Below are positions 1-64,000 of a DNA stretch of 64,000 nt, one piece after another; the first letter of the stretch is position 1, and every line of letters starts with the position of its first letter. Made by a program: the position numbers and the translations under genes. Where the stretch lies: positions 124,001 to 188,000 of the forward strand of contig CANQNS010000002.1 of NCBI GenBank assembly GCA_947625285.1, written 5' to 3'. This stretch comes from an uncultured Oscillospiraceae bacterium (GTDB lineage Bacteria > Bacillota > Clostridia > Oscillospirales > Oscillospiraceae). The notes beneath the pieces are model-generated. The model saw only the letters and a list, made by a program, of their open reading frames with translations, was not told where the DNA came from and made no database searches.

Positions 1-898
1 TGTCCGCGGCGGCGTACTTCTTAGAGGTCTCCGCGCCCCAGCTCTGGAACACCTCGTCCGCGTCGTGGCCGTGGTGGTGATGATGGTGGTGGTGTCCGTG
101 TTCATCGTGGTCGTGGTGGTGGTGATGCTCATGCTCATGCTCGTCACCGTCCTCGTCCTCGTCATGGTCGTGGTGGTGGCGCTCATGCTCGTCATGGTCG
201 TGGTCGTGGTGGTGATGGTGGTGGCAGGCGCAGTCCGGGTCGTCGCACTCCTCTTCTTCCTCCCGGTAATGCTCCTCCAGCAGAGCGGCCAGCTCCGCGC
301 CGATGGAATTTTTCCTGTCGATGGCGTCCAGGATCTGCCCGCCGGTGAGGGCGTCCCAATCGGTGGAGACGATCACGGCCTCGGGGTTTTTCTCCCGCAG
401 CAGGGCCTCGGCCTGGGCGATCTTGTCCTGGGAAAGACCGCCGGTGCGGCTGAGGACGATGCAGTTGGCGGACTGGACCTGGTTATTGAAAAACTCACCG
501 AAGTTTTTCATGTACATTTTTGCCTTGGAGGCGTCCACCACGGTGGTGAGGCCCCCCAGGACGAACTGGTCCCCGGCGGACTGGACCGCCGCCACGATCT
601 CCGACAGCTTGCCCACGCCGGAGGGCTCGATGAGGATGCGGTCAGGGTGATACTGCTCGTCCACCATCCGCAGGGCCTGGCGGAAGTCGCCGGTGAGGCT
701 GCAGCAGATGCAGCCGGACTCGATCTCGTTGACCACCACGCCGGCGTCCTTCAAAAAGCCGCCGTCGATGCCGATCTCACCGAACTCGTTTTCGATGAGC
801 ACCAGCTTCTGGCCCTTATAGCCGTCGGCCAGGAGCTTCTTGATCAGCGTGGTCTTGCCCGCGCCCAGGAAACCGGAAAAGATGTCGATCCTTGTCAT
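1..898 (-). CDS. CobW/COG0523-family GTPase, His-rich metal-binding type (3' end outside window)
   Basis: A G3E-family P-loop GTPase of the CobW/ZNG group, which insert or traffic metal ions such as zinc or cobalt in the cytoplasm. The 299 visible residues show Walker A GFLGAGKTT (9-17), the CxCC-type metal motif CICC (63-66), EPSGVG (91-96), and a long His/Asp/Glu tract (about 217-277) between the GTPase and C-terminal domains. The tract includes a CDDPDCAC segment and runs of six or seven His. The position where the family normally carries NKxD reads LSRTGG (149-154), so guanine recognition may be altered. The ATG at 898 follows an AAAGG ribosome binding site and an extended -10. The C-terminal domain begins DADEVFQSWGAET and runs off the window. 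Metal identity cannot be read from the sequence. Confidence 0.9.
   Translation of the reverse strand, partial: MTRIDIFSGFLGAGKTTLIKKLLADGYKGQKLVLIENEFGEIGIDGGFLKDAGVVVNEIESGCICCSLTGDFRQALRMVDEQYHPDRILIEPSGVGKLSEIVAAVQSAGDQFVLGGLTTVVDASKAKMYMKNFGEFFNNQVQSANCIVLSRTGGLSQDKIAQAEALLREKNPEAVIVSTDWDALTGGQILDAIDRKNSIGAELAALLEEHYREEEEECDDPDCACHHHHHHDHDHDEHERHHHDHDEDEDGDEHEHEHHHHHDHDEHGHHHHHHHHGHDADEVFQSWGAETSKKYAAAD
66..235. repeat. Low-complexity GTG/CAT tract encoding the His/Asp-rich loop
   Basis: Near-tandem gtggtg/tcatgg triplets read on the minus strand as His, Asp and Glu codons of the CobW-like GTPase. The tract is imperfect and in frame, and may vary in length between strains. Confidence 0.8.
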
Positions 899-981
899 GA
901 ATATCGCCTTTCTTGTGGTAAATAATAAGAAACTGTTCACAAAAGACCCATAGAGATGGGGTATAATCTGCTACTGTGAGG

Positions 982-987
982 ATTATA
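982..987 (-). promoter_or_regulatory. -10 element of the CobW-like gene
   Basis: On the minus strand the sequence reads TGTGCTATAAT, an extended -10 (TGC then TATAAT), 84 bases before the start codon. No good -35 is seen. The same TGTGCTATAAT string occurs on the plus strand at 1080-1090. Confidence 0.55.
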
Positions 988-1081
988 GCACATTTTTCCC
1001 CCAAAGAAAAGGGAGGGAGAACTTTTCCCGCCGGGGGGATCTTATATTGTCGATTTTGCTATGGCATATTCAAAAACAGTG

Positions 1082-1090
1082 TGCTATAAT
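1082..1090 (+). promoter_or_regulatory. Extended -10 upstream of the SLH/transglutaminase gene
   Basis: TGCTATAAT, an extended -10, lies about 93 bases before the ATG at 1183, leaving a 5' leader of roughly 85 bases. No clear -35 is present. Confidence 0.5.
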
Positions 1091-1182
1091 ACCGAAGTAC
1101 GGCTATTTTGCCGGGAACGACGAGCGCGTAACGGTGGGCCGGCGGGAGCCGGCGGCCGTCTGCCATATATCGGAGGGAAGAT

Positions 1183-3432
1183 ATGAAACGACTGTTGGCA
1201 TTGATCCTTGCCGTATTGACGCTGCTGCCCTGTGTGTTGACCGCCTGCATCAGCCGGCAGGCCGCCGAGATGCAGCAGGGCGGCACGGTGCAGGCGAGCA
1301 GCGGAGCGCAGTTCCACACCGTGACTTTCCATCAGAACGACACGATCATCCAGCAGGTCACCGTGCTCCACGGCGCGTGGCTGGACCAATACCCGAAGGG
1401 CTTTGAGTGGCGGGACGCGGAAGGCTCGCCGGTGGACCCGGCGCGGCTGTCCGTCATGGAGGACATGGACCTGTTCGTCCGGGAGGATATCGACGTGCGG
1501 GCCCAGCACGTGATGTTCCTGGCCTGTGAGGACAAGCTGTTCCGGCCTGATGACAACGTGACCCGGGGCCAGTTGGCCCAGATCGTGGAGATGCTGCTGG
1601 GCGAAGAGGAGGAGAAGAAGTCCAAAAAGGCCGCGAAGAGCGACTTCTCCGACGTGGCCGCCACGGACGAATGCTTTGACGCGGTGGAGCGGGTCAGCGA
1701 GCTGGGCCTCATGCACGGCAACGGGGACGGCCTGTTCCGGCCCGATGACAACGTGACCCGGGCGGAGCTGGTGACGGTGCTGTGTCGGGTCATGGACGTG
1801 GGGGAGACCCCCGCTCTGGCCTTCCCGGACGTGACGGCGGACCACTGGGCCATGGGCAGCATAGCCGCCGCCATGAGCGCGGGCTGGCTCAACGGCTTTG
1901 ACGACGGCAACTTCTATCCCGACGCGCCCGTGACCCGGGCGGAGGCCGCCGTGCTGATAAACCGGGCCCGGGGCCGGCAGGTGAACCAGAACGCCATCAG
2001 CACCGCCTGCAAGATCTCTCCTTTCAAGGACGTTTCCCCCAAGAGCTGGGCCTATTTCGACATCGTGGACACCTCCTATACCAACGAGCTGCTGGCCTAC
2101 ATCCTGGGCGAAGTGGAGGGGCTGCAGCAGGGCTTCATGCTGATCGGAGACCAGCTCTGCCACGTGAACGCCGCGCTGAAGCTGGACTATATGGAAGCGG
2201 GCTTCCACACTTTCAAGGACGAGCTCCCCACCGACGGCGTTTACTACGCGCCGGAGGACGGCTACTTCCTCAAGCGCAACACCCCCGGCCTGCAGGAATT
2301 TGACGGCTCCATGTTCTATGTGGAGACCGCCGACGGGCCTTTCAAGAGCAACTTTGACATCGGCTACCTGCACTTTGGCGACAACGGCCGTTATACCTCC
2401 GGCGACACGGAGCTGGACGGCTATGTGGACGCCGTCATGGCAAACATCATCCAGGGCAATACCGGCAACCTGCAGAACGAGACAAAGCTGCGGGAGGCCT
2501 ATGACTACCTCATCAACGGCGGGTACGACTATATGTCCCGTCCCATCGGCTGGCAGCGAGGCACCACCAACTGGGCCCCGTACTGCGCCAAGGTCATGTT
2601 CTCCACCAAGCGCGGAGCCTGCTACTACTGGGCGGCGGCGTTCCTGTACCTGGCCCGGCGGCTGGGCTACCAGGCTTACCCCATCTGCGGCGGCGTCAAC
2701 GAGAACAACGCCCTGCACGCCTGGGTCATGATCGACGAGGCCGGCGTGGAGTATATCTACGATGTGGAGCTGGATTGGGCTTACCGCACCGGCGCCCACG
2801 GGCGCGTCTCGATCCGTCCGGGCCGGAACCTGTTCAAGCAGCGGCGCGGAGCCTCTGTTGCCACATATATCTTCCCCGGCGATACATGGGTCGCGCCCCC
2901 GAAGGACGACGAGGACGCGCTGGGCACCGAAGTGGACCCCAGCCTCTACCTGGACGAAAACGGCAACGGTCTGGTGCAGGGCACGGACTATTGGGTGGAG
3001 TATGTCGACAACGGCGACGGGACCTACACGGTCATCATCCACTACATGACCGGTTCTCGGGCCGGCACGACCGTCAGCACCACCCTGTCGGGCAGCATAC
3101 CGACCACGCCTTCCCCCTCCACCGACCCGGAGGACCCGGACGGCACGGGGGGCCAGGTACCCGTGGACCCGGTGGACCCCGTAGATCCGGTGGATCCCGG
3201 CGGCGATGACGGCGATGATGGCGATGACGGCGACGATGGCGATGACGGCGACGGCGACGGTGATGGTGACAACACCGGTACCGGCGGTGGCAGTGAGACC
3301 AACCCCGGCGGCGGCGGCGGTGGCGGCACCGGCGGCGAGACCGGCGGCGAGACCGGCGGCGGCGGTGGCGGCACCGGCGGCGAGCCCGGCGGTGGACCTG
3401 TAGAGCCGGCGGGAGCCCCGCCATCCGAATAA
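1183..3432 (+). CDS. SLH-domain and transglutaminase-like surface lipoprotein
   Basis: 749-aa exported protein. The signal peptide ends in a lipobox (L-T-A-C, Cys22), predicting a lipid anchor. It is followed by a short beta-repeat-like stretch (45-70) and three SLH-like repeats (about 107-140, 157-204, 213-265; repeated RPDDNVTR). SLH repeats normally bind pyruvylated wall polymers. A transglutaminase-like core has a plausible triad: Cys480 (RGACYYW), His512 (LHAW) and Asp527 (YDVELDW). Such domains act as cysteine proteases or crosslinkers; the substrate is unknown. The C-terminus is a Val-Asp-Pro then Asp/Gly/Thr low-complexity tail (about 660-749). The ATG follows GGAGGGAAGAT. A lipid anchor and SLH repeats in one protein is unusual. 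Confidence 0.85.
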   Translation: MKRLLALILAVLTLLPCVLTACISRQAAEMQQGGTVQASSGAQFHTVTFHQNDTIIQQVTVLHGAWLDQYPKGFEWRDAEGSPVDPARLSVMEDMDLFVREDIDVRAQHVMFLACEDKLFRPDDNVTRGQLAQIVEMLLGEEEEKKSKKAAKSDFSDVAATDECFDAVERVSELGLMHGNGDGLFRPDDNVTRAELVTVLCRVMDVGETPALAFPDVTADHWAMGSIAAAMSAGWLNGFDDGNFYPDAPVTRAEAAVLINRARGRQVNQNAISTACKISPFKDVSPKSWAYFDIVDTSYTNELLAYILGEVEGLQQGFMLIGDQLCHVNAALKLDYMEAGFHTFKDELPTDGVYYAPEDGYFLKRNTPGLQEFDGSMFYVETADGPFKSNFDIGYLHFGDNGRYTSGDTELDGYVDAVMANIIQGNTGNLQNETKLREAYDYLINGGYDYMSRPIGWQRGTTNWAPYCAKVMFSTKRGACYYWAAAFLYLARRLGYQAYPICGGVNENNALHAWVMIDEAGVEYIYDVELDWAYRTGAHGRVSIRPGRNLFKQRRGASVATYIFPGDTWVAPPKDDEDALGTEVDPSLYLDENGNGLVQGTDYWVEYVDNGDGTYTVIIHYMTGSRAGTTVSTTLSGSIPTTPSPSTDPEDPDGTGGQVPVDPVDPVDPVDPGGDDGDDGDDGDDGDDGDGDGDGDNTGTGGGSETNPGGGGGGGTGGETGGETGGGGGGTGGEPGGGPVEPAGAPPSE
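3167..3420 (+). repeat. In-frame low-complexity tail (VDP, GDD, GGG units)
   Basis: Short tandem units encode (VDP)4, then GDD repeats, then Gly-rich GGETGG units at the C-terminus of the SLH/transglutaminase protein. The GGCGAYGAY-type units could vary by slippage in multiples of three or nine. Confidence 0.8.
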
Positions 3433-3440
3433 AGCAAAAG

Positions 3441-3466
3441 CCCCGGAGAGTTCACGCTCTCCGGGG
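3441..3466. terminator. Hairpin after the SLH/transglutaminase gene
   Basis: Perfect 10-bp stem CCCCGGAGAG/CTCTCCGGGG with a 6-base loop, 8 bases after the stop codon. No U-tract follows on the plus strand, so termination efficiency is uncertain. Confidence 0.55.
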
Positions 3467-3517
3467 TCTCCGCTGTCTCCGCGCCGGTCCGCCCGGATAA
3501 AAACATCCCGGCGGGGC

Positions 3518-3546
3518 TGGCAATTCTTTGCAAAAGCGTGTACAAT
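3518..3546 (+). promoter_or_regulatory. Probable promoter of pepV
   Basis: TGGCAA, 17 bases, then TACAAT preceded by TG. The -35 is weak and the -10 is good. The start codon follows 42 bases downstream. Confidence 0.5.
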
Positions 3547-3588
3547 GGGAAAAGCAAGACCGCCCCGCAGGGCGGAAAGGAGAACGCT

Positions 3589-4992
3589 ATGGAAAAAGAC
3601 CCCCGCATCGTGTCCTGGATGGATGCCCACCGGGACGAACTGTTGGAAGATCTGGCGGCCCTGTGCCGCATCGACAGCACCTCCGGCCCCGCTCAGGCCG
3701 GCGCGCCCTATGGCCCCGGGCCCAAGAAGGCGTTGGAGGCGGCCATGGACCTGTGCGGCCGGTACGGCCTGCGGGTCGAGGACCGGGGCGACCGGGTGAT
3801 GACCGCGGACATGGGCCCGGAGACCCCGACTTTGGACATATTGGCCCACCTGGACGTGGTGGGCCCCGGCGACGGCTGGGACACGGACCCCTTCGGGCCG
3901 GTGGTGAAGCCGGACGGATATATTTACGGCCGGGGCGTGGCGGACGACAAGGGCGGCGCGGCAGCGGCCCTGTACGCCCTGCGGTGCGTGAAAGAGCTGG
4001 GCCTGCCCCTGGCGGGCCGGTGCCGGCTCATCCTGGGCACGGACGAGGAGAACGGCTCCAGCGACGTGGCCTGGTATTATGAGCGGGTGAAGCCCGCCCC
4101 CATGACCTTTACCCCGGACTCGAATTTCCCCGTGTGCAACGCGGAAAAGGGCTTTTACCGGCTGACGTTCCAAAAGTCCTGGGCCCCGGAAACGGCCGCG
4201 CCCCGGGTGGCGGAGCTGAACGGGGGCTTCCGGGTGAACGTGGTGCCGGGCCAGGCCAGCGCGGTGGTCGCGGGCATGGAGGAGGCCGAACTGCTGGCGG
4301 CGGCCGCGCCCCTGGCGGCGGAGCTGGGCGCGTCGGTCCGCACGGAAAAGGCGGAAAAGGGCGTGAAGCTCACCGTGGAGGCCAAGGGCTGCCACGCGGC
4401 CGAGCCGGAAAACGGCGTCAACGCCAACACCGCCCTGATCCGGGCGCTGGCGGGGCTGCCCCTGGCGGACTGCGCCAGCACAAGGGCCATCCATGAGCTG
4501 GACGCCGTGCTGCCCCACGGGGACTATTACGGCAAGGCCCTGGGCATCGCCCAGGCAGACGATGTGACCGGGCCGCTGACCTGCTCCTTCACCCGGATCG
4601 ACTTTACCGAAACGGGGCTTGCCGGCCTGTGCGACTGCCGGGTGCCGGTGTGCGCCACGCAGGCCAACTGCAAGGCCGTGGCCGACGAAAAGCTGCGCGC
4701 CCTGGGCTATGTGACGGCGGGGGAGATGGTCCCGCCTCACTACACCCCGGCGGAGGGGAAGTTCATCCAGACCCTGAGCGCGTGCTACGAGGCCTATTCC
4801 GGCAATCCGGGCGGCTGCTACTCCATGGGGGGCGGCACCTATGTGCATGACGTGCCCGGCGGCGTGGCCTTCGGCGCGGTGATGCCGGGGGAGGACGTGC
4901 GTATGCACGGGGCCAACGAGCGTATCAAGGTGGAGCACCTGATAACCGCCGCCAAGATATTCGCCCAGGCCGTCGCAGACCTGTGCAAATGA
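3589..4992 (+). CDS. pepV: Sapep-family metal-dependent dipeptidase (PepV-like, M20)
   Basis: 467-aa cytoplasmic M20 metallopeptidase that cleaves dipeptides, probably recycling peptides. The di-metal site is visible: AHLDVV (His87, Asp89), GVADDKGG (Asp119), TDEENGSSD (Glu153/Glu154), TPDSNFP (Asp177) and RMHGANE (His440). The length matches PepV (about 465-470 aa). An upstream in-frame GTG at 3538 overlaps the promoter; the ATG at 3589 has a proper GGAAAGGAG site and gives the family-typical N-terminus. It is a single-gene unit ending at a strong bidirectional terminator. Family assignment is firm; substrate preference is inferred. Confidence 0.92.
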   Translation: MEKDPRIVSWMDAHRDELLEDLAALCRIDSTSGPAQAGAPYGPGPKKALEAAMDLCGRYGLRVEDRGDRVMTADMGPETPTLDILAHLDVVGPGDGWDTDPFGPVVKPDGYIYGRGVADDKGGAAAALYALRCVKELGLPLAGRCRLILGTDEENGSSDVAWYYERVKPAPMTFTPDSNFPVCNAEKGFYRLTFQKSWAPETAAPRVAELNGGFRVNVVPGQASAVVAGMEEAELLAAAAPLAAELGASVRTEKAEKGVKLTVEAKGCHAAEPENGVNANTALIRALAGLPLADCASTRAIHELDAVLPHGDYYGKALGIAQADDVTGPLTCSFTRIDFTETGLAGLCDCRVPVCATQANCKAVADEKLRALGYVTAGEMVPPHYTPAEGKFIQTLSACYEAYSGNPGGCYSMGGGTYVHDVPGGVAFGAVMPGEDVRMHGANERIKVEHLITAAKIFAQAVADLCK

Positions 4993-5003
4993 GAATAAAA
5001 ATG

Positions 5004-5035
5004 GCAAAAAGCCCGCCTTTCGGCGGGCTTTTTGC
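5004..5035. terminator. Bidirectional terminator between pepV and the DUF4173 operon
   Basis: Perfect 14-bp stem (5004-5017 with 5022-5035), loop TTTC, with A5 and T5 on the flanks of the GC core. It serves both convergent transcripts. Confidence 0.93.
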
Positions 5036-5044
5036 TTGAGCTTG

Positions 5045-6514
5045 TCATTTTCCGTCCTGGCTCAAACACCATTGCGCCCAGGGGACCGGGCTGTCCCCGT
5101 CCCGCTCCAGTTGGCGGATGAACGACCCGCATCCGGGCTCGCCGGCGTCTTGCAGCTTTCGCAACGCGGGCAGGGCGTCGCGGCCCAGGTCCCGGAGATA
5201 GTGCGCGTCCACCTGCTCCAGTTGGCCGGACAGGTAATGATCCACGTTGTAGCGGGCGATCAGGCCGCAGGGGTTCGCCAGGCACAGCGCGCACCACAGC
5301 GCCAGCGCGAAGCTGCCCGCCGCCCGGAAAAAGCGGGCGCGGGGCCGGGCCAGCTTCCGGGCCGCCCCCAGCAGGCCGAAGCCCACCACGGCCATGGCCC
5401 ACAGCGTCAGCAGCCGCAGCACGCTCATGCCGTAGGCGTCGATATAAAGCCCCATCCGCCAAAAGGCGGAAAACAGGATCACCGCCGTCAGAGCCAGCAG
5501 CAGCCCCAGCAGGGCCCGCAGAACCCCGCCGCCTTTGGCGGCGAACCGGTCCCCGTCCGCCGCCAGCAGGCACAGCCCCAGGTCCAGCGCGGCCACCGCC
5601 ATGAGCTGGAAAAAGCCCGTCCGGGCGTACTCCGCCCAGCCTCCCGCCATAGCCGCCGCCGTCCGGCCGCCGAAGAGATAGCGTATCTGGATGACGCAAA
5701 ATATTATGTAAACTACATCCAGCAGCGCCGTCACCGGCAGGAACAGCAGGGCGGACCGGGCTTTTTCCGCGGGCCGCTTTTCCGGGGCCTTTTCCGCCCC
5801 GGCGTTTTCCCGGATGAAGTACAGGGCCGAGCAGAGGAAAAGCGCCAAGAGCAGCAGCCGGACGGCGCGCATGACGGCGTTTTCCGGCAGGTCCCACCGG
5901 GCGAGCCGGGCAAAGAGGCTGCCAAACACCGCGTCGGCGGAGGATAGCAGCCACAGCGCGGCCGCCAGCACGGGCAGGGCCCCGATCACCGCCAGCGCGA
6001 GTTGGCCTGCCCGGCCTCCATTTCCTCCCCGGCAGGCTCGGCCCAGGGCCCGGAAGGGCCTGTCCAGCCGGGTGAAAAAGGCGGCGAAGCTCAGGCGCAC
6101 CGCCGCCAACAGCCCGGCGGGCCGGCCGGGGTCCAGCTGCCCGGACAGAGCGAAGGTAGCCAGCGCGGCGGTCAACAAAATGACGAAGCTGTTCATCACC
6201 ACGAACACGTCGGACTGGTACAGGGCGCAGCAGAGCCCCAGCGTCAACGCCGCCGCCATGCAGAAAAGCCCGCCCGCGGCGATATGGGCCCTTTTGCCCA
6301 GCGTCAGCAGCGCCGCCCCGAAGTGGAGGACCACCAGGGCCAGGACCCCCGCGTGGGGCAGGCCGTGATCGCCCATCCGCGCCGGGTCGAAGCACTCCCA
6401 GAATACCCACGCCAGCGTCACCGCCAGCAGAGGGATGGACCCGTCCCGCCAGGAGAGGGAAGCGGGAGCAAGGGATTTAGTTTCCATAATATTTTCTTTT
6501 TCCTTTTTATCCAT
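5045..6514 (-). CDS. DUF4173 polytopic membrane protein
   Basis: 489-aa integral membrane protein with about a dozen hydrophobic segments. The C-terminal part (CGLIARYNVDHYLSGQ, then DAHYLRDLGRDALPAL) matches the conserved end of DUF4173 proteins. Function is unknown; the family often sits beside small HTH regulators and DUF2975 proteins, as here. The start at 6514 follows AGGAGG located inside the end of the HTH gene, giving an 8-base overlap and probable translational coupling. It is the last gene of a five-gene operon. An internal Met at residue 10 is a weaker alternative start. Confidence 0.75.
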   Translation of the reverse strand: MDKKEKENIMETKSLAPASLSWRDGSIPLLAVTLAWVFWECFDPARMGDHGLPHAGVLALVVLHFGAALLTLGKRAHIAAGGLFCMAAALTLGLCCALYQSDVFVVMNSFVILLTAALATFALSGQLDPGRPAGLLAAVRLSFAAFFTRLDRPFRALGRACRGGNGGRAGQLALAVIGALPVLAAALWLLSSADAVFGSLFARLARWDLPENAVMRAVRLLLLALFLCSALYFIRENAGAEKAPEKRPAEKARSALLFLPVTALLDVVYIIFCVIQIRYLFGGRTAAAMAGGWAEYARTGFFQLMAVAALDLGLCLLAADGDRFAAKGGGVLRALLGLLLALTAVILFSAFWRMGLYIDAYGMSVLRLLTLWAMAVVGFGLLGAARKLARPRARFFRAAGSFALALWCALCLANPCGLIARYNVDHYLSGQLEQVDAHYLRDLGRDALPALRKLQDAGEPGCGSFIRQLERDGDSPVPWAQWCLSQDGK

Positions 6515-6722
6515 CGCTCTCGTCCTCCTGAAAGGCCAGGATGTCCCCCGGCTGGCAGTCCAGGGCCCGGCAGATGGCGTCCAGGGTGGAAAACCGAACG
6601 GCCTTGGCCTTTCCCGTCTTGAGAACGGACAGGTTGGCGATGGTGAGGCCGATCTTTTCCGACAACTGGGTCAGGGTCATGCGCCGCTTCGCCAGCATCA
6701 CATCAAGGTTAACATAAATCAT
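6507..6722 (-). CDS. Small XRE/Cro-CI HTH regulator (YozG-like)
   Basis: 71-aa single-domain helix-turn-helix protein (MIYVNLDVMLAKRRMTLTQL start; recognition region around IGLTIANLSVLKTGK). Proteins of this size and sequence type are commonly paired with DUF2975 membrane proteins. The ATG lies 8 bases after the preceding stop with only a short AGG as ribosome site, so coupling to the upstream gene is likely. It probably regulates its own operon through the inverted repeat at 8355-8392; this is inferred from position, not shown. Confidence 0.85.
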   Translation of the reverse strand: MIYVNLDVMLAKRRMTLTQLSEKIGLTIANLSVLKTGKAKAVRFSTLDAICRALDCQPGDILAFQEDESDG

Positions 6723-6730
6723 ATCAATAC

Positions 6731-7267
6731 CTATATAGTCAGGTCGTTGACCGCTTGTTCCAGAGCGGCCCTTTCCGCCAGGCGGCTCAAAAGGAACAGC
6801 ACCGCCGTGCAGATGGCGGAGGCCAGCGTCAAAAAAAGGACGTCCAGCACATATGCATCCAGCCGGTAATAGAGCCCCTGCAGCACGCTCATCCACTCGG
6901 GCACCCGGTCGGCCCGGTCATAGAGCATCACCCAGACCAGCAGGGCCAGCAGCGTCGTGACGGCCCCGGAGCAGCGGCCCATCCGCCGCAGCCGCCGGGC
7001 GGCGTCCTCGTCGAAGCCCCGGCCTGTGCCGCACCGGCCCGTCAGGACCCACATATCCCACAGCGGGGGCAGTAAAGCCGCCAGAGCCAGCAGGATCAGG
7101 CTCTCCGCCCGGACGGACCGGCCGAAGGTCCCGTAGGAGGCAGGCCAGGCCAGCCCCCGGGCGGCCAGGACCAGATGGTATACGTTGTCCGCCGCCAGGT
7201 ACAGCCAAAAGGCCGCCCCCAGCAGCGCAAGGGCCCGCAGACTGCGGGAGAGGAGTTTGTTATCCAT
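6731..7267 (-). CDS. DUF2975-like membrane protein (third paralogue)
   Basis: 178-aa protein with four predicted membrane segments and a conserved C-terminal tail ending NDLTI. It is homologous to the two genes upstream: same layout, the GRGFDEDAARRLRRMG loop between segments 2 and 3, and the same ending. The ATG at 7267 follows AAAGGAGG. It precedes the HTH gene by 8 bases. Function is unknown; a sensing or modulating partner of the HTH protein is possible but inferred. Confidence 0.75.
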   Translation of the reverse strand: MDNKLLSRSLRALALLGAAFWLYLAADNVYHLVLAARGLAWPASYGTFGRSVRAESLILLALAALLPPLWDMWVLTGRCGTGRGFDEDAARRLRRMGRCSGAVTTLLALLVWVMLYDRADRVPEWMSVLQGLYYRLDAYVLDVLFLTLASAICTAVLFLLSRLAERAALEQAVNDLTI

Positions 7268-7281
7268 TGCCGCGCCTCCTT

Positions 7282-7821
7282 TCATACCGTCAGGGCGTTC
7301 TCGTCCGCCAGCTCCGCCGCCCTTTGGGCGGTCCGGCTCAACGCCCACACCGCCCCGGTCAGGGCGGCGCAGCCCAGCGTCAGGCCCAGATACAGCAGCA
7401 TGGCGCCGTCCAGCATGGCGGGGACGCCCCAGAGAAAGCCGCTGCCCAGCCGGTCCACCCGGAAAGACAGCATCATGACGTCCGACCCGGCCAGCAGCCC
7501 GGTCTCGGCGGCGGCCAGCCGCGCCAGCAGCCGCAGCCGCTTTTGCTGGTAAAAGCCCCGGCCCAGCCCCACCTGCCGGAAGATGCCCCACAGTACGGCC
7601 AGCCCGGGAAAGACGGCGGCAGCGGACAGGCAGACCAGAAGATCGCAGACAAAGCCCCGCCTGTAGACGGACGCGGCAGGGTCCGTCGGGTCCAGCATCA
7701 TCCTGTAGGAGCTGCGGACCATATACAGGTCCAGCCGCAGCCGCCACAGACAGGCCAGGCCGATCAAGACCAGCAGGGCCCGCAGCAAAAGGGATATGGC
7801 TTTCAATTCTTTTCGCTCCAC
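7282..7821 (-). CDS. DUF2975-like membrane protein (second paralogue)
   Basis: 179-aa protein with four hydrophobic segments, a GLGRGFYQQKRLRLLA loop equivalent to those of its neighbours, and a C-terminus ending ENALTV. The GTG at 7821 is chosen because AAAGGAGG lies seven bases before it; an in-frame TTG at 7839 overlaps that ribosome site and the previous stop and is less likely. It lies 14 bases from the genes on either side. Middle member of a tandem triplication. Confidence 0.72.
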   Translation of the reverse strand: MERKELKAISLLLRALLVLIGLACLWRLRLDLYMVRSSYRMMLDPTDPAASVYRRGFVCDLLVCLSAAAVFPGLAVLWGIFRQVGLGRGFYQQKRLRLLARLAAAETGLLAGSDVMMLSFRVDRLGSGFLWGVPAMLDGAMLLYLGLTLGCAALTGAVWALSRTAQRAAELADENALTV

Positions 7822-7835
7822 GGCGCGCCCTCCTT

Positions 7836-8315
7836 TCAAATAGTCAGGTCGTTGTCATCCTGGAGCTGGGCGGCCTTCAGGGTCAGGTGGCTCAACGCCG
7901 CGGCGGCGGCGGTGGCGGAGACGCCCACGACGGCTACGACCAGCAGGAGCACATAGAACCACTCATTGCCGTTTGCAAAGGGCACATGGTCGTGAAAATA
8001 GGAATAAAGGCCCCACAGGATGACCAGCGCCGTGTCGACCAGGGCGCAGAAGCTGACGCGCCGGAGGCCCCGGGCGTTTTCCACGCAGAAGCTCTTGTTT
8101 TGGCCGATCCGGGCCAGGATGCGCCAGGCGTCGATCATGGCGAGCAGCACCGGCATCAAGATGATGAACGGCAAAGCGTTGGCGGCCAAAATGTAGTCCG
8201 GCTCGATCAGGGACAGAATGAAGTTTTTTCCGAACCAGTAGAAGAAGAACAGCCACACCAGTCCGCACAGGGCCACCACCGCCCGCAAGAGGATGGAAAG
8301 CTCCTTCTGTTTCAT
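7836..8315 (-). CDS. DUF2975 membrane protein (first paralogue)
   Basis: 159-aa protein with four membrane segments; the loop RIGQNKSFCVENARGLRR and the terminal DDNDLTI fit DUF2975. It is the first gene of the operon. The ATG at 8315 is preceded by GGAGGTGG; an in-frame upstream ATG at 8339 would lie in the promoter. The promoter and a large inverted repeat lie directly upstream. Function is unknown. Confidence 0.8.
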   Translation of the reverse strand: MKQKELSILLRAVVALCGLVWLFFFYWFGKNFILSLIEPDYILAANALPFIILMPVLLAMIDAWRILARIGQNKSFCVENARGLRRVSFCALVDTALVILWGLYSYFHDHVPFANGNEWFYVLLLVVAVVGVSATAAAAALSHLTLKAAQLQDDNDLTI

Positions 8316-8339
8316 GTAAACCACCTCCGATTTGTCCAC

Positions 8340-8368
8340 AGGATAGCATGGTTATTACCGAAAGTCAA
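8340..8368 (-). promoter_or_regulatory. Promoter of the DUF2975-HTH-DUF4173 operon
   Basis: Minus strand: TTGACT (8363-8368), 17 bases, TATCCT (8340-8345) with TGC just ahead. The -35 lies inside the large inverted repeat at 8355-8392. Confidence 0.8.
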
Positions 8369-8392
8369 TAAAAATTTATTGATTTTCGATAA
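8355..8392. promoter_or_regulatory. Large inverted repeat over the -35, candidate HTH operator
   Basis: Two 18-base arms (8355-8372 and 8375-8392) match at 16 of 18 positions around a 2-base centre. The inner seven bases (CAATAAA/TTTATTG) are perfect. A second palindrome, TTTCGAT-N5-ATCGAAA, overlaps at 8384-8402. It covers the -35 of the minus-strand operon and lies 60-100 bases upstream of ymxH. The operator role for the operon's own HTH protein is inferred. Confidence 0.65.
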
Positions 8393-8452
8393 AATATCGA
8401 AACCGGCATAATTTTGACGGCGCACGCATAGGGTCTGGGGGAGGGATGCGTG

Positions 8453-8734
8453 ATGGTTTGCCGGTTTTCGGATTTTCGGTACAAAGAGGTCATCTGCGTG
8501 CGGACAGGCCAGCGGCTGGGGTATGTGTGCGACGCCCAGTTCACCTGGCCGGAGGGGCGGATCACGGCCCTGGTGGTGCCGGGCAAGGCCAGGTATTTCG
8601 GCATGTTTGGCCGGGAGGAGGACTATGTGCTGCCCTGGGAGTGCATAAGCCGCATCGGGGACGACATCATATTGGTGGAGTCGGAGCACGGCATCCGCCG
8701 GGAAAAGCGGCCAAAAAGGCCCGTATCATCGTAA
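8453..8734 (+). CDS. ymxH: YlmC/YmxH-family PRC-barrel sporulation protein
   Basis: 93-aa protein with a PRC-barrel-like fold pattern (RFSDFRYKEVICVRTGQRLG, then GRITALVVPGK and EEDYVLPWECISRIGDDIILV), typical of the YlmC/YmxH family found in spore formers. The molecular role is not known. The ATG at 8453 has GGAGGG eight bases upstream; the adjacent GTG at 8450 is less well placed. It lies between two outward-facing units, with the rpsB promoter starting right after its stop. Confidence 0.85.
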   Translation: MVCRFSDFRYKEVICVRTGQRLGYVCDAQFTWPEGRITALVVPGKARYFGMFGREEDYVLPWECISRIGDDIILVESEHGIRREKRPKRPVSS

Positions 8735-8741
8735 AAAAGAC

Positions 8742-8770
8742 TTGAAATGGCTGGAACGCTCTGGTATAAT
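8742..8770 (+). promoter_or_regulatory. Promoter of rpsB-tsf
   Basis: TTGAAA, 17 bases, TATAAT with an extended TGG. The leader to the rpsB start is about 109 bases. Confidence 0.88.
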
Positions 8771-8807
8771 ATCTGAGCTTGCCTATTACGCACGGACGCT
8801 GACGCAC

Positions 8808-8830
8808 GGCCCGGTCCCGAAAGGGTGGCC
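8808..8830 (+). ncRNA. Hairpin in the rpsB 5' leader
   Basis: GGCC (8808-8811) pairs with GGCC (8827-8830), enclosing CCC-GAAA-GGG with a GNRA tetraloop. The long structured leader could be an autogenous S2 control site, as for other ribosomal protein operons, but I recognise no named leader family. Confidence 0.35.
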
Positions 8831-8885
8831 GCAAGGGTGAGGCGTTCGGAGGGTAAAACTGAAAAAATAAGGAGGAAAAAACGTA

Positions 8886-9638
8886 ATGGCAGTCGTGACA
8901 ATGAAGCAGCTTCTGGAGGCCGGCGTCCACTTCGGACACCAGACCCGCCGCTGGAACCCCAAGATGGCCGAGTACATCTATCTGGAGCGCAACGGCATCT
9001 ATATCATCGACCTGCAGAAGACCGCCAAGAAGCTGGAGGAGGCCTACGCCTTCGTGCGCCAGCTTTCCGAGGAGGGGAAATCCATCCTGTTCGTGGGCAC
9101 CAAGAAGCAGGCCCATGACGCCGTGGCCGAGGAGGCCAGCCGGGTGGGCCAGTACTACGTCAACGCCCGTTGGCTGGGCGGTATGCTCACCAACTTCAAG
9201 ACCATGCGGACCCGCGTGGACCGGCTCAACCAGCTCAAGCGCATGGCCGAGGACGGCACCTTCGATATGCTGCCCAAGAAAGAGGTCATGAAGCTCATGG
9301 GCGAGCAGGCCAAGCTGGAGAAATATCTGGGCGGCGTGAAGGACATGAAGAAGCTGCCCGGCGCGCTGTTCGTCATCGACCCCCGCAAGGAGCATAACGC
9401 CGTGGCCGAGGCCCGCAAGCTCCACATCCCCATCGTGGCTATCGTGGACACCAACTGCGACCCGGACGAGATCGACTATGTGATCCCCGGCAACGACGAC
9501 GCCATCCGCGCCATCCGGCTCATCTCCAACGCCATGGCCAACGCCGTGCAGGAGGGCCGCCAGGGCCAGGACGAGCAGACTGAGGAAGCGGCCGCGCCCG
9601 CGGCCCCGGAAGAGATCGCCAAGGAGGAAGAGGAATAA
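8886..9638 (+). CDS. rpsB: 30S ribosomal protein S2
   Basis: 250-aa S2 protein of the small ribosomal subunit. Full-length core: [20 protein letters not shown] near the start, then LFVGTKKQA and [12 protein letters not shown], ending in an acidic Glu/Ala-rich tail. AAGGAGG precedes the ATG. The stop overlaps the tsf start by one base (TAATG). Strong promoter and structured leader upstream. Confidence 0.98.
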
Positions 9639-10555
9639 TGGCTGCTGTTACCGCTAAGATGGTGAACGATCTGCGCCAGGCAACCGGCTCGGGTCTGATG
9701 GACTGCAAGAAGGCCCTGGTGGCCTGCGACGGCGATATGGACAAGGCCGTCGATTACCTGCGCGAAAAGGGCCTTGCCAGCGCGGGCAAGAAGGCCAGCC
9801 GCGTGGCCGCCGAGGGCATGGCCTACGCCACCGTGGTGGACGGCGTGGGCGTGGTGGTCGAGGTCAACTGCGAGAGCGACTTCGTTGCCAGCAACGAGAA
9901 GTTCACCGGCTTCGTGAAGGATCTTGCCAAGGTCATCGCCAAGGCCGACCCCGCCGACGTGGAGGCCCTGCAGGCCTGCCAGTGGGTGGACGGCAAGACC
10001 ACCGTGGCCGACGCCAAGAACGAGATCTTCCTGGCCCTGCGTGAGAATATGCAGATCCGCCGCTTCGCCCGTGTGGCCGAGGGCGTAAACGTGCCCTATG
10101 TGCACATGAACGGCAAGGTGGGCGTGCTGGTGACCCTTGACACCGCCGCCTCCGGCGATGCCGTCACGGAGCTGGGCAAGGACGTGGCTATGCAGATCTG
10201 CGCCATGCGGCCCCAGTATCTGGACAAGTCCATGGTGGACGACGCCTTCATCGAGCATGAGAAGGCCGTCCGTCTGGCCCAGGCCAAGCAGGACCCCAAG
10301 AACGCCAAGAAGCCCGACGCCATCATCGAGAAGATCGTCATGGGCGGCATCGAGAAGTACTATAAGGAGATCTGCCTTCTCCAGCAGGCCTATGTGAAGG
10401 GCGAGGGCGAAGACGTGGCAGCCCATGTGGCCGCCGTCGCCAAGGAAGTGGGCCAGCCCATCGCCGTGAAGGGCTACCTCCGCTTCGAGAAGGGCGAGGG
10501 CATCGAGAAGCGTCAGGACGATCTGGCCGCCGAAGTGGCTAAGATGATCGGCTGA
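9638..10555 (+). CDS. tsf: Elongation factor Ts
   Basis: 305-aa nucleotide-exchange factor for EF-Tu. The N-terminal UBA-like part VNDLRQATGSGLMDCKKAL and the core GVVVEVNCESDFVA are diagnostic. It overlaps the rpsB stop by one base, so the two are translationally coupled. pyrH and frr, which often follow in Firmicutes, lie 16 kb downstream here. An intrinsic terminator follows. Confidence 0.98.
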   Translation: MAAVTAKMVNDLRQATGSGLMDCKKALVACDGDMDKAVDYLREKGLASAGKKASRVAAEGMAYATVVDGVGVVVEVNCESDFVASNEKFTGFVKDLAKVIAKADPADVEALQACQWVDGKTTVADAKNEIFLALRENMQIRRFARVAEGVNVPYVHMNGKVGVLVTLDTAASGDAVTELGKDVAMQICAMRPQYLDKSMVDDAFIEHEKAVRLAQAKQDPKNAKKPDAIIEKIVMGGIEKYYKEICLLQQAYVKGEGEDVAAHVAAVAKEVGQPIAVKGYLRFEKGEGIEKRQDDLAAEVAKMIG

Positions 10556-10581
10556 GAGCGCGTTTCACAACAGAAGAACAG

Positions 10582-10612
10582 GCCGGCGTGAAGAGCTTTC
10601 ACGCCGGCTTTT
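10582..10612 (+). terminator. Terminator of rpsB-tsf
   Basis: Perfect 11-bp stem GCCGGCGTGAA/TTCACGCCGGC with a 5-base loop, then TTTT. Outer AACAGG/CCTGTT can extend the stem. Confidence 0.92.
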
Positions 10613-10616
10613 CCTG

Positions 10617-10645
10617 TTGCAAAAGGTATGATAGTATGCTACAAT
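10617..10645 (+). promoter_or_regulatory. Promoter of the O-antigen-ligase-like gene
   Basis: TTGCAA, 17 bases, TACAAT with an extended TGC. It begins right after the tsf terminator. Confidence 0.75.
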
Positions 10646-10689
10646 AACCGGCGCGAGAAAAAACTTGGCATATTTTGGAGGAGCATACG

Positions 10690-11895
10690 TTGGAGAGGCT
10701 GAATAAATTCCGCGTATGGCTGCTGGGCAGCCCCCTGGCGGTGGCGTTGGTCTTTTTGCCGTTTTTCCGGCCCTCGGGCCTTTTGGCGGCCGGCGAGCTG
10801 TTTGTTCATATCAGCTCGGTATGGAAGGGACTGTCCATGCTGTGCATCGCCGCGTGCTTCCTGTCCCGGCCCAGGCTGTCGGCGCTGACTATACTGCTGA
10901 CGGCCTATCAGGTGCTGCAGGGGATCATGACGGTGGTGCGCCACAGCGGCGGCAGCATGGGCGACTGGCTGACGGTCACGGCCAGCATCGGCGCGGTCTG
11001 CCTGCTGGTGGACCTGTGCGTCGGCACCGACCCGAAGGCCTTGGTAAAGGGGCTTTTCTACTGCCTGGCGGCCCTGGTCCTGATAAATTTGGCGACGGTG
11101 CTGATCTGGCCCGGCGGGATCGTGTTTGACCCGCCCCAGACGGACAGCTACTTCCTGGGCCGGGACAACGGCCACTCGTTTTTCATCGTCCCCCTGCTGG
11201 CTCTGACGGCCCTGTTCGGCTGGAGCCGGCGGTGGAAGTGGTACGTGTTCCTGGCGGCGGCCGCGGTGTTCGGCGCGGCGGTCTATCTCACCTGGTCCGC
11301 GGCGGGCGTGGTGACGGTGACGGTGTTTCTGGCGCTGTTCGTCCTGGACCTGCTGGAAGAGCGGGACCCCCTGGGGAAATACCGGGGCAGGGTGTGCAAT
11401 ATCTGCGTCTACTACTGCGCCATCGCGGCGGTGTTCCTGCTGCTGATCGTGCTGAAAGCCCCGGCCAGATTCTCGTTTTTGATCGAGAACGTGCTGCATA
11501 AAAACATCATGCTCAGCGGCCGGACCGTGCTGTGGGAAAAGGTGACGCCGCTGGTGATGGACCACCTGTTCTTCGGCCACGGCGCGGTGACCTGGGACGA
11601 TATGTGCAAGCTGGTGGACGAGATCAACTGCCATAACGTGATCATGCAGTGCCTGTTCGACACGGGCCTGGTGGGTCTGGGCATCTTCCTGGCGGCCCTG
11701 GGGCTGCTGGTGAAGCCGCTGATGCGTACCCGCAGGAGCTTTTGCGGATATGCCCTGGCGGCGGCGGTGATGGCCGTGCTGCTGGACCTGCAGGCGGAGT
11801 CGCTGGTGTACCCCCACCCCTGCTACACCCTGTTCATGCTGGCCTACTACGCGGAGACGATCCTTCCCGCCATGTCTCCCGCGCCGGAGCCATGA
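10690..11895 (+). CDS. O-antigen ligase (Wzy_C/WaaL)-family membrane protein
   Basis: 401-aa polytopic membrane protein with about ten hydrophobic segments. The large loop and C-terminal region (SGRTVLWEKV, then GHGAVTWDD, then CHNVIMQCLFDTGLVGLG) fit the Wzy_C fold of O-antigen ligases and polymerases. In a Gram-positive it probably joins or polymerises a surface polysaccharide or glycoprotein glycan; the substrate is unknown. The TTG at 10690 is preferred because GGAGGAG sits six bases upstream; an in-frame TTG at 10675 lies within that site. Single-gene unit with no glycosyltransferase neighbours. Confidence 0.75.
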   Translation: MERLNKFRVWLLGSPLAVALVFLPFFRPSGLLAAGELFVHISSVWKGLSMLCIAACFLSRPRLSALTILLTAYQVLQGIMTVVRHSGGSMGDWLTVTASIGAVCLLVDLCVGTDPKALVKGLFYCLAALVLINLATVLIWPGGIVFDPPQTDSYFLGRDNGHSFFIVPLLALTALFGWSRRWKWYVFLAAAAVFGAAVYLTWSAAGVVTVTVFLALFVLDLLEERDPLGKYRGRVCNICVYYCAIAAVFLLLIVLKAPARFSFLIENVLHKNIMLSGRTVLWEKVTPLVMDHLFFGHGAVTWDDMCKLVDEINCHNVIMQCLFDTGLVGLGIFLAALGLLVKPLMRTRRSFCGYALAAAVMAVLLDLQAESLVYPHPCYTLFMLAYYAETILPAMSPAPEP

Positions 11896-11916
11896 GCCTT
11901 TAACGAAAGACGAAAC

Positions 11917-11947
11917 GCGGCCCTTTCCGCTTGCCGGAAAGGGCCGC
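11917..11947. terminator. Bidirectional terminator
   Basis: Perfect 13-bp stem GCGGCCCTTTCCG/CGGAAAGGGCCGC with a 5-base loop. It lies between the convergent ligase-like gene and the ATP-grasp gene. Confidence 0.88.
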
Positions 11948-11966
11948 GCTTATTTTGCCCGCGCTC

Positions 11967-13157
11967 TCATTTTTCCGCGAAGGCGTCCCGGAGGAAGCCG
12001 TCCACCTGCTCCTGGGTGTCGAAGCAGCAGATGGACACCTGGTTGCCCATGGCCCCGGACAGAGCGTCCGGCATCCGGGTGAAGAGCCGGCCGTTGGAGG
12101 CGTACCGCTCCTCCAGCTGCCGCTGGCTCAGCGCGTAATCCACCCCGTCCCGCCGGCCGGCGTACACGCAGTAGCTTTGGGGGCCGTCATAGGTGTGGCG
12201 GGCCTCGTCAAAGGCCACCATGTCCGCCCAGAGCTGGTATACGTCCGCGCTCTGGCTGAAGTTGAGCATATCCGGCGTGAAGCCCCCCGCCGGGCGCATG
12301 TTCACTTCCAACGCCACGATATCGCCCTTTTTGCCCAGGCCCTTCTTATCGGCGGTGAGGCGGAAAAATTCCAGATGGAAAAACCGGCTGGCGGCCCCGA
12401 AGGCCTTCAGCGTGGCCCGGCCGGCGGCCTCCACCTCGGGCGGGATGCGGGCGGTGACATAGTAGGAGCAGGGCCTGTTTTCGTTCACCATGTCCATGAT
12501 GGAGGTGGGGGAGACATGGCTGGCGGCAAAAAGGACCTCCCCTTTGGAGTTGCAGATGCCGTCATAGGTAGTCACCGCGCCGGGGACGAATTCCTCCATG
12601 AGATAGGGGACCGGGGGCTTTTCGGCCATGAAAAGCGCGGCCTCCTCGTCGCTCTCCAGCCGGTAGGTGGCCGTGGCCCCCACGCCGCTGTCCGGCTTGA
12701 CGATCAGCGGGTAGCCCGCCTCCTTGGCGAAGGCCAGCACCCCCGCCAGGTCCGTGACCGGGGCGCACCGGGCCGCCGGCACCCCCGCCTCGCGGTAGTA
12801 CCGCTTCATGAGAAGCTTGCTCTTGTACTTTTCGATCTCATGCGCTTTCAGGCCGGTATTCACGTTGAAATCCGTCCGCAGCCGGGCGTCCTGCTCCAGC
12901 CAGTACTCGTTGTTGGACTCGATCCAGTCTATCTTGCCGAACCGAAAGGAGAAAAAGGCCACCGCCCGGTATACCTGGTCGTAGTCCTCCAGGGAATCGA
13001 CCCGGTAATACTCCGCCAGCGCGTCCTTCAGCTCCGGTCGCAGCCCCTCGTAGGGCGCGTCGCCCACGCCCAGCACCGTCACCCCGTTGGCCGCCAGACA
13101 CGCGCAGAAATGCCAGTACGCCTCCGGGAAGTTGGGGGAGATAAATACGAAATTCAT
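11967..13157 (-). CDS. ATP-grasp domain protein (carboxylate-amine ligase type)
   Basis: 396-aa protein with an N-terminal pre-ATP-grasp Rossmann region (NFVFISPNFPEAYWHF) and an ATP-grasp core: lysine LLMKRYYREAGVPA, glycine-rich KPDSGVGATATY, and metal-binding LEVNMRPAGG. These enzymes activate a carboxylate with ATP and join it to an amine or thiol. The substrate cannot be told. It lies 59 bases downstream of the esterase and in the same direction as GH42, so it is probably the end of that operon. The ATG follows AGGAGGGCAAA. Confidence 0.82.
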   Translation of the reverse strand: MNFVFISPNFPEAYWHFCACLAANGVTVLGVGDAPYEGLRPELKDALAEYYRVDSLEDYDQVYRAVAFFSFRFGKIDWIESNNEYWLEQDARLRTDFNVNTGLKAHEIEKYKSKLLMKRYYREAGVPAARCAPVTDLAGVLAFAKEAGYPLIVKPDSGVGATATYRLESDEEAALFMAEKPPVPYLMEEFVPGAVTTYDGICNSKGEVLFAASHVSPTSIMDMVNENRPCSYYVTARIPPEVEAAGRATLKAFGAASRFFHLEFFRLTADKKGLGKKGDIVALEVNMRPAGGFTPDMLNFSQSADVYQLWADMVAFDEARHTYDGPQSYCVYAGRRDGVDYALSQRQLEERYASNGRLFTRMPDALSGAMGNQVSICCFDTQEQVDGFLRDAFAEK

Positions 13158-13216
13158 TTTGCCCTCCTGTCTCTCTCCAGGCTTCTTGTCGGGAAAGTTA
13201 TGTAAATAAAATTATG

Positions 13217-14104
13217 TCAACTATTCTCCAGAAAGAAATCGCACTCCTCCTGGTTGCAGGCCTGGGCCTCCGGCAGACGGATGTTCAGGTGGAACACATG
13301 GCCCATATGCTCCTGGCCCTCCTGGCCGTAACACTTATATCGGAAGCTGACGCTCTGGCGCCGCAGCCGTTCCGCCAGCAGAGCCGCCTGGTCTTTCAGA
13401 AAGTCGTATCGGGCGGTCTGGACGAAGGTGGGCGGGAAGGCGGGGCCGATGTGGGCCAGCGCGTCCACCAGGGGCAGGCATTCCCGCAGGCGGTCCCCGA
13501 AGTAGGCGGCCATGACCCCCGTGGACGCAGCCGGGTCCTCCGGGGCCTCGAATTGGTATTGGCCGCAGTTGAGGGCCGCCGCCCTTACCCGCAGGTCCGG
13601 CAGGGGATAGCCGTACAACGCCCCGTAGGCGGGGTCCGTGAGCATAGCCAGATACTGGCAGGCAAGCTGCCCGCCGGCGGAGTCCCCCACCACGAACAGC
13701 CGCTCCCGGTCCATGTGGTACGCCCCGGCGTTTTCCGCCACCCAGGTGAAGGCGGCGTTCACATCCTTCACCGCCGCGGGGAAGGGGTCCTCCGGGGCCA
13801 GCCGGTAGCTGAAATTCACCACCGCGAAGCCCCGCCGGGCCAGGTCCATGCAGTAGTACCGGTAAAGGTCCTTGTCTCCGTAGACCCAGCCCCCTCCGTG
13901 GACGCTGACGATGCAGGGCAGGAGCCGGTCGCCGGCGGCCCTGGGCCGGTATACGTCCAGCAGGTTCCACCGGCCGTGTGGGCCGTAGGGGATGTCGGGG
14001 AAGGGGACCACGTCCTCCGGCGGGACGAGGCCCGCGTCCCGGACCGCGTCCGCCGCCCCGAAGGCGGCGCGGATGGCCCGGTAGTCCATTTCAGATGGGT
14101 TCAT
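13217..14104 (-). CDS. Alpha/beta hydrolase, HSL-type esterase
   Basis: 295-aa esterase/lipase of the hormone-sensitive-lipase type. The oxyanion motif HGGGW (69-73) and nucleophile GDSAGG (Ser142) are clear; the catalytic His is likely in EHMGHVFH near the end. There is no signal peptide, so it is cytoplasmic. Situated between GH42 and the ATP-grasp gene, it may remove acyl groups (for example acetyl) from imported galactan oligosaccharides; this is inferred from context. The ATG follows AGGAGGTCATGAT. Confidence 0.85.
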   Translation of the reverse strand: MNPSEMDYRAIRAAFGAADAVRDAGLVPPEDVVPFPDIPYGPHGRWNLLDVYRPRAAGDRLLPCIVSVHGGGWVYGDKDLYRYYCMDLARRGFAVVNFSYRLAPEDPFPAAVKDVNAAFTWVAENAGAYHMDRERLFVVGDSAGGQLACQYLAMLTDPAYGALYGYPLPDLRVRAAALNCGQYQFEAPEDPAASTGVMAAYFGDRLRECLPLVDALAHIGPAFPPTFVQTARYDFLKDQAALLAERLRRQSVSFRYKCYGQEGQEHMGHVFHLNIRLPEAQACNQEECDFFLENS

Positions 14105-14159
14105 ATCATGACCTCCTGGCGGTCCCGGCCGGGACCGCGTTTTTTTGGGCGGGCCGCGC

Positions 14160-16169
14160 TCACTGTGCTTCCAGGATCGCCGCGCCCCAGCCGGGCAGAT
14201 CGAAAGGCTCGTCCGCCCCCAGGACGGCGCCGTCCGGCAGGGACCGGGCGGACGGGTGGGGCAGGGAGACGGTCAGGGCCTGGCCGGAGTAGTTTAAGTA
14301 AAACGTGACCTGGCGGCCCGCCATGTTGGTCCCGCTTTTCACGATGAGGGGGAACCGGGCCCCGGACAAGTCCAGGCCGGACCGGGGCAGGAGCCAGGCC
14401 AGCACCGCGTCCAGCGCGTCGGGGCCGAAGCAGCAGGCCAGATACGCCGCGCTGCCCGCGCCGTAGTCGTTCACCGTCACGGCAGGCATACCGCCCCAGG
14501 CCGGGTGGTCGTAGACGCACAGGGCCCTGGCGGTAGTCAGCTCCGGCAGCTCCAGCCAGTCGGTGACGGCCGGGTCCGGGGGCAGGGCGATCGCGCTGGA
14601 GGCCAGCCGGGCCCCCTGGGGCTTGGTGAACCGGTCGTAGGTCAGGCCGAAGCAGTCCGTCAGCAGATGGGGCTGGGCGTCGTGGTAAATTTTGAGGTGT
14701 TCGTTTGCAAAGCCCGTGCGGAAGCTGGCAAGCACATGGCCGCCGGCCTTCACGTATGTATCGACGGCCCGCAGAAGGTCCTCCGGCGCGGAATAGAGGC
14801 AGGGCAGGACCAGCAGGTCGTAGTCCGAAAAGTCCCGGCGGCTGTCGGGGACGATGTCGTATTCCGCGTTCAGCCGGTACAGCCCGTCGCAGAGCCAGCG
14901 CACATAGTCGGCGTAGGTCTTGTCCGGCTCCTCTCCGGGGCCGCAGGTGGGGAACCAGGCCAGCCCCGTCTGGGACCGCTCGCTGATCAGCACGGCTACC
15001 CGGTTTTTCTTTTTCAGATGCAGCAGGTGCGGCGACAGCGCGGCCAGCTCCGCGCCGATCCGGGCCGCATCCCGGTAGGTCTGGTCCGGGGCCAGGTCGT
15101 GGCTCAAAACGCCCTTCCAGTAGCTCTCCAGGGCGTTGTGGATGCTGTGCCAGTGCCAGTATTCCACGCAGTCCGCGCCGTTTGCCAGGTGGCTCAAAGC
15201 CTGCAGCCGGAGCTGTCCCGGCCAGGGGAGCCAGCCGAAGTTGCCCTGGGCCTGGGTCTCCAGCACCAGGTAGTTGTCCCCCTTCAGACCCCGGGCCAGG
15301 GCCCCGCCGAAGGCGATCTCCGCCCCGGTCAGGTCCGCCCCGGAGGGGTGGTAGATGTCGATGCCGGCCACATCCACGGCCGCCGCCGCGTCGAACTGGT
15401 CCACCTCCGGCTGGGGGCCAAAGGACCAGCCCCGCCAGTCCAGATCAAAGTTATGGGTGACGAACTGGTCCGGCCGCCGGTACTGGTCCACGATGGACCG
15501 CTGCCAGGCGAGGAATTCCGTCACCAGATGCCGCTGGAAGGCGGCGTATTCCGCGCCGAAGCTGCCGTTGATGGTCCCCCGCACGTCGGGCAGATCGTCC
15601 CAGTCGGAGACGGCGTTGGACCAGTAGGCGAAGCCAAACTCCCGGTCCATGGCCTCCGTGGCGCCGAACCGCTCTTTGAGCCAGTCCCGGAAAAGGGCCT
15701 GGGCCCGGGCCGAGCAGGTGTCATAGGGCTTTGTCTCGTTGTCCAACTGAAAGCCGGCGACGCATCGGTACCCCTGCACGGCCTCCATGAGCCGGCGGAT
15801 GATCCGCTCGGCGTGGAAGCGGTAGCCGGGGTGGGTGATGTCGAAATTCTGCCGGGGCCCGTAGCGGCGGGGACCGGCGTGGGTGTCGGCCAGGATGTCC
15901 GGGTATTTTTTGGCGAGCCAGGGAGGTATGGCGTAGGTGGGCGTGCCCACGATCACGGAAAGGCCGTGAGCCTGGGCCGCGTCCAGCACCCGCAGCAGGG
16001 TGGTAAAGTCAAATTCCCCGTCCCGGGGCTCCCAGGTGCTCCAGGTGGATTCCGCCACCCGGATCAGGTTGAACCCGGCGTCGGTCAGCATCCGCATATC
16101 CTGTTCCAGCCGGTCCAGGGGCATATACTCGGCATAGTACGCCGCGCCGAACAGCAATTTGTCGATCAT
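14160..16169 (-). CDS. Beta-galactosidase, GH42
   Basis: 669-aa family 42 glycosidase that removes terminal beta-galactosyl residues. Acid/base Glu145 (FQLDNETKPYD) and nucleophile Glu304 (YLVLETQAQGNFGW) are visible in the TIM barrel, followed by the trimerisation and small beta domains. No signal peptide, so intracellular. The ATG at 16169 follows GGAGGCGTGCC; the reading frame stays open far upstream on this strand but that is a shadow of the divergent gene. It is divergent from the 612-aa unknown gene, and together with GH53 it suggests galactan or galacto-oligosaccharide use. Confidence 0.95.
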   Translation of the reverse strand: MIDKLLFGAAYYAEYMPLDRLEQDMRMLTDAGFNLIRVAESTWSTWEPRDGEFDFTTLLRVLDAAQAHGLSVIVGTPTYAIPPWLAKKYPDILADTHAGPRRYGPRQNFDITHPGYRFHAERIIRRLMEAVQGYRCVAGFQLDNETKPYDTCSARAQALFRDWLKERFGATEAMDREFGFAYWSNAVSDWDDLPDVRGTINGSFGAEYAAFQRHLVTEFLAWQRSIVDQYRRPDQFVTHNFDLDWRGWSFGPQPEVDQFDAAAAVDVAGIDIYHPSGADLTGAEIAFGGALARGLKGDNYLVLETQAQGNFGWLPWPGQLRLQALSHLANGADCVEYWHWHSIHNALESYWKGVLSHDLAPDQTYRDAARIGAELAALSPHLLHLKKKNRVAVLISERSQTGLAWFPTCGPGEEPDKTYADYVRWLCDGLYRLNAEYDIVPDSRRDFSDYDLLVLPCLYSAPEDLLRAVDTYVKAGGHVLASFRTGFANEHLKIYHDAQPHLLTDCFGLTYDRFTKPQGARLASSAIALPPDPAVTDWLELPELTTARALCVYDHPAWGGMPAVTVNDYGAGSAAYLACCFGPDALDAVLAWLLPRSGLDLSGARFPLIVKSGTNMAGRQVTFYLNYSGQALTVSLPHPSARSLPDGAVLGADEPFDLPGWGAAILEAQ

Positions 16170-16214
16170 GGCACGCCTCCACTTGACGGGGGGATGGTTT
16201 ATTGATATAACTGG

Positions 16215-16220
16215 ATTATA
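16215..16220 (-). promoter_or_regulatory. Candidate -10 for the GH42 operon
   Basis: TATAAT on the minus strand, 46 bases before the GH42 start, with only a weak TTCATT 16 bases further upstream. It lies in the 117-base divergent intergenic region, which also must serve the plus-strand gene. Confidence 0.45.
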
Positions 16221-16271
16221 CAGGATATCGCGGCAGAATGAAACAAGAAATTTTAACATTTTAACGTGAGG

Positions 16272-16286
16272 AGGCGTTTCGCGCCT
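16272..16286 (+). promoter_or_regulatory. Short hairpin between ribosome site and start codon
   Basis: AGGCG/CGCCT pairs with a TTTCG loop between GGAGG (16270-16274) and the ATG at 16287. The 12-base spacing would be shortened if the hairpin forms, but the stem also takes up the end of the ribosome site. Confidence 0.4.
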
Positions 16287-18125
16287 ATGGAGCAGTTCAT
16301 CGTCAACATCATCCACCGGCCGGAGATGGTCCCGGAGTACGCCGAGAAGGTCACCGGCCAGGGCCGGGCCGAGGACATCGGCCGGAAGGCCCTGCTGACG
16401 GAGAGCCTGGACATCTTCAAGACCCAGCAGCAGATCGCCCACCAAAACGGGCTCAAGACCACCATCCAGATGACCTATGCCAGTCTTTTCAACGCCGAGG
16501 CGGTGGCTCTTGCCAAAGAGCACCACGAAAAATACGGCGACGAGATCGGCCTGAGCCTGCTGGGGCTGCCCTGCGAGCAGTTCCGGGAGAAGTACAAGAC
16601 CAAGGACTTCTGCATCTGGATGTTCTCCATGGAGGACAAAAAGGCCATCGTCCGGGATGTGTTCGGAAAGTTCCACGACGCCTTTGGCTTTTACCCGCAG
16701 TCCACCGGGTCCTATTACATGGACGCGGACCTCATCAACTTCATCAAGGCGGAGTATCCCTCCGTCAAGTGCGCCATCGCCACCTGCTGGGAGGAGGGGC
16801 CCAAGGCCTACCACACCTGCAACAACAGTTGGTACACCCTGATGGACGGCGGCCCCTGGGCCCCCTGGATACCCTCCAAACAGAACACCCACGCCCCCGC
16901 CGCCAACCAGGCCGAGGACAGCGGCATCGTCGCCATACCCCACCTGAGCCGGGACCTGCTGGCCTGCTATGACGGCAACGGCTCCAACTTCGGCACCCAC
17001 CCCCAGAACGTGCTGCGGGGCATGATCTACGACACCTCCACCTGGGAGTACCCCTATCTCTATAACCTGATCGACCAGTACCGGCACCTGGTAAAGTTCA
17101 ACAACGGCTACGCCTACAACATGATGTTCGTGGGCCCCGGCTGGATGAACAAGATGGGCCGCTGGGAGGCTCCTTACGAGCTTTTGAAGAAGTCCTATGA
17201 GGACGGCTGCGCCTATTACGGCAAGCTGAAAAAAGAGGGCAAGCTCATCGACATGACTATGAGCGAGTTCGCGGATTTCTACCGGCGGAAAAAGACCTAC
17301 GCCGAGCCGGAGTGCGCCCTGTGGCGGGATATCCTCTACGGCAGCGACAAGCAGCTTTTCTGGTACTGCGACCCCTACCAGCGGGTCTGCGTCAACATGG
17401 ACCAGGGCGGGGCCATCGTGGACCTGCGGCCCTACGCGGCCAAGCTGGAGTGGCCGGTGGGCATCGGCACGAAGCACGTTCAGGACGCCAGCTATCCCTT
17501 CCTGATCCAAGAGAAGTACCGGGCCGGCTACTTTACCCACTACGCCGGGGAGGGCACCATCCGCAGCGCGAAGCTCTGCCACAACGGGGAGGAGGTGGAC
17601 CTGTGCCTGTGCCGGACCCACGCCCATTTCTCCCAGCAGGGAGGCGAGCGGGTGCTGACCCTGGACCCGGTGGACGTGGCGTTTTCCGACCTGACCGTGA
17701 AGGTGCAGACCGTCATCGCCTTCCCGGAGGGGACGGGCCGGATCCGCATCGAGCGGCGGGTGCTTTCCATGAGCGACCCGGCGGCGGAGGTCACCGTCAA
17801 CGAGTACATGGTGGCCTGCTACGGCACCACCGAGTACCCGGAGGACATGACCGGCCTGACGCTGGCCGTGTCGGCGGGGGACAGGAGCGAGACGATCCCC
17901 TATGAATACAAATGCCGGGAGGCGTCCATGGATGTCGCGGACAGCGTGAGCTGCACCCTGCCGCCCATCAAAACGAAGGTCACCATGACCTGCCAGGGAG
18001 CGGACAAGACGGGCTATGTCCGGGAGGGTTACGCCTTCAGTCCCATGTTCACCCTGGGCTATACGGGAAAACTTCACCACAAGGAGGCGTTCGTCACATG
18101 GCTCAATCTGGAAAGGGCAGACTGA
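16287..18125 (+). CDS. Uncharacterised 612-aa protein of the galactan island
   Basis: I do not recognise this family with certainty. The N-terminal 370 residues read like a (beta/alpha) barrel of the polysaccharide-deacetylase/GH57 kind (FKTQQQIAHQNGLKTTIQM, AFGFYPQSTGSYYMDADLI, CAIATCWEEGPKAYHT, APWIPSKQNTHAPA). The last 240 residues look like beta-sandwich domains. No signal peptide or membrane segment. It may be related to the uncharacterised DUF3863/DUF3864-type proteins; that is a guess to test. The ATG at 16287 is preferred over the GTG at 16266, which precedes the ribosome site. It heads an operon with a zinc ribbon, GH53 and GH3, so a role in carbohydrate breakdown is likely. Confidence 0.6.
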   Translation: MEQFIVNIIHRPEMVPEYAEKVTGQGRAEDIGRKALLTESLDIFKTQQQIAHQNGLKTTIQMTYASLFNAEAVALAKEHHEKYGDEIGLSLLGLPCEQFREKYKTKDFCIWMFSMEDKKAIVRDVFGKFHDAFGFYPQSTGSYYMDADLINFIKAEYPSVKCAIATCWEEGPKAYHTCNNSWYTLMDGGPWAPWIPSKQNTHAPAANQAEDSGIVAIPHLSRDLLACYDGNGSNFGTHPQNVLRGMIYDTSTWEYPYLYNLIDQYRHLVKFNNGYAYNMMFVGPGWMNKMGRWEAPYELLKKSYEDGCAYYGKLKKEGKLIDMTMSEFADFYRRKKTYAEPECALWRDILYGSDKQLFWYCDPYQRVCVNMDQGGAIVDLRPYAAKLEWPVGIGTKHVQDASYPFLIQEKYRAGYFTHYAGEGTIRSAKLCHNGEEVDLCLCRTHAHFSQQGGERVLTLDPVDVAFSDLTVKVQTVIAFPEGTGRIRIERRVLSMSDPAAEVTVNEYMVACYGTTEYPEDMTGLTLAVSAGDRSETIPYEYKCREASMDVADSVSCTLPPIKTKVTMTCQGADKTGYVREGYAFSPMFTLGYTGKLHHKEAFVTWLNLERAD

Positions 18126-18325
18126 ACTACCGCTGCCCCTCCTGCTTCATGCGGGATCTGGACATCGATATGTTTTACGATAAGGACAAGGATGAGTACT
18201 ACTGCATCCGCTGCCAGTACCGGGGCAATGAGGCGGACGTGCTGGCGAAAAACCAGCTGGCCCGGTTCCGTTACGGGGCCATGATGCGCCGGTTCACGGA
18301 CTTTGAGGATTTCTCCGACGGCTGA
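18098..18325 (+). CDS. Small zinc-ribbon protein
   Basis: 75-aa protein with two CxxC pairs (CPSC and CIRC) separated by a short charged loop with DMFYDKDKDEYYC, the pattern of a treble-clef or zinc ribbon. No other domain. The ATG overlaps the end of the 612-aa gene by 28 bases in another frame and has AAGGAGG ten bases upstream. Its high-GC third positions continue beyond the overlap. The stop is four bases before the GH53 start. Function unknown; it could be a nucleic-acid or protein adaptor. Confidence 0.75.
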   Translation: MAQSGKGRLNYRCPSCFMRDLDIDMFYDKDKDEYYCIRCQYRGNEADVLAKNQLARFRYGAMMRRFTDFEDFSDG

Positions 18326-18329
18326 TACC

Positions 18330-19436
18330 ATGGGAGATATCATCAAGGGCATGGACCTGTCCTCCTTGCCGGAGGTGGAGGAGCTGGGAGGCCGGTTCTC
18401 CGACGGCTCCGGCCCCGGCGACGCGGTGGAGATATTGCGGCGGCACGGGATGAACTGGGTCCGGCTGCGGCTGTGGAACGACCCCCGGTCCGAGACCGGC
18501 GAGCCCTACGGCGCGGGAAACTGCGGTCTGGAGCGGGTCATGACTATGGCCCGGCGGGCGAAGGCGGCCGGGTGCAGGTGGCTGCTGGCCTTTCATTACA
18601 GCGACTTCTGGGCCGACCCGGGCAAGCAGCTCCCCCCCAAGGCCTGGCGGGGGCTGGACCCGGCGGGGACGGAGCGGGCGGTATACGATTTCACCCGCCG
18701 GACCCTGCAGGCCCTGGCTGATCAGGGCCTTGCGCCGGATATGGCGGCGGTGGGCAACGAGATCACCAACGGCCTTCTCTGGCCCCTGGGCCGGTACCCG
18801 GACTTTGCCAACATCGTCCGATTCGTCAACGCGGGCATCCGGGCCGTCCGGGAGACCGCTCCCGCCGCGGAGGTGATGCTCCACCTGGACAACGGGGGCC
18901 GCGGCGATATCTGCAGGGACTGGCTGGATCGGTACCGGGCCGCCGGCGGCGCGGACTTCGACGTGCTGGGACTGAGCTATTATCCCTTCTGGCACGGGCC
19001 CATGGAGGGGCTGCGGCGGAATATGGCGGACCTGGCCGTCCGATACGGCAGGGACATGATCGTGACGGAGACCTCCATGGGCTTCACCCTGGACGATTAC
19101 GCCGCCTGGGAGGGCCTGCCCCCGGACCGCCGCAAGGGCATGGCCGCCACGGCGGAGCGGGCCAGGGGCATCGCCTGGCCCATGACACGGCAGGGCCAGC
19201 GGGACTATCTGCGGGACCTGGCGGCGGCGGTACGGGCCGTGCCGGAGGGCAGGTGCCGGGGCTTCATGTGGTGGGAACCGGCCTGGCTGCCCGTGCCGGG
19301 CAGCGGCTGGGCCACGGAGGCCGCCCTGCGCTATACGGGCGAAGCGGGCCCCGGCGGCAACGAGTGGGCCAACCAGGCCCTGTTCGATTACGACGGCCGG
19401 GCCCTGCCCGCGCTGGAGGAGCTGGGGACGCTGTAG
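18330..19436 (+). CDS. Arabinogalactan endo-beta-1,4-galactanase, GH53 (no signal peptide)
   Basis: 368-aa GH53 enzyme that cuts beta-1,4-galactan. The family start GMDLSSLPEVEELGG, the acid/base region AVGNEITNGLLW and the nucleophile region VTETSMGFT are all present, with WWEPAW near the end. GH53 enzymes are often secreted, but this one begins directly at the catalytic domain, so it should act on imported oligosaccharides. The ATG at 18330 lacks a strong ribosome site and lies four bases after the zinc-ribbon stop, pointing to coupling. Confidence 0.93.
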   Translation: MGDIIKGMDLSSLPEVEELGGRFSDGSGPGDAVEILRRHGMNWVRLRLWNDPRSETGEPYGAGNCGLERVMTMARRAKAAGCRWLLAFHYSDFWADPGKQLPPKAWRGLDPAGTERAVYDFTRRTLQALADQGLAPDMAAVGNEITNGLLWPLGRYPDFANIVRFVNAGIRAVRETAPAAEVMLHLDNGGRGDICRDWLDRYRAAGGADFDVLGLSYYPFWHGPMEGLRRNMADLAVRYGRDMIVTETSMGFTLDDYAAWEGLPPDRRKGMAATAERARGIAWPMTRQGQRDYLRDLAAAVRAVPEGRCRGFMWWEPAWLPVPGSGWATEAALRYTGEAGPGGNEWANQALFDYDGRALPALEELGTL

Positions 19437-19458
19437 GAACACGGAAAACGACAATGGA

Positions 19459-19494
19459 CCGGGGCCGCGGACGGAGGGACGTCCGCGGCCCCGG
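19459..19494. other. Perfect 15-bp intergenic hairpin between GH53 and GH3
   Basis: Arms 19459-19473 and 19480-19494 pair without mismatch around a 6-base loop. No U-tract follows on the plus strand. It may be an mRNA processing or stability element, or a partial terminator. Confidence 0.8.
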
Positions 19495-19509
19495 CGGAAA
19501 GGGGCGGAT

Positions 19510-21663
19510 ATGGAGCTGCGGGAGAACAGCCGGAGGATAGCGGAGTACAAACGCCGGGCCGGGGAGCTGGTGGAGCGGATGACGCTGGAGGAGAAGATCT
19601 TTCAGCTGCTCCACGACGCCCCGGCCATTCCCCGTTTGGGGGTGCCGGCCTACAACTGGTGGAACGAGGCCCTGCACGGCGTCGCCCGGGCGGGCACCGC
19701 CACGGTGTTCCCCCAGGCCATCGGCCTGGCCGCCGCTTTCGACGAGGACCTGATGGAAATGGTGGGCGGCGCGGTGTCCACCGAGGCCCGGGCCAAGTTC
19801 AACGCCCAGCAGGCTTACGGCGACCGGGATATCTATAAGGGCCTGACGGTGTGGTCGCCCAACGTGAACATCTTCCGGGACCCCCGCTGGGGCCGGGGCC
19901 ATGAGACATACGGGGAGGACCCCTGGCTCACGGCCCGGCTGGGCGTGCGCTACGTCCGGGGCCTGCAGGGCACGGACCCGGATCATCTGAAAACCGCCGC
20001 CTGCGCCAAGCATTTCGCGGTCCACTCCGGCCCGGAGGGCCTGCGCCACGAGTTCGACGCCCGGGTCTCCCGGCAGGACCTGTTCGAGACATATCTGCCC
20101 GCCTTTGAGGCCCTGGTGCGGGAGGCGGGGGTGGAGGCGGTCATGGGGGCCTACAACCGGGTCAACGGAGAGCCCTGCTGCGCCAGCCCCACCCTGCTGG
20201 GGGATATCCTCCGGGACCGCTGGGGCTTCGACGGCCACGTCGTCTCCGACTGCTGGGCCATCCGGGACATCCATGAGGGCCACGGCGTCGCCGGCAGCGC
20301 GGAGCAGTCCGCCGCGCTGGCCCTGAAAAACGGGTGCGACCTCAACTGCGGCTCCGCCTTCGGCCATCTTCTCCAGGCCGTGGCGGACGGCCTGGTGACG
20401 GAGGAGCAGGTGGACCGGGCCTGCCGGCGGCTTTTCACCACCCGCATGAAGCTGGGCCTGTTCGACCCGCCGGAGACGGTGGCCTATTCCGCCATCCCCT
20501 ATGAGGCCGTGGACAGCCCCGCCATGCGGGAGCTGGCCCTGGACGCCGCCCGGCGGACGCTGGTGCTGCTGAAAAACGACGGGGGTCTGCTGCCCCTTGA
20601 CCGGAACGGGCTGGGGACCGTGGGGGTCGTGGGCCCCAACGCCGACAGCCGCCGGGCCCTGACGGGCAACTATGCGGGCACCGCCAGCCGGTATGTGACC
20701 GTGCTGGAGGGCATCCAGGACTACCTGGGCGGCGGCGTGCGGGTGCTCTATTCCCAGGGGTGCCATCTGTACAAAGAGAGCGTGGAGGGCCTGGCCCGGC
20801 CGGGGGACCGGCTCAGCGAGGTGAAGGCGGTGTGCGCCGCCAGCGACGTGGTGATCGTGTGCCTGGGCCTGGACGGGGACCTGGAGGGAGAGCAGGGCGA
20901 CGCGGGCAACAGCTACGCCGCCGGCGACAAGCCGGATCTGTCCCTGCCGGGGCTCCAGGAGGAGGTGCTGCGGACCTGTGTTGCCAGCGGCAAGCCGGTG
21001 GTGGCGGTGCTGCTGTCCGGCAGCGCGCTGGCGGTGGACTGGGCGGCGGAGCACGTGCCCGCCATCTTGCAGTGCTGGTACCCCGGCGAACAGGGCGGAA
21101 CGGCCATTGCCCAGGTCCTGTTCGGGGAATACGCCCCGGAGGGGAAGCTGCCGGTGACCTTCTACCGGGGGGATCACGCGCTGCCGCCCTTTACGGACTA
21201 CGCCATGGCCGGCCGGACATATCGTTATATGGAGGGCCCCGCGCTGTACCCCTTTGGCTACGGGCTCAGCTACACCGCCTTCGCCGTCACGGAGGCGGCC
21301 CTGTCCGGCGATGAGGTGACGGCGGCGGGCCTCACCGTACGCTGCCGGGTGACTAATCGGGGCGGCCGCGCCGCCCGCGCCACGGTGCAGGTCTATGTGA
21401 AGGCGGACCGGCCCGGCACGCCCAACGCCCAGCTAAAGGGCCTGAAGAAGCTCTTTCTGACGCCGGGGGAGACAGCGTGGACGGAGATATCCCTGCCGGT
21501 GGCGGCCTTCTCCCTGTGCGATGAGAGCGGCGCACGGACCGTGGAGCCGGGCCGGTACGGGGTGTACGTGGGCCAGTCCCAGCCGGACGAACGCAGCCGG
21601 GAGCTGCTGGGCGACGCCCCGGTACGGCTGGAGGCGGTGTGCCGGGAGCGGCTGGAGATATAA
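19510..21663 (+). CDS. Beta-glycosidase, GH3 (xylosidase/glucosidase type)
   Basis: 717-aa family 3 glycoside hydrolase with the usual order: TIM barrel (about 20-330; RDPRWGRGHETYGED), alpha/beta sandwich (about 350-570) and C-terminal fibronectin III-like domain (about 600-700). The nucleophile Asp is in HVVSDCWAI and the KH motif in CAKHFAVHSG. No signal peptide, so cytoplasmic. It resembles beta-xylosidase/beta-glucosidase members; the exact sugar is not determined. The ATG follows GGAAAGGGGCGGAT. Last gene of the plus-strand carbohydrate operon. Confidence 0.93.
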   Translation: MELRENSRRIAEYKRRAGELVERMTLEEKIFQLLHDAPAIPRLGVPAYNWWNEALHGVARAGTATVFPQAIGLAAAFDEDLMEMVGGAVSTEARAKFNAQQAYGDRDIYKGLTVWSPNVNIFRDPRWGRGHETYGEDPWLTARLGVRYVRGLQGTDPDHLKTAACAKHFAVHSGPEGLRHEFDARVSRQDLFETYLPAFEALVREAGVEAVMGAYNRVNGEPCCASPTLLGDILRDRWGFDGHVVSDCWAIRDIHEGHGVAGSAEQSAALALKNGCDLNCGSAFGHLLQAVADGLVTEEQVDRACRRLFTTRMKLGLFDPPETVAYSAIPYEAVDSPAMRELALDAARRTLVLLKNDGGLLPLDRNGLGTVGVVGPNADSRRALTGNYAGTASRYVTVLEGIQDYLGGGVRVLYSQGCHLYKESVEGLARPGDRLSEVKAVCAASDVVIVCLGLDGDLEGEQGDAGNSYAAGDKPDLSLPGLQEEVLRTCVASGKPVVAVLLSGSALAVDWAAEHVPAILQCWYPGEQGGTAIAQVLFGEYAPEGKLPVTFYRGDHALPPFTDYAMAGRTYRYMEGPALYPFGYGLSYTAFAVTEAALSGDEVTAAGLTVRCRVTNRGGRAARATVQVYVKADRPGTPNAQLKGLKKLFLTPGETAWTEISLPVAAFSLCDESGARTVEPGRYGVYVGQSQPDERSRELLGDAPVRLEAVCRERLEI

Positions 21664-21739
21664 AAAATCCATCGTCAAGGGCGGCATCATCCTGGCGGCC
21701 TGCTCGCTGGATATGCGCAAGTACCTGGCCCGGAAGTGA
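21664..21739 (+). pseudogene. Possible gene remnant (C-terminal 24 codons)
   Basis: Directly after the GH3 stop, a different frame reads KSIVKGGIILAACSLDMRKY then LARK and a stop. Almost every third position is G or C, as in the real genes here, and the peptide looks like the end of a folded domain. No start codon or ribosome site belongs to it. It may be the relic of a deleted gene. I do not recognise the parent protein. Confidence 0.4.
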
Positions 21740-21810
21740 CGCGCTCCTATGGCGGAGGATAAGAAAGGACCGTCCCGCGGCGGGATATGCGCTCTTTGGC
21801 AAGAACACTC

Positions 21811-21839
21811 TTGCGTTTTTGACGGGAAAAACGTATAAT
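21811..21839 (+). promoter_or_regulatory. Promoter of the Pro/Thr-linker protein gene
   Basis: TTGCGT, 17 bases, TATAAT. It leaves an approximately 85-base leader before the ATG at 21931. Confidence 0.6.
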
Positions 21840-21930
21840 CAAGGGAGAGCATGAAAAAGATCATCGGAAATGCGGCGGTGACGCCGGCGGGGACGGGCCC
21901 CGCGGGAGACGGCCGCGGAAAGGATATGGC

Positions 21931-22569
21931 ATGAGAAAGAAAGGGATAATCATTCTGGTCGTCGTACTGGTGATCCTGGTGATCCTGGAGGCGGTCCTGT
22001 TCTTCACGATGCGGGGCCGGACGGGTCAGGCGAACACCGCCCCCGCCGCGCTTATGACCCAGTCGCCGGAGATGACCGTCGCGCCCACGCCCACGGAGGT
22101 GCCTGTGACGCCCACCCCGGAGCCCACGCCTACCCCCACGCCCCAGCCCACGGAGATACCCACCCCCACGCCGGAGCCCACGGTGCCGCCGACGCCCACG
22201 CCGGTGCCCTCCCAGACCGGCACCATCTCCTCCGACACGGGCACGTCTTTGAACTACACCGTTGAGTGGAAGACGGAGAGCCTGGGCAACGGCAGCACCC
22301 GCCTGCACCTGACCGGCAAACTCAGCTCCTACAGCCTGAACGTGATGGGCTCCGCCGTGACGCTCACCTTCGCCGGCCAGAGCACCACCTGCGAGGTGCC
22401 CTCGTTCAACATAAGCGGCAGCCAGGAGGTCATCAGCGATATGTTCTACGGCACCATTGACGTGCCCACCGGCACCTCCGGCACTTTGACGGCGGACTGG
22501 AACATCCGCTGCACCTACAGCGGCGTGGCCCTGTCCCATGTGACCGCGTCGGGCGAAGTGACGGCCTGA
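21931..22569 (+). CDS. Membrane-anchored protein with Pro/Thr linker and beta-rich C-terminal domain
   Basis: 212-aa protein. Residues 1-27 form a positively charged start and one hydrophobic segment (IIILVVVLVILVILEAVLFF), acting as an anchor. Residues 46-96 are a Pro/Thr/Glu linker (PTPTPEPT repeats), and residues 97-212 look like a beta-sandwich. The linker resembles wall-spanning spacers. No enzyme motif is seen and I do not recognise the domain. GGAAAGGATATGGC precedes the ATG. Own promoter and terminator, so a single-gene unit. Confidence 0.7.
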   Translation: MRKKGIIILVVVLVILVILEAVLFFTMRGRTGQANTAPAALMTQSPEMTVAPTPTEVPVTPTPEPTPTPTPQPTEIPTPTPEPTVPPTPTPVPSQTGTISSDTGTSLNYTVEWKTESLGNGSTRLHLTGKLSSYSLNVMGSAVTLTFAGQSTTCEVPSFNISGSQEVISDMFYGTIDVPTGTSGTLTADWNIRCTYSGVALSHVTASGEVTA

Positions 22570-22578
22570 GATATGATG

Positions 22579-22611
22579 CGCCCGGCAGAGAGCTTCTGCC
22601 GGGCGTTTTTT
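22579..22611 (+). terminator. Terminator before pyk
   Basis: Perfect 11-bp stem CGCCCGGCAGA/TCTGCCGGGCG followed by T6. A further self-complementary GCCCCGCCGCGGCGGGGC follows at 22613-22630. Confidence 0.93.
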
Positions 22612-22657
22612 CGCCCCGCCGCGGCGGGGCAGATCACTTTTTTCCAGGAGGCATCTT

Positions 22658-24091
22658 ATGAGAAGAACGAAGATCGTCTGCACCCTGGGTCCCGCTGTGG
22701 ACAGCGAGGAGATGATCCGGGGCCTGATCCGGGCGGGCATGGACGCGGCCCGGTTCAATTTTTCCCACGGCACCCACGACGAGCACCTGAAACGGCTGCA
22801 TATGCTCAACGCTGTCCGGGACTCCATCCGCCAGCCCGTAGCCACCATTTTGGACACCAAGGGCCCGGAGATACGCATCCGCACCTTTGCGGACCAGTCC
22901 GTGACCCTGGCGGCCGGGGACGCTTTCACCCTGACTACCGCCGACGCGGCGGGGGATAAGAGCCGGGTGTCCGTGACCTATAAAGATCTGCACAAGGAGG
23001 TGGAGCCGGGCCAGGAGATCCTGATCGACGACGGCCTGGTAGCCATCCGGGTGGAGAGGATCGAGGGCCGGGAGATCCACTGCCGGGTGGAAAACGGCGG
23101 GGCCCTTTCCAACCACAAGTCCATCAATATCCCCGGCGCTAACATCCATCTGCCCGCCATCACGGAAAAGGACGTGGAGGACATCCGCTTCGGCGTGGAG
23201 AACGACTTTGACTTCATCGCCGCCTCCTTCGTCCGCCGGGCCAGCGACGTGGAGGAGATACGCCAGGTCCTGCACCGATTCGGCGGCGACAGCGTGAAGA
23301 TCATCGCCAAGATCGAGAACCAGGAGGGCGTGGACAACATGGAGGAGATCATAAAGGTCTCCGACGGCGTGATGGTGGCCCGGGGCGACCTGGGGGTGGA
23401 GATACCGGCGGCCCGGGTGCCCATCATCCAAAAACGCCTGATACATAAATGTCTCCTGGAGGGCAAGCCCGTCATCACTGCCACCCAGATGCTGGACTCC
23501 ATGATCCGCAACCCCCGACCCACCCGGGCGGAGGTGTCCGACGTAGCCAACGCCGTGTTCGACGGCACAAGCTGCGTCATGCTCTCCGGGGAGACCGCCA
23601 GCGGCAGATATCCCCTGGAGGCCGTGGAGGCCATGGCGGACATCGTGAAGGAGGCGGAACGTTCCGCGCCCCACTGGAAGCAGTTCGAGGAGTTCAAAAT
23701 GGTCAGCGCGCCCAGCGTCAACGACGCCATCACCCACACCGGCTGCCTCACCGCCAGGGACCTGCGCGCCAAGGCCATCCTGACCGCCACCGCCTCCGGC
23801 CATACCGCCCGCATGACTGCCCGGTTCCGGCCGGCCTGCCCCGTGGTGGCCCTGACTATGCATGAGAAGGTCCGCCGGCAGTTGGCTATCTGCTGGGGCG
23901 TGACGCCGCTGCTGACCGGAGAAGTCACCAGCACCGACCGCATCCTGGCTATGGCGTGCCAGGTGGCGGTGCGGGAAAAGATCGTAAAGAAGGGCGACAC
24001 GGTGGTCATCACCGCCGGGGTGCCTCTTGGCCGGGCGGGCCAGACGAATCTTCTGAAAGCCCACGTCATCGACGAGGACGACCTACTTTAA
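22658..24091 (+). CDS. pyk: Pyruvate kinase
   Basis: 477-aa enzyme making pyruvate and ATP from PEP and ADP in glycolysis. N-terminal RRTKIVCTLGPA, DAARFNFSHG, the active-site region IIAKIENQEGVDN and VARGDLGVEIP are all present. The length is that of the short form without a C-terminal PEP-synthase-like extension. AGGAGG precedes the ATG. Its last nine bases overlap the convergent dusB gene. Confidence 0.98.
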   Translation: MRRTKIVCTLGPAVDSEEMIRGLIRAGMDAARFNFSHGTHDEHLKRLHMLNAVRDSIRQPVATILDTKGPEIRIRTFADQSVTLAAGDAFTLTTADAAGDKSRVSVTYKDLHKEVEPGQEILIDDGLVAIRVERIEGREIHCRVENGGALSNHKSINIPGANIHLPAITEKDVEDIRFGVENDFDFIAASFVRRASDVEEIRQVLHRFGGDSVKIIAKIENQEGVDNMEEIIKVSDGVMVARGDLGVEIPAARVPIIQKRLIHKCLLEGKPVITATQMLDSMIRNPRPTRAEVSDVANAVFDGTSCVMLSGETASGRYPLEAVEAMADIVKEAERSAPHWKQFEEFKMVSAPSVNDAITHTGCLTARDLRAKAILTATASGHTARMTARFRPACPVVALTMHEKVRRQLAICWGVTPLLTGEVTSTDRILAMACQVAVREKIVKKGDTVVITAGVPLGRAGQTNLLKAHVIDEDDLL

Positions 24092-25051
24092 TTCTCGCTG
24101 GGCGCGGCGGATGACGGCGCGGATATCGTCAAGGGTGTTCACCGTCACGATCTCCCGCTTGATGGGCCCGGACCAGGGCACCCCCCGCAGATACCAGCAA
24201 AGCTGCCGGCGGGCCTCCAGACAGGCGGTGCGGGGGTCCTTCCACCGGCAGGCCAGCTCGAATTGCTCCAGAGCCGTTTCCAGCCGCTCCGCCAGGGGCG
24301 GCGGCTCCGGCTCCGGCCGGCCGGCCAGCGCGGCGTTGATGCGCTGGAATATCCAGGGGTCTCCGAAGGCCCCCCGGCCCACCATGCACATATCCGCCCC
24401 GGTCCGGCGCAGCAGCCGCGCCGCGTCGCCGGCGGAGAACACGTCGCCGTTGGCGATGACCGGGATGTCCACCGCCGCCTTCACGTCCCGGATGATGTCC
24501 CAGTCCGCCTGGCCGGCGTACATCTGCGTCCTCGTCCGGCCGTGGACGGTGACGGCCGCGGCCCCGGCGGCTTGACAGACCTTCGCGAACTCCACCGCGT
24601 TGACGCTGCCGCCGTCCCAGCCCTTGCGGAACTTCACCGTCACCGGCACCCCGGCGGCGCCCACGCAGGCTTCGATGATGCGCCCGGCTTTTTCCGGGTC
24701 CCGCATGAGGGCGGAGCCGTCGCCGCTTTTGACGATCTTGCCCACGGGACAGCCCATGTTGATGTCCAGGATGTCCGCCCCGGACAGCTCTATAGCCATG
24801 GGGGCGGCCTCCGCCATGATGGCCGGGTCCGAGCCGAATATCTGCGCCGCCACAGGCCGGTCGCCGTCGGGGCAGTATAAAAGCTGCCTGGTCTTGGCGT
24901 CGTTGTACACCAGCCCCCGGCTGGAGACCATCTCCGTGCAGGTGAGGGCCGCGCCCATGCCATGGCAGACATGACGGAACGCGGCGTCCGTGACCCCCGC
25001 CATGGGAGCCAGAGCCGCCGGGCCGTTCACTTGTACGGAACCAATTTTCAT
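24083..25051 (-). CDS. dusB: tRNA-dihydrouridine synthase (DusB type)
   Basis: 322-aa flavoenzyme that reduces uridines in tRNA D-loops. Visible are the FMN-barrel start APMAGVTDAAFR, the catalytic Cys in NMGCPVGKIVKSGDGSALM, TVHGRTRTQMY and ANGDVFS. The ATG at 25051 follows GGGAGGCGGT; the frame is open upstream but crosses the promoter. It has its own promoter set inside the terminator hairpin of sigE and overlaps pyk tail-to-tail by nine bases. Confidence 0.95.
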   Translation of the reverse strand: MKIGSVQVNGPAALAPMAGVTDAAFRHVCHGMGAALTCTEMVSSRGLVYNDAKTRQLLYCPDGDRPVAAQIFGSDPAIMAEAAPMAIELSGADILDINMGCPVGKIVKSGDGSALMRDPEKAGRIIEACVGAAGVPVTVKFRKGWDGGSVNAVEFAKVCQAAGAAAVTVHGRTRTQMYAGQADWDIIRDVKAAVDIPVIANGDVFSAGDAARLLRRTGADMCMVGRGAFGDPWIFQRINAALAGRPEPEPPPLAERLETALEQFELACRWKDPRTACLEARRQLCWYLRGVPWSGPIKREIVTVNTLDDIRAVIRRAQRELK

Positions 25052-25073
25052 ACCGCCTCCCGGGCAAAAACTG

Positions 25074-25105
25074 CCCCGGCCCATTGTATCTGCAAAGGGC
25101 CGGGG
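25074..25105 (-). terminator. Terminator of spoIIGA-sigE, with dusB -10 in its loop
   Basis: Perfect 9-bp arms CCCCGGCCC/GGGCCGGGG around a 14-base loop, followed on the minus strand by CAGTTTTTG. The dusB -10 (25083-25088) lies in the loop. Confidence 0.75.
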
Positions 25106-25111
25106 TGTCAA
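25083..25111 (-). promoter_or_regulatory. Promoter of dusB
   Basis: TTGACA (25106-25111), 17 bases, TACAAT (25083-25088) on the minus strand. The -35 starts four bases after the sigE stop. Confidence 0.88.
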
Positions 25112-25114
25112 TAT

Positions 25115-25819
25115 TCAAAACTGGCGTATCAGCTCCCGCCGGAGCCGCAGGATGATGCGCTTTTCCAGGCGGCTTATGTAGCTTTGGGAGATGCCCAGCA
25201 GGTCCGCCACCTCCTTTTGGGTCAGCTCCTCATAGCCCTCCAGACCGAAGCGCATGAGGATGATGGACCGCTCCCGCTCGTCCAGCCGGTCCACCGCCTC
25301 CATGAGAAGCTGCCGCTCCACATCCTCCTCGATGGGCTTGATGACCTCCTCGCCGTCGGTGCCCAGCACGTCGGACAAGAGCAGCTCGTTGCCGTCCCAG
25401 TCGGTGTTGAGAGGCTCGTCGATGGACACCTCCGTCCGGTGGGAGCTTTTCTTGCGCAGAAACATGAGTATCTCGTTTTCGATGCACCGGGAGGCGTAGG
25501 TAGCCAGCTTGATGCGTTTGTCGGGGTTGAAGGTGCCGATGGCCTTGATGAGACCGATGGTGCCGATGGAGATCAGGTCCTCGATGTTCACGCCGGTGTT
25601 CTCGAACCGGCGGGCGATGTAGACCACCAGGCGCAGATTGTGCTCGATCAGGGCCTGGCGGGCCTCATGGTCCCCCTGGATCAGCGCGGCGATGGCGGCC
25701 TCCTCCTGGTCCTTTTCCAGAGGCGGCGGCAGGACGTCGCTGCCGCCGATGTAGAAGATCTGGCCGGAGAGCTGGAAGCGAAGCTGCAATTGCAGAAGGA
25801 AGAGTTTCAGCCTGTTCAT
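25115..25819 (-). CDS. sigE: Sporulation sigma factor E
   Basis: 234-aa mother-cell sigma factor. The N-terminal hydrophobic pro-region ([18 protein letters not shown]) and the tract [18 protein letters not shown] are typical of pro-SigE. Region 2 ([46 protein letters not shown]) and region 4 ([20 protein letters not shown]) are complete. The ATG at 25819 follows AAAGGAG; an in-frame upstream start at 25840 would overlap spoIIGA. It lies 17 bases after its processing protease SpoIIGA. This is strong evidence for endospore formation. Confidence 0.97.
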
Positions 25820-25836
25820 GATCGTTTGTGCTCCTT

Positions 25837-26649
25837 TCATATTACCGCGTCATAGGCCCCGCCCGCGCCCATGGGGGCGGCGGCCACGGCAGCGATCAGG
25901 TCCCGCCGCTCCCGGCCGTCCACGATGACCCTGTCTGGCCGGAAGGCCAGCAGCAGCCCGCCGCCGCCCACCCCGGCGTAGGGGATCAGCCGCGTGCCGG
26001 GGATGCGAAGGGCCGCCTCCGCCGGCGGGCCCCGCAGAAGCTCCGCCTCCGGGCCGGTGAACAGCCCGCCCAGCGCGGCCGGCTCCGCCACGAAAGCGGC
26101 GCAGCCGGAGATGGGGTCCACCAGGGAGTTGCCCGTGTCCTCCAGGGCCCGCAGCCGCACGGTCCGGCCCGCCCGCTCCACGGTCACGTCCCGGATGCGC
26201 CGGGAGGCGTTTTTCACCCCCGCCCGGAAAAGCAGGCTCACCGCCGCCCAGCAGATGGCGAAGGCCAGGACCAGCACCCGCATATCCAGCCGCAGCCCCG
26301 GCCACGATCCGCCGGCCCGGGAGGCGCGCAGCAGACACGCCGCGTATACCGCCCCGCCGAACAGGGCGGAAACGGCCAGGAACGCCCCGAAGCAGCGGAG
26401 CAGATGCCGCTGGTCCCCGAAGGCCGCCAGGGTCATGCACACGGCCAGCGCAAGGCGCATGACCGGCGCGTCCAGCCAGGCCAGCCCCGGCAGGAACGAC
26501 GCGCCGCTCCAGACCGCGCCCACCGCCGCCCCGGCCAAAAACCGCAGCCGCCGGTAGGGCAGGGCGCATATCTTGGCCGTGCCCAGCAGCAGAAAATAAT
26601 CGACCACCAGCTCCAGGAGGAACTGCTCATCCAGATACAGGGTCTTCAT
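25837..26649 (-). CDS. spoIIGA: Sigma-E processing peptidase SpoIIGA
   Basis: 270-aa membrane aspartic protease that activates pro-SigE during sporulation. About five N-terminal membrane segments (residues 8-145) precede a cytosolic domain with the catalytic motif [11 protein letters not shown] (Asp171) and a glycine-rich [11 protein letters not shown] region. The ATG at 26649 is chosen by homology to the usual MxxxYLDxxFxxN start; its ribosome site is weak. Neighbours are sigE downstream and pyrH divergent. Confidence 0.93.
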
Positions 26650-26718
26650 GGGACGATTGTAGTCCCGGCCAGGTGCGAAGCCGGTTGAAATCGGCAGGCG
26701 GTTGTGGTAAAATTTAAA

Positions 26719-26736
26719 GGCGGCGAAAAAGCCGCC
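26719..26736. other. Hairpin in the spoIIGA-pyrH divergent region
   Basis: GGCGGC-GAAAAA-GCCGCC. Read on the minus strand it is followed by TTTAAATTTT, so it could stop antisense transcription running towards spoIIGA. Confidence 0.5.
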
Positions 26737-26744
26737 CGATGTGG

Positions 26745-26774
26745 TTGAAAATGTAACCATTTGGGCCTTACAAT
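26745..26774 (+). promoter_or_regulatory. Promoter of the pyrH-frr-uppS-dxr-rseP-ispG-polC operon
   Basis: TTGAAA, 18 bases, TACAAT, about 30 bases before the pyrH ATG. Confidence 0.75.
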
Positions 26775-26803
26775 AGGGCAAACGGACGAACGAGGTGCAA
26801 GCG

Positions 26804-27517
26804 ATGGAGCGACCGGCGTATAAGCGCGTGCTGCTGAAGCTCAGCGGGGAGGCCCTGGGGGGCGAGAGCGGCCGGGGCCTGGATTTCAACATGATGAAAA
26901 AGGCCGCGCTGGCTATCAAGGCCTGCGCGGATATGGGCGTGGAGATGGGACTCGTCACCGGCGGCGGCAACTACTGGCGGGGAGCCAAGGACGGCGGCGG
27001 GAAGATGGAGCGGTCCCGGGCCGACCTGATGGGTATGCTGGCAACGGTGATGAACAGCCTGGCTCTGTGCGAGGTGCTGGAGCAGGTGGGCGTCTCCGCC
27101 CGGGTGATGACTATGCTGGATATGCCCCGGGTGGCGGAGCCCTATTCCTATGGCCGGGCCATGCGCCATCTGCGGCTGCACCGGGTGGTGCTGTTCGCCG
27201 CCGGCAGCGGCAACCCCTATTTCTCCACGGACTCCGCCGCCGCCCTGAAGGCCGCGGAGATCGGCGCGGACGCCCTGCTCATGGCTAAGAACATCGACGG
27301 GGTCTATACCGCCGACCCCCGGACCGATCCCACCGCCAAACGGCTGGACCACATCGGCTACAGCGAGATACTGACTAAGGACCTGCGGGTCATCGACGCG
27401 GCGGCGTGCAGCCTTTTGCGGGACAACGCCATCCCCACCATGATCTTCGCCCTGGACCCGCCGGAGAACATCGTCCGGGTGGTCTGCGGGGAGAAGCTGG
27501 GCACCTTTGTAGACTGA
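26804..27517 (+). CDS. pyrH: Uridylate kinase
   Basis: 237-aa UMP kinase of the amino-acid-kinase fold, supplying UDP for RNA, wall and CTP synthesis. Signature stretches: RVLLKLSGEALGG, LVTGGGNYWRG, RADLMGMLATVMN and TTD-like PYFSTDSAAALKAAEIGAD. The ATG at 26804 follows GAGGTG; an in-frame GTG at 26795 lies in that site. First gene of a seven-gene operon. Confidence 0.97.
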   Translation: MERPAYKRVLLKLSGEALGGESGRGLDFNMMKKAALAIKACADMGVEMGLVTGGGNYWRGAKDGGGKMERSRADLMGMLATVMNSLALCEVLEQVGVSARVMTMLDMPRVAEPYSYGRAMRHLRLHRVVLFAAGSGNPYFSTDSAAALKAAEIGADALLMAKNIDGVYTADPRTDPTAKRLDHIGYSEILTKDLRVIDAAACSLLRDNAIPTMIFALDPPENIVRVVCGEKLGTFVD

Positions 27518-27557
27518 TCGAGCATTTTTCATAATACAAACAAGGAGGACCTGACCC

Positions 27558-28109
27558 ATGTCTGAGCTGAAAGAATTTGAGGACAAAATGAAGAAGGCCA
27601 AGGGTTTTCTCTCCGGCCAGTTCGACTCCGTCCGGGCCGGGCGCGCCAACGCCGCGGTGCTCAACGGCATCACCGTGGACTACTACGGCTCTCCCACGCC
27701 CATCAACCAGGTGGCGGCCATCTCCGTGCCGGACCCCAGAACGCTGGTGATCACCCCCTGGGACGGCTCCGTGCTGAAGGGCATCGAAAAGGCCATCCAG
27801 GCCTCGGAGCTGGGCATCAATCCCCAGAACGACGGCCGGGTCATCCGGCTGGTCTTCCCCCAGCTGACCGAGGAGCGGCGCAAGGAGCTGGCTAAGCAGG
27901 TGCGTAAGTACGGCGAGGACGCCAAGGTGGCCGTGCGAAACATCCGCCGGGACGCCATGGAGAAGATCAAGAAGCAGCAGAAGGCCGGGGACATCACCGA
28001 GGACGACCAGAAGGATCTGGAAAAGGAGCTGCAAAAGCTCACCGACGACAACATCAAGGACATCGACAAGCTCACCGACGCCAAGGAAAAAGAGCTGTTC
28101 GCCATATGA
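27558..28109 (+). CDS. frr: Ribosome recycling factor
   Basis: 183-aa factor that, with EF-G, splits post-termination ribosomes. Diagnostic stretches are FDSVRAGRANAAVLNGITVDYYG, present here in pieces (SVRAGRAN, VDYYG), LTEERRKELAKQVRKYGEDA and VRNIRRDAMEKIK. AAGGAGG precedes the ATG. The stop overlaps the uppS start (ATGA). Confidence 0.97.
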   Translation: MSELKEFEDKMKKAKGFLSGQFDSVRAGRANAAVLNGITVDYYGSPTPINQVAAISVPDPRTLVITPWDGSVLKGIEKAIQASELGINPQNDGRVIRLVFPQLTEERRKELAKQVRKYGEDAKVAVRNIRRDAMEKIKKQQKAGDITEDDQKDLEKELQKLTDDNIKDIDKLTDAKEKELFAI

Positions 28110-28840
28110 GTGATAGGACCGACAATGGATTGGCGGGTGGAGCCTCTCAGCTCCCCCGCCATATCGCCGTCATTATGGACGGCAACGGCCGCTGGGCCAA
28201 AAAGCGGGGCCTGCCCCGGACGGCGGGCCACACCGCCGGCGCGGACAGCTTCCGCCGGGCAGCCAGATACTGCCGGAAGCTGGGGGTGGAATACCTGACG
28301 GTGTACGCCTTCTCCACGGAGAACTGGAAGCGGCCCGCCGAGGAGGTGGCCGGCATCATGAAGCTGCTGGAGCAGTATCTGCGCCAGGCCCTGCGGGACA
28401 TGGAGAAGGAGAAGATACGCATCTGCATCTTCGGGGACCTGGCACCCTTTTCGCCGGAGCTGCGCCAAATGTGCGCCGAGTGCATGGAGCGGTCGAAGAT
28501 CTACAGCGGCTGCCAGGTGAACATCTGCCTCAACTACGGCGGCCGGGACGAGATCGTCCGGGCGGCGGAGAGGTGGGCGGCGGACGGCTGCCCGGCGCTT
28601 TCCGAGGACGTTTTCAGCGGTTATATGTGGGGCGGGCATATCCCGGACCCGGACCTGCTGATCCGGCCAGGCGGGGAGATGCGTATTTCCAATTTCCTCC
28701 TGTGGGAGCTGGCCTACGCGGAGCTTTACTTCTCCGACGTGCTGTGGCCGGACTTTGACGAGAAAGAATTTGACAAGGCCATCGCCGCCTACCGGGGCAG
28801 GGAACGCCGGTTTGGCGACGTGGGAGAGGGGAAGGCATGA
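28106..28840 (+). CDS. uppS: Isoprenyl (undecaprenyl) diphosphate synthase
   Basis: 244-aa cis-prenyltransferase making the lipid carrier for peptidoglycan. Motifs: HIAVIMDGNGRWAKKRGL with the catalytic Asp, FSTENWKRP, and RPGGEMRISNFLLWELAYAE near the end. The last motif usually starts RTGGE/RTSGE; here a Pro replaces the Thr. It overlaps frr and dxr by ATGA junctions. cdsA, which in many Firmicutes sits between uppS and dxr, is absent. Confidence 0.96.
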   Translation: MSDRTDNGLAGGASQLPRHIAVIMDGNGRWAKKRGLPRTAGHTAGADSFRRAARYCRKLGVEYLTVYAFSTENWKRPAEEVAGIMKLLEQYLRQALRDMEKEKIRICIFGDLAPFSPELRQMCAECMERSKIYSGCQVNICLNYGGRDEIVRAAERWAADGCPALSEDVFSGYMWGGHIPDPDLLIRPGGEMRISNFLLWELAYAELYFSDVLWPDFDEKEFDKAIAAYRGRERRFGDVGEGKA

Positions 28841-29970
28841 TCAGGTCCGTTTCGATATTGGGCTCCACGGGCTCCATCGGCCGCCAGAGCCTGGCGGCGG
28901 CGGAGCGGCTGGGCCTGCGGGTGGAGGCTCTGACCGCCCAGAAGAGCATCGGGCTGCTGGAAGAGCAGATACGAAAGTTCCGCCCCTCCTTCGCGGCGGT
29001 GTACGACCCCCAGGCGGCGGCGGAGCTGCGCGTCGCGGTGGCGGACCTGCCCGTGGAGATCGGCCAGGGTATGGAGGGCCTGCGCCGGGCGGCCACGGTG
29101 GACTGCGAGGGCGTGGTGACGGCGGTGTCCGGCTCCGTGGGCCTGCGGCCCACCCTGGACGCCATCGCCGCGAAAAAGCGCATCTGCCTTGCCAACAAGG
29201 AGACCCTTGTCTGCGCCGGGTCCATCGTGATGAAGGCCGCGGCGGAGCAGGGCGCCCAGATCGTGCCTGTGGACTCGGAGCACGCCGCCATCTTCCAGTG
29301 CCTGGAGGGCCGGCGGGACCAGCTTCGCAGGATACTGCTCACCGGCTCCGGCGGCCCCTTCCGGGGCTGGACGAGGGAGCAGACCGCCTCCGTCACCCCG
29401 GAACAGGCGGTGAAGCACCCCAACTGGAGCATGGGCGCGAAGATATCCGTGGACAGCGCCACCATGATGAACAAGGGCCTGGAATTCATCGAGGCCATGC
29501 ACCTTTTTGGCGTGACGCCGGACGACATCCAGGTGGTGGTCCACCCCCAGAGCGTGATCCACTCCATGGTGGAGCTCATCGACGGCACGGTGCTGGCCCA
29601 GCTGGCGGTGCCGGACATGGGCCTGCCCATCCAGTACGCCATGACCTGGCCGGACCGGGCCCCGTCGCCCTATGAGCGGCTGGACTTCTGGAAGATGCGG
29701 GACATGACCTTCGAGGCCCCGGACCTGGACAAGACCCCCTGTCTGGCCCTGGCGATGGACTGCGCCCGGAAGGGTGGCCTGGCCCCGGCGGTGATGAGCG
29801 CGGCCAACGAGGCCGCCGTGGCCGCGTTTTTGGCCGGCCGCATCGGCTACAACGACATCTACGACAAGGTGGCGGCGGCGGTGGAGGCCGTGCCCAACAA
29901 GGCCGACCCCACCCTGGACGATATCCTGGCCGCCGACGGGGAGGCCCGCCGGCTGGCGGAGGACCGATAA
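28837..29970 (+). CDS. dxr: 1-deoxy-D-xylulose 5-phosphate reductoisomerase
   Basis: 377-aa NADPH-dependent enzyme, second step of the DXP isoprenoid pathway. NADPH-binding ILGSTGSIGRQSL, LANKETLVCAG, metal and substrate-binding PVDSEHAAIFQ and SATMMNKGLEFIEA are present. It is coupled to uppS by an ATGA overlap. With ispG two genes on, it shows that isoprenoids come from the DXP route. Confidence 0.97.
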   Translation: MIRSVSILGSTGSIGRQSLAAAERLGLRVEALTAQKSIGLLEEQIRKFRPSFAAVYDPQAAAELRVAVADLPVEIGQGMEGLRRAATVDCEGVVTAVSGSVGLRPTLDAIAAKKRICLANKETLVCAGSIVMKAAAEQGAQIVPVDSEHAAIFQCLEGRRDQLRRILLTGSGGPFRGWTREQTASVTPEQAVKHPNWSMGAKISVDSATMMNKGLEFIEAMHLFGVTPDDIQVVVHPQSVIHSMVELIDGTVLAQLAVPDMGLPIQYAMTWPDRAPSPYERLDFWKMRDMTFEAPDLDKTPCLALAMDCARKGGLAPAVMSAANEAAVAAFLAGRIGYNDIYDKVAAAVEAVPNKADPTLDDILAADGEARRLAEDR

Positions 29971-30029
29971 TTCCCGCCCTGGCTGAATAAACTAATCCAG
30001 ACCGTTCAAACATCCCCGGGAGATGAAAT

Positions 30030-31109
30030 ATGAGTACGTTCCTCTATGTCCTTTTCGCCATACTGATCTTCGGCGTGCTGATCGCCGTCCATGAGCTGGG
30101 CCATTTCGTGGCGGCCCGGCTGTGCGGGGTGAAGGTGCTGGAGTTCGCCCTGGGCATGGGCCCGCTGCTGTGGCATAAGCAGTCCAAAAGCGGGACCCAG
30201 ATCAGCCTGCGGCTGCTGCCCATCGGCGGCTTCTGCGCCCTGGAGGGGGAGGACGGCGAGTCCGGCGACCCGGCGGCCTTCGGCAACGCCCCGGCCTGGA
30301 AGCGGCTCATCATCCTGGCCGCCGGCGCGGCCATGAACTTTCTGCTGGGCCTTGTGCTGGTGGCGGTTTGCTTTTCCCAGGTGGGCTCCTTCGCGCCGCC
30401 CACCATCACCGGCTTTATGGAGGGCTGCCCCTATGAGGGGACGGACGGCCTTCTGGAAGGGGACACCTTCTACCGGGTCAACGGCGAGCGGACGTATTTT
30501 TCCAGCGACGTGGCCACCTACCTGGCCCGGGGCGGCGGGGACACCGCCGACATCGTCCTCGTCCGGGACGGTAAGAAGGTCCGCCTGGACGATTACCCCA
30601 TGACCCCCCGGGCGTACACGGACCCGGACACCGGGGAGACCACCATGAAATACGGCCTGTACTTCCAGGAAAAGCAGACCGGGCCCCTGGCCCTGGCGAA
30701 GTATTCCTGGTACGGGGCCATGGACTTCGTGCGGATGGTGCGGCTGGGCCTGACGGATCTTCTCACCGGTGCGGTGGGCATGAAGCAGATGGCCGGGGTG
30801 GTGGGCATCGTGGACATGATGGCCCAGGTGGGCAACGAGTCGCCCACGGTGTACGACGCGGTGCTGAACATCCTCTATCTGGCGGCGTTCATCGCGGTGA
30901 ACCTGGCGGTGATGAACCTGCTGCCCCTGCCGGCCCTGGACGGGGGACGGATCTTCTTTTTGCTGGTGAGCTGGCTTTTGGAGCGGGTCTTTCGCCGGCG
31001 TATCGACCCCAAGTACGAGGGGTATGTGAACACGGCGGGCCTGGTGCTGCTGATGGGGCTGATGGTGTATGTGATGTATAACGACATAGCGAGGATCATC
31101 CTGAAATGA
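30030..31109 (+). CDS. rseP: RIP zinc metalloprotease (site-2 protease)
   Basis: 359-aa membrane protease that cuts substrates within the membrane, such as anti-sigma factors. Zinc motif HELGH (21-25), a PDZ-like middle region (about 125-190), and the C-terminal LLPLPALDGGRIFF motif with the third metal ligand Asp. The ATG follows GGGAGATGAAAT. Its stop overlaps ispG by ATGA. Confidence 0.95.
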   Translation: MSTFLYVLFAILIFGVLIAVHELGHFVAARLCGVKVLEFALGMGPLLWHKQSKSGTQISLRLLPIGGFCALEGEDGESGDPAAFGNAPAWKRLIILAAGAAMNFLLGLVLVAVCFSQVGSFAPPTITGFMEGCPYEGTDGLLEGDTFYRVNGERTYFSSDVATYLARGGGDTADIVLVRDGKKVRLDDYPMTPRAYTDPDTGETTMKYGLYFQEKQTGPLALAKYSWYGAMDFVRMVRLGLTDLLTGAVGMKQMAGVVGIVDMMAQVGNESPTVYDAVLNILYLAAFIAVNLAVMNLLPLPALDGGRIFFLLVSWLLERVFRRRIDPKYEGYVNTAGLVLLMGLMVYVMYNDIARIILK

Positions 31110-32176
31110 AGCGGGACGGCACAAGAAGGATAAACGTGGGCGGCGTGGCCGTGGGGGGCGGCGCCCCGGTGACGGTCCAGTCCATGTGCAACACCGACAC
31201 CTGTAACGCCGCCGAGACCGTGGCGCAGATGCGCCGGCTCCGGGCGGCGGGGTGCGACATCATCCGGGTGGCGGTGCCGGACGCGGCGGCGGCGGAGGCC
31301 CTGCCGGCCATCATGGCCCAGGCCCCCATGCCCGTGGTGGCGGACATCCATTTCGACTACCGGCTGGCCCTGGCGGCGGCGGAGGCGGGGGTCAGCGCGG
31401 TGCGCATCAACCCCGGCAACATCGGCGCGCCGGACCGGGTGGCGGCGGTGGCCCGGGTCTGCAAGGACCGGGGCATCCCCATCCGCATCGGCGTGAACAC
31501 CGGCTCTCTGGAGAAGAAGCTGCTCGCCAAGTACGGCGGTCCCACGGCGGAGGCTCTGGTGGAGAGCGCGGCGGGGGAGATCGAGGCCCTGCGGGCCGTG
31601 GGCTTTGAGGATATCGCCCTGTCCGTGAAGGCGTCGGACGTGGAGCTGGCCGTGGCGGCCTACCGGCTGGCGGCGGAGCGGTTCGACTGCCCCCTGCACG
31701 TGGGGGTCACGGAGGCGGGCACCAGCTACGGGGGCCTTGTCAACTCTGCCGTGGGCATCGGCGCGCTTCTCATGGAGGGCATCGGTGACACCATCCGGGT
31801 CAGCCTCACGGCGGACCCGGCGGAGGAGGTCCGGGCGGGCCTGGCTATCCTGCGGGCCTGCGGCCTTCGCCGGGGCGGGGTCCGGTTCGTGTCCTGCCCC
31901 ACCTGCGGCCGGACCCGGATCGACCTGATCGGCCTAGCCAGGCAGGTGGAGGAGCGGGTCTCCGGCCTGGACCGGGACATCACCGTGGCGGTGATGGGCT
32001 GCGAGGTCAACGGCCCCGGAGAGGCCCGGGAGGCGGACTTCGGCATCGCCGGCGGCAAGGGCTTCGGCAGCCTGTTCGTCAAGGGCCGGGTGGTCAGGAC
32101 AAAGGTGCCGGAGGACCGGCTGCTGGACGGGCTGATGGAGCTCATCGAAACGGGAAGGACAGAGCAGGGTACATAG
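31106..32176 (+). CDS. ispG: 4-hydroxy-3-methylbut-2-enyl diphosphate synthase
   Basis: 356-aa [4Fe-4S] enzyme of the DXP pathway (GcpE). The start VGGVAVGGGAPVTVQSMCNT, the TIM-barrel stretch ADIHFDYRLAL and the cluster cysteines in FVSCPTCGRT and MGCEVNGPGEA are clear. The length matches the short bacterial form without the middle insert. It overlaps rseP by four bases and ends three bases before polC. Confidence 0.97.
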   Translation: MKRDGTRRINVGGVAVGGGAPVTVQSMCNTDTCNAAETVAQMRRLRAAGCDIIRVAVPDAAAAEALPAIMAQAPMPVVADIHFDYRLALAAAEAGVSAVRINPGNIGAPDRVAAVARVCKDRGIPIRIGVNTGSLEKKLLAKYGGPTAEALVESAAGEIEALRAVGFEDIALSVKASDVELAVAAYRLAAERFDCPLHVGVTEAGTSYGGLVNSAVGIGALLMEGIGDTIRVSLTADPAEEVRAGLAILRACGLRRGGVRFVSCPTCGRTRIDLIGLARQVEERVSGLDRDITVAVMGCEVNGPGEAREADFGIAGGKGFGSLFVKGRVVRTKVPEDRLLDGLMELIETGRTEQGT

Positions 32177-32179
32177 GAT

Positions 32180-35100
32180 TTGGAAAAGGTAGCGTTTCTG
32201 GAAATGTTCCCCTGCTGCCAGGGGATCGATAAGAGCTACAGCGATCTGGGCGGGACCTTCGTGCTGGACGCCACGGTGAACCGTGAAAAGGCCAGCATGG
32301 TCCTCCGTGCCCAGTTTCCCGCCATGCCCTCTCCGGCGGAGCTGTCGGCCCTGGAATGGGCCATCCGGGCGGAGTACGGTCTGGCGGAGGTGCGGATAGA
32401 GCCATCCTGGCCCCAGACGGAGCCCCAGCCCGTGGAGCGCAAAAAGCCCGCCGGGGCCCCGCCCGCCGGCAAGATGCTGCTGGGCCGGCCCATCAAGGGC
32501 AAGGTGAGCCCCATGGCCGCCGCCAGCCCGGAGCAGAAGACCGTGACGGTCTCCGGCCGGGTCTTTGCCGCCGAGAGCCGCTTCATCCAGCGGCTGGGCG
32601 CGTCGGTGCTCCAGTTCGACATGACCGACGGCACCGGCAGCGTCCGGGTGTCCAAATTCATCCCCAAGGAGGAGGACCAGTCCCTGATCGACCGGATCAA
32701 GCCCGGTATGTATCTGACCGTGTCCGGGTCCATGCGGTTCAACAACTACTCCAAGGAGGCGGAGCTGGAGCCCCGGCACATCCAGACCGCCCCCGCCCCC
32801 GAGCCCCGGCGGGACGACGCCCCCCAAAAGCGGGTGGAGCTGCACCTGCACACCCAGATGTCCATGATGGACGCCCTGACGGACCCGGCCGCCGCCATAA
32901 AGCGCGCCGCCTATTGGGGCATGCCGGCCATCGCCATCACCGACCACGGGGTGGCCCAGGCGTTCCCCGCCGCCTCCAAAGCCGCCAAGGACATCAAGGT
33001 CATCTACGGCATGGAGGGGTATTATGTTAACGATATAGACGACAGCGCGGCCGTTCACGGCCCCGTTGGGGACCAGCCGGCGGATGGGGATTATGTGGCG
33101 TTCGACATTGAAACGACCGGCCTTTCTGACGAGACAGACCGGATAACGGAGATCGGGGCCGTCGCCTTCCGGGGGGGAGAGCCCGCGGAGCAGTTCAAGA
33201 CTTATGTAAACCCAGGAAGGCCCATCCCGGCCGATATCCAGCGTCTGACGGGCATCACGGACCGGGATGTGTCCGACGCGCCGGACGAGGCGGAGGCGGT
33301 GGGGGCGTTTTTGGATTTCGTGGCGGGGCGGCCGCTGTGCGCCCACAACGCGGACTTTGACGTGAGCTTCATCGGCTGCGCGGCGGAGCGGATGGGCCGG
33401 GCCTTCGACCCGGTGTACATCGACACGCTGACGCTGTCCCAGGTCCTGCTGCCGGATATGCGTAAGTTCAAGCTGGACATGGTATCGGACCGGCTGGGCC
33501 TGCCCAGCTTCAACCACCACCGGGCGGCGGACGACGCGCTGGTGTGCGGGCGCATCCTGGCAAAGCTGATCCCCATGCTGCTGGAGCAGGGCGTACAGCG
33601 GCTGGACCAGGTGAACGGGACCTGTCTGCGGCTGCGGCAAAAGACGGGCCGGCAGCCCCGGACGAGGCATATCTCCCTGCTGGTCCGAAACAGGGCGGGA
33701 CTGAAAAACCTCTATGAGCTCATCTCCAAGAGCCACTTGGAGCATTTCAACAAGCGGCCCATCATCCCCCGGAGCCTGCTGGAGCGGCACCGGGAGGGGC
33801 TTCTGGTGGGCTCCGCCTGCCAGGCGGGGGAGTTCTATCAGGCGGTGAGCCGCCACAGGGGCCGGGCGGCCCTGATGCGGCTGGGGGCTTTTTACGACTA
33901 CTTTGAGATCATGCCCATCGCCAACAACGCCTTCATGCTGGAAAACGGCATGGTGAAGGACGCCGAGCAGCTGCGGGACTTCAACCGGCGGGTGATCGCC
34001 ATAGCCCAGGCCCTGGGCAAGCCCGTGTGCGCCACGGGGGACGTGCATTTCCTGGACCCGGAGGACGAGATATACCGGCGCATCCTGCTCAACGAGAAGC
34101 GTTACGAGGACGCGGACCGGGAGCTGCCCCTGTATCTGCGAACCACGGAGGAGATGCTGGAGGAGTTCGCCTACCTGGGGCCGGAAAAGGCCTTCGAGGT
34201 GGTGGTTACCAACACCAACGCCGTGGCGGACATGATCGACGGGCAGGTGGACCTGCTGCCGGAGCACCGGCTGTACCCGCCCACCATCGAAAACTCCGCC
34301 GAACAGCTAAAGGACCTGGTCTACGGCAAGCTGCGCCAGCTTTACGGCGAGCACCCGGAGAAGATCATCATGGACCGGGTGGAGATGGAGATGAACACCA
34401 TCCTGAGCCGGCATTTCGACGTGATATACATGTCCGCCCAGAAGCTGGTGGCGGACTCTCTGGCCCACGGGTACCTGGTGGGCAGCCGGGGCAGCGTGGG
34501 GTCCAGTCTGGTGGCGTATCTGGCGGGCATCACGGAGGTGAACAGCCTGCCGGCCCACTATCTGTGCCCCAAGTGCTACCACACGGATTTCGAGTCCGGC
34601 AAGGGCTGCGGCTGCGGCGCGGATATGCCGGACAAGCTGTGCCCCCGCTGCGGGACGGAGATGCGCAAGGAGGGCTTCGACATCCCCTTCGCCACGTTTT
34701 TGGGCATCAAGGGCGACAAGGTGCCGGATATCGACCTGAACTTCTCCGGCGAGTACCAGGCCAACGCCCACGCCTACACCAAGACCCTGTTCGGGGAGGA
34801 CCATGTGTTCAAGGCCGGCACGGTGGGCACCATCGCGGACAAGACCGCTTACGGCTATGTGCGCCATTTTATGGACGATAAGGGACTGACCTTCAACCAG
34901 GCGGAGATGAACCGGCTGACGCTGGGGCTGGTGGGCGTCAAGCGCACCACGGGCCAGCATCCCGGGGGCCTGGTCATCATCCCCCAGGACATGGACGTGA
35001 CGGACTTCTGCCCGGTCCAGCACCCGGCGGACGACAAGGACACGGACATCGTGACCACCCATCTGGAATACCACTTCATGGAGGATTATTTGCTGAAGCT

Positions 35101-36169
35101 GGACGAGCTGGGCCACGATAACCCCACCATGATCAATATGCTGGAAAACCTCACCGGCACGGACGCCAAGACCATCCGGCTGGACGACGCGCCCACCATG
35201 AGTCTGTTTTCCTCGCCCAAGGCTCTGGGGCTGCCGGAGGACGACCCCATCATCGGCCAGACCGGCTCCATCGGCATCCCGGAGTTCGGCACGGGCTTCA
35301 CCCGGCAGATGCTGGTGGACACCAAGCCGGACAAGTTCGATATGCTGGTGCGGCTGTCCGGCTATTCCCACGGCACCGGCGTGTGGGTGGGCAACGCCCA
35401 GGACCTGATCAAGTCCGGCACGGCCAGCGTGTCCCAGACCATCGGCTGCCGGGACGACATCATGATCTACCTGATGCAGCAGGGCATCGACGCCAACACG
35501 GCCTTCAAGGCCATGGAGAACGTCCGCAAGAAGAACAAGCAGCTCACCGATGAGCAGATAGCCGTCATGAAGGAGCATGGGGTGCCCCAGTGGTACATCG
35601 ACTCCTGCCGCAAGATCGAGTACCTGTTCCCCAAGGCCCACGCGGTGGCCTATGTGCTGATGGCGTTCCGCATCGCCTGGTACAAGGTCCACGAGCCGCT
35701 GGCGTTCTATTCCGCGCTTTTCTACCGCCGCAGCCAGAAAAACTACTTCGACGTGGAGATCATGACCGGCGGCGCGGGCCAGGTCAAGGCCAAGCTGAAG
35801 GAGATACGCTCCAACCCCAACGCCACGGCCAACGAGGAGAGCCTCGCCACAACGCTGGAGATGGTCTATGAGTTTTATATGCGGGGGTTCGACTTCGCGC
35901 CCATCGACCTGTACAGCTCCGACGCCTTCAAATTCGACCTGGTGGACGAAAAGCGGCTGCGGGTGCCCTTTGTGGCTATTCCCGGCCTGGGGGAGACGGC
36001 GGCGATGGACCTGGCAAACGCCCGGAAGGACGGGCGCGTGTTCGTGTCCGTGGAGGAGCTGGCGGCGGCCTGCCCCAAGGTCAGCGCGGCCCACATCCAG
36101 CAGCTTCGCAAGCTGGGCGCTTTCGGTGACCTGCCGGAGACCAGCCAGATGACGCTTTTTGATATGTAG
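32180..36169 (+). CDS. polC: DNA polymerase III alpha subunit, PolC type
   Basis: 1329-aa replicative polymerase of low-GC-type Gram-positives. Domains in order: short N-terminal region, OB fold (about 120-200), PHP domain (HLHT at 222-225, continued after the insert), proofreading exonuclease inserted in PHP (DIETTG 309-314, HNADFD, HHRAADDA), then the palm and fingers with four-Cys zinc module (CPKC, CGCGADMPDKLCPRCG) and PDIDLNFSG. The start is taken as TTG at 32180, three bases after ispG; the ribosome site is weak and the ATG at 32204 is an alternative. The length is on the short side for PolC (about 1430). Confidence 0.95.
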   Translation: MEKVAFLEMFPCCQGIDKSYSDLGGTFVLDATVNREKASMVLRAQFPAMPSPAELSALEWAIRAEYGLAEVRIEPSWPQTEPQPVERKKPAGAPPAGKMLLGRPIKGKVSPMAAASPEQKTVTVSGRVFAAESRFIQRLGASVLQFDMTDGTGSVRVSKFIPKEEDQSLIDRIKPGMYLTVSGSMRFNNYSKEAELEPRHIQTAPAPEPRRDDAPQKRVELHLHTQMSMMDALTDPAAAIKRAAYWGMPAIAITDHGVAQAFPAASKAAKDIKVIYGMEGYYVNDIDDSAAVHGPVGDQPADGDYVAFDIETTGLSDETDRITEIGAVAFRGGEPAEQFKTYVNPGRPIPADIQRLTGITDRDVSDAPDEAEAVGAFLDFVAGRPLCAHNADFDVSFIGCAAERMGRAFDPVYIDTLTLSQVLLPDMRKFKLDMVSDRLGLPSFNHHRAADDALVCGRILAKLIPMLLEQGVQRLDQVNGTCLRLRQKTGRQPRTRHISLLVRNRAGLKNLYELISKSHLEHFNKRPIIPRSLLERHREGLLVGSACQAGEFYQAVSRHRGRAALMRLGAFYDYFEIMPIANNAFMLENGMVKDAEQLRDFNRRVIAIAQALGKPVCATGDVHFLDPEDEIYRRILLNEKRYEDADRELPLYLRTTEEMLEEFAYLGPEKAFEVVVTNTNAVADMIDGQVDLLPEHRLYPPTIENSAEQLKDLVYGKLRQLYGEHPEKIIMDRVEMEMNTILSRHFDVIYMSAQKLVADSLAHGYLVGSRGSVGSSLVAYLAGITEVNSLPAHYLCPKCYHTDFESGKGCGCGADMPDKLCPRCGTEMRKEGFDIPFATFLGIKGDKVPDIDLNFSGEYQANAHAYTKTLFGEDHVFKAGTVGTIADKTAYGYVRHFMDDKGLTFNQAEMNRLTLGLVGVKRTTGQHPGGLVIIPQDMDVTDFCPVQHPADDKDTDIVTTHLEYHFMEDYLLKLDELGHDNPTMINMLENLTGTDAKTIRLDDAPTMSLFSSPKALGLPEDDPIIGQTGSIGIPEFGTGFTRQMLVDTKPDKFDMLVRLSGYSHGTGVWVGNAQDLIKSGTASVSQTIGCRDDIMIYLMQQGIDANTAFKAMENVRKKNKQLTDEQIAVMKEHGVPQWYIDSCRKIEYLFPKAHAVAYVLMAFRIAWYKVHEPLAFYSALFYRRSQKNYFDVEIMTGGAGQVKAKLKEIRSNPNATANEESLATTLEMVYEFYMRGFDFAPIDLYSSDAFKFDLVDEKRLRVPFVAIPGLGETAAMDLANARKDGRVFVSVEELAAACPKVSAAHIQQLRKLGAFGDLPETSQMTLFDM

Positions 36170-36350
36170 TCGTTTGAATGCATCGCATTCAAACGAGAAG
36201 GCTTCGGCCTGCTGCAGCGCACGAAAAAGCCCGACTTAGAAAGTCGGGCTTTTCGCACGTTTGCAGGCCGCAAAGAATGATTTCCGACGCACATGTCGCC
36301 GGAAATCATATCCAACTTTATTCGGCTCTGCGGAGCCGAACTCTGCGAGG
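36168..36350 (+). repeat. Hairpin-rich intergenic repeat, copy A
   Basis: Starts at the polC stop region with TAGTCGTTTGAAT and ends with a 21-base string (36330-36350) also found at 52020-52040. Contains four hairpins: 36171-36195 (11 bp), 36225-36253 (13 bp), 36277-36309 (10 bp) and 36321-36340 (8 bp). The core 36199-36223 recurs inverted at 39726-39750. Confidence 0.7.
36225..36253. terminator. Bidirectional terminator after polC
   Basis: AAAAGCCCGACTT/AAGTCGGGCTTTT, 13-bp stem with a 3-base loop and A/T flanks. It lies inside repeat copy A and serves polC and the convergent malic enzyme gene. Confidence 0.88.
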
Positions 36351-36354
36351 CTTT

Positions 36355-37527
36355 TTATATCCTTGCCGTGCCCGTTTCGCGGGCCGCCTGGGCGACGGCG
36401 GAGGCCACCGCGTCCCGGACCCGGGGGTCGAAGGGGCTGGGGATGACGCGGCCGGCGCGAAGCTGGCTCTCATCCACCAGCCCCGCCAGGGCGTGGGCCG
36501 CCGCCAGCTCCATGGCGTGGTTTATATCGCTGGCCCGCACGTCCAGCGCGCCTCGGAACACACCGGGGAAGGCCAGGAGATTGTTGAGCTGGTTGGCAAA
36601 ATCGCTGCGGCCCGTGGCGGTGACCGCCGCGCCGTTGGCTCTGGCCTCGTCGGGGAATATCTCCGGGGTGGGGTTGGCGCAGGCGAAAACCACCGGGTCT
36701 TTTGCCATGGAGCGGACCATCGCCCCGGTGACGACACCGGGGGCCGACACGCCCACGAACACGTCCGCGCCCCGAAGGGCGTCGGCAAGGGTCCCGGTGA
36801 GCAGGTCAGGGTTGGTGACGGCGGCCAGTGCCTCCTTGGCGGGGTTGAGCCCCGCCCGGCCCACGGCGATGGGGCCGGACCGGTCGCAGACGATGACCTG
36901 GCCCGCGCCGGCTTCCGCCAGGAGCAGGCCGATGGCGGTGCCCGCCGCCCCCGCGCCGTTGACTACCACCCGGACGCTGTCCAGGCTCTTTCCCACCACC
37001 TTCAGGGCGTTCAAGAGCCCCGCCAGGACGGTGATGGCGGTGCCGTGCTGGTCGTCGTGAAACACGGGGATGTCGCACAGCTTCTTCAGCCGCCGCTCGA
37101 TCTCGAAGCACCGGGGCGCGGCGATGTCCTCCAGGTTGATCCCGCCGAAGCTGCCCGCCAGCAGCGAGACGGTCCGCACGATGTCCTCCGGGTCATGGGA
37201 GCGGACGCACAGGGGCACCGCGTCTATGCCGCCGAAGGCCTTGAACAGCACGCACTTGCCCTCCATGACGGGCATGCCCGCCTCCGGGCCGATGTCGCCC
37301 AGGCCCAGCACCGCCGAGCCGTCCGTCACCACCGCCACGGTGTTCCACCGGCCTGTGAGCTCGTAGCTTTTGGCCGGGTCCGCCTGTATGGCGAGACAGG
37401 GGGCCGCCACGCCGGGGGTATAGGCCAGGGCCAGCTCCTCCGGCGTAGTCACCGGGACCTTGGGCGTCACGGCCAGCTTCCCACGCCAGCGGGCGTGGGC
37501 TTCCAACGATGCTTTCAGATGATCCAT
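36355..37527 (-). CDS. NAD(P)-dependent malic enzyme
   Basis: 390-aa enzyme converting malate to pyruvate and CO2 while reducing NAD(P). Short bacterial form: [26 protein letters not shown], the metal site [14 protein letters not shown], Rossmann motif [14 protein letters not shown] and [13 protein letters not shown]. Last gene after the fumarase subunits, so the cluster links fumarate, malate and pyruvate. AAAGGAA precedes the ATG. The cofactor cannot be assigned from sequence alone. Confidence 0.94.
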
Positions 37528-37546
37528 GCGGTTCGATTTCCTTTTT

Positions 37547-38080
37547 TCAAAGATAGGGGGAGTAGATATTGCCCCGGCAGTCGCAAAAGACCTCCGCCGG
37601 GAAGCCGTCCACCTCCAGCCGGCGCACCGCCTCGGCGCCCAGCTCGGGAAAGGCCACGATCTCGCTGCTTTTCACGTAGTTTGCCAGCAGCGCGCCGCAG
37701 CCCCCCTCCGCGGAGAAGTAGACCCCGGGCCGGGCCCGCAGCGCGTCGATGACCGCCTGGCTCCGGCGGCCCTTGCCGATGACGCCCTGCAGGCCCTGGG
37801 CCAGCAGCCGGGGGGTGTAGGGGTCCATCCGATAGGAGGTGGTGGGCCCGCAGGAGCCGATGGGCCGGCCCGGCGGGGCCGGGGTGGGGCCGGTATAGTA
37901 GACGATCTGGCCCTGCAGATCGAAGGGAAGAGGCTCCCCCGCGTCCAGCAGCTGGCACAGCCGCTTGTGGGCCGCGTCCCGGGCCGTGTACACGACGCCG
38001 GTGATGCGGACCCGGTCTCCGGCCCGGAGGGTGCGGACGACCTCGTCCGTCAGGGGGGTATGGATGTGTTTTTCCGTCAT
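37547..38080 (-). CDS. Fumarate hydratase class I, beta subunit
   Basis: 177-aa C-terminal-domain subunit of the Fe-S fumarase, partner of the alpha gene upstream. Motifs: GDRVRITGVVYTARDAAHKR, YTGPTPAPPG, GSCGPTTSYRMD and GKGRRSQ. The ATG at 38080 is one base after the alpha stop and has GAGG nine bases away; an in-frame GTG at 38095 would overlap alpha. L(+)-tartrate dehydratase has the same fold, but fumarase fits the malic enzyme next door. Confidence 0.9.
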   Translation of the reverse strand: MTEKHIHTPLTDEVVRTLRAGDRVRITGVVYTARDAAHKRLCQLLDAGEPLPFDLQGQIVYYTGPTPAPPGRPIGSCGPTTSYRMDPYTPRLLAQGLQGVIGKGRRSQAVIDALRARPGVYFSAEGGCGALLANYVKSSEIVAFPELGAEAVRRLEVDGFPAEVFCDCRGNIYSPYL

Positions 38081-38081
38081 G

Positions 38082-38846
38082 TCAGAGGACCTCACTTGCC
38101 CAGCGGAGACTGTGGCAGCCGATGGAGACCGCGCAGGGCAGCCCCGCGATGTGGGTGGGGGCGGCCAGGATGTTCACGCCCAGGGCGAATTTTTCCATCT
38201 GGCCGTAAAGCTCCGCCTCCAGCGCGGCGTAAAAGGGATCCGGATTGGGGCCCTGGCGCAACACGGCCTTTTTGGAAAGATAGGCCGCCCGGTCAAAGTT
38301 GCCCCCCAGACCCACGCCCACCGTCACCGGGGGGCAGGCGTCCGGCACCGCCAGGCGGGCCGTTTCCAGCACGAAGGCCTTCACGCCCTCCAGGCCGTCC
38401 GCCGGGGTCAGCATGGCGATCCGCGCCTTGTTCTCGCAGCCGAAGCCACGGGGCGCCACCGTCACCTTCACCTGGCCGCCGGGGACGATGTCCGTATACA
38501 GGCAGGCGGGGGTGTTGTCGCCGGTGTTGGTCCGGCGCAGGGGGTCCGCCACGATGGAGGCGCGCAGATACCCCTCCCGCACCGCCCGGCGCACGCCCGC
38601 GTCCACCGCGTCGGGGATGGAGCCTGCGATGTGTACGTCCTGGCCCACCTCCAGATATACGGCGGCCATGCCGGTGTCCTGGCACAGAGGGATATCGCCG
38701 TTTTTCTCAAAATTCTCAACGATATAGGGATTGCCGAAGGCCCGGAGCCTGTCCTCCACATAGGGGGGCAGACGCAGACAGGCCCGCACATACAGCCGCG
38801 CCACGGCGTCGGTCAGCCGGGCGGCGTCCAGCTCCCGCACGCTCAT
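38082..38846 (-). CDS. Fumarate hydratase class I, alpha subunit
   Basis: 254-aa N-terminal-domain subunit that carries the [4Fe-4S] cluster. Cluster cysteines are in PLCQDTG, CPPVTVGVGLGGN-type (here ACPPVTVGVG) and IGCHSLRW. NTGDNTPACLYTDIVPGG is typical. Somewhat shorter than many alpha subunits (about 280). The start overlaps the nadE stop (ATGA). Oxygen-sensitive Fe-S fumarase fits an anaerobe. Confidence 0.92.
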   Translation of the reverse strand: MSVRELDAARLTDAVARLYVRACLRLPPYVEDRLRAFGNPYIVENFEKNGDIPLCQDTGMAAVYLEVGQDVHIAGSIPDAVDAGVRRAVREGYLRASIVADPLRRTNTGDNTPACLYTDIVPGGQVKVTVAPRGFGCENKARIAMLTPADGLEGVKAFVLETARLAVPDACPPVTVGVGLGGNFDRAAYLSKKAVLRQGPNPDPFYAALEAELYGQMEKFALGVNILAAPTHIAGLPCAVSIGCHSLRWASEVL

Positions 38847-39574
38847 TGGTCCTGATAGGCGGCGATGGGTTGCCGCTTGTGCTGGCTGGCGGCGTGGAAG
38901 CGGTCGATGAGGGCCTTGTCCCGGTCGCTGGCTGTCCCATGCAGCAGGTACTGGTCGATGGCGGCGTAGGTGACGCCCATCTCCGTCTCGTCGGTCTGGC
39001 CCTCGAAAAGCCCCGCCGAGGGGGCCTTGGTGCGGACGGACATGGGCGCGTCCAGCCAGGCCAGAAACTCGTATATCTCCGTCACGGTCAGGTCCGCGAT
39101 GGGGTTGAAGTCATGGGCCCCGTCGCCCCATTTGGTGAAGTAGCCCATATACGCCTCGGAGCGGTTGCCGGTACCGGCCACCAGACGGCCCTCGGCCCCG
39201 GCGATGGCGTACAGGGTAGTCATCCGCAGCCGGGGGGCGATGTTGGCGATGGCCGCGTCGGTCATGGCGGTGACGCCGGAGAGGGCGGCAAGCTCCGCCT
39301 CCCGGACCGGGGTCAGGTCCACCAGCCTTGTCTCGATGCCGTACTTTTCCGCCACGGCCCGGCCGTCGGCCAGGTCCGCGCCGAAATTGCGGCTGGAGGC
39401 GCAGGGCATCAAAACGCCCACGGTGTCGTCGCAGGCGGCTTTGCACAAAATGCCCACCAGCGTGCAGTCCTTGCCGCCGGAGTTGCCGTACACGATGCCC
39501 TTCTGGCCGCTTTTCGCCAGCGTCTCGCGGATGAACGCCACCCGCTTTTCAAATTCCTGTTCGTAGTTTCTCAT
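38843..39574 (-). CDS. nadE: NAD+ synthase
   Basis: 243-aa ammonia-type NAD synthase, the last step of NAD synthesis. The P-loop, SGGxDS in the family, reads SGGKDC (32-37), so Ser is replaced by Cys. GTGNRSEAYMGYFTKWGDGA and LFEGQTDETEMGVTY are conserved. No glutaminase domain. The ATG at 39574 follows GAGG; the frame is open upstream only through the hairpin repeat. ATGA overlap with the fumarase alpha gene. Confidence 0.93.
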   Translation of the reverse strand: MRNYEQEFEKRVAFIRETLAKSGQKGIVYGNSGGKDCTLVGILCKAACDDTVGVLMPCASSRNFGADLADGRAVAEKYGIETRLVDLTPVREAELAALSGVTAMTDAAIANIAPRLRMTTLYAIAGAEGRLVAGTGNRSEAYMGYFTKWGDGAHDFNPIADLTVTEIYEFLAWLDAPMSVRTKAPSAGLFEGQTDETEMGVTYAAIDQYLLHGTASDRDKALIDRFHAASQHKRQPIAAYQDQ

Positions 39575-39600
39575 AATTATGTCCTCACAGTGTTCGTGCT

Positions 39601-39791
39601 CGCAAACGTGCATTTCTTCGGGGTCCCCAAAAGGCATGCCTGCCTTTTGGGGAGAGGAGGAACCGCGAACCATTCGAGTTTTGCCGCTTGCGGCAAAAGG
39701 AGACCTGGCTCGCGAGTTCCGACGACGTGCGCTGCAGCGGGCCGCAAGCCTTTCATTTTTAAAGGCTGCCGAAAAGCAGCCTTTAAAAATG
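39601..39791 (-). repeat. Hairpin-rich intergenic repeat, copy C (inverted, diverged)
   Basis: Three strong hairpins: 39625-39652 (12 bp), 39679-39698 (9 bp) and 39754-39791 (16 bp). On the minus strand it shares with copy A the core around GCTGCAGCGCACG (39726-39750), GCACGTTTGC (39602-39611) and a GAACTCGCGAG variant (39708-39718). It fills the purA-nadE gap. Confidence 0.6.
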
Positions 39792-39798
39792 ACTGGGT

Positions 39799-41073
39799 TT
39801 ATCCCATGTAAATGTATTCGTCCCGGCCCGCGCCCACGGAGATGTAAGTGAACTTGCAGTTCACCGCCTCCTCCAGATAGCGGATATAGGCCTGGGCGGC
39901 CTTGGGCAGATCCGCGAACTTCCGGCAGCCGGTGATGTCCCCGGAAAAGCCCTCCCGGTACTCGTAGACGGGCGTGCACTTTTCCAGCACAGGCTCCAGG
40001 GGGAACGAATCGATGCGCTGGCCCTGATACTCGTAGGCCACGCACACGGGGATCTTCTCAAAGCCCGAGAGCACGTCCAGCTTAGTCAGGGCCAGCTCCG
40101 TGGCGCCTTGCAGCAGCACGCCGTAGCGGCTGGCTACCACGTCGAAGCCGCCCACCCGCCGGGGCCGGCCGGTGGACGCGCCGTACTCGCCGCCGGCTTC
40201 CCGGAGCGCGTGGGCCTCGTCGCCGGAAAATTCGCACACGAAGGGACCGCCGCCCACGGCGGAGGAATAGGCCTTGGTGATGCCCACCACGCTGTCCAGC
40301 CGCTTGAAGGGGATGCCCGCGCCGATGGGGGCGTAGGAGGCCAGGGTGCTGGAGGAGGAGGTATAGGGGAAGATGCCGTAGTCCAGGTCCCGCAGCGCGC
40401 CCAGCTGGGCTTCCAGCAGGATGCTCTTTCCGGCGGCGTCGGCCCCGGTCAGGTATTCGGTGGTGTCCGCCACGCAGTCCAGGAAAGGCTCGCCGAACTT
40501 CATCACCCAGTCGTACATGGCGACGGGGTCCAGAGGCTCATGGCCGTAGCCCTTGGCAACGGTCAGGTTCTTCCACTCCACGATCTCGCCGACGCGCTCT
40601 TTCAGCACGTCCGGGAAAAGCAGGTCCCCCATGCGGATGGACTTACGCATATACTTGTCGGAGTACACCGGGCCGATGCCCCGGCGGGTGGAGCCCTGTT
40701 TCTTGGCCCCCATCCGGTCCTCCTCCAGCCCGTCCAGCAGGGGATGATAGGGCATGCAGATGGTGAGCCGGTCGCTGATCTTCAGGTTCTCCGGCCCGAT
40801 GGCTACGCCCTTGGAGCGCAGATCGTCCACTTCTTTGGAAAACTGCTCCAGATCCACCACCATGCCGGGGCCCATCACGTTCACCGCCTCGGGCCGCAGG
40901 ATGCCGGAGGGCAGCAGGTGCAAAATGAATCTGCCCCGCTCGTTCACCACCGTGTGGCCGGCGTTGTTGCCCCCCTGGTAGCGGGATACGATGTCGTACT
41001 TGGAACTGAGCAGGTCCACCATCCGGCCCTTGCCCTCGTCGCCCCAGTTGATGCCTACGACTGCTGTGATCAT
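39799..41073 (-). CDS. purA: Adenylosuccinate synthase
   Basis: 424-aa GTP-dependent enzyme turning IMP to adenylosuccinate. GINWGDEGKGRMVD, QGGNNAGHTV and STRRGIGPVYSDK are diagnostic. AAGGAG precedes the ATG. It follows purB by 62 bases, so both enzymes of the IMP-to-AMP branch are together. A 16-bp hairpin lies seven bases after its stop. Confidence 0.97.
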   Translation of the reverse strand: MITAVVGINWGDEGKGRMVDLLSSKYDIVSRYQGGNNAGHTVVNERGRFILHLLPSGILRPEAVNVMGPGMVVDLEQFSKEVDDLRSKGVAIGPENLKISDRLTICMPYHPLLDGLEEDRMGAKKQGSTRRGIGPVYSDKYMRKSIRMGDLLFPDVLKERVGEIVEWKNLTVAKGYGHEPLDPVAMYDWVMKFGEPFLDCVADTTEYLTGADAAGKSILLEAQLGALRDLDYGIFPYTSSSSTLASYAPIGAGIPFKRLDSVVGITKAYSSAVGGGPFVCEFSGDEAHALREAGGEYGASTGRPRRVGGFDVVASRYGVLLQGATELALTKLDVLSGFEKIPVCVAYEYQGQRIDSFPLEPVLEKCTPVYEYREGFSGDITGCRKFADLPKAAQAYIRYLEEAVNCKFTYISVGAGRDEYIYMG

Positions 41074-41135
41074 GACGCTATCTCCTTATCGTTAAATTTC
41101 CTGATCGTTCTTTCTCTGTCCGGCGCGGCCGGCCG

Positions 41136-42569
41136 TCACACGCTGGTCTCGGCCTCCGCGCCCAGGTCGGCGGCGTACTTTTCCAGCACGGGCCGGACGT
41201 ATCCCGCCAGAAAGTCTTCCGTCTGCCGGGGGGCCAGGCCCACGAATTTGCCCACGTCCAGGACCGTCTCCAGGTCCGCCGGCCTCAGATGGAAGGCCGG
41301 GTCCGCCAGGAGCCGGTCCAGCAGGTCGTTCTCGCTGCCTTCCAGCTTCACCTTTACCGCGGCTGCCTGGGCGTGGCGGCGGATGGCCTCGTGGAGCTCC
41401 TGCCGGTCGCCGCCCTCTTTGACGGCGTGCATGAGGATGTTCTCCGTGGCCATGAAGGGCAGCTCCTCCTCAAGATGCTTTTCCATCACCTTGGGATAGA
41501 CCGTGCCGCCCCGTATCACGTTGATGACCAGCGTCAGGGCCCCGTCCGTGGCGAGAAACGCCTCCGGCAGAGCGATGCGCCGGTTGGCGGAGTCGTCCAG
41601 CGTCCGCTCCAGCCACTGTGCGGCGGCGGTGTCGGCGGTGTTGCGGGCGGTGTTCAGCACGAACCGGCTCAGCGAGCAGATCCGCTCGCAGCGCATGGGG
41701 TTGCGCTTGTAGGCCATGGCGGAGGAGCCCACCTGCTCGGCCTCGAAGGGCTCGTCAAATTCCTTCATATGGGCCAGCAGCCGCAGGTCCTGGGCCAGCT
41801 TGTACATGCTCTGGGCGATGCCGCCCAGCACGTTCAGCACATAGGCGTCCACCTTGCGGGAATAGGTCTGGCCGGACACGGGCATACAGGCGGCGAAGCC
41901 CATTTTTTGGGCGATGCGCTTTTCCAGCTCCAGCACCTTGTCCCCGTCGCCGCCGAACAGCTCCAGAAAGCTGGCCCCGGTGCCGGTGGTGCCCTTGCAG
42001 CCCAGCAGCTTCAGCCGGTCCAGCTCAAATTCCAGCCGGTCCAGGTCCATGAGAAGGTCCTGGGCCCACAGACAGGCCCGCTTGCCCACGGTGGTGGGCT
42101 GGGCGGCCTGGAAGTGGGTGTAGGCCAGGGTGGGCACGTCCTTGTGCCGCTCCGCGAAGGCCGCCAGGGCGTCCAGGGCGTTGACAAGGAGCCTTCGGAT
42201 CAGCAGCAGCCCCTCCCGCATCTGGATGATGTCCGTGTTGTCCCCCACATAGCAGCTGGTGGCCCCCAGGTGGATGATGGGCTTGGCCTGGGGACAGGCG
42301 TCGCCATAGGTGCGGATGTGGGCCATCACGTCATGGCGCAGACGCTTTTCATAGTCCGCGGCCCGGTCGTAGTCGATGTCATAAATGTGCTGGCGCATCT
42401 CCTCGATCTGCCCGTCGGTGATGGGCAGGCCCAGCTCCTTCTCGCTCTCCGCCAGGGCCACCCACAGCTTCCGCCAGGTGGAGAACTTGAAGTCGGGGGA
42501 GAAGACGCGCTGCATAGCCCGGGACGCGTACCGGGCGCACAGGGGATTTTCATAGATATCCTTGGACAT
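41136..42569 (-). CDS. purB: Adenylosuccinate lyase
   Basis: 477-aa fumarase-superfamily lyase acting at two steps of purine synthesis and releasing fumarate. The signature GSSAMAYKRNPM, the catalytic region LGATSCYVGDNTD and TYTHFQAAQPTT-like AYTHFQAAQPTT are present. The ATG at 42569 is preferred (GGAG eight bases upstream); a GTG at 42578 overlaps the glmS stop. Five bases separate it from glmS. Confidence 0.96.
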   Translation of the reverse strand: MSKDIYENPLCARYASRAMQRVFSPDFKFSTWRKLWVALAESEKELGLPITDGQIEEMRQHIYDIDYDRAADYEKRLRHDVMAHIRTYGDACPQAKPIIHLGATSCYVGDNTDIIQMREGLLLIRRLLVNALDALAAFAERHKDVPTLAYTHFQAAQPTTVGKRACLWAQDLLMDLDRLEFELDRLKLLGCKGTTGTGASFLELFGGDGDKVLELEKRIAQKMGFAACMPVSGQTYSRKVDAYVLNVLGGIAQSMYKLAQDLRLLAHMKEFDEPFEAEQVGSSAMAYKRNPMRCERICSLSRFVLNTARNTADTAAAQWLERTLDDSANRRIALPEAFLATDGALTLVINVIRGGTVYPKVMEKHLEEELPFMATENILMHAVKEGGDRQELHEAIRRHAQAAAVKVKLEGSENDLLDRLLADPAFHLRPADLETVLDVGKFVGLAPRQTEDFLAGYVRPVLEKYAADLGAEAETSV

Positions 42570-42574
42570 ATCGC

Positions 42575-44413
<1,839 letters not shown>

Positions 44414-44425
44414 AGATCGGTCAGA

Positions 44426-46125
<1,700 letters not shown>

Positions 46126-46240
46126 GAGGCAAATATGCTGTGTCCGGGCGGCGGGGGACCGTCCGGCCGGACGGGGTGTGAAAAAGAGAGAAATTTTGTT
46201 TTTTTGCCGGCGGCCTCTTCCTTTTGGGCGCGAAACGCTG

Positions 46241-46246
46241 TATAAT
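46241..46246 (+). promoter_or_regulatory. -10 of the kinase gene
   Basis: TATAAT, 36 bases before the chosen ATG; only a weak TTCCTT 17 bases upstream. Confidence 0.5.
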
Positions 46247-46281
46247 AAGTCGTTATTTTTTGTGAGAGCATGAGGAACGAC

Positions 46282-47367
46282 ATGGACAACGCCATCTACG
46301 AAAACGCCATCAACTGCTTCGTCATGGACGGAGAGCCGGTCAATGTGGAGCCATACGGCTGCGGGCACATCAACCACACCTTCCTCGTCACCACCGACAC
46401 GGGCAGGCGGTACATCCTGCAGATGCTCAACGGCGCCGTGTTCCATGACCCGGACGGGCTGATGCAGAACGTGGTCTCCATCACCCGGCACATCGCCGCC
46501 AAGTGCGCCGACCCCCGTGGGAGCCTGCATCTGAACCCCACTAAGGACGGACGGCTGTACACCCGGGGCAGGAAGGGCAATATGTGGCGGCTTTACGACT
46601 ATGTGGAGGGCAGCATCTGCCTGCAGGCCCCGGAGACGCCGGAGGATTTTTACCAAAGCGCCATCGCTTTCGGCACTTTCCAGCAGCAGCTGGCGGATTT
46701 CCCCGCCGAGACCCTCCATGAGACCATCCCCAACTTCCACAACACCCCGGATCGGTACCGCATCTTCAAAGAGGCCCTGGCGGCGGACCCCCTGGGCCGG
46801 GCCAGGGACGTCCGGCCGGAGATCGAGTTCGTCCTGGAAAGGGAGGCCGAGGCCGGGACGCTCCAGCGGATGCGGGACTCCGGCGAGCTGCCCACCCGGG
46901 TCACCCACAACGACACCAAGCTCAACAACGTCATGCTGGACGAAAAGACCCGCAGGCCCCTTTGTGTCATCGACCTGGACACGGTGATGCCGGGCCTGGC
47001 GGCCTATGACTTCGGCGACTCCATCCGCTTCGGCGCGGCCACGGCGGCGGAGGACGAGAAGGACCTTTCCAAAATGGAGATGAGCCTGGACGCCTTCGAG
47101 ACCTACACCCGGGGTTTTCTCACCGCCTGTCCGGGGCTCACGGCCCGGGAGCGGGAGACCCTGCCCCTGGGGGCCAAGCTCATGACATTGGAGTGCGGCG
47201 TGCGGTTTTTGACCGACTACCTGCTGGGGGACGTGTACTTCTCCATCCACCGGCCCGAACACAACCTGGACCGGGCCCGGACCCAGTTCAAGCTGGTGGC
47301 GGATATGGAGAAAAAATGGGACGACATGGCCGCCGTGGTGGCGAAGGTGTCTGAAGAGCTCCGCTGA
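46282..47367 (+). CDS. APH-family phosphotransferase, hexosamine-kinase-like
   Basis: 361-aa kinase of the aminoglycoside/choline phosphotransferase fold. Features: GCGHINHTFLV (nucleotide loop), YILQMLNGAVFHDP, catalytic THNDTKLNNVMLD and metal-binding VIDLDTVMPG. The pattern resembles N-acetylhexosamine 1-kinase (NahK) of the galacto-N-biose pathway more than antibiotic kinases, but the substrate is inferred. The ATG at 46282 has GAGGA six bases upstream; the ATG at 46270 has no clear site. Tandem terminators follow, then a regulator pair and a sugar ABC importer. Confidence 0.8.
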   Translation: MDNAIYENAINCFVMDGEPVNVEPYGCGHINHTFLVTTDTGRRYILQMLNGAVFHDPDGLMQNVVSITRHIAAKCADPRGSLHLNPTKDGRLYTRGRKGNMWRLYDYVEGSICLQAPETPEDFYQSAIAFGTFQQQLADFPAETLHETIPNFHNTPDRYRIFKEALAADPLGRARDVRPEIEFVLEREAEAGTLQRMRDSGELPTRVTHNDTKLNNVMLDEKTRRPLCVIDLDTVMPGLAAYDFGDSIRFGAATAAEDEKDLSKMEMSLDAFETYTRGFLTACPGLTARERETLPLGAKLMTLECGVRFLTDYLLGDVYFSIHRPEHNLDRARTQFKLVADMEKKWDDMAAVVAKVSEELR

Positions 47368-47399
47368 AATACATATCTCAAATAATACCGAGACCGAAC

Positions 47400-47430
47400 C
47401 CGGTCCGCCAAAGGCGGGCCGGTTTTATTT
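47400..47430 (+). terminator. Terminator of the kinase gene
   Basis: CCGGTCCGCC/GGCGGGCCGG (one G-U pair), loop AAA, then TTTTATTTTT. Confidence 0.9.
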
Positions 47431-47433
47431 TTG

Positions 47434-47464
47434 GGACGTTCCAGACAAAGGAATGTCCCTTTTG
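47434..47464 (+). terminator. Second hairpin in tandem
   Basis: GGGACGTTCC/GGAATGTCCC (one G-U pair), 7-base loop, followed by TTTTG. Probable backup terminator, ending at the first XRE dyad. Confidence 0.65.
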
Positions 47465-47528
47465 TCCTGTTATAAGACATAATTTTTCGTTTCTTATCAT
47501 ACCATTAAGATTGTCCTGTTTCAAGACA
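47463..47528. promoter_or_regulatory. Twin 17-bp dyads upstream of the XRE gene
   Basis: TGTCCTGTTATAAGACA (47463-47479) and TGTCCTGTTTCAAGACA (47512-47528), starts 49 bases apart, 15 of 17 bases identical; each is a TGTC...GACA dyad. Likely operators for the XRE protein encoded 21 bases further on. Confidence 0.7.
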
Positions 47529-47549
47529 TTTTTGGGGAGGAATGATCTG

Positions 47550-47792
47550 ATGGCGCGGCTGATAGACGGCGAGGCGATGAACATGGTGGGCCGGACGGTC
47601 CGCAGGCTCCGCCAGGAGCGGGGATTGAGCCAGAGGACCCTTTCCGAGCGGCTGGAGACGCTGGCGGTATATATCTGCCGGGGCTCGATCAGCCGCATCG
47701 AGGAGGGTCGCAGGACCGTCACGGACATTGAGCTGTACGGTCTGGCCCAGGTGCTGGGCGTGACCATCGACGAGCTGTTCCCGGACCTGTGA
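47550..47792 (+). CDS. XRE-family HTH regulator
   Basis: 80-aa protein: a short N-terminal arm and one HTH domain (VGRTVRRLRQERGLSQRTLS, ISRIEEGRRTVTDIELYGLA, LGVTIDELFPDL). The ATG at 47550 has GGGGAGG upstream; the frame is open to a TTG inside the second dyad, which is unlikely as start. It is followed after 16 bases by the PocR/AraC regulator, probably co-transcribed. Likely autoregulated through the twin dyads. Confidence 0.88.
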   Translation: MARLIDGEAMNMVGRTVRRLRQERGLSQRTLSERLETLAVYICRGSISRIEEGRRTVTDIELYGLAQVLGVTIDELFPDL

Positions 47793-47808
47793 GAGCGGGG
47801 GAGCGGGC

Positions 47809-48648
47809 ATGAAGATACTGTTCAACACGGACAAGCTGCTGCGGCTGGTGGAGGATCTGCAGACCTTCACGGGCCTGAAGACCAGCATCTTCGACGGGGA
47901 CGGCCGGGACATACAGATATTCGGCGGCCACCAGGACTTCTGCCGGCTGGTGAACGCGGACCCGGAGGGCCACCGCCGATGCGAGGCCTGCGACGCCAGG
48001 GCGGTGGAGGCCTGTGCCGAGGCCAGGGGCGTGTACCGCTACCGGTGCCACCTGGGCCTGTGCGAAGTGGCCCTGCCCCTGTGCGAAAACGGCGTGTCCA
48101 TCGCGTACCTGTCCTTCGGCCAGTACCTGGACGAGACGCCGGTGGAGCGTCAGTGGGAGCGGACGGAAAAGGCCCTGGACTGGTACGGCGGCGACATCAA
48201 GGTGCTGCGGGAGGCCTTCTGGGACCTGCGGCAGTATTCCTTCCGGGAGACCGCCGCCTACGCGGAGATACTCCAGGCCCTGACCGCCTATATATTAAAG
48301 GAGGGCATCATCCGCTCGGCGGAGTACACGGACCTGCAGCGGCTGGAGATGTATCTGGACGAGCGGTTCCGGGAGAGCCTGTCCCTGAAAAAGATCGCCG
48401 CGGACCTGCACATGGGCACCACCAAGCTGTGCCAGCTGGCCCGGCAGCTGCCGGGGGGCGTCAGCGTGACCCAGGCGGTGACCGCCCGGCGGATCGAGGC
48501 GGCCAAGGCCCTGCTTTTGCAGAGCGACACGCCCATCTCCGCCGTGGCGGAGGCCGTGGGCTACAGCGATTATAACTACTTCTCCAAGGTCTTCAAGGCC
48601 GAGACCGGCACCACGCCCAGCGCCTATCGGAAGCAGAAACGTCAATAA
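47809..48648 (+). CDS. PocR-AraC family transcriptional regulator
   Basis: 279-aa regulator. Residues 1-160 form a PocR-type ligand domain with the Cys pattern RRCEACDARAVEAC and CHLGLCEVALPL; residues 185-279 are an AraC HTH pair (LSLKKIAADLHMGTTKLCQL, ISAVAEAVGYSDYNYFSKVF, then TPSAYRK). The ligand is unknown; PocR domains can bind small hydrocarbon-type ligands, and related regulators control sugar operons. GGGGGAG precedes the ATG. It lies 204 bases before the ABC importer, with direct repeats at that promoter, and is the obvious activator. Confidence 0.88.
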   Translation: MKILFNTDKLLRLVEDLQTFTGLKTSIFDGDGRDIQIFGGHQDFCRLVNADPEGHRRCEACDARAVEACAEARGVYRYRCHLGLCEVALPLCENGVSIAYLSFGQYLDETPVERQWERTEKALDWYGGDIKVLREAFWDLRQYSFRETAAYAEILQALTAYILKEGIIRSAEYTDLQRLEMYLDERFRESLSLKKIAADLHMGTTKLCQLARQLPGGVSVTQAVTARRIEAAKALLLQSDTPISAVAEAVGYSDYNYFSKVFKAETGTTPSAYRKQKRQ

Positions 48649-48693
48649 ATAAAACTAAATGACAAATTGTGCACTTAGACATATTGTTTCGTA

Positions 48694-48751
48694 TGATATT
48701 ACTATTATTCGTTTGATATTCCTATTATATCCCCTGCAAGTCAAGTACAAT
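48694..48751 (+). promoter_or_regulatory. AraC-type direct repeats and -10 of the ABC importer
   Basis: TGATATTACTATTAT (48694-48708) and TGATATTCCTATTAT (48714-48728), 20 bases apart with one mismatch; then TACAAT (48746-48751). The -35 position (48723-48728) falls in the second repeat and has no consensus, as expected for activator-dependent promoters. A 95-base leader follows. Confidence 0.7.
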
Positions 48752-48852
48752 GAGGGGGAAGACAGCCCTTGCCGCCGAGCGGTACATAATTCGCGGCCCG
48801 AGCGGCGCATAGGGCGTATCTCAAAAATCTATCAAAAAGGAGATCAACGAAA

Positions 48853-50118
48853 ATGAAGAAGATCCTAGCAATGCTTCTCGCGCTGGTCATGGTGTTCTCC
48901 CTGGGTGCGATCGCGTTTGCCGACGGCGAGGACATCACCCTGGACGTCATCATCTCCGAGTACGGCTCCTACACCCGTGAGTGGTGGGACGGCGTCTTTA
49001 TCCCTAAGTTCGAGGAAGCCAACCCCGGCATCAAGCTGAATCTGGAGGTCGTCTCCTGGAACGACCTGGACGCGGTCGTCAACACCCGCATCTCCACCGG
49101 CCAGCAGCCCGACATCCTCAACTTCAACGCTTTCGCTGATTTTGTGGCTGACGATCTGCTGATGCCCGCCGAGGAGTATGCCTCCGAGGAGCTCCAGGCC
49201 AAGTTCTTCCCTGACTTCTGGACCGCCAACACCATGGACGGCACCGTCTGGGCCCTGCCCATCCTGGCCTCCGCCCGCGGCCTTTACTACAACAAGGACA
49301 TCCTGGAGGCTGCCGGTGTGGAAGTGCCCACCACCTGGGACGAGGTGAAGGACGCCTGCGCCAAGATCCAGGAATATGATCCCAACATCATCCCCTGGAG
49401 CCTTGACATCTCCAACGACGAGGGCCAGGCCGCGTTCTCTTACTACACCTGGAACAACGGCGGCGGCTTCGTGGACGAGAACGGCGACTGGGCTCTGAAC
49501 AGTGCCGAGAACGTGGAGGCCATGACCTTCATGAAGGAGCTGATCGACGCCGGCTATGTGTGGCCCGAGTATGCCACCGCCACCCGTTATCCCCAGCAGG
49601 ACGCTTTTGCGGCCGGCTCCGTAGCCATGATCATCGGCCCCAACAACCTCTATGACATCGCCGCCGGCGTGAACTTCGGCGTGGCCTCCATCCCCGCCAA
49701 CGAGGGCAAGGACCCCGTCAACATGGGCGTGTGCGACCTGCTCGTGGCTTTCAAGGACGACGACGCTGAGGATGGCCGCACCGAGGCCATCAGCAAGTTC
49801 TTCGACTTCTTCTATGACACCGACCTGTACTCCGAGTACATGGTGTACGAAGGCTTCCTGCCTGTGACCTCCGACTCCGCCGCTCTGCTGGCTGAGAACG
49901 CCGAGCAGTTCAAGAAGGGCGGCCCGGACGGCGGCGAGGGCAACAGCGAATACTTTGCCAACTTCAACGACGTGCTGGCCTCCTGCGAGTTCTATCCCAC
50001 CTATAAGGTCGAGTGGAGCGACGTGATGGTGGCCGTCACCGCCGCTGAACAGCAGATCGCCGAGGGCGCAGACATCCAGGAGACCCTGGACGCCGCCCAG
50101 GCTGAGATCGTCGGCTGA
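48853..50118 (+). CDS. ABC transporter extracellular sugar-binding protein
   Basis: 421-aa family-1 solute-binding protein. Signal peptide residues 1-23, with predicted cleavage after AFA (before DGED). There is no lipobox cysteine, which is odd for a Gram-positive binding protein. The mature part has the type-II fold pattern (FIPKFEEANPGIKLNLEVVS, GTVWALPILASARGLYYNKD, YPQQDAFAAGSVAMIIG). AAGGAG precedes the ATG. Codon use is more biased to C-ending codons than its neighbours, suggesting high expression. First gene of the importer operon; substrate unknown. Confidence 0.92.
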   Translation: MKKILAMLLALVMVFSLGAIAFADGEDITLDVIISEYGSYTREWWDGVFIPKFEEANPGIKLNLEVVSWNDLDAVVNTRISTGQQPDILNFNAFADFVADDLLMPAEEYASEELQAKFFPDFWTANTMDGTVWALPILASARGLYYNKDILEAAGVEVPTTWDEVKDACAKIQEYDPNIIPWSLDISNDEGQAAFSYYTWNNGGGFVDENGDWALNSAENVEAMTFMKELIDAGYVWPEYATATRYPQQDAFAAGSVAMIIGPNNLYDIAAGVNFGVASIPANEGKDPVNMGVCDLLVAFKDDDAEDGRTEAISKFFDFFYDTDLYSEYMVYEGFLPVTSDSAALLAENAEQFKKGGPDGGEGNSEYFANFNDVLASCEFYPTYKVEWSDVMVAVTAAEQQIAEGADIQETLDAAQAEIVG

Positions 50119-50153
50119 ATACAGCGCGTTCCCACGGACATACCTTAACAATG

Positions 50154-50183
50154 GGGGCCGGACTTGGTCCGGCCCCTGTTTTT
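50154..50183 (+). terminator. Attenuating terminator between binding protein and permeases
   Basis: GGGGCCGGAC/GTCCGGCCCC, loop TTG, then TGTTTTT. Partial termination here would give more binding protein than permease, as in many ABC operons. Confidence 0.88.
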
Positions 50184-50230
50184 CAAACCACGGCAGAGTT
50201 GTACCGACGTAGCGGCAAGGGGGCGGAAGA

Positions 50231-51121
50231 ATGAGCAAAAGCACGCTGAAAAAGGTAGAGCCTTATGTGTGGATACTGCCCAGTATCATCCTGATGGTGG
50301 GCATGATAGTGGTGCCGGTCATCACGGTGTTTCAGATGTCCATGTCGGAGATCAGCCGTGCGGGCGTTATCAAAGGCTATAACAACTTTGAGAACTTCCG
50401 GGCCATCTTCAAATCGGCCACATTCTGGCACACCATCCAGAACACTTTCGTCTGGACGGTGGTGGTGGTGGGGCTGTCCACGCTGCTGGGCTTCATCATC
50501 GCCATGGTGCTCAACCAGAAATTCCACGGCCGGAAGATCGTCCGGGCCATCGTGGTCTTTCCCTGGGCCACCAGTCTCATCATCCAGGCGACTATCTGGA
50601 AATACATCATTGATTCCCAGTTTGGTTCTCTGAACACGATACTGAAAAAGCTGGGGATCATCTCGTCCAACATCAACTGGACCCCCAGCGCTACGGCCTT
50701 CTTCGCTTGGGAGTGCTGGATCGGCATCTTCGTCACCATCCCCTTCGTCACCTTCTGCGTGCTTTCGGGCCTGCAGAGCATCGACGACACCTATTATGAG
50801 GCGGCGGACATCGACGGGGCCGGCTTCTGGAAGAAGCTGACGAAGATCACTCTGCCCCTCTTGAGGCCCAGCCTGACGGTGAGCACGGTGCTGAACATCA
50901 TCTATGTGTTCAACTCCTTCCCCATCATCTGGACCATCACCAAGGGCGACCCGGCGGACAAGACCCACACCCTGGCCACATACATCTACAAACTGTCGTT
51001 TTTCAACGGCAAGGCCGGTCAGGCGGCCGCCGTTTCGGTGGTGGGATTCGTGATACTGTGTATCTGTGCGGGCATCTATATGGTGCTGAGCCTACGGGCA
51101 GAAAAGGAGGGTGACCAATGA
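50231..51121 (+). CDS. ABC sugar transporter permease (MalF/UgpA type)
   Basis: 296-aa membrane protein with six predicted segments and the EAA loop YYEAADIDGAGFWKKLTKIT for ATPase contact. The ATG follows GGGGGCGGAAGA. It overlaps the next permease by ATGA. No ATPase gene lies nearby; a shared MsmK-type ATPase elsewhere probably powers it. Confidence 0.93.
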   Translation: MSKSTLKKVEPYVWILPSIILMVGMIVVPVITVFQMSMSEISRAGVIKGYNNFENFRAIFKSATFWHTIQNTFVWTVVVVGLSTLLGFIIAMVLNQKFHGRKIVRAIVVFPWATSLIIQATIWKYIIDSQFGSLNTILKKLGIISSNINWTPSATAFFAWECWIGIFVTIPFVTFCVLSGLQSIDDTYYEAADIDGAGFWKKLTKITLPLLRPSLTVSTVLNIIYVFNSFPIIWTITKGDPADKTHTLATYIYKLSFFNGKAGQAAAVSVVGFVILCICAGIYMVLSLRAEKEGDQ

Positions 51122-51960
51122 CTGGCTCCATCCGAAAGCATCCCTGGAGGCGGGTGTTCCTCTATCTCTTCGTATTCGTGCTGTGCATCGTGATCCTGTA
51201 CCCCTATTTCGTCATGTTCACCACTGCCGCCAAGACCCGTGAGGAGATGTACGCGCTGGACATGACCGTTCTGCCCAAGAAGTGGAAGTGGTCCAACTTC
51301 GCGGAGATATGGTCGGCCGCGCCGGTGCTGCGGTACTTTTTGAACTCCGTTCTTGTTTCCGGCGGCGCCACGATCATCGCCATCCTGTGCGGCATCCCGG
51401 CGGCCTATGCTCTGAGCCGGATGAAGTTCAAGGGCAAGGGCGTGTTCCTGGGGGCTGTCATCATGAGCCAGATGTTCGCCCCGGTGGTGCTGCTGGTGGG
51501 CATTTACCGGCTGATGATGAAGATCAACCTTGTGAACAACATCCTGGGCTTGATCCTGTTGAACGCGGCCTTTAACCAGGCTTTCGCCATATGGCTTTTG
51601 CGGGGCACGTTTTTGTCCATCTCCCCGGATATGGAGCAGGCTGCCAAGATAGACGGCTGCAACACCATGGGCTCCCTGATCCGGGTGCTGATCCCCATGG
51701 CCGCGCCGGGCATCGTCACCACGCTGATCTTTGTGTTCATCAACTCCTGGAACGAGTACACCATGGCCCTGACCCTCATAAGCACCGATGTTTTCAAGCC
51801 CATCACCGTGGGCATCAACGTGTTCTACGGGCTGAATATGATCAACTGGCAGTACCTGTTTGCCACCAGCATCTTCGCCACCATCCCGGTCATCATCCTG
51901 TTCCTGTGCATCGAAAAGCACCTGGCCTCCGGCCTGACCGCTGGCGGCGTGAAAGGATAA
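51118..51960 (+). CDS. ABC sugar transporter permease (MalG/UgpE type)
   Basis: 280-aa membrane protein with six segments and the EAA-like loop MEQAAKIDGCNTMGSLIRVL (its Ala-Ala-Lys form is common in MalG-type permeases). INSWNEYTMAL and the C-terminal GLTAGGVKG are typical. AAGGAGG lies inside the upstream gene. Last gene of the importer operon. Confidence 0.93.
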   Translation: MTGSIRKHPWRRVFLYLFVFVLCIVILYPYFVMFTTAAKTREEMYALDMTVLPKKWKWSNFAEIWSAAPVLRYFLNSVLVSGGATIIAILCGIPAAYALSRMKFKGKGVFLGAVIMSQMFAPVVLLVGIYRLMMKINLVNNILGLILLNAAFNQAFAIWLLRGTFLSISPDMEQAAKIDGCNTMGSLIRVLIPMAAPGIVTTLIFVFINSWNEYTMALTLISTDVFKPITVGINVFYGLNMINWQYLFATSIFATIPVIILFLCIEKHLASGLTAGGVKG

Positions 51961-51964
51961 GAAT

Positions 51965-52040
51965 AGTCGTTTGAATCCGACCGCATCCCCCGTCCGCTGG
52001 ACGGGGGATCTTCATATTTGCGGAGCCGAACTCTGCGAGG
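51965..52040 (+). repeat. Hairpin-rich intergenic repeat, copy B (short)
   Basis: Begins TAGTCGTTTGAAT like copy A and ends with the same 21 bases (52020-52040), but the middle is replaced by a single hairpin. Follows the permease stop by four bases. Confidence 0.65.
51985..52009 (+). terminator. Terminator-like hairpin after the ABC operon
   Basis: Perfect 11-bp stem ATCCCCCGTCC/GGACGGGGGAT, loop GCT, followed by CTTCATATTT (interrupted U-tract). Confidence 0.7.
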
Positions 52041-52172
52041 TTAGGAATATTGTGACAAAAAAGTATTAAATTCGATCTTACCCCTTTCTTTTTGGCGCGG
52101 TTTGAAGTATTATGTAAAGTAAGATAGCCATATAATGTATTTTGGCCTAGAAATTTGATGTGGGGTGCGGCC

Positions 52173-53606
52173 GTGGTCTTTTCCAGTATGCTGTTCGTCT
52201 TTGCGTTTTTGCCAGCGAACCTGCTGTCCCAGGCACTGTTAAGATCGCCCCGGGCGAAAAATATAGCGATGCTGGTCTTCTCGCTGGTCTTTTACAGCTG
52301 GGCGGGGCCAAGGTATCTGCTGCTGCTGGCGGGCATGAGCCTGATCTGCTGGGCGGGCGCGCTGATGGTGGAGCGGACGGACACGGCGGGGACGCGGTCT
52401 TTCTGGCTCACCCTCACCGTGGGGCTGTGCCTTGCCATTTTGTGCATCTTCAAGTACCTGGGCTTCATTTTGCAGAACGTCCGGGCCCTGACCGGCGTGC
52501 CGGAGGTGATCCCCGCCATCGCGCTGCCCATCGGCATCTCCTTTTACACCTTCCAGCTCATCTCCTATGTGGCGGACGTGTACCGGGGAGAGGTGGAGGC
52601 CCAGAGGAGCTATTGGATGGTGCTTTTGTACGCCAGCCTTTTCCACCAGTGCATCGCCGGGCCCATCGTCCGGTATAAGGACGTGCGGGAGGACCTGCTG
52701 CGCCGCCAGACCCGGCCGGCGGAGGTGAGCCGGGGCGTGAGCCGGTTCGCGGTGGGGCTGGCGAAAAAGGCGGTGCTGGCAAACGGCTGCGCCGCCATCG
52801 CGGACCAGATGCTGCTGACCGACGCCGGGGCCATGGCGGCGGTGCCGGCCATGGGGGTGCTGCTGGGGGCGGCGGCATTCACCATGCAGATATACCTGGA
52901 CTTCTCCGCCTATTCCGACATGGCTATCGGCATGGGGCTCATGTGCGGGCTCCACTACCGGGAAAACTTCGACTATCCCTATCTGTCCGGCTCCGTGAAG
53001 GAGTTCTGGCGGCGGTGGCATATCTCTCTGGGCAGCTTTTTCCGGGACTATGTGTACATCCCCCTGGGGGGCAGCCGGTGCGGAGAGCTGCGGCAGCTTT
53101 TCAATCTGTTCGTGGTGTGGTTTTTGACGGGCCTGTGGCACGGGGCCAGTTGGAACTTCATCCTGTGGGGCCTGTACTTCGGCCTGCTGCTGGCGGCGGA
53201 GCGGTTCCTGCTGGGGGACGTCCAGCGGCGTCTGCCGGGCCCGGTGCGCCACGGGGGCGTGCTGATACTGGTCGCGTTCAGCTGGATCATTTTCAAATTT
53301 ACGGACCTGGCCCTGCTGGGCACGGCGGTCCGGGGCCTTTTCGGCCTGAACGGCAACGGCTTTTCCAGCGCGGCGGTGAAGCTGCTTTTCCGAAACAACG
53401 TGTTCTTCCTGGCTTTCGCGGCGGTGGCCTGCACGCCCCTGGGCCGGACGGCCCATACGGTGCTGCGGAACCTGGGCCAGCGAAACGGGATGATCTATTG
53501 GATAAGCTCCGCCTGGGACGTGATCTATCCGGCGGCGTGCCTGATACTGGCGGCCATGGCCCTGGTGGGGGACAGCTACAATCCGTTTCTTTACTTCCAA
53601 TTCTGA
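52173..53606 (+). CDS. MBOAT-family O-acyltransferase (AlgI-like)
   Basis: 477-aa polytopic membrane acyltransferase that passes acetyl groups across the membrane for surface-glycan modification. Features: start VFSSMLFVFAFLP, PIGISFYTFQLISYVADVYRG-type region, SGSVKEFWRRWHISL and the catalytic His in FLTGLWHGASWNF. The GTG at 52173 gives the family start and follows GGGGTG; an in-frame ATG at 52158 has no ribosome site. A -10-like TATAAT lies at 52131-52136. Paired with the DHHW protein 22 bases downstream. Confidence 0.92.
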   Translation: MVFSSMLFVFAFLPANLLSQALLRSPRAKNIAMLVFSLVFYSWAGPRYLLLLAGMSLICWAGALMVERTDTAGTRSFWLTLTVGLCLAILCIFKYLGFILQNVRALTGVPEVIPAIALPIGISFYTFQLISYVADVYRGEVEAQRSYWMVLLYASLFHQCIAGPIVRYKDVREDLLRRQTRPAEVSRGVSRFAVGLAKKAVLANGCAAIADQMLLTDAGAMAAVPAMGVLLGAAAFTMQIYLDFSAYSDMAIGMGLMCGLHYRENFDYPYLSGSVKEFWRRWHISLGSFFRDYVYIPLGGSRCGELRQLFNLFVVWFLTGLWHGASWNFILWGLYFGLLLAAERFLLGDVQRRLPGPVRHGGVLILVAFSWIIFKFTDLALLGTAVRGLFGLNGNGFSSAAVKLLFRNNVFFLAFAAVACTPLGRTAHTVLRNLGQRNGMIYWISSAWDVIYPAACLILAAMALVGDSYNPFLYFQF

Positions 53607-53628
53607 CAGCGCGGGAGGCGTCTGACCG

Positions 53629-54978
53629 GTGAAAGACAGACGACAGCCAAATAGGGTGGTCCGGGCGGTCCAGCGAGGGGTCTTTTTCGTCCTGCTGGCG
53701 GCCATGGGCCTGGTGGGCCTGGCCTGGTTCGCCCGGCCGGCGATCTCCCAGGTGGAAAAGCGGGAGCTGACGGCGTTTCCCGCCTTCAGCGTCCAGAGCC
53801 TGCTGGACGGCAGCTTTTTCAAGGGCCTGGACACCTGGTACGCGGACACCTATCCGCTGCGGGAGGGCATGATCTTCGCCCAGCAGCAGCTCGAGGACCA
53901 CTACGGCCTGCGGGGCACCCAGCTCATCGGCGGCGTCACCACGGCGGACGCCGTGCCTCTGCCGGAGGAGGGCCCGGCGGCGGACGCCGCCCCCACCCCC
54001 GTTCCTACGCCCATCCCCACGCCCACCCCGAAGCCGGACGGGACGGTCCATGAGATCGGGGAGTTCAGCGGCAGCATCTATATCACCGACGGCGCGGCCT
54101 ATGGCCTGTACGGCTTCAGCCAGTATTACGCCGACGAATATATCAACACCATGAACCAGATCTATCAGAACATCGGCGGCAAGGTGGATATGTACGTGAT
54201 GGACGTGCCCCAGAGCTCCGCGGTGATGCTGGACGACCAGGTGCGGGAGGACATGGGCTGCAGCGACGAGGCCGCGGCCATCGACTATATCGTGAGCAAG
54301 CTGGACCCGGGCATCCACGCCCTGGACGTGTGCGACACCCTGCGGGAGCACAACGCGGAGTATATCTACTTCCGCACCGACCACCACTGGACCCAGTTGG
54401 GGGCATACTATGCCTACCGGGTCTTTTGTGAGGAAAAGGGCATCGAGCCCCATACTCTGGACCAGTTCAGGACCGCCGAGTTCGGAGCGGGGGAGTACCT
54501 GGGCAGCTACTACCTCAGCGCGGACCGGCCCCCGTCTTTGGCGGAACACCCGGACACGGTCCAGGCCTGGTACCCCATGTGCGTCAACGCGGACGACCCC
54601 CACGACATGGATATGTATCTGGTGGAGCAGGGCGGCGCGGCCTATGACTGGCGCATCATCAACGACCTGTACGAAATGCCCTCCTCCGAGTGGTACTGCA
54701 TCTTCTCCGGGGCCGACAGGCCGTTCTCCTCTCTGCACAATCCCAACATCACCGACGGCAGCGCGGTCATGGTGGTGAAGGACTCCTACGGCAACGCCTT
54801 CATCCCCTGGCTGACGGACCATTACGAGTACACCTACTGGGTGGACTTCCGCTACACCGACGAGACTGTCTCCCATATGGTGGAGGAGTACGGCGTCCAG
54901 GACGTGATCTTCGAGGCGGGCACCTTCAACGCCACCGGCGGGCTGTGCAACGAGCTGTTTTTGGATATCGGCAGTTGA
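53629..54978 (+). CDS. DHHW-family (AlgJ/AlgX-like) O-acetyltransferase partner
   Basis: 449-aa protein with one N-terminal membrane segment (17-36) and an extracytoplasmic SGNH-like domain. The family motif DHHW (251-254, in FRTDHHWTQLGAYYAY) and the serine region VKDSYGNAF (383-391) are visible. A Pro/Thr linker (121-137) interrupts the N-terminal part of the domain, which is unusual. It should take acetyl groups delivered by the MBOAT partner and move them to a glycan; the acceptor is unknown. The start is GTG at 53629, with GGGAGG nine bases upstream. Confidence 0.88.
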   Translation: MKDRRQPNRVVRAVQRGVFFVLLAAMGLVGLAWFARPAISQVEKRELTAFPAFSVQSLLDGSFFKGLDTWYADTYPLREGMIFAQQQLEDHYGLRGTQLIGGVTTADAVPLPEEGPAADAAPTPVPTPIPTPTPKPDGTVHEIGEFSGSIYITDGAAYGLYGFSQYYADEYINTMNQIYQNIGGKVDMYVMDVPQSSAVMLDDQVREDMGCSDEAAAIDYIVSKLDPGIHALDVCDTLREHNAEYIYFRTDHHWTQLGAYYAYRVFCEEKGIEPHTLDQFRTAEFGAGEYLGSYYLSADRPPSLAEHPDTVQAWYPMCVNADDPHDMDMYLVEQGGAAYDWRIINDLYEMPSSEWYCIFSGADRPFSSLHNPNITDGSAVMVVKDSYGNAFIPWLTDHYEYTYWVDFRYTDETVSHMVEEYGVQDVIFEAGTFNATGGLCNELFLDIGS

Positions 54979-54992
54979 GACGGAAAAACCCA

Positions 54993-55021
54993 TTGACAGA
55001 CTAGGAAATTAGGGTTATACT
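54993..55021 (+). promoter_or_regulatory. Promoter of the isc operon
   Basis: TTGACA, 17 bases, TATACT. Short complementary AACCC/GGGTT sequences (54987-54991, 55012-55016) flank it; a site for the downstream IscR-like protein is possible but weak. Confidence 0.88.
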
Positions 55022-55055
55022 ACCTCTGGAATCTGTACGGAGGACGTTTTTTGGT

Positions 55056-56243
55056 ATGTATGTATATGCTGACAACGCGGCCACGACCTCGCTGAGCAAA
55101 AAGGCTCTGGAGGCCATGACGCCGTATTTTTGCGAGACTTACGGCAACGCCTCCAGTCTGCACAGCCCCGGCCAGCGGGCGGCGGAGGCCCTGCAGCGGG
55201 CTCGGGAGACCGTGGCCGGAGCCATCCACGCGGACTTTAAGGAGATATACTTCACCGGCGGCGGCAGCGAGGCCGATAACCAGGCCATCCTGACCGGCGC
55301 GGCCATCGGCGCCCGGAAAGGGAAGAAGCACATCATCTCCACCGCCTTCGAGCACCACGCGGTGCTGCACACGCTGGATAAGCTGAAAAAGCAGGGCTAT
55401 GAGATCACGCTGCTGGACGTGCATGAAAACGGCGTGGTGACGGCCCGGCAGGTGGCGGACGCCATCCGGGAGGACACGGCTCTGGTGACGGTCATGTTCG
55501 TCAACAACGAGATCGGCACCATCCAGCCCATCGCGGAGATCGGCGCGGTGTGCCGGGAGCGGGGCGTGCTGTTCCACACCGACGCGGTCCAGGCCGTGGG
55601 CCACATCCCTGTGGACGTGGAGGCCCTGAACGTGGATATGCTTTCCATGGCGGCCCACAAGTTCCACGGCCCCAAGGGCGTGGGCGCGCTGTACGCCCGC
55701 CGGGGCGTGCCCCTGGTGAACGTGATCGAGGGCGGCCAGCAGGAGCGTGGCAAGCGGGGCGGCACGGAGAACATCCCCGGCATCGTGGGCATGGCCGCCG
55801 CTCTGGAGGAAGCCGTGACGGGGCTGGACAGGAACATGGCCTATGTGACGGCCCTGCGGGAAAAGCTCATCGGGGGCCTGAGCAAGATACCCCACAGCCG
55901 GCTGAACGGGGACCGGGAAAAGCGGGTGCCCGGCACGGTGAATTTCTGCTTTGAGGGCATCGAGGGAGAGAGCCTGCTGCTGCTTCTGGACGCCAGGGGC
56001 ATCGCCGCCTCCTCCGGCAGCGCGTGTACCTCCGGGTCCCTGGACCCCAGCCATGTGCTGCTGGCCCTGGGCCTGCCCCATGAGATCGCCCACGGCAGCC
56101 TGCGGCTGAGCATCGACGCTTACAACACGGAAGAAGAGATCGATCACATCATCCGGTCTGTTCCGGAAGTGGTCGATTATCTGCGGGATATGTCCCCGGT
56201 GTGGGACGCCCTGGAGCGGGGCGAGACGCCCCATCTCATTTAA
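55056..56243 (+). CDS. iscS: Cysteine desulfurase
   Basis: 395-aa PLP enzyme that takes sulfur from cysteine for Fe-S clusters and tRNA thiolation. PLP lysine Lys202 (AAHKFHGPKG), catalytic Cys324 (SSGSACTSGS), start YADNAATTSLS. Group I (NifS/IscS) type by its Cys-loop. GGAGG is 12 bases from the ATG at 55056. First of iscS-iscU-mnmA-HD-iscR. Confidence 0.95.
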   Translation: MYVYADNAATTSLSKKALEAMTPYFCETYGNASSLHSPGQRAAEALQRARETVAGAIHADFKEIYFTGGGSEADNQAILTGAAIGARKGKKHIISTAFEHHAVLHTLDKLKKQGYEITLLDVHENGVVTARQVADAIREDTALVTVMFVNNEIGTIQPIAEIGAVCRERGVLFHTDAVQAVGHIPVDVEALNVDMLSMAAHKFHGPKGVGALYARRGVPLVNVIEGGQQERGKRGGTENIPGIVGMAAALEEAVTGLDRNMAYVTALREKLIGGLSKIPHSRLNGDREKRVPGTVNFCFEGIEGESLLLLLDARGIAASSGSACTSGSLDPSHVLLALGLPHEIAHGSLRLSIDAYNTEEEIDHIIRSVPEVVDYLRDMSPVWDALERGETPHLI

Positions 56244-56256
56244 GGAGGATACCACA

Positions 56257-56709
56257 ATGGCTCTTTACAGCGATAAGGTCATGGACCATTTCCAGCACCC
56301 CCGGAACGTGGGGAAGATGGAGGACGCCGACGGCATCGGCGAGGTGGGCAACGCTGTCTGCGGCGACATCATGCGGATGTATATCAAGGTCCGGGACGGC
56401 ATCATCACCGACGTGAGCTTCATCACCTTCGGCTGCGGCAGCGCCATCGCCAGCTCCTCCATGGCTACGGAGATGATAAAGGGCATGCCCATCGAGAAGG
56501 CCCTGGAGCTCTCCAACAAGGCCGTGGCGGAGGCTCTGGACGGTCTGCCCGCCCATAAGCTGCACTGCTCCGTGCTGGCGGAGGAGGCGGTCCGGGCCGC
56601 GGTGAAGGATTATTACGACAAGCACGACATCGCCTACGACCCGGCCATCTTCGGCTGCGACGTGGCCTGTGCCCACCAGCACGATCACGACGCCCCCGCG
56701 GAGGCGTGA
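56257..56709 (+). CDS. iscU: Fe-S cluster scaffold IscU/NifU-like
   Basis: 150-aa scaffold. Ligands Cys35 and Asp37 (VCGD), Cys60 (FGCGSAIASSS), His103 and Cys104 (LHCSVLAEEA). A short His/Asp tail (CAHQHDHDAPAEA) extends beyond the fold. AAGGAGG precedes the ATG. It lies 13 bases after iscS and one or two bases before mnmA. Confidence 0.95.
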   Translation: MALYSDKVMDHFQHPRNVGKMEDADGIGEVGNAVCGDIMRMYIKVRDGIITDVSFITFGCGSAIASSSMATEMIKGMPIEKALELSNKAVAEALDGLPAHKLHCSVLAEEAVRAAVKDYYDKHDIAYDPAIFGCDVACAHQHDHDAPAEA

Positions 56710-56711
56710 GC

Positions 56712-57821
56712 GTGCCCCCGGCTGCGGACTGCGCCCATAGACCCAAGGCGTTGGTCGCCATGTCCGGCGGCGTGGACAGCAGCGTAGCCGCCCTTTTACT
56801 GCAAAAGGACGGCTATGACTGTATAGGAGCCACCATGAAGCTGCGGCGGGACGAGCCGCCTGACGGCGCGGGGAACAGGACCTGCTGCACCGCCGACGAC
56901 GCGGCGGACGCCCGCTCGGCGGCGTTCCGGCTGGGGATGGAGCATTATGTGTTCAACATGGCGGAGGACTTCGACCGCCGGGTGGTGGAGCCTTTCGTCC
57001 GAACGTATGAGGCGGGCCGGACCCCCAATCCCTGCATCGAGTGCAACCGCTGGCTGAAGTTCGGCCTTCTGCTGGACCGGGCCAGGACTTTGGGCTGCGA
57101 CGCGGTGGCTACGGGCCACTACGCCCGCGTCCAGCGGCGCGCCGACGGACGGTGGCTGCTGTGCAAGGGGGCGGACCCCGGCAAGGACCAGAGCTATGTG
57201 CTTTATATGCTCACCCAGGAGCAGCTTGCCCATACCCGCTTCCCTCTGGGGGAGCTGACAAAGGAGCGTGTCCGCCGGATCGCGGAGGAGGCCGGCCTTC
57301 TGAACGCCCGCAAGACGGACAGCCAGGACATCTGCTTCGTCCCGGACGGGGACTACGCCGCCTTCATTCGCCGGTACACGGGAAAGGACTATCCCGCCGG
57401 GGACTTCGTGGACGAGAGCGGAAAGGTCCTGGGCCGGCACAAGGGCCTGATCGGGTACACCGTGGGCCAGCGGCGGGGCCTGGGAGTGGCGGCGGACCGG
57501 CCGCTGTATGTGCGCGCCAAGCGCACGGAGGACAACACCATCGTTTTGGCGGGCGGTGAGCGGCTCTTCTCCCGGCGGCTGCTGGCCCGGAACATAAACC
57601 TGATCCCCTTTGATAAGCTGGACAGGCCCCTGCGCTGCGGGGCCAGGATCCGCTACAGCCAAACCGAACAGCCCGCCACCGTGACCCAGACCGGGCCGGA
57701 CGAGCTGGAGGTGGTCTTTGACCGGCCCCAGCGGGCCGTCACCGCCGGTCAGGCCGTGGTCCTCTACGACGGGGATCTGGTGCTGGGGGGCGGTACCATA
57801 TGGGAAACGGAGGACATGTGA
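56712..57821 (+). CDS. mnmA: tRNA 2-thiouridylase MnmA
   Basis: 369-aa enzyme placing sulfur on U34 of Lys, Glu and Gln tRNAs, with sulfur from IscS. P-loop SGGVDSSVAAL, catalytic Cys in NPCIECN and second Cys in SQDICFVPDG; DKDQSYVLYML-type GKDQSYVLYML. The GTG at 56712 has GGAGG seven bases upstream; the GTG at 56706 overlaps the iscU stop and is too close to the site. The stop overlaps the next ATG by one base. Confidence 0.93.
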   Translation: MPPAADCAHRPKALVAMSGGVDSSVAALLLQKDGYDCIGATMKLRRDEPPDGAGNRTCCTADDAADARSAAFRLGMEHYVFNMAEDFDRRVVEPFVRTYEAGRTPNPCIECNRWLKFGLLLDRARTLGCDAVATGHYARVQRRADGRWLLCKGADPGKDQSYVLYMLTQEQLAHTRFPLGELTKERVRRIAEEAGLLNARKTDSQDICFVPDGDYAAFIRRYTGKDYPAGDFVDESGKVLGRHKGLIGYTVGQRRGLGVAADRPLYVRAKRTEDNTIVLAGGERLFSRRLLARNINLIPFDKLDRPLRCGARIRYSQTEQPATVTQTGPDELEVVFDRPQRAVTAGQAVVLYDGDLVLGGGTIWETEDM

Positions 57822-58396
57822 TGGAGCGGGAAAAAGCGTGGGAGCTTCTCACCAAATACAACCAGGACCATTTCCACCTGCAGCACGCGCTGACGGTGGA
57901 GGGGGTCATGCGCTGGTACGCCAACGACCTGGGCTATGGCGACCAGGCCGACCACTGGGCCACGGTGGGCCTGCTGCACGACCTGGACTTTGAACAGTGG
58001 CCGGACCAGCACTGCGTCAAGCAGCAGGAGCTGATGCGCGCCGCCGGGGTGGAGGAGGATATCATCCGCTCCGCCTGCAGCCACGGCTACGGCTTGACCG
58101 GGGTGGACATAGAGCCCTCGCTGGAGATGGAAAAGGTCCTGTTTGCCGCGGACGAGCTGACGGGCCTCATCGGCGCGGCGGCCCTGATGCGGCCCAGCAA
58201 GAGCGTCCAGGACATGGAGGTCAAGAGCCTCAAGAAGAAGTTCAAGTCTCCCGGCTTTGCCGCCGGCTGCAGCCGTGAGGTCATTCAAAAAGGCGCGGAT
58301 ATGCTGGGCTGGCCCCTGGAGGAACTGATGGAAAAGACCATCCTGGCTATGCGCTCCTGTGAATCGGACGTGCGAGCGGCCATGGAGAAGCTGTGA
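57821..58396 (+). CDS. HD-domain protein of the isc operon
   Basis: 191-aa protein with an HD phosphohydrolase pattern: HLQHALTVEGVMRWYA and then VGLLHDLDFEQWPDQH (HD at the second metal site), and SHGYGL later. Such proteins hydrolyse nucleotides or phosphate esters; no substrate is evident. The ATG at 57821 overlaps the mnmA stop by one base and GGAGG is within mnmA, so it is tightly co-expressed with Fe-S and tRNA-thiolation genes. Confidence 0.82.
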   Translation: MEREKAWELLTKYNQDHFHLQHALTVEGVMRWYANDLGYGDQADHWATVGLLHDLDFEQWPDQHCVKQQELMRAAGVEEDIIRSACSHGYGLTGVDIEPSLEMEKVLFAADELTGLIGAAALMRPSKSVQDMEVKSLKKKFKSPGFAAGCSREVIQKGADMLGWPLEELMEKTILAMRSCESDVRAAMEKL

Positions 58397-58433
58397 GCGG
58401 GATATGCGAGTTTGAAGCATGGGAGGCGGCAGT

Positions 58434-58871
58434 ATGAAAATTTCTACCAGAGGCAGGTATGCCCTGCGGACCATGGTGGACCTGGCCCAGCACAGCGGCG
58501 ACGGGCTGGTGACCTTGAAGGATGTGGCCGCCCGGCAGGAGCTCAGTCAAAAATACCTGGAGCAGATCGTGACCCAGCTCAGCAAGGCGGGGCTGGTGAA
58601 GGGCATCCGGGGACCCCAGGGAGGCTACCGGCTCAGCCGGGAGCCCAAAGACTATAACGTGGGGGAGATACTGGAGCTGGTGGAGGGCAGCCTTGCCCCG
58701 GTGGAGTGCCTGGAGGAAGGGCCCAACACCTGCGAACGGTGCTCCTCCTGCGCCACGCTGGATATGTGGACCGGGCTTTACAAGGTGGTCACCGATTACC
58801 TGGGAAATATCACATTGCAGGACATCGTGGACCGGGCCAACGCCGCCGCCGGCAACGACTATGTGATCTGA
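58434..58871 (+). CDS. iscR: Rrf2/IscR-family regulator
   Basis: 145-aa winged-helix regulator: MKISTRGRYALRTMVDLA, LSQKYLEQIVTQLSKAGLVK, GPQGGYRL. Cysteines in VECLEEGPNTCERCSSC match a Fe-S-binding site, so it probably senses cluster status and controls iscS from the promoter at 54993. It is last in the operon rather than first. CymR-like function is an alternative since cysK follows. GGGAGG precedes the ATG. Confidence 0.87.
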   Translation: MKISTRGRYALRTMVDLAQHSGDGLVTLKDVAARQELSQKYLEQIVTQLSKAGLVKGIRGPQGGYRLSREPKDYNVGEILELVEGSLAPVECLEEGPNTCERCSSCATLDMWTGLYKVVTDYLGNITLQDIVDRANAAAGNDYVI

Positions 58872-58884
58872 AAACAGGATACGC

Positions 58885-58916
58885 GCCCCGGCCGTCCCCG
58901 GACGGCCGGGGCTTTT
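58885..58916 (+). terminator. Terminator of the isc operon
   Basis: GCCCCGGCCGTC/GACGGCCGGGGC, 12 bp, loop CCCG, then TTTT. Confidence 0.92.
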
Positions 58917-58954
58917 GACCGTCTGGTGCCCCCGTGCGCTTTCGCAAAAAACAG

Positions 58955-58982
58955 TTGACACCGCCGCCGGATGGTGTATAAT
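58955..58982 (+). promoter_or_regulatory. Promoter of cysK
   Basis: TTGACA, 16 bases, TATAAT: near-perfect consensus. Leader of about 47 bases. Confidence 0.92.
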
Positions 58983-59035
58983 AACAGCATCCACGTAAAA
59001 CACACTAAACCAGTGGGAAAAGGGGAGATTTAAAA

Positions 59036-59965
59036 ATGCCGGTGTATAAGTCCTTTACGGAGCTGGTGGGGGGCACGCCCCTGCTGGAGCTTGTGAATCT
59101 GGAGAAGAAGCTGGGCCTGCGGGCGGCGGTCCTGGCAAAGCTTGAGTACTTCAATCCGGCCGGGTCCGTGAAGGACCGGATCGCCAAGGCCATGATCGAG
59201 GACGCGGAGGCCTCCGGGAAGCTGAAGCCCGGCGCGGTGATCGTGGAGCCTACCTCCGGCAACACGGGCATCGGCCTGGCGGCGGTGGCGGCGGCCAAGG
59301 GGTATAAGATCATATTGACTATGCCGGAGACCATGAGCGTGGAGCGGCGCAATCTTTTGAAGGCCTACGGCGCGGAGCTGGTGCTGACTGAGGGGGCCAA
59401 GGGCATGAAGGGGGCCATCGCCAAGGCGGACGAGATCGCCGCCCAGACCCCTGGCGCGTTCATCCCCGGCCAGTTCGTCAACCCCGCCAACCCTGCCGCC
59501 CACAAAGCCACGACGGGCCCGGAGATATGGAAGGACACGGAGGGAAAGGTGGACATATTCGTGGCCGGCGTGGGCACCGGCGGCACCCTGACGGGCGTAG
59601 GGGAGTACCTGAAGGAGCAGAAGCCGTCGGTGCGGGTGGTGGCCGTGGAGCCGGCCGCGTCGCCGGTACTCAGCAAGGGCGTGGCCGGGGCCCACAAGAT
59701 CCAGGGCATCGGTGCGGGCTTCGTGCCCGACGTGCTCAACACCCAGGTCTATGACGAGATCATCCCCGTGGAGAACGAGGACGCCTTCGCCCTGGGCCGG
59801 GAGCTGGGCCGGACCGAGGGCATATTGGTGGGCATTTCCTCCGGCGCGGCGTTGTGGGCGGCCATCGAGCTTGCCAAACGGCCTGAGAACGCGGGCAAGA
59901 CCATCGTGGCCCTGCTCCCCGACACCGGGGACCGGTATTTGTCCACGCCCATGTTCCAGGAGTAA
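59036..59965 (+). CDS. cysK: Cysteine synthase (O-acetylserine sulfhydrylase)
   Basis: 309-aa PLP enzyme making cysteine from O-acetylserine and sulfide. PLP lysine Lys46 (NPAGSVKDR), [20 protein letters not shown] and the C-terminal GISSGAA. GGGGAG precedes the ATG. It sits directly after the isc operon, supplying cysteine for IscS. Own strong promoter. Confidence 0.96.
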
Positions 59966-59978
59966 AACATACCTTATT

Positions 59979-60049
59979 GACTGCTCCCTTTGACGAGGGA
60001 GCAGTCAGTGCCTATGGCACTGACTGAGGGAGAGATAACATTATCTCCC
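59979..60049. repeat. Three-hairpin palindromic intergenic element
   Basis: Three successive hairpins: 59979-60006 (GACTGCTCCCT/AGGGAGCAGTC), 60002-60026 (CAGTCAGTGCC/GGCACTGACTG) and 60028-60049 (GGGAGATAA-type stem with a 2-base bulge). The first two share bases and are alternatives. From memory, similar GGGAG...GACTGAGGGAG elements recur in gut Clostridia genomes. Confidence 0.65.
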
Positions 60050-60055
60050 ATGAAA

Positions 60056-60083
60056 ACCGCCCCGGCCGAAAGGCCGGGGCGGT
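60056..60083. terminator. Bidirectional terminator between cysK and aminotransferase
   Basis: ACCGCCCCGGCC/GGCCGGGGCGGT, 12 bp with GAAA loop; TTTTC follows on the minus strand. Confidence 0.88.
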
Positions 60084-60099
60084 CGTTATGAACGCTGCT

Positions 60100-61383
60100 T
60101 TACCCTTTTGCGCCCAGGGTCTCCAGGGCGGCCAGCCGGGCCGCCACGCAGAAGAGCTGGATGGCCGCGGCCAGGGAGGGGATGTCGGGGTAAGTAGGGG
60201 CGATGCGGATCACGCTGTCGTCCGGGTCCTTGCCGTAGGGGAAGGGGGCCCCGGCGGGGGTCAGCACCAGACCCGCCTCTTTGCACAGGGCCACGCACCG
60301 GGAGGCGGTGCCGGGCAGGCCCTCGAAGGCCACGAAGTAGCCCCCGTGGGGGGTGATCCACTTGCCGATGCCCCGGGGCGCGATCTGCTCCGCCAGGGTG
60401 TACAGCACGCAGTCGAACTTGGGCTTCACCAGGGCCGCCTGCTTTTTCATATGCTCCCGCACGCCCTGGGCGGACTTGAAGAAATGCACATGCCGAAGCT
60501 GGTTGATCTTGTCGTAGCCGATGGTGGCTACCCCCATCTGCCGCAGGAGGAATTTGACGTTGCCCTCGCTGGCGGCCAGCACCGCCAGACCCGCCCCGGA
60601 GAAGGTGATCTTGCTGGTGGAGGCGAACTCATATACCATGTCCTCGGAGCCGTATTCCTTACAGGCGTCGAAGATGTTGAGCAGCCGGTCGTCCTCCTCC
60701 TCGAAGCCGTGGACTACATAGGCGTTGTCCCAGAAGATGCGAAAATCGTCCGCCGCGGGCTTCAACGCCGCGAAGGCGCGGACCGTGTCGTCGGAATAGG
60801 TGACGCCGGTGGGGTTGGAATACTTGGGCACGCACCAGACGCCTTTCACCAGGGGGTCGGACTCCACATACCGCTTCACCTGGTCCATATCCGGGCCTGT
60901 GGCGGACATGGGGATGTTGATCATCTCGATGCCGAACTCCTGGCAGATGGCGAAGTGCCGGTCATAGCCCGGCACCGGGCACAGGAACTTGATCTGCCCC
61001 TGCTGGCCCCAGGGCCGGGACCCCTTGTAGACCCCCAGCAGGATGGCCCGGACTACCGCGTCGTACATCAGGTTCAGACTGGACTGGCCGCCCATGATGA
61101 TGTTTTTCTGCTCCAGGCCCAGGATGTCCGCGAAAAGCTGCTTGCACTCGTCCACCCCCGCCAGCTCCCCGTAGTTACGCACGTCGGTGCCCTTGCGGGT
61201 GACGATCAGGGCGGAGGGGTCCTGTCCCAGCAGGCCCATGGACAGGTCCAGCTGCACCGGGTTGGGCTTGCCCCGGGACATATCCAGGCTCCGCTTGATA
61301 GACTTCAGATCCTTGTATTCCCGGCTGACGGCGGCGTATTCCGCGGCCAGCTCCTCTTTCGTCATATCAAGATAACTTTTCAT
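60100..61383 (-). CDS. PLP aminotransferase, aspartate-aminotransferase Ic-like
   Basis: 427-aa fold-type I aminotransferase of the group formerly called MocR-like or Asp-aminotransferase class Ic. Start SLDMSRGKPNPVQLDLS, GGQSSLNLMYD, VPKYSNPTGVTYS, PLP lysine in ASTSKITFSGAG and APTYPDIPS near the end. Probably interconverts aspartate and 2-oxoglutarate with oxaloacetate and glutamate. AAGGAG is 12 bases from the ATG. Single-gene unit. Confidence 0.88.
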   Translation of the reverse strand: MKSYLDMTKEELAAEYAAVSREYKDLKSIKRSLDMSRGKPNPVQLDLSMGLLGQDPSALIVTRKGTDVRNYGELAGVDECKQLFADILGLEQKNIIMGGQSSLNLMYDAVVRAILLGVYKGSRPWGQQGQIKFLCPVPGYDRHFAICQEFGIEMINIPMSATGPDMDQVKRYVESDPLVKGVWCVPKYSNPTGVTYSDDTVRAFAALKPAADDFRIFWDNAYVVHGFEEEDDRLLNIFDACKEYGSEDMVYEFASTSKITFSGAGLAVLAASEGNVKFLLRQMGVATIGYDKINQLRHVHFFKSAQGVREHMKKQAALVKPKFDCVLYTLAEQIAPRGIGKWITPHGGYFVAFEGLPGTASRCVALCKEAGLVLTPAGAPFPYGKDPDDSVIRIAPTYPDIPSLAAAIQLFCVAARLAALETLGAKG

Positions 61384-61419
61384 TGTTATTAAAACTCCTT
61401 ATTACGGTCGTTCCCATAC

Positions 61420-61448
61420 AGTATAATCAATCCCCCGGCGTTTTGCAA
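61420..61448 (-). promoter_or_regulatory. Promoter of the aminotransferase gene
   Basis: Minus strand TTGCAA (61443-61448), 17 bases, TATACT (61420-61425). Confidence 0.8.
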
Positions 61449-61485
61449 TCAAAACCTGCAAGTTTGTCCGTTTCCACAAAAAAAC

Positions 61486-61511
61486 GCCCCCCGAACGGCG
61501 GTCCGGGGGGC
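61486..61511 (-). terminator. Terminator of rubrerythrin
   Basis: GCCCCCCG/CGGGGGGC with a 10-base loop, followed on the minus strand by GTTTTTTT. About 20 bases after the rbr stop. Confidence 0.9.
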
Positions 61512-61530
61512 ATTTGGCGGTCTTGAAAGA

Positions 61531-62067
61531 TCAGTAGTTCTCGGCGTGGACCTCAAAGTAGCTCATGGGGTGGTTGCAGGTGGGGCAGACCTCGGGGGCG
61601 GCGGTGCCCACCACGATGTGGCCGCAGTTGCGGCACTCCCACACCTTGACCTCGCTCTTGGCAAAGACCTGGGCGGTCTCCACGTTCTTCAAAAGGGCGC
61701 GGTAACGCTCCTCATGGGTCTTTTCGATGGCGGCCACCAGACGGAACTTGGCGGCCAGCTCATGGAAGCCCTCCTCGTCGGCGGTCTTGGCAAAGCCGTC
61801 GTACATATCGGTCCACTCGTAGTTCTCGCCATCGGCGGCGGCGGCCAGGTTCTGGGCGGTGTCGCCGATGCCCTCCAGCTCCTTGAACCAGAGCTTGGCG
61901 TGCTCCTTCTCGTTGTCGGCGGTCTTCAGAAACAGGGCCGCGATCTGCTCAAAGCCCTCCTTCTTGGCCTTGGAGGCGAAATAGGTGTACTTGTTGCGGG
62001 CCTGGGATTCGCCGGCGAAAGCGGCTTCCAGGTTCTTCTCGGTCTGGGTGCCAGCGTATTTGCTCAT
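61531..62067 (-). CDS. rbr: Rubrerythrin
   Basis: 178-aa peroxide-reducing non-haem iron protein protecting anaerobes. Ferritin-like diiron helices ([40 protein letters not shown]) then a rubredoxin domain with CRNCGHI and CPTCNHP. The ATG at 62067 follows AAAGGAG; upstream in-frame codons are leader. Own promoter with an adjacent 8-bp inverted repeat. Confidence 0.97.
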
Positions 62068-62102
62068 GGTGCAGTCTCCTTTACAGCATTTGTAGATCAT
62101 AT

Positions 62103-62123
62103 AATCAGGAATCTGTCCTGATT
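62103..62123. promoter_or_regulatory. Inverted repeat at the rbr transcription start
   Basis: AATCAGGA-N5-TCCTGATT, perfect 8-bp arms, overlapping the downstream edge of the -10. It does not match a PerR box (TTATAATNATTATAA). Confidence 0.65.
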
Positions 62124-62149
62124 TTATCATGGGGAGGTACGCTTGTCAA
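62121..62149 (-). promoter_or_regulatory. Promoter of rbr
   Basis: Minus strand TTGACA (62144-62149), 17 bases, TAAAAT (62121-62126). Confidence 0.88.
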
Positions 62150-62161
62150 CCGGCGAAAGGG

Positions 62162-62626
62162 TCAGCGGACGGTGATGCCGGTCAGGTGTTTGAGAAGGCC
62201 CCGGCAGCCGGCGTCGATATCGGTCCAGGCCGTCTCGAAATCCCCGGTGTACCAGGGGTCCGCCACGTCGCCGGGCCGGTCGGTGAACTCCATCAGCAGC
62301 CGGAGCTTGTCCTGGGGGTCTCCGCCGCAGATGCGGCGCATATTGCGCAGGTTCGCGGTGTCCATGCCGACGATCAGGTCAAAGGAGCCGTAGTCCCGCC
62401 GGTTCATCTGCCGGGCGGTCTTGCCGGCGCAGTCGATGCCGTGCCGCTGCAGCGTCCGCCGGGCGGGGGGATAGACCGGGTTGCCCAGCTCCTCCGCGCT
62501 GGTGGCGGCGGAGGCGATATAGAACTCGTCCTGCATATCCAGCCGGGTCACGAGCTGTTTCAGGATGAACTCCGCCATGGGGCTGCGGCAGATGTTCCCA
62601 TGGCAGACGAAAAGGATCTTAGTCAA
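62162..62626 (-). CDS. Low-molecular-weight protein tyrosine phosphatase
   Basis: 154-aa phosphatase. P-loop C8-H-G-N-I-C-R14-S and general acid Asp123 in DPWYTGDF. Substrates could be phosphotyrosine proteins or phosphoarginine (YwlE type); residue Ile12, three before Ser15, matches neither assignment decisively. It lies 17 bases after the membrane hydrolase, so the two share the promoter at 63662-63690. No terminator is seen before the rbr promoter. Confidence 0.93.
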   Translation of the reverse strand: MTKILFVCHGNICRSPMAEFILKQLVTRLDMQDEFYIASAATSAEELGNPVYPPARRTLQRHGIDCAGKTARQMNRRDYGSFDLIVGMDTANLRNMRRICGGDPQDKLRLLMEFTDRPGDVADPWYTGDFETAWTDIDAGCRGLLKHLTGITVR

Positions 62627-62643
62627 GAGGGCGCGCTCCTTTC

Positions 62644-63588
62644 TCAGACGCTCTGCTTTTCCGTCATGTCCAGCGAGGCGATGAACTGGCGCACCGCGTT
62701 CTCGTACTTTTCCGGGTCCAGGATATAGGAGATGGCGTGGGCCGCGTCGGCCACGGTAACGCGGGTCTTTGGGCCGGTGCAGGCGTCATAGATCTCCCGG
62801 CTCATGTCGCAGGGGACGAACCGGTCGTCCTCCCCGTGGATCAGCAGGATGGGGACCTTGGCGTTGCGGACCGCCTTCACGGGGGAGGCGGCGGTCAGGC
62901 TGAAGCCACCGTACAGCCGGGCCCCCAGCAGGATGAAGGGGTACAGCAGGATGGACGCCGGACCCATGGTGTCCCGGCCCACCTTGCGGATGATGGCTCC
63001 CGGATCGGAGTAGGGGCAGTCAGCGATGATGCCCTTCACCTCCGCCGGCAGGTCCAGGTCCGAGGCCATCAGCACCGTGGCCGCGCCCATGGACACCCCC
63101 GCCAGGGTGATGGGCCGGCCGGGCCAGCGGCCGGCGGCGTACCGGGCCCAGCTGAGACAGTCGAACCGCTCCAGCACGCCGAAGGAGATGGTCCGGCCCT
63201 CGCTTTTGCCATGGGCGCGCTGGTCTACCACCAGGGTGTTCATGCCCATCTCCCGGGCCAGCTTGTTGCCGCCGCAGAAGTCCCGCTGGCCGGTGCTCTT
63301 GTAGCCGTGGAACTGGATCTGCAGGGGCGCGCCGTCGGCCACATGATAGTAGCGGCCGAAGAGCTTCGTGCCGTCGAAGGCCGTCAGCTCCACGCCCTCA
63401 AAGGGGATGCCGTCCATGGACCGGATCAGCTCCGTCATCTTCTCCCGGTAGGGGTCGTACTGTTCCTCCGGCGGCAGGTCGTAGGGGCTCTCCGTCCGGC
63501 CGGGATGGTGGAATGGGATGCAGTAGGCGGCGTAGCTGACGGCCAGCACCGCCACGACGAGTATCGTCAAAACGATGAGCAAAGTCAT
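62644..63588 (-). CDS. Membrane-anchored alpha/beta hydrolase
   Basis: 314-aa serine hydrolase with an N-terminal membrane segment (3-22) and an outside or membrane-face catalytic domain. Nucleophile Ser166 (GVSMGA), acid in HGEDDRFVP (Asp254/255), His284 (DAAHAIS); VDQRAHGKSEG is typical of BAAT/PGAP1-like family members. The ATG at 63588 lies after GGGGGA; the frame upstream is leader. Substrate unknown. Confidence 0.88.
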   Translation of the reverse strand: MTLLIVLTILVVAVLAVSYAAYCIPFHHPGRTESPYDLPPEEQYDPYREKMTELIRSMDGIPFEGVELTAFDGTKLFGRYYHVADGAPLQIQFHGYKSTGQRDFCGGNKLAREMGMNTLVVDQRAHGKSEGRTISFGVLERFDCLSWARYAAGRWPGRPITLAGVSMGAATVLMASDLDLPAEVKGIIADCPYSDPGAIIRKVGRDTMGPASILLYPFILLGARLYGGFSLTAASPVKAVRNAKVPILLIHGEDDRFVPCDMSREIYDACTGPKTRVTVADAAHAISYILDPEKYENAVRQFIASLDMTEKQSV

Positions 63589-63661
63589 ACAGGATATCCC
63601 CCGGTCGTATTTTTTGCCGCGGGTCCGCCGGTACGGTCCGGCAGTCCCACGGGCTGTTACC

Positions 63662-63690
63662 AGTATAAATACCCGGCGATTTTCTGTCAA
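63662..63690 (-). promoter_or_regulatory. Promoter of the hydrolase-phosphatase operon
   Basis: Minus strand TTGACA (63685-63690), 17 bases, TATACT (63662-63667). Leader of about 70 bases. Confidence 0.9.
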
Positions 63691-63782
63691 CCGGATTTTT
63701 GTTTTTTTACCGCCCCGGCGCGGCTTGCCATTATCCGGCGAGTGTGATAACCTATATAAACAGGAAGGGGGGGCGTCAGACC

Positions 63783-64000
63783 GTGGACAGCACAGAGCGG
63801 GCCGCAGACCGCCTGCGGGCCAGCATGGACGCGGACGGGCCCTATCGGGACGACGCGCTGTGGGACGCGCTCATTGCCCTGCAGGGGGAGACCTTCCACA
63901 CGGCCAAGGGCCTGGCGTTCACCTACCTCATCCGGGAGCGGCGGGACGGAGCCGTGGGTGGGGAGATGTTCATCAGCCGCAAGGAAAAGAGCATCACCCA
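63783..64000 (+). CDS. Small conserved hypothetical protein (3' end outside window)
   Basis: 72 codons visible from a GTG at 63783 with a GGGGGG-rich ribosome site. The middle (FHTAKGLAFTYLIRERRDGA then GEMFISRKEKSIT) matches small uncharacterised proteins of Clostridia of about 100 aa that contain a KGL-F-Y and KSIT motif. No signal peptide or enzyme motif. A weak promoter (TTGCCA, 17, TAACCT at 63725-63753) lies upstream. The start codon is uncertain. Confidence 0.65.
   Translation, partial: MDSTERAADRLRASMDADGPYRDDALWDALIALQGETFHTAKGLAFTYLIRERRDGAVGGEMFISRKEKSIT

Follow-up and report, generated by a model that had tools for sequence, protein, structure and literature searches.

A conserved gene pair for a 612-residue protein of unnamed family and a zinc ribbon in galactan-linked operons of gut and rumen Clostridia

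Introduction

Of the systems described so far, the gan operon of Bacillus subtilis, ganSPQAB, a set of five genes (PMC5472308), is closest to the locus that we analyse here. The Roseburia and Eubacterium rectale loci Ros-9 and Eub-2 combine a GH53, a GH2 and a transporter for arabinogalactan, with their other genes marked just as hypothetical (PMC5320581). Loci related to ours resemble the gan operon in containing a binding protein, two permeases, a GH42 and a GH53, and they come from the same bacterial group as Ros-9 and Eub-2, with Roseburia hominis (L086) among the best 80 of 452 relatives. The window, by which we mean the whole 64,000-nt stretch of DNA from an uncultured Oscillospiraceae bacterium that was analysed, has a GH53 and a GH42, and no importer gene adjoins its operon. 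As we understand the roles of the ganSPQAB genes, two genes of the window are not among them, one for a 612-aa protein and one for a small zinc ribbon. Here, we describe this gene pair.

Results

The 612-residue protein and its neighbours in the window

The genes around the 612-aa frame are laid out as follows.

13217–14104, minus strand: alpha/beta hydrolase of the Abhydrolase_3/BD-FAE type, adjoining GH42 (Pfam)
14160–16169, minus strand: GH42 beta-galactosidase, divergent, likely ATG 16169 (669 aa; Pfam PF02449, E 3.3e-73)
16287–18125, plus strand: 612-aa protein of an unnamed family, a proposed cytoplasmic carbohydrate-active enzyme (open reading frame, relatives, codon-position pattern)
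18081–18087, plus strand: Shine–Dalgarno sequence AAGGAGG of the zinc-ribbon gene, within the 612-aa gene (sequence; conservation across 81 loci)
18098–18325, plus strand: 75-aa zinc-ribbon protein, CPSC ... CIRC (ATG 81/81, GGAGG 81/81, Cys motif 79/79)
18330–19436, plus strand: GH53, 368 aa from ATG 18330 (Pfam PF07745, E 1.2e-105 for the longer frame from 18303)
19510–21663, plus strand: GH3 glycosidase (Pfam)

The 612-aa frame opens at ATG 16287, which GAGGAGG precedes, and its translation is stop-free to the TGA at 18123–18125. Compared with nine relatives, the frame differs mostly at third codon positions; the R. hominis copy differs at 111, 70 and 407 sites in codon positions 1, 2 and 3. 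The frame is a real coding gene of 612 aa on the plus strand, as the first-pass annotation of this DNA had it. A 1306-aa antisense frame (window 14160–18080, minus strand) that runs from the 612-aa gene into GH42 was rejected as spurious over the 612-aa gene, because the differences concentrate at the third codon positions of the plus frame.

Pfam confirms the neighbours named in the first pass, which had the gene coupled to GH53 and GH3 and divergent from GH42. The coupling to GH53 is supported, but GH53 does not follow directly: the 75-aa zinc-ribbon gene, which the first pass missed, lies between the two. This small gene overlaps the 3′ end of the 612-aa gene by 28 nt, and four bases separate its stop from the GH53 start; with this overlap and gap, the three genes form a tight unit in the window. 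The window GH53 lacks a hydrophobic N-terminus and contains the motifs NEIT and VTETS, which we take to be its two catalytic Glu sites. The GH42 frame remains open upstream of its likely ATG. The 612-aa gene was also said to head the operon, and it is indeed first in the window's gene row, but a MalG-type permease lies within 1.2 kb upstream in 26 of the 73 related loci with enough flank (best 80 of 452). GH3 appears in none of these best 80 loci in the flanking stretches examined. The BD-FAE-type alpha/beta hydrolase was matched in one of the 80, L028, at 82%, where it again adjoins GH42.

Searches with the 612-aa protein bear out the earlier impression that it has no clear family. Pfam gives no family (best GSHPx, E 0.1), NCBIfam no match, PHROGs no family (best E 0.22) and phmmer against the PDB nothing at E≤1; no sequence method that we used matched it to a characterised enzyme. 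A search of plasmids gave no match either. The literature search found no title or abstract opening that describes the gene, nor GH53 together with a zinc ribbon (subscription papers lay mostly outside this search). The protein has 17 Cys. Its N-terminus is not hydrophobic, with a maximum 15-residue Kyte–Doolittle mean of 0.35 over the first 45 aa; this hydrophobicity measure agrees with the signal peptide having been called absent.

An overlapping gene encodes a zinc ribbon

To describe the small gene across relatives we used 81 loci, the window plus the best 80 of 452 relatives, and all counts in this section refer to that set. Its ATG is kept in 81/81 loci, and upstream of it stand AAGGAGG in 77, AGGAGG in 79 and GGAGG in all 81. 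This ATG rests on the Thr codon that precedes a Trp in the large protein. Any third base would still encode Thr, yet the codon is ACA in 81/81. Two copies are interrupted by contig ends; the 79 complete ones, 64–80 aa long, all carry CP[SA]C...CxxC.

Aligned zinc-ribbon relatives start right where the large gene stops, at a codon that is TTA in 45, CTG in 30, CTA in 4 and TTG in 2 of the 81 loci, and a programmed frameshift from the large gene into the zinc ribbon was first suspected for this reason. The ATG that lies further upstream with its Shine–Dalgarno sequence in 81/81 loci rules this out and makes the zinc ribbon an ordinary overlapping gene.

Neither Pfam nor NCBIfam places the zinc-ribbon protein in a family above cut-off. 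It resembles the short zinc-ribbon families YheV (TIGR02443), ECs_2282 (NF047912) and DUF2387 (PF09526) in its two CxxC pairs and in length, with NCBIfam E-values of 3.1e-4 to 0.014 and a best DUF2387 E-value of 6.2e-4, but its scores of about 15–21 bits compare with curated cut-offs of 37, 49 and 26, respectively.

The two genes occur together

Among 120 genomes of the family of G723, the close-type 612-aa gene and the zinc ribbon are found in the identical 15 (Fisher p 2e-19, a value that ignores kinship, as the genome counts are uncorrected for shared ancestry). Three more of the 120 contain distant relatives of the large protein only, at 24–27% identity, and no zinc ribbon. In genomes G000–G039 the large gene is present in 15 and the zinc ribbon in 14; the exception is G014, in which the large-protein match stops at residue 304. 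Two draft-genome copies contain internal TGA codons, one of the large gene (G006:C142:3256-4346) and one of the zinc ribbon (G016:C31:9040-9261), reflecting either decay or assembly error.

One of the 15 pair genomes, G760, has a diverged pair in which the large protein is a 39% and the zinc ribbon a 35% relative. The genes overlap by 31 nt, with AAGGAGG ahead of the zinc-ribbon ATG, and they adjoin a GH29 fucosidase, ABC permease genes and two oxidoreductases. In this one strongly diverged case, the module has thus stayed together in a different operon.

The close relatives of the 612-aa protein (75–95% identity, best 80 of 452) are patchily distributed over gut and rumen Lachnospiraceae and Oscillospiraceae, Clostridia, among the matches listed. 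Beyond the window's own genome, two close copies were found in a sample of 295 genomes from the order and none in a sample of 398 from the phylum.

The pair is linked to GH53 and often accompanied by importer genes

Neighbours in the related loci were counted by tblastn mapping, here again among the best 80 of 452 relatives. Of the 70 loci with over 2 kb of flank on each side, 61 have a same-strand GH53 no more than 2 kb away. Many stretches end early, so the remaining counts are lower bounds: importer genes accompany the pair in at least 52/80 loci, a LacI-type regulator in at least 40/80 and a GH42 or GH2 in at least 30/80. In L028, the importer's binding protein matches a single NCBIfam model, GanS, with 52.5 bits, below the cut-off of 700. 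One locus reads, in order, LacI, large gene, zinc ribbon, GH53, a gene for a 403-aa protein and GalT; from its opening residues, we take the 403-aa product to be galactokinase. A TraX-like membrane protein (PF05857) is also present in at least 21/80 loci, often after GH53 (for example, L036:7765-8580).

The linkage also holds at the level of genomes. A close-type GH53 (at least 53% to the query) is present in 11 of the 15 pair genomes versus 1 of the 105 without the pair; the latter is G748, where the GH53 adjoins a LacI-type gene on a 3.3-kb contig. The pair genomes that lack it are G745, G760, G771 and G787, of which G771 has a GH53-like gene (29–30%) upstream of the pair. The galactan context proposed in the first pass is supported. 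One genome that gave no GH53 match encodes, after the pair, a 2209-aa protein (L129:10259-16888) with FIVAR, Big_2 and F5/8 type C domains and a weak signal for cell-wall anchoring.

A GH13 match occurs in 13 of the 80 loci, mostly next to a similar importer, and we considered a maltodextrin operon as the context of the pair. In some loci a further LacI gene in the reverse orientation lies in between, and we therefore read the GH13 genes, without proof, as a neighbouring operon.

The large protein is more conserved than the adjoining galactanase

Among the 81 loci (best 80 of 452 plus the window), 70 have both a GH53 no more than 2.5 kb away and a complete zinc ribbon. In pairwise comparisons across these 70, copies of the large protein are on average 83% identical, against 77% for the zinc ribbon and 60% for the adjacent GH53. 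In all 73 loci with a GH53 match (best 80 of 452), the large protein is nearer to the window copy than the GH53 is. At four-fold degenerate sites, the window shares 23–33% identity with the five more distant loci that we compared, a value to which differing base composition contributes; this fits old divergence under strong protein selection over recent transfer. Pairwise distances of the large protein correlate with those of the zinc ribbon (r 0.46) less than with those of GH53 (r 0.66), so this comparison gives no sign of interface co-evolution particular to the zinc ribbon.

The pair could instead be a sugar-sensing regulator. In such a scheme, the large protein would be a non-catalytic, glycosidase-derived sugar binder, and the zinc ribbon would adjust operon expression through DNA, RNA or RNA polymerase. 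Small zinc ribbons often act in transcription, and that of L124 gives weak matches, far under cut-off, to archaeal transcription factor S (E 0.001) and RNA polymerase subunit P (E 0.0087); the pair also occurs in operons for different sugars, and its conservation is very strong. However, the LacI-type gene counted above means that many of these loci already have a regulator, and Pfam shows no DNA-binding domain above cut-off in either protein. We consider a regulatory role unlikely.

To locate candidate residues, we relied on two alignments: A2 (n=70), with the 612-aa protein, 55 of the best 80 relatives and 14 distant relatives, and the close-type A4 (n=17), with the 612-aa protein, 13 of the best 80 and three genome stretches. 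A3 consists of distant relatives alone, and A1 is a smaller mixed profile in which row L016 had a false N-terminal extension, shortened in A2; L130, L131 and L132–L148 (GH57 search) were left out of the analysis. D146, W111 and Y183 are invariant in 70/70 (A2) and 17/17 (A4) sequences, which makes Asp146, presumably a pocket residue, the first candidate for catalysis. E254 is E in 67/70 (A2) and Q in 2/17 (A4), and D263 is D in 65/70 (A2). With E254 replaced in some members, neither residue is a clear second catalytic carboxylate.

C167 and C178 are kept in 17/17 close-type sequences (A4), although the invariance of C167 depends on the alignment, as A1 pairs C178 instead. With 17 Cys and these two positions conserved, a metal centre is possible, which speaks for a reading in which the large protein is an enzyme by itself, with the zinc ribbon serving as a maturation factor or chaperone for metal or folding and not as a subunit. 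The same genetic evidence that suggests a subunit would be explained, but the zinc ribbon, matching no family above cut-off, gives no positive sign of this function, which we regard as improbable.

Distant relatives and tests of kinship

The distant relatives are mostly proteins of about 500 aa from the same order and from the family of G723, and they are homologous to the 612-aa protein over residues 1–390 (hhalign probability 99.2, E 7e-20). They occupy varied genomic places, and no zinc-ribbon match lies near them in the 19 stretches searched. GH2- or GH13-like genes are near four of them (L108 and L112; L110 and L119), and two are fused to a CHB_HEX_C_1/Fn3-associated domain (L125:4568-6985, an 805-aa frame, and L118:5089-7212, a 707-aa frame); CHB_HEX_C_1 is a domain common in glycosidases. 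In L110:7557-10709 and L119:5739-8889, distant 520-aa relatives are duplicated in tandem.

The first pass had pointed to DUF3863 as a family to compare, and this guess finds weak backing in sequence. A match to the uncharacterised 3LM3, which we take to be the founding structure of DUF3863, appears with the mixed profiles (E 0.035 with A1, 2.5e-4 with A2) and spans about 190 residues around G-Y-x-P and YPS...PAQ, whereas A3 and A4 give nothing at E≤10. The DUF3863 model PF12979 matches one of the 70 A2 members (the distant relative L021, E 0.11, 11.8 bits against a gathering cut-off of 27) and none of the other 69 at E≤1, the 612-aa protein itself being without a match; it was likewise absent from four genomes and 14 controls. 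Our literature search, mostly outside subscription papers, returned no mention of DUF3863 or DUF3864, and papers on 3LM3 were unrelated by title. The likeness is faint and profile-dependent, and we treat the kinship as a lead.

The first pass also raised the idea of a deacetylase. In this form, the 612-aa protein would be a divergent member of the superfamily of GH57, GH38 and the polysaccharide deacetylases, for example one that removes acetyl groups from galactan fragments. That is how its fold, a probable barrel plus beta-sandwich in the first pass, was first interpreted (the superfamily has a seven-stranded barrel), and an HRPE stretch after the first residues resembles HQP, a GH57 motif; the histidine of HRP, however, is missing from the distant relatives. 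We compared A2 and A3 by hhalign with CE4 (PF01522 members) and GH38 (PF01074 members), using automatically aligned locus-centre ORFs, a design that a weak true relation could escape. The probabilities were 0.1 (A2) and 3.7 (A3) for CE4 and 0.1 (A2) and 0.2 (A3) for GH38, versus 0.1–2.9 for five control families; the A3 value for CE4 is slightly over the top control, from 39 columns in the C-terminal half only. Pfam scans for GH57 (PF03065) gave nothing at E≤10 for the 612-aa protein and nothing at E≤1 for 70 + 14 members; the sampled genomes yielded weak PF03065 matches, several of which coincided with GH38 or CE4 matches. With hhalign near control level, CE4 and GH38 kinship was set aside and the deacetylase idea is not upheld; we consider membership of this superfamily very unlikely.

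Discussion

The two genes overlap, are conserved, co-occur and are linked to GH53. The 612-aa protein lacks an export signal, has conserved aromatic and acidic residues and is co-encoded with an importer and hydrolases; for these reasons it is most likely an enzyme that acts on imported oligosaccharides, a prediction made from sequence. In the operon of the window, the substrate is probably a galactan-derived oligosaccharide, but because the same pair also adjoins a fucosidase, the family is not restricted to a single sugar. For the zinc ribbon, the simplest reading is a subunit, with a maturation factor or a regulator fitting the genetics equally well.

These considerations lead to a mechanistic proposal. 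An ABC importer would bring oligosaccharides into the cytoplasm, where the zinc ribbon, made by coupled translation from its overlapping gene, would bind the large protein as a subunit, and the pair would act alongside a beta-galactosidase of GH42 or GH2 and a short GH53 whose N-terminus is not hydrophobic. That the 612-aa protein and its zinc-ribbon partner act in this way on imported oligosaccharides, as an unnamed family of cytoplasmic carbohydrate-active enzymes, is a tentative conclusion that we hold at slightly less than even confidence. Going further, the pair may represent a new heteromeric enzyme family, in which a large, glycosidase-like subunit requires a small zinc-ribbon subunit and the two form a module that serves galactan and fucoside operons; this more specific idea is possible rather than probable. 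A zinc-ribbon partner would, in our judgement, be out of the ordinary for an enzyme that degrades glycans.

Dietary fibre commonly includes pectic galactan. Among Lachnospiraceae and Oscillospiraceae of gut and rumen, the 612-aa gene is more conserved than the galactanase that it adjoins, and Pfam and NCBIfam have no model for it or for the zinc-ribbon gene. Should the pair prove to be an enzyme, the present account of how such bacteria use galactan would be missing a step.
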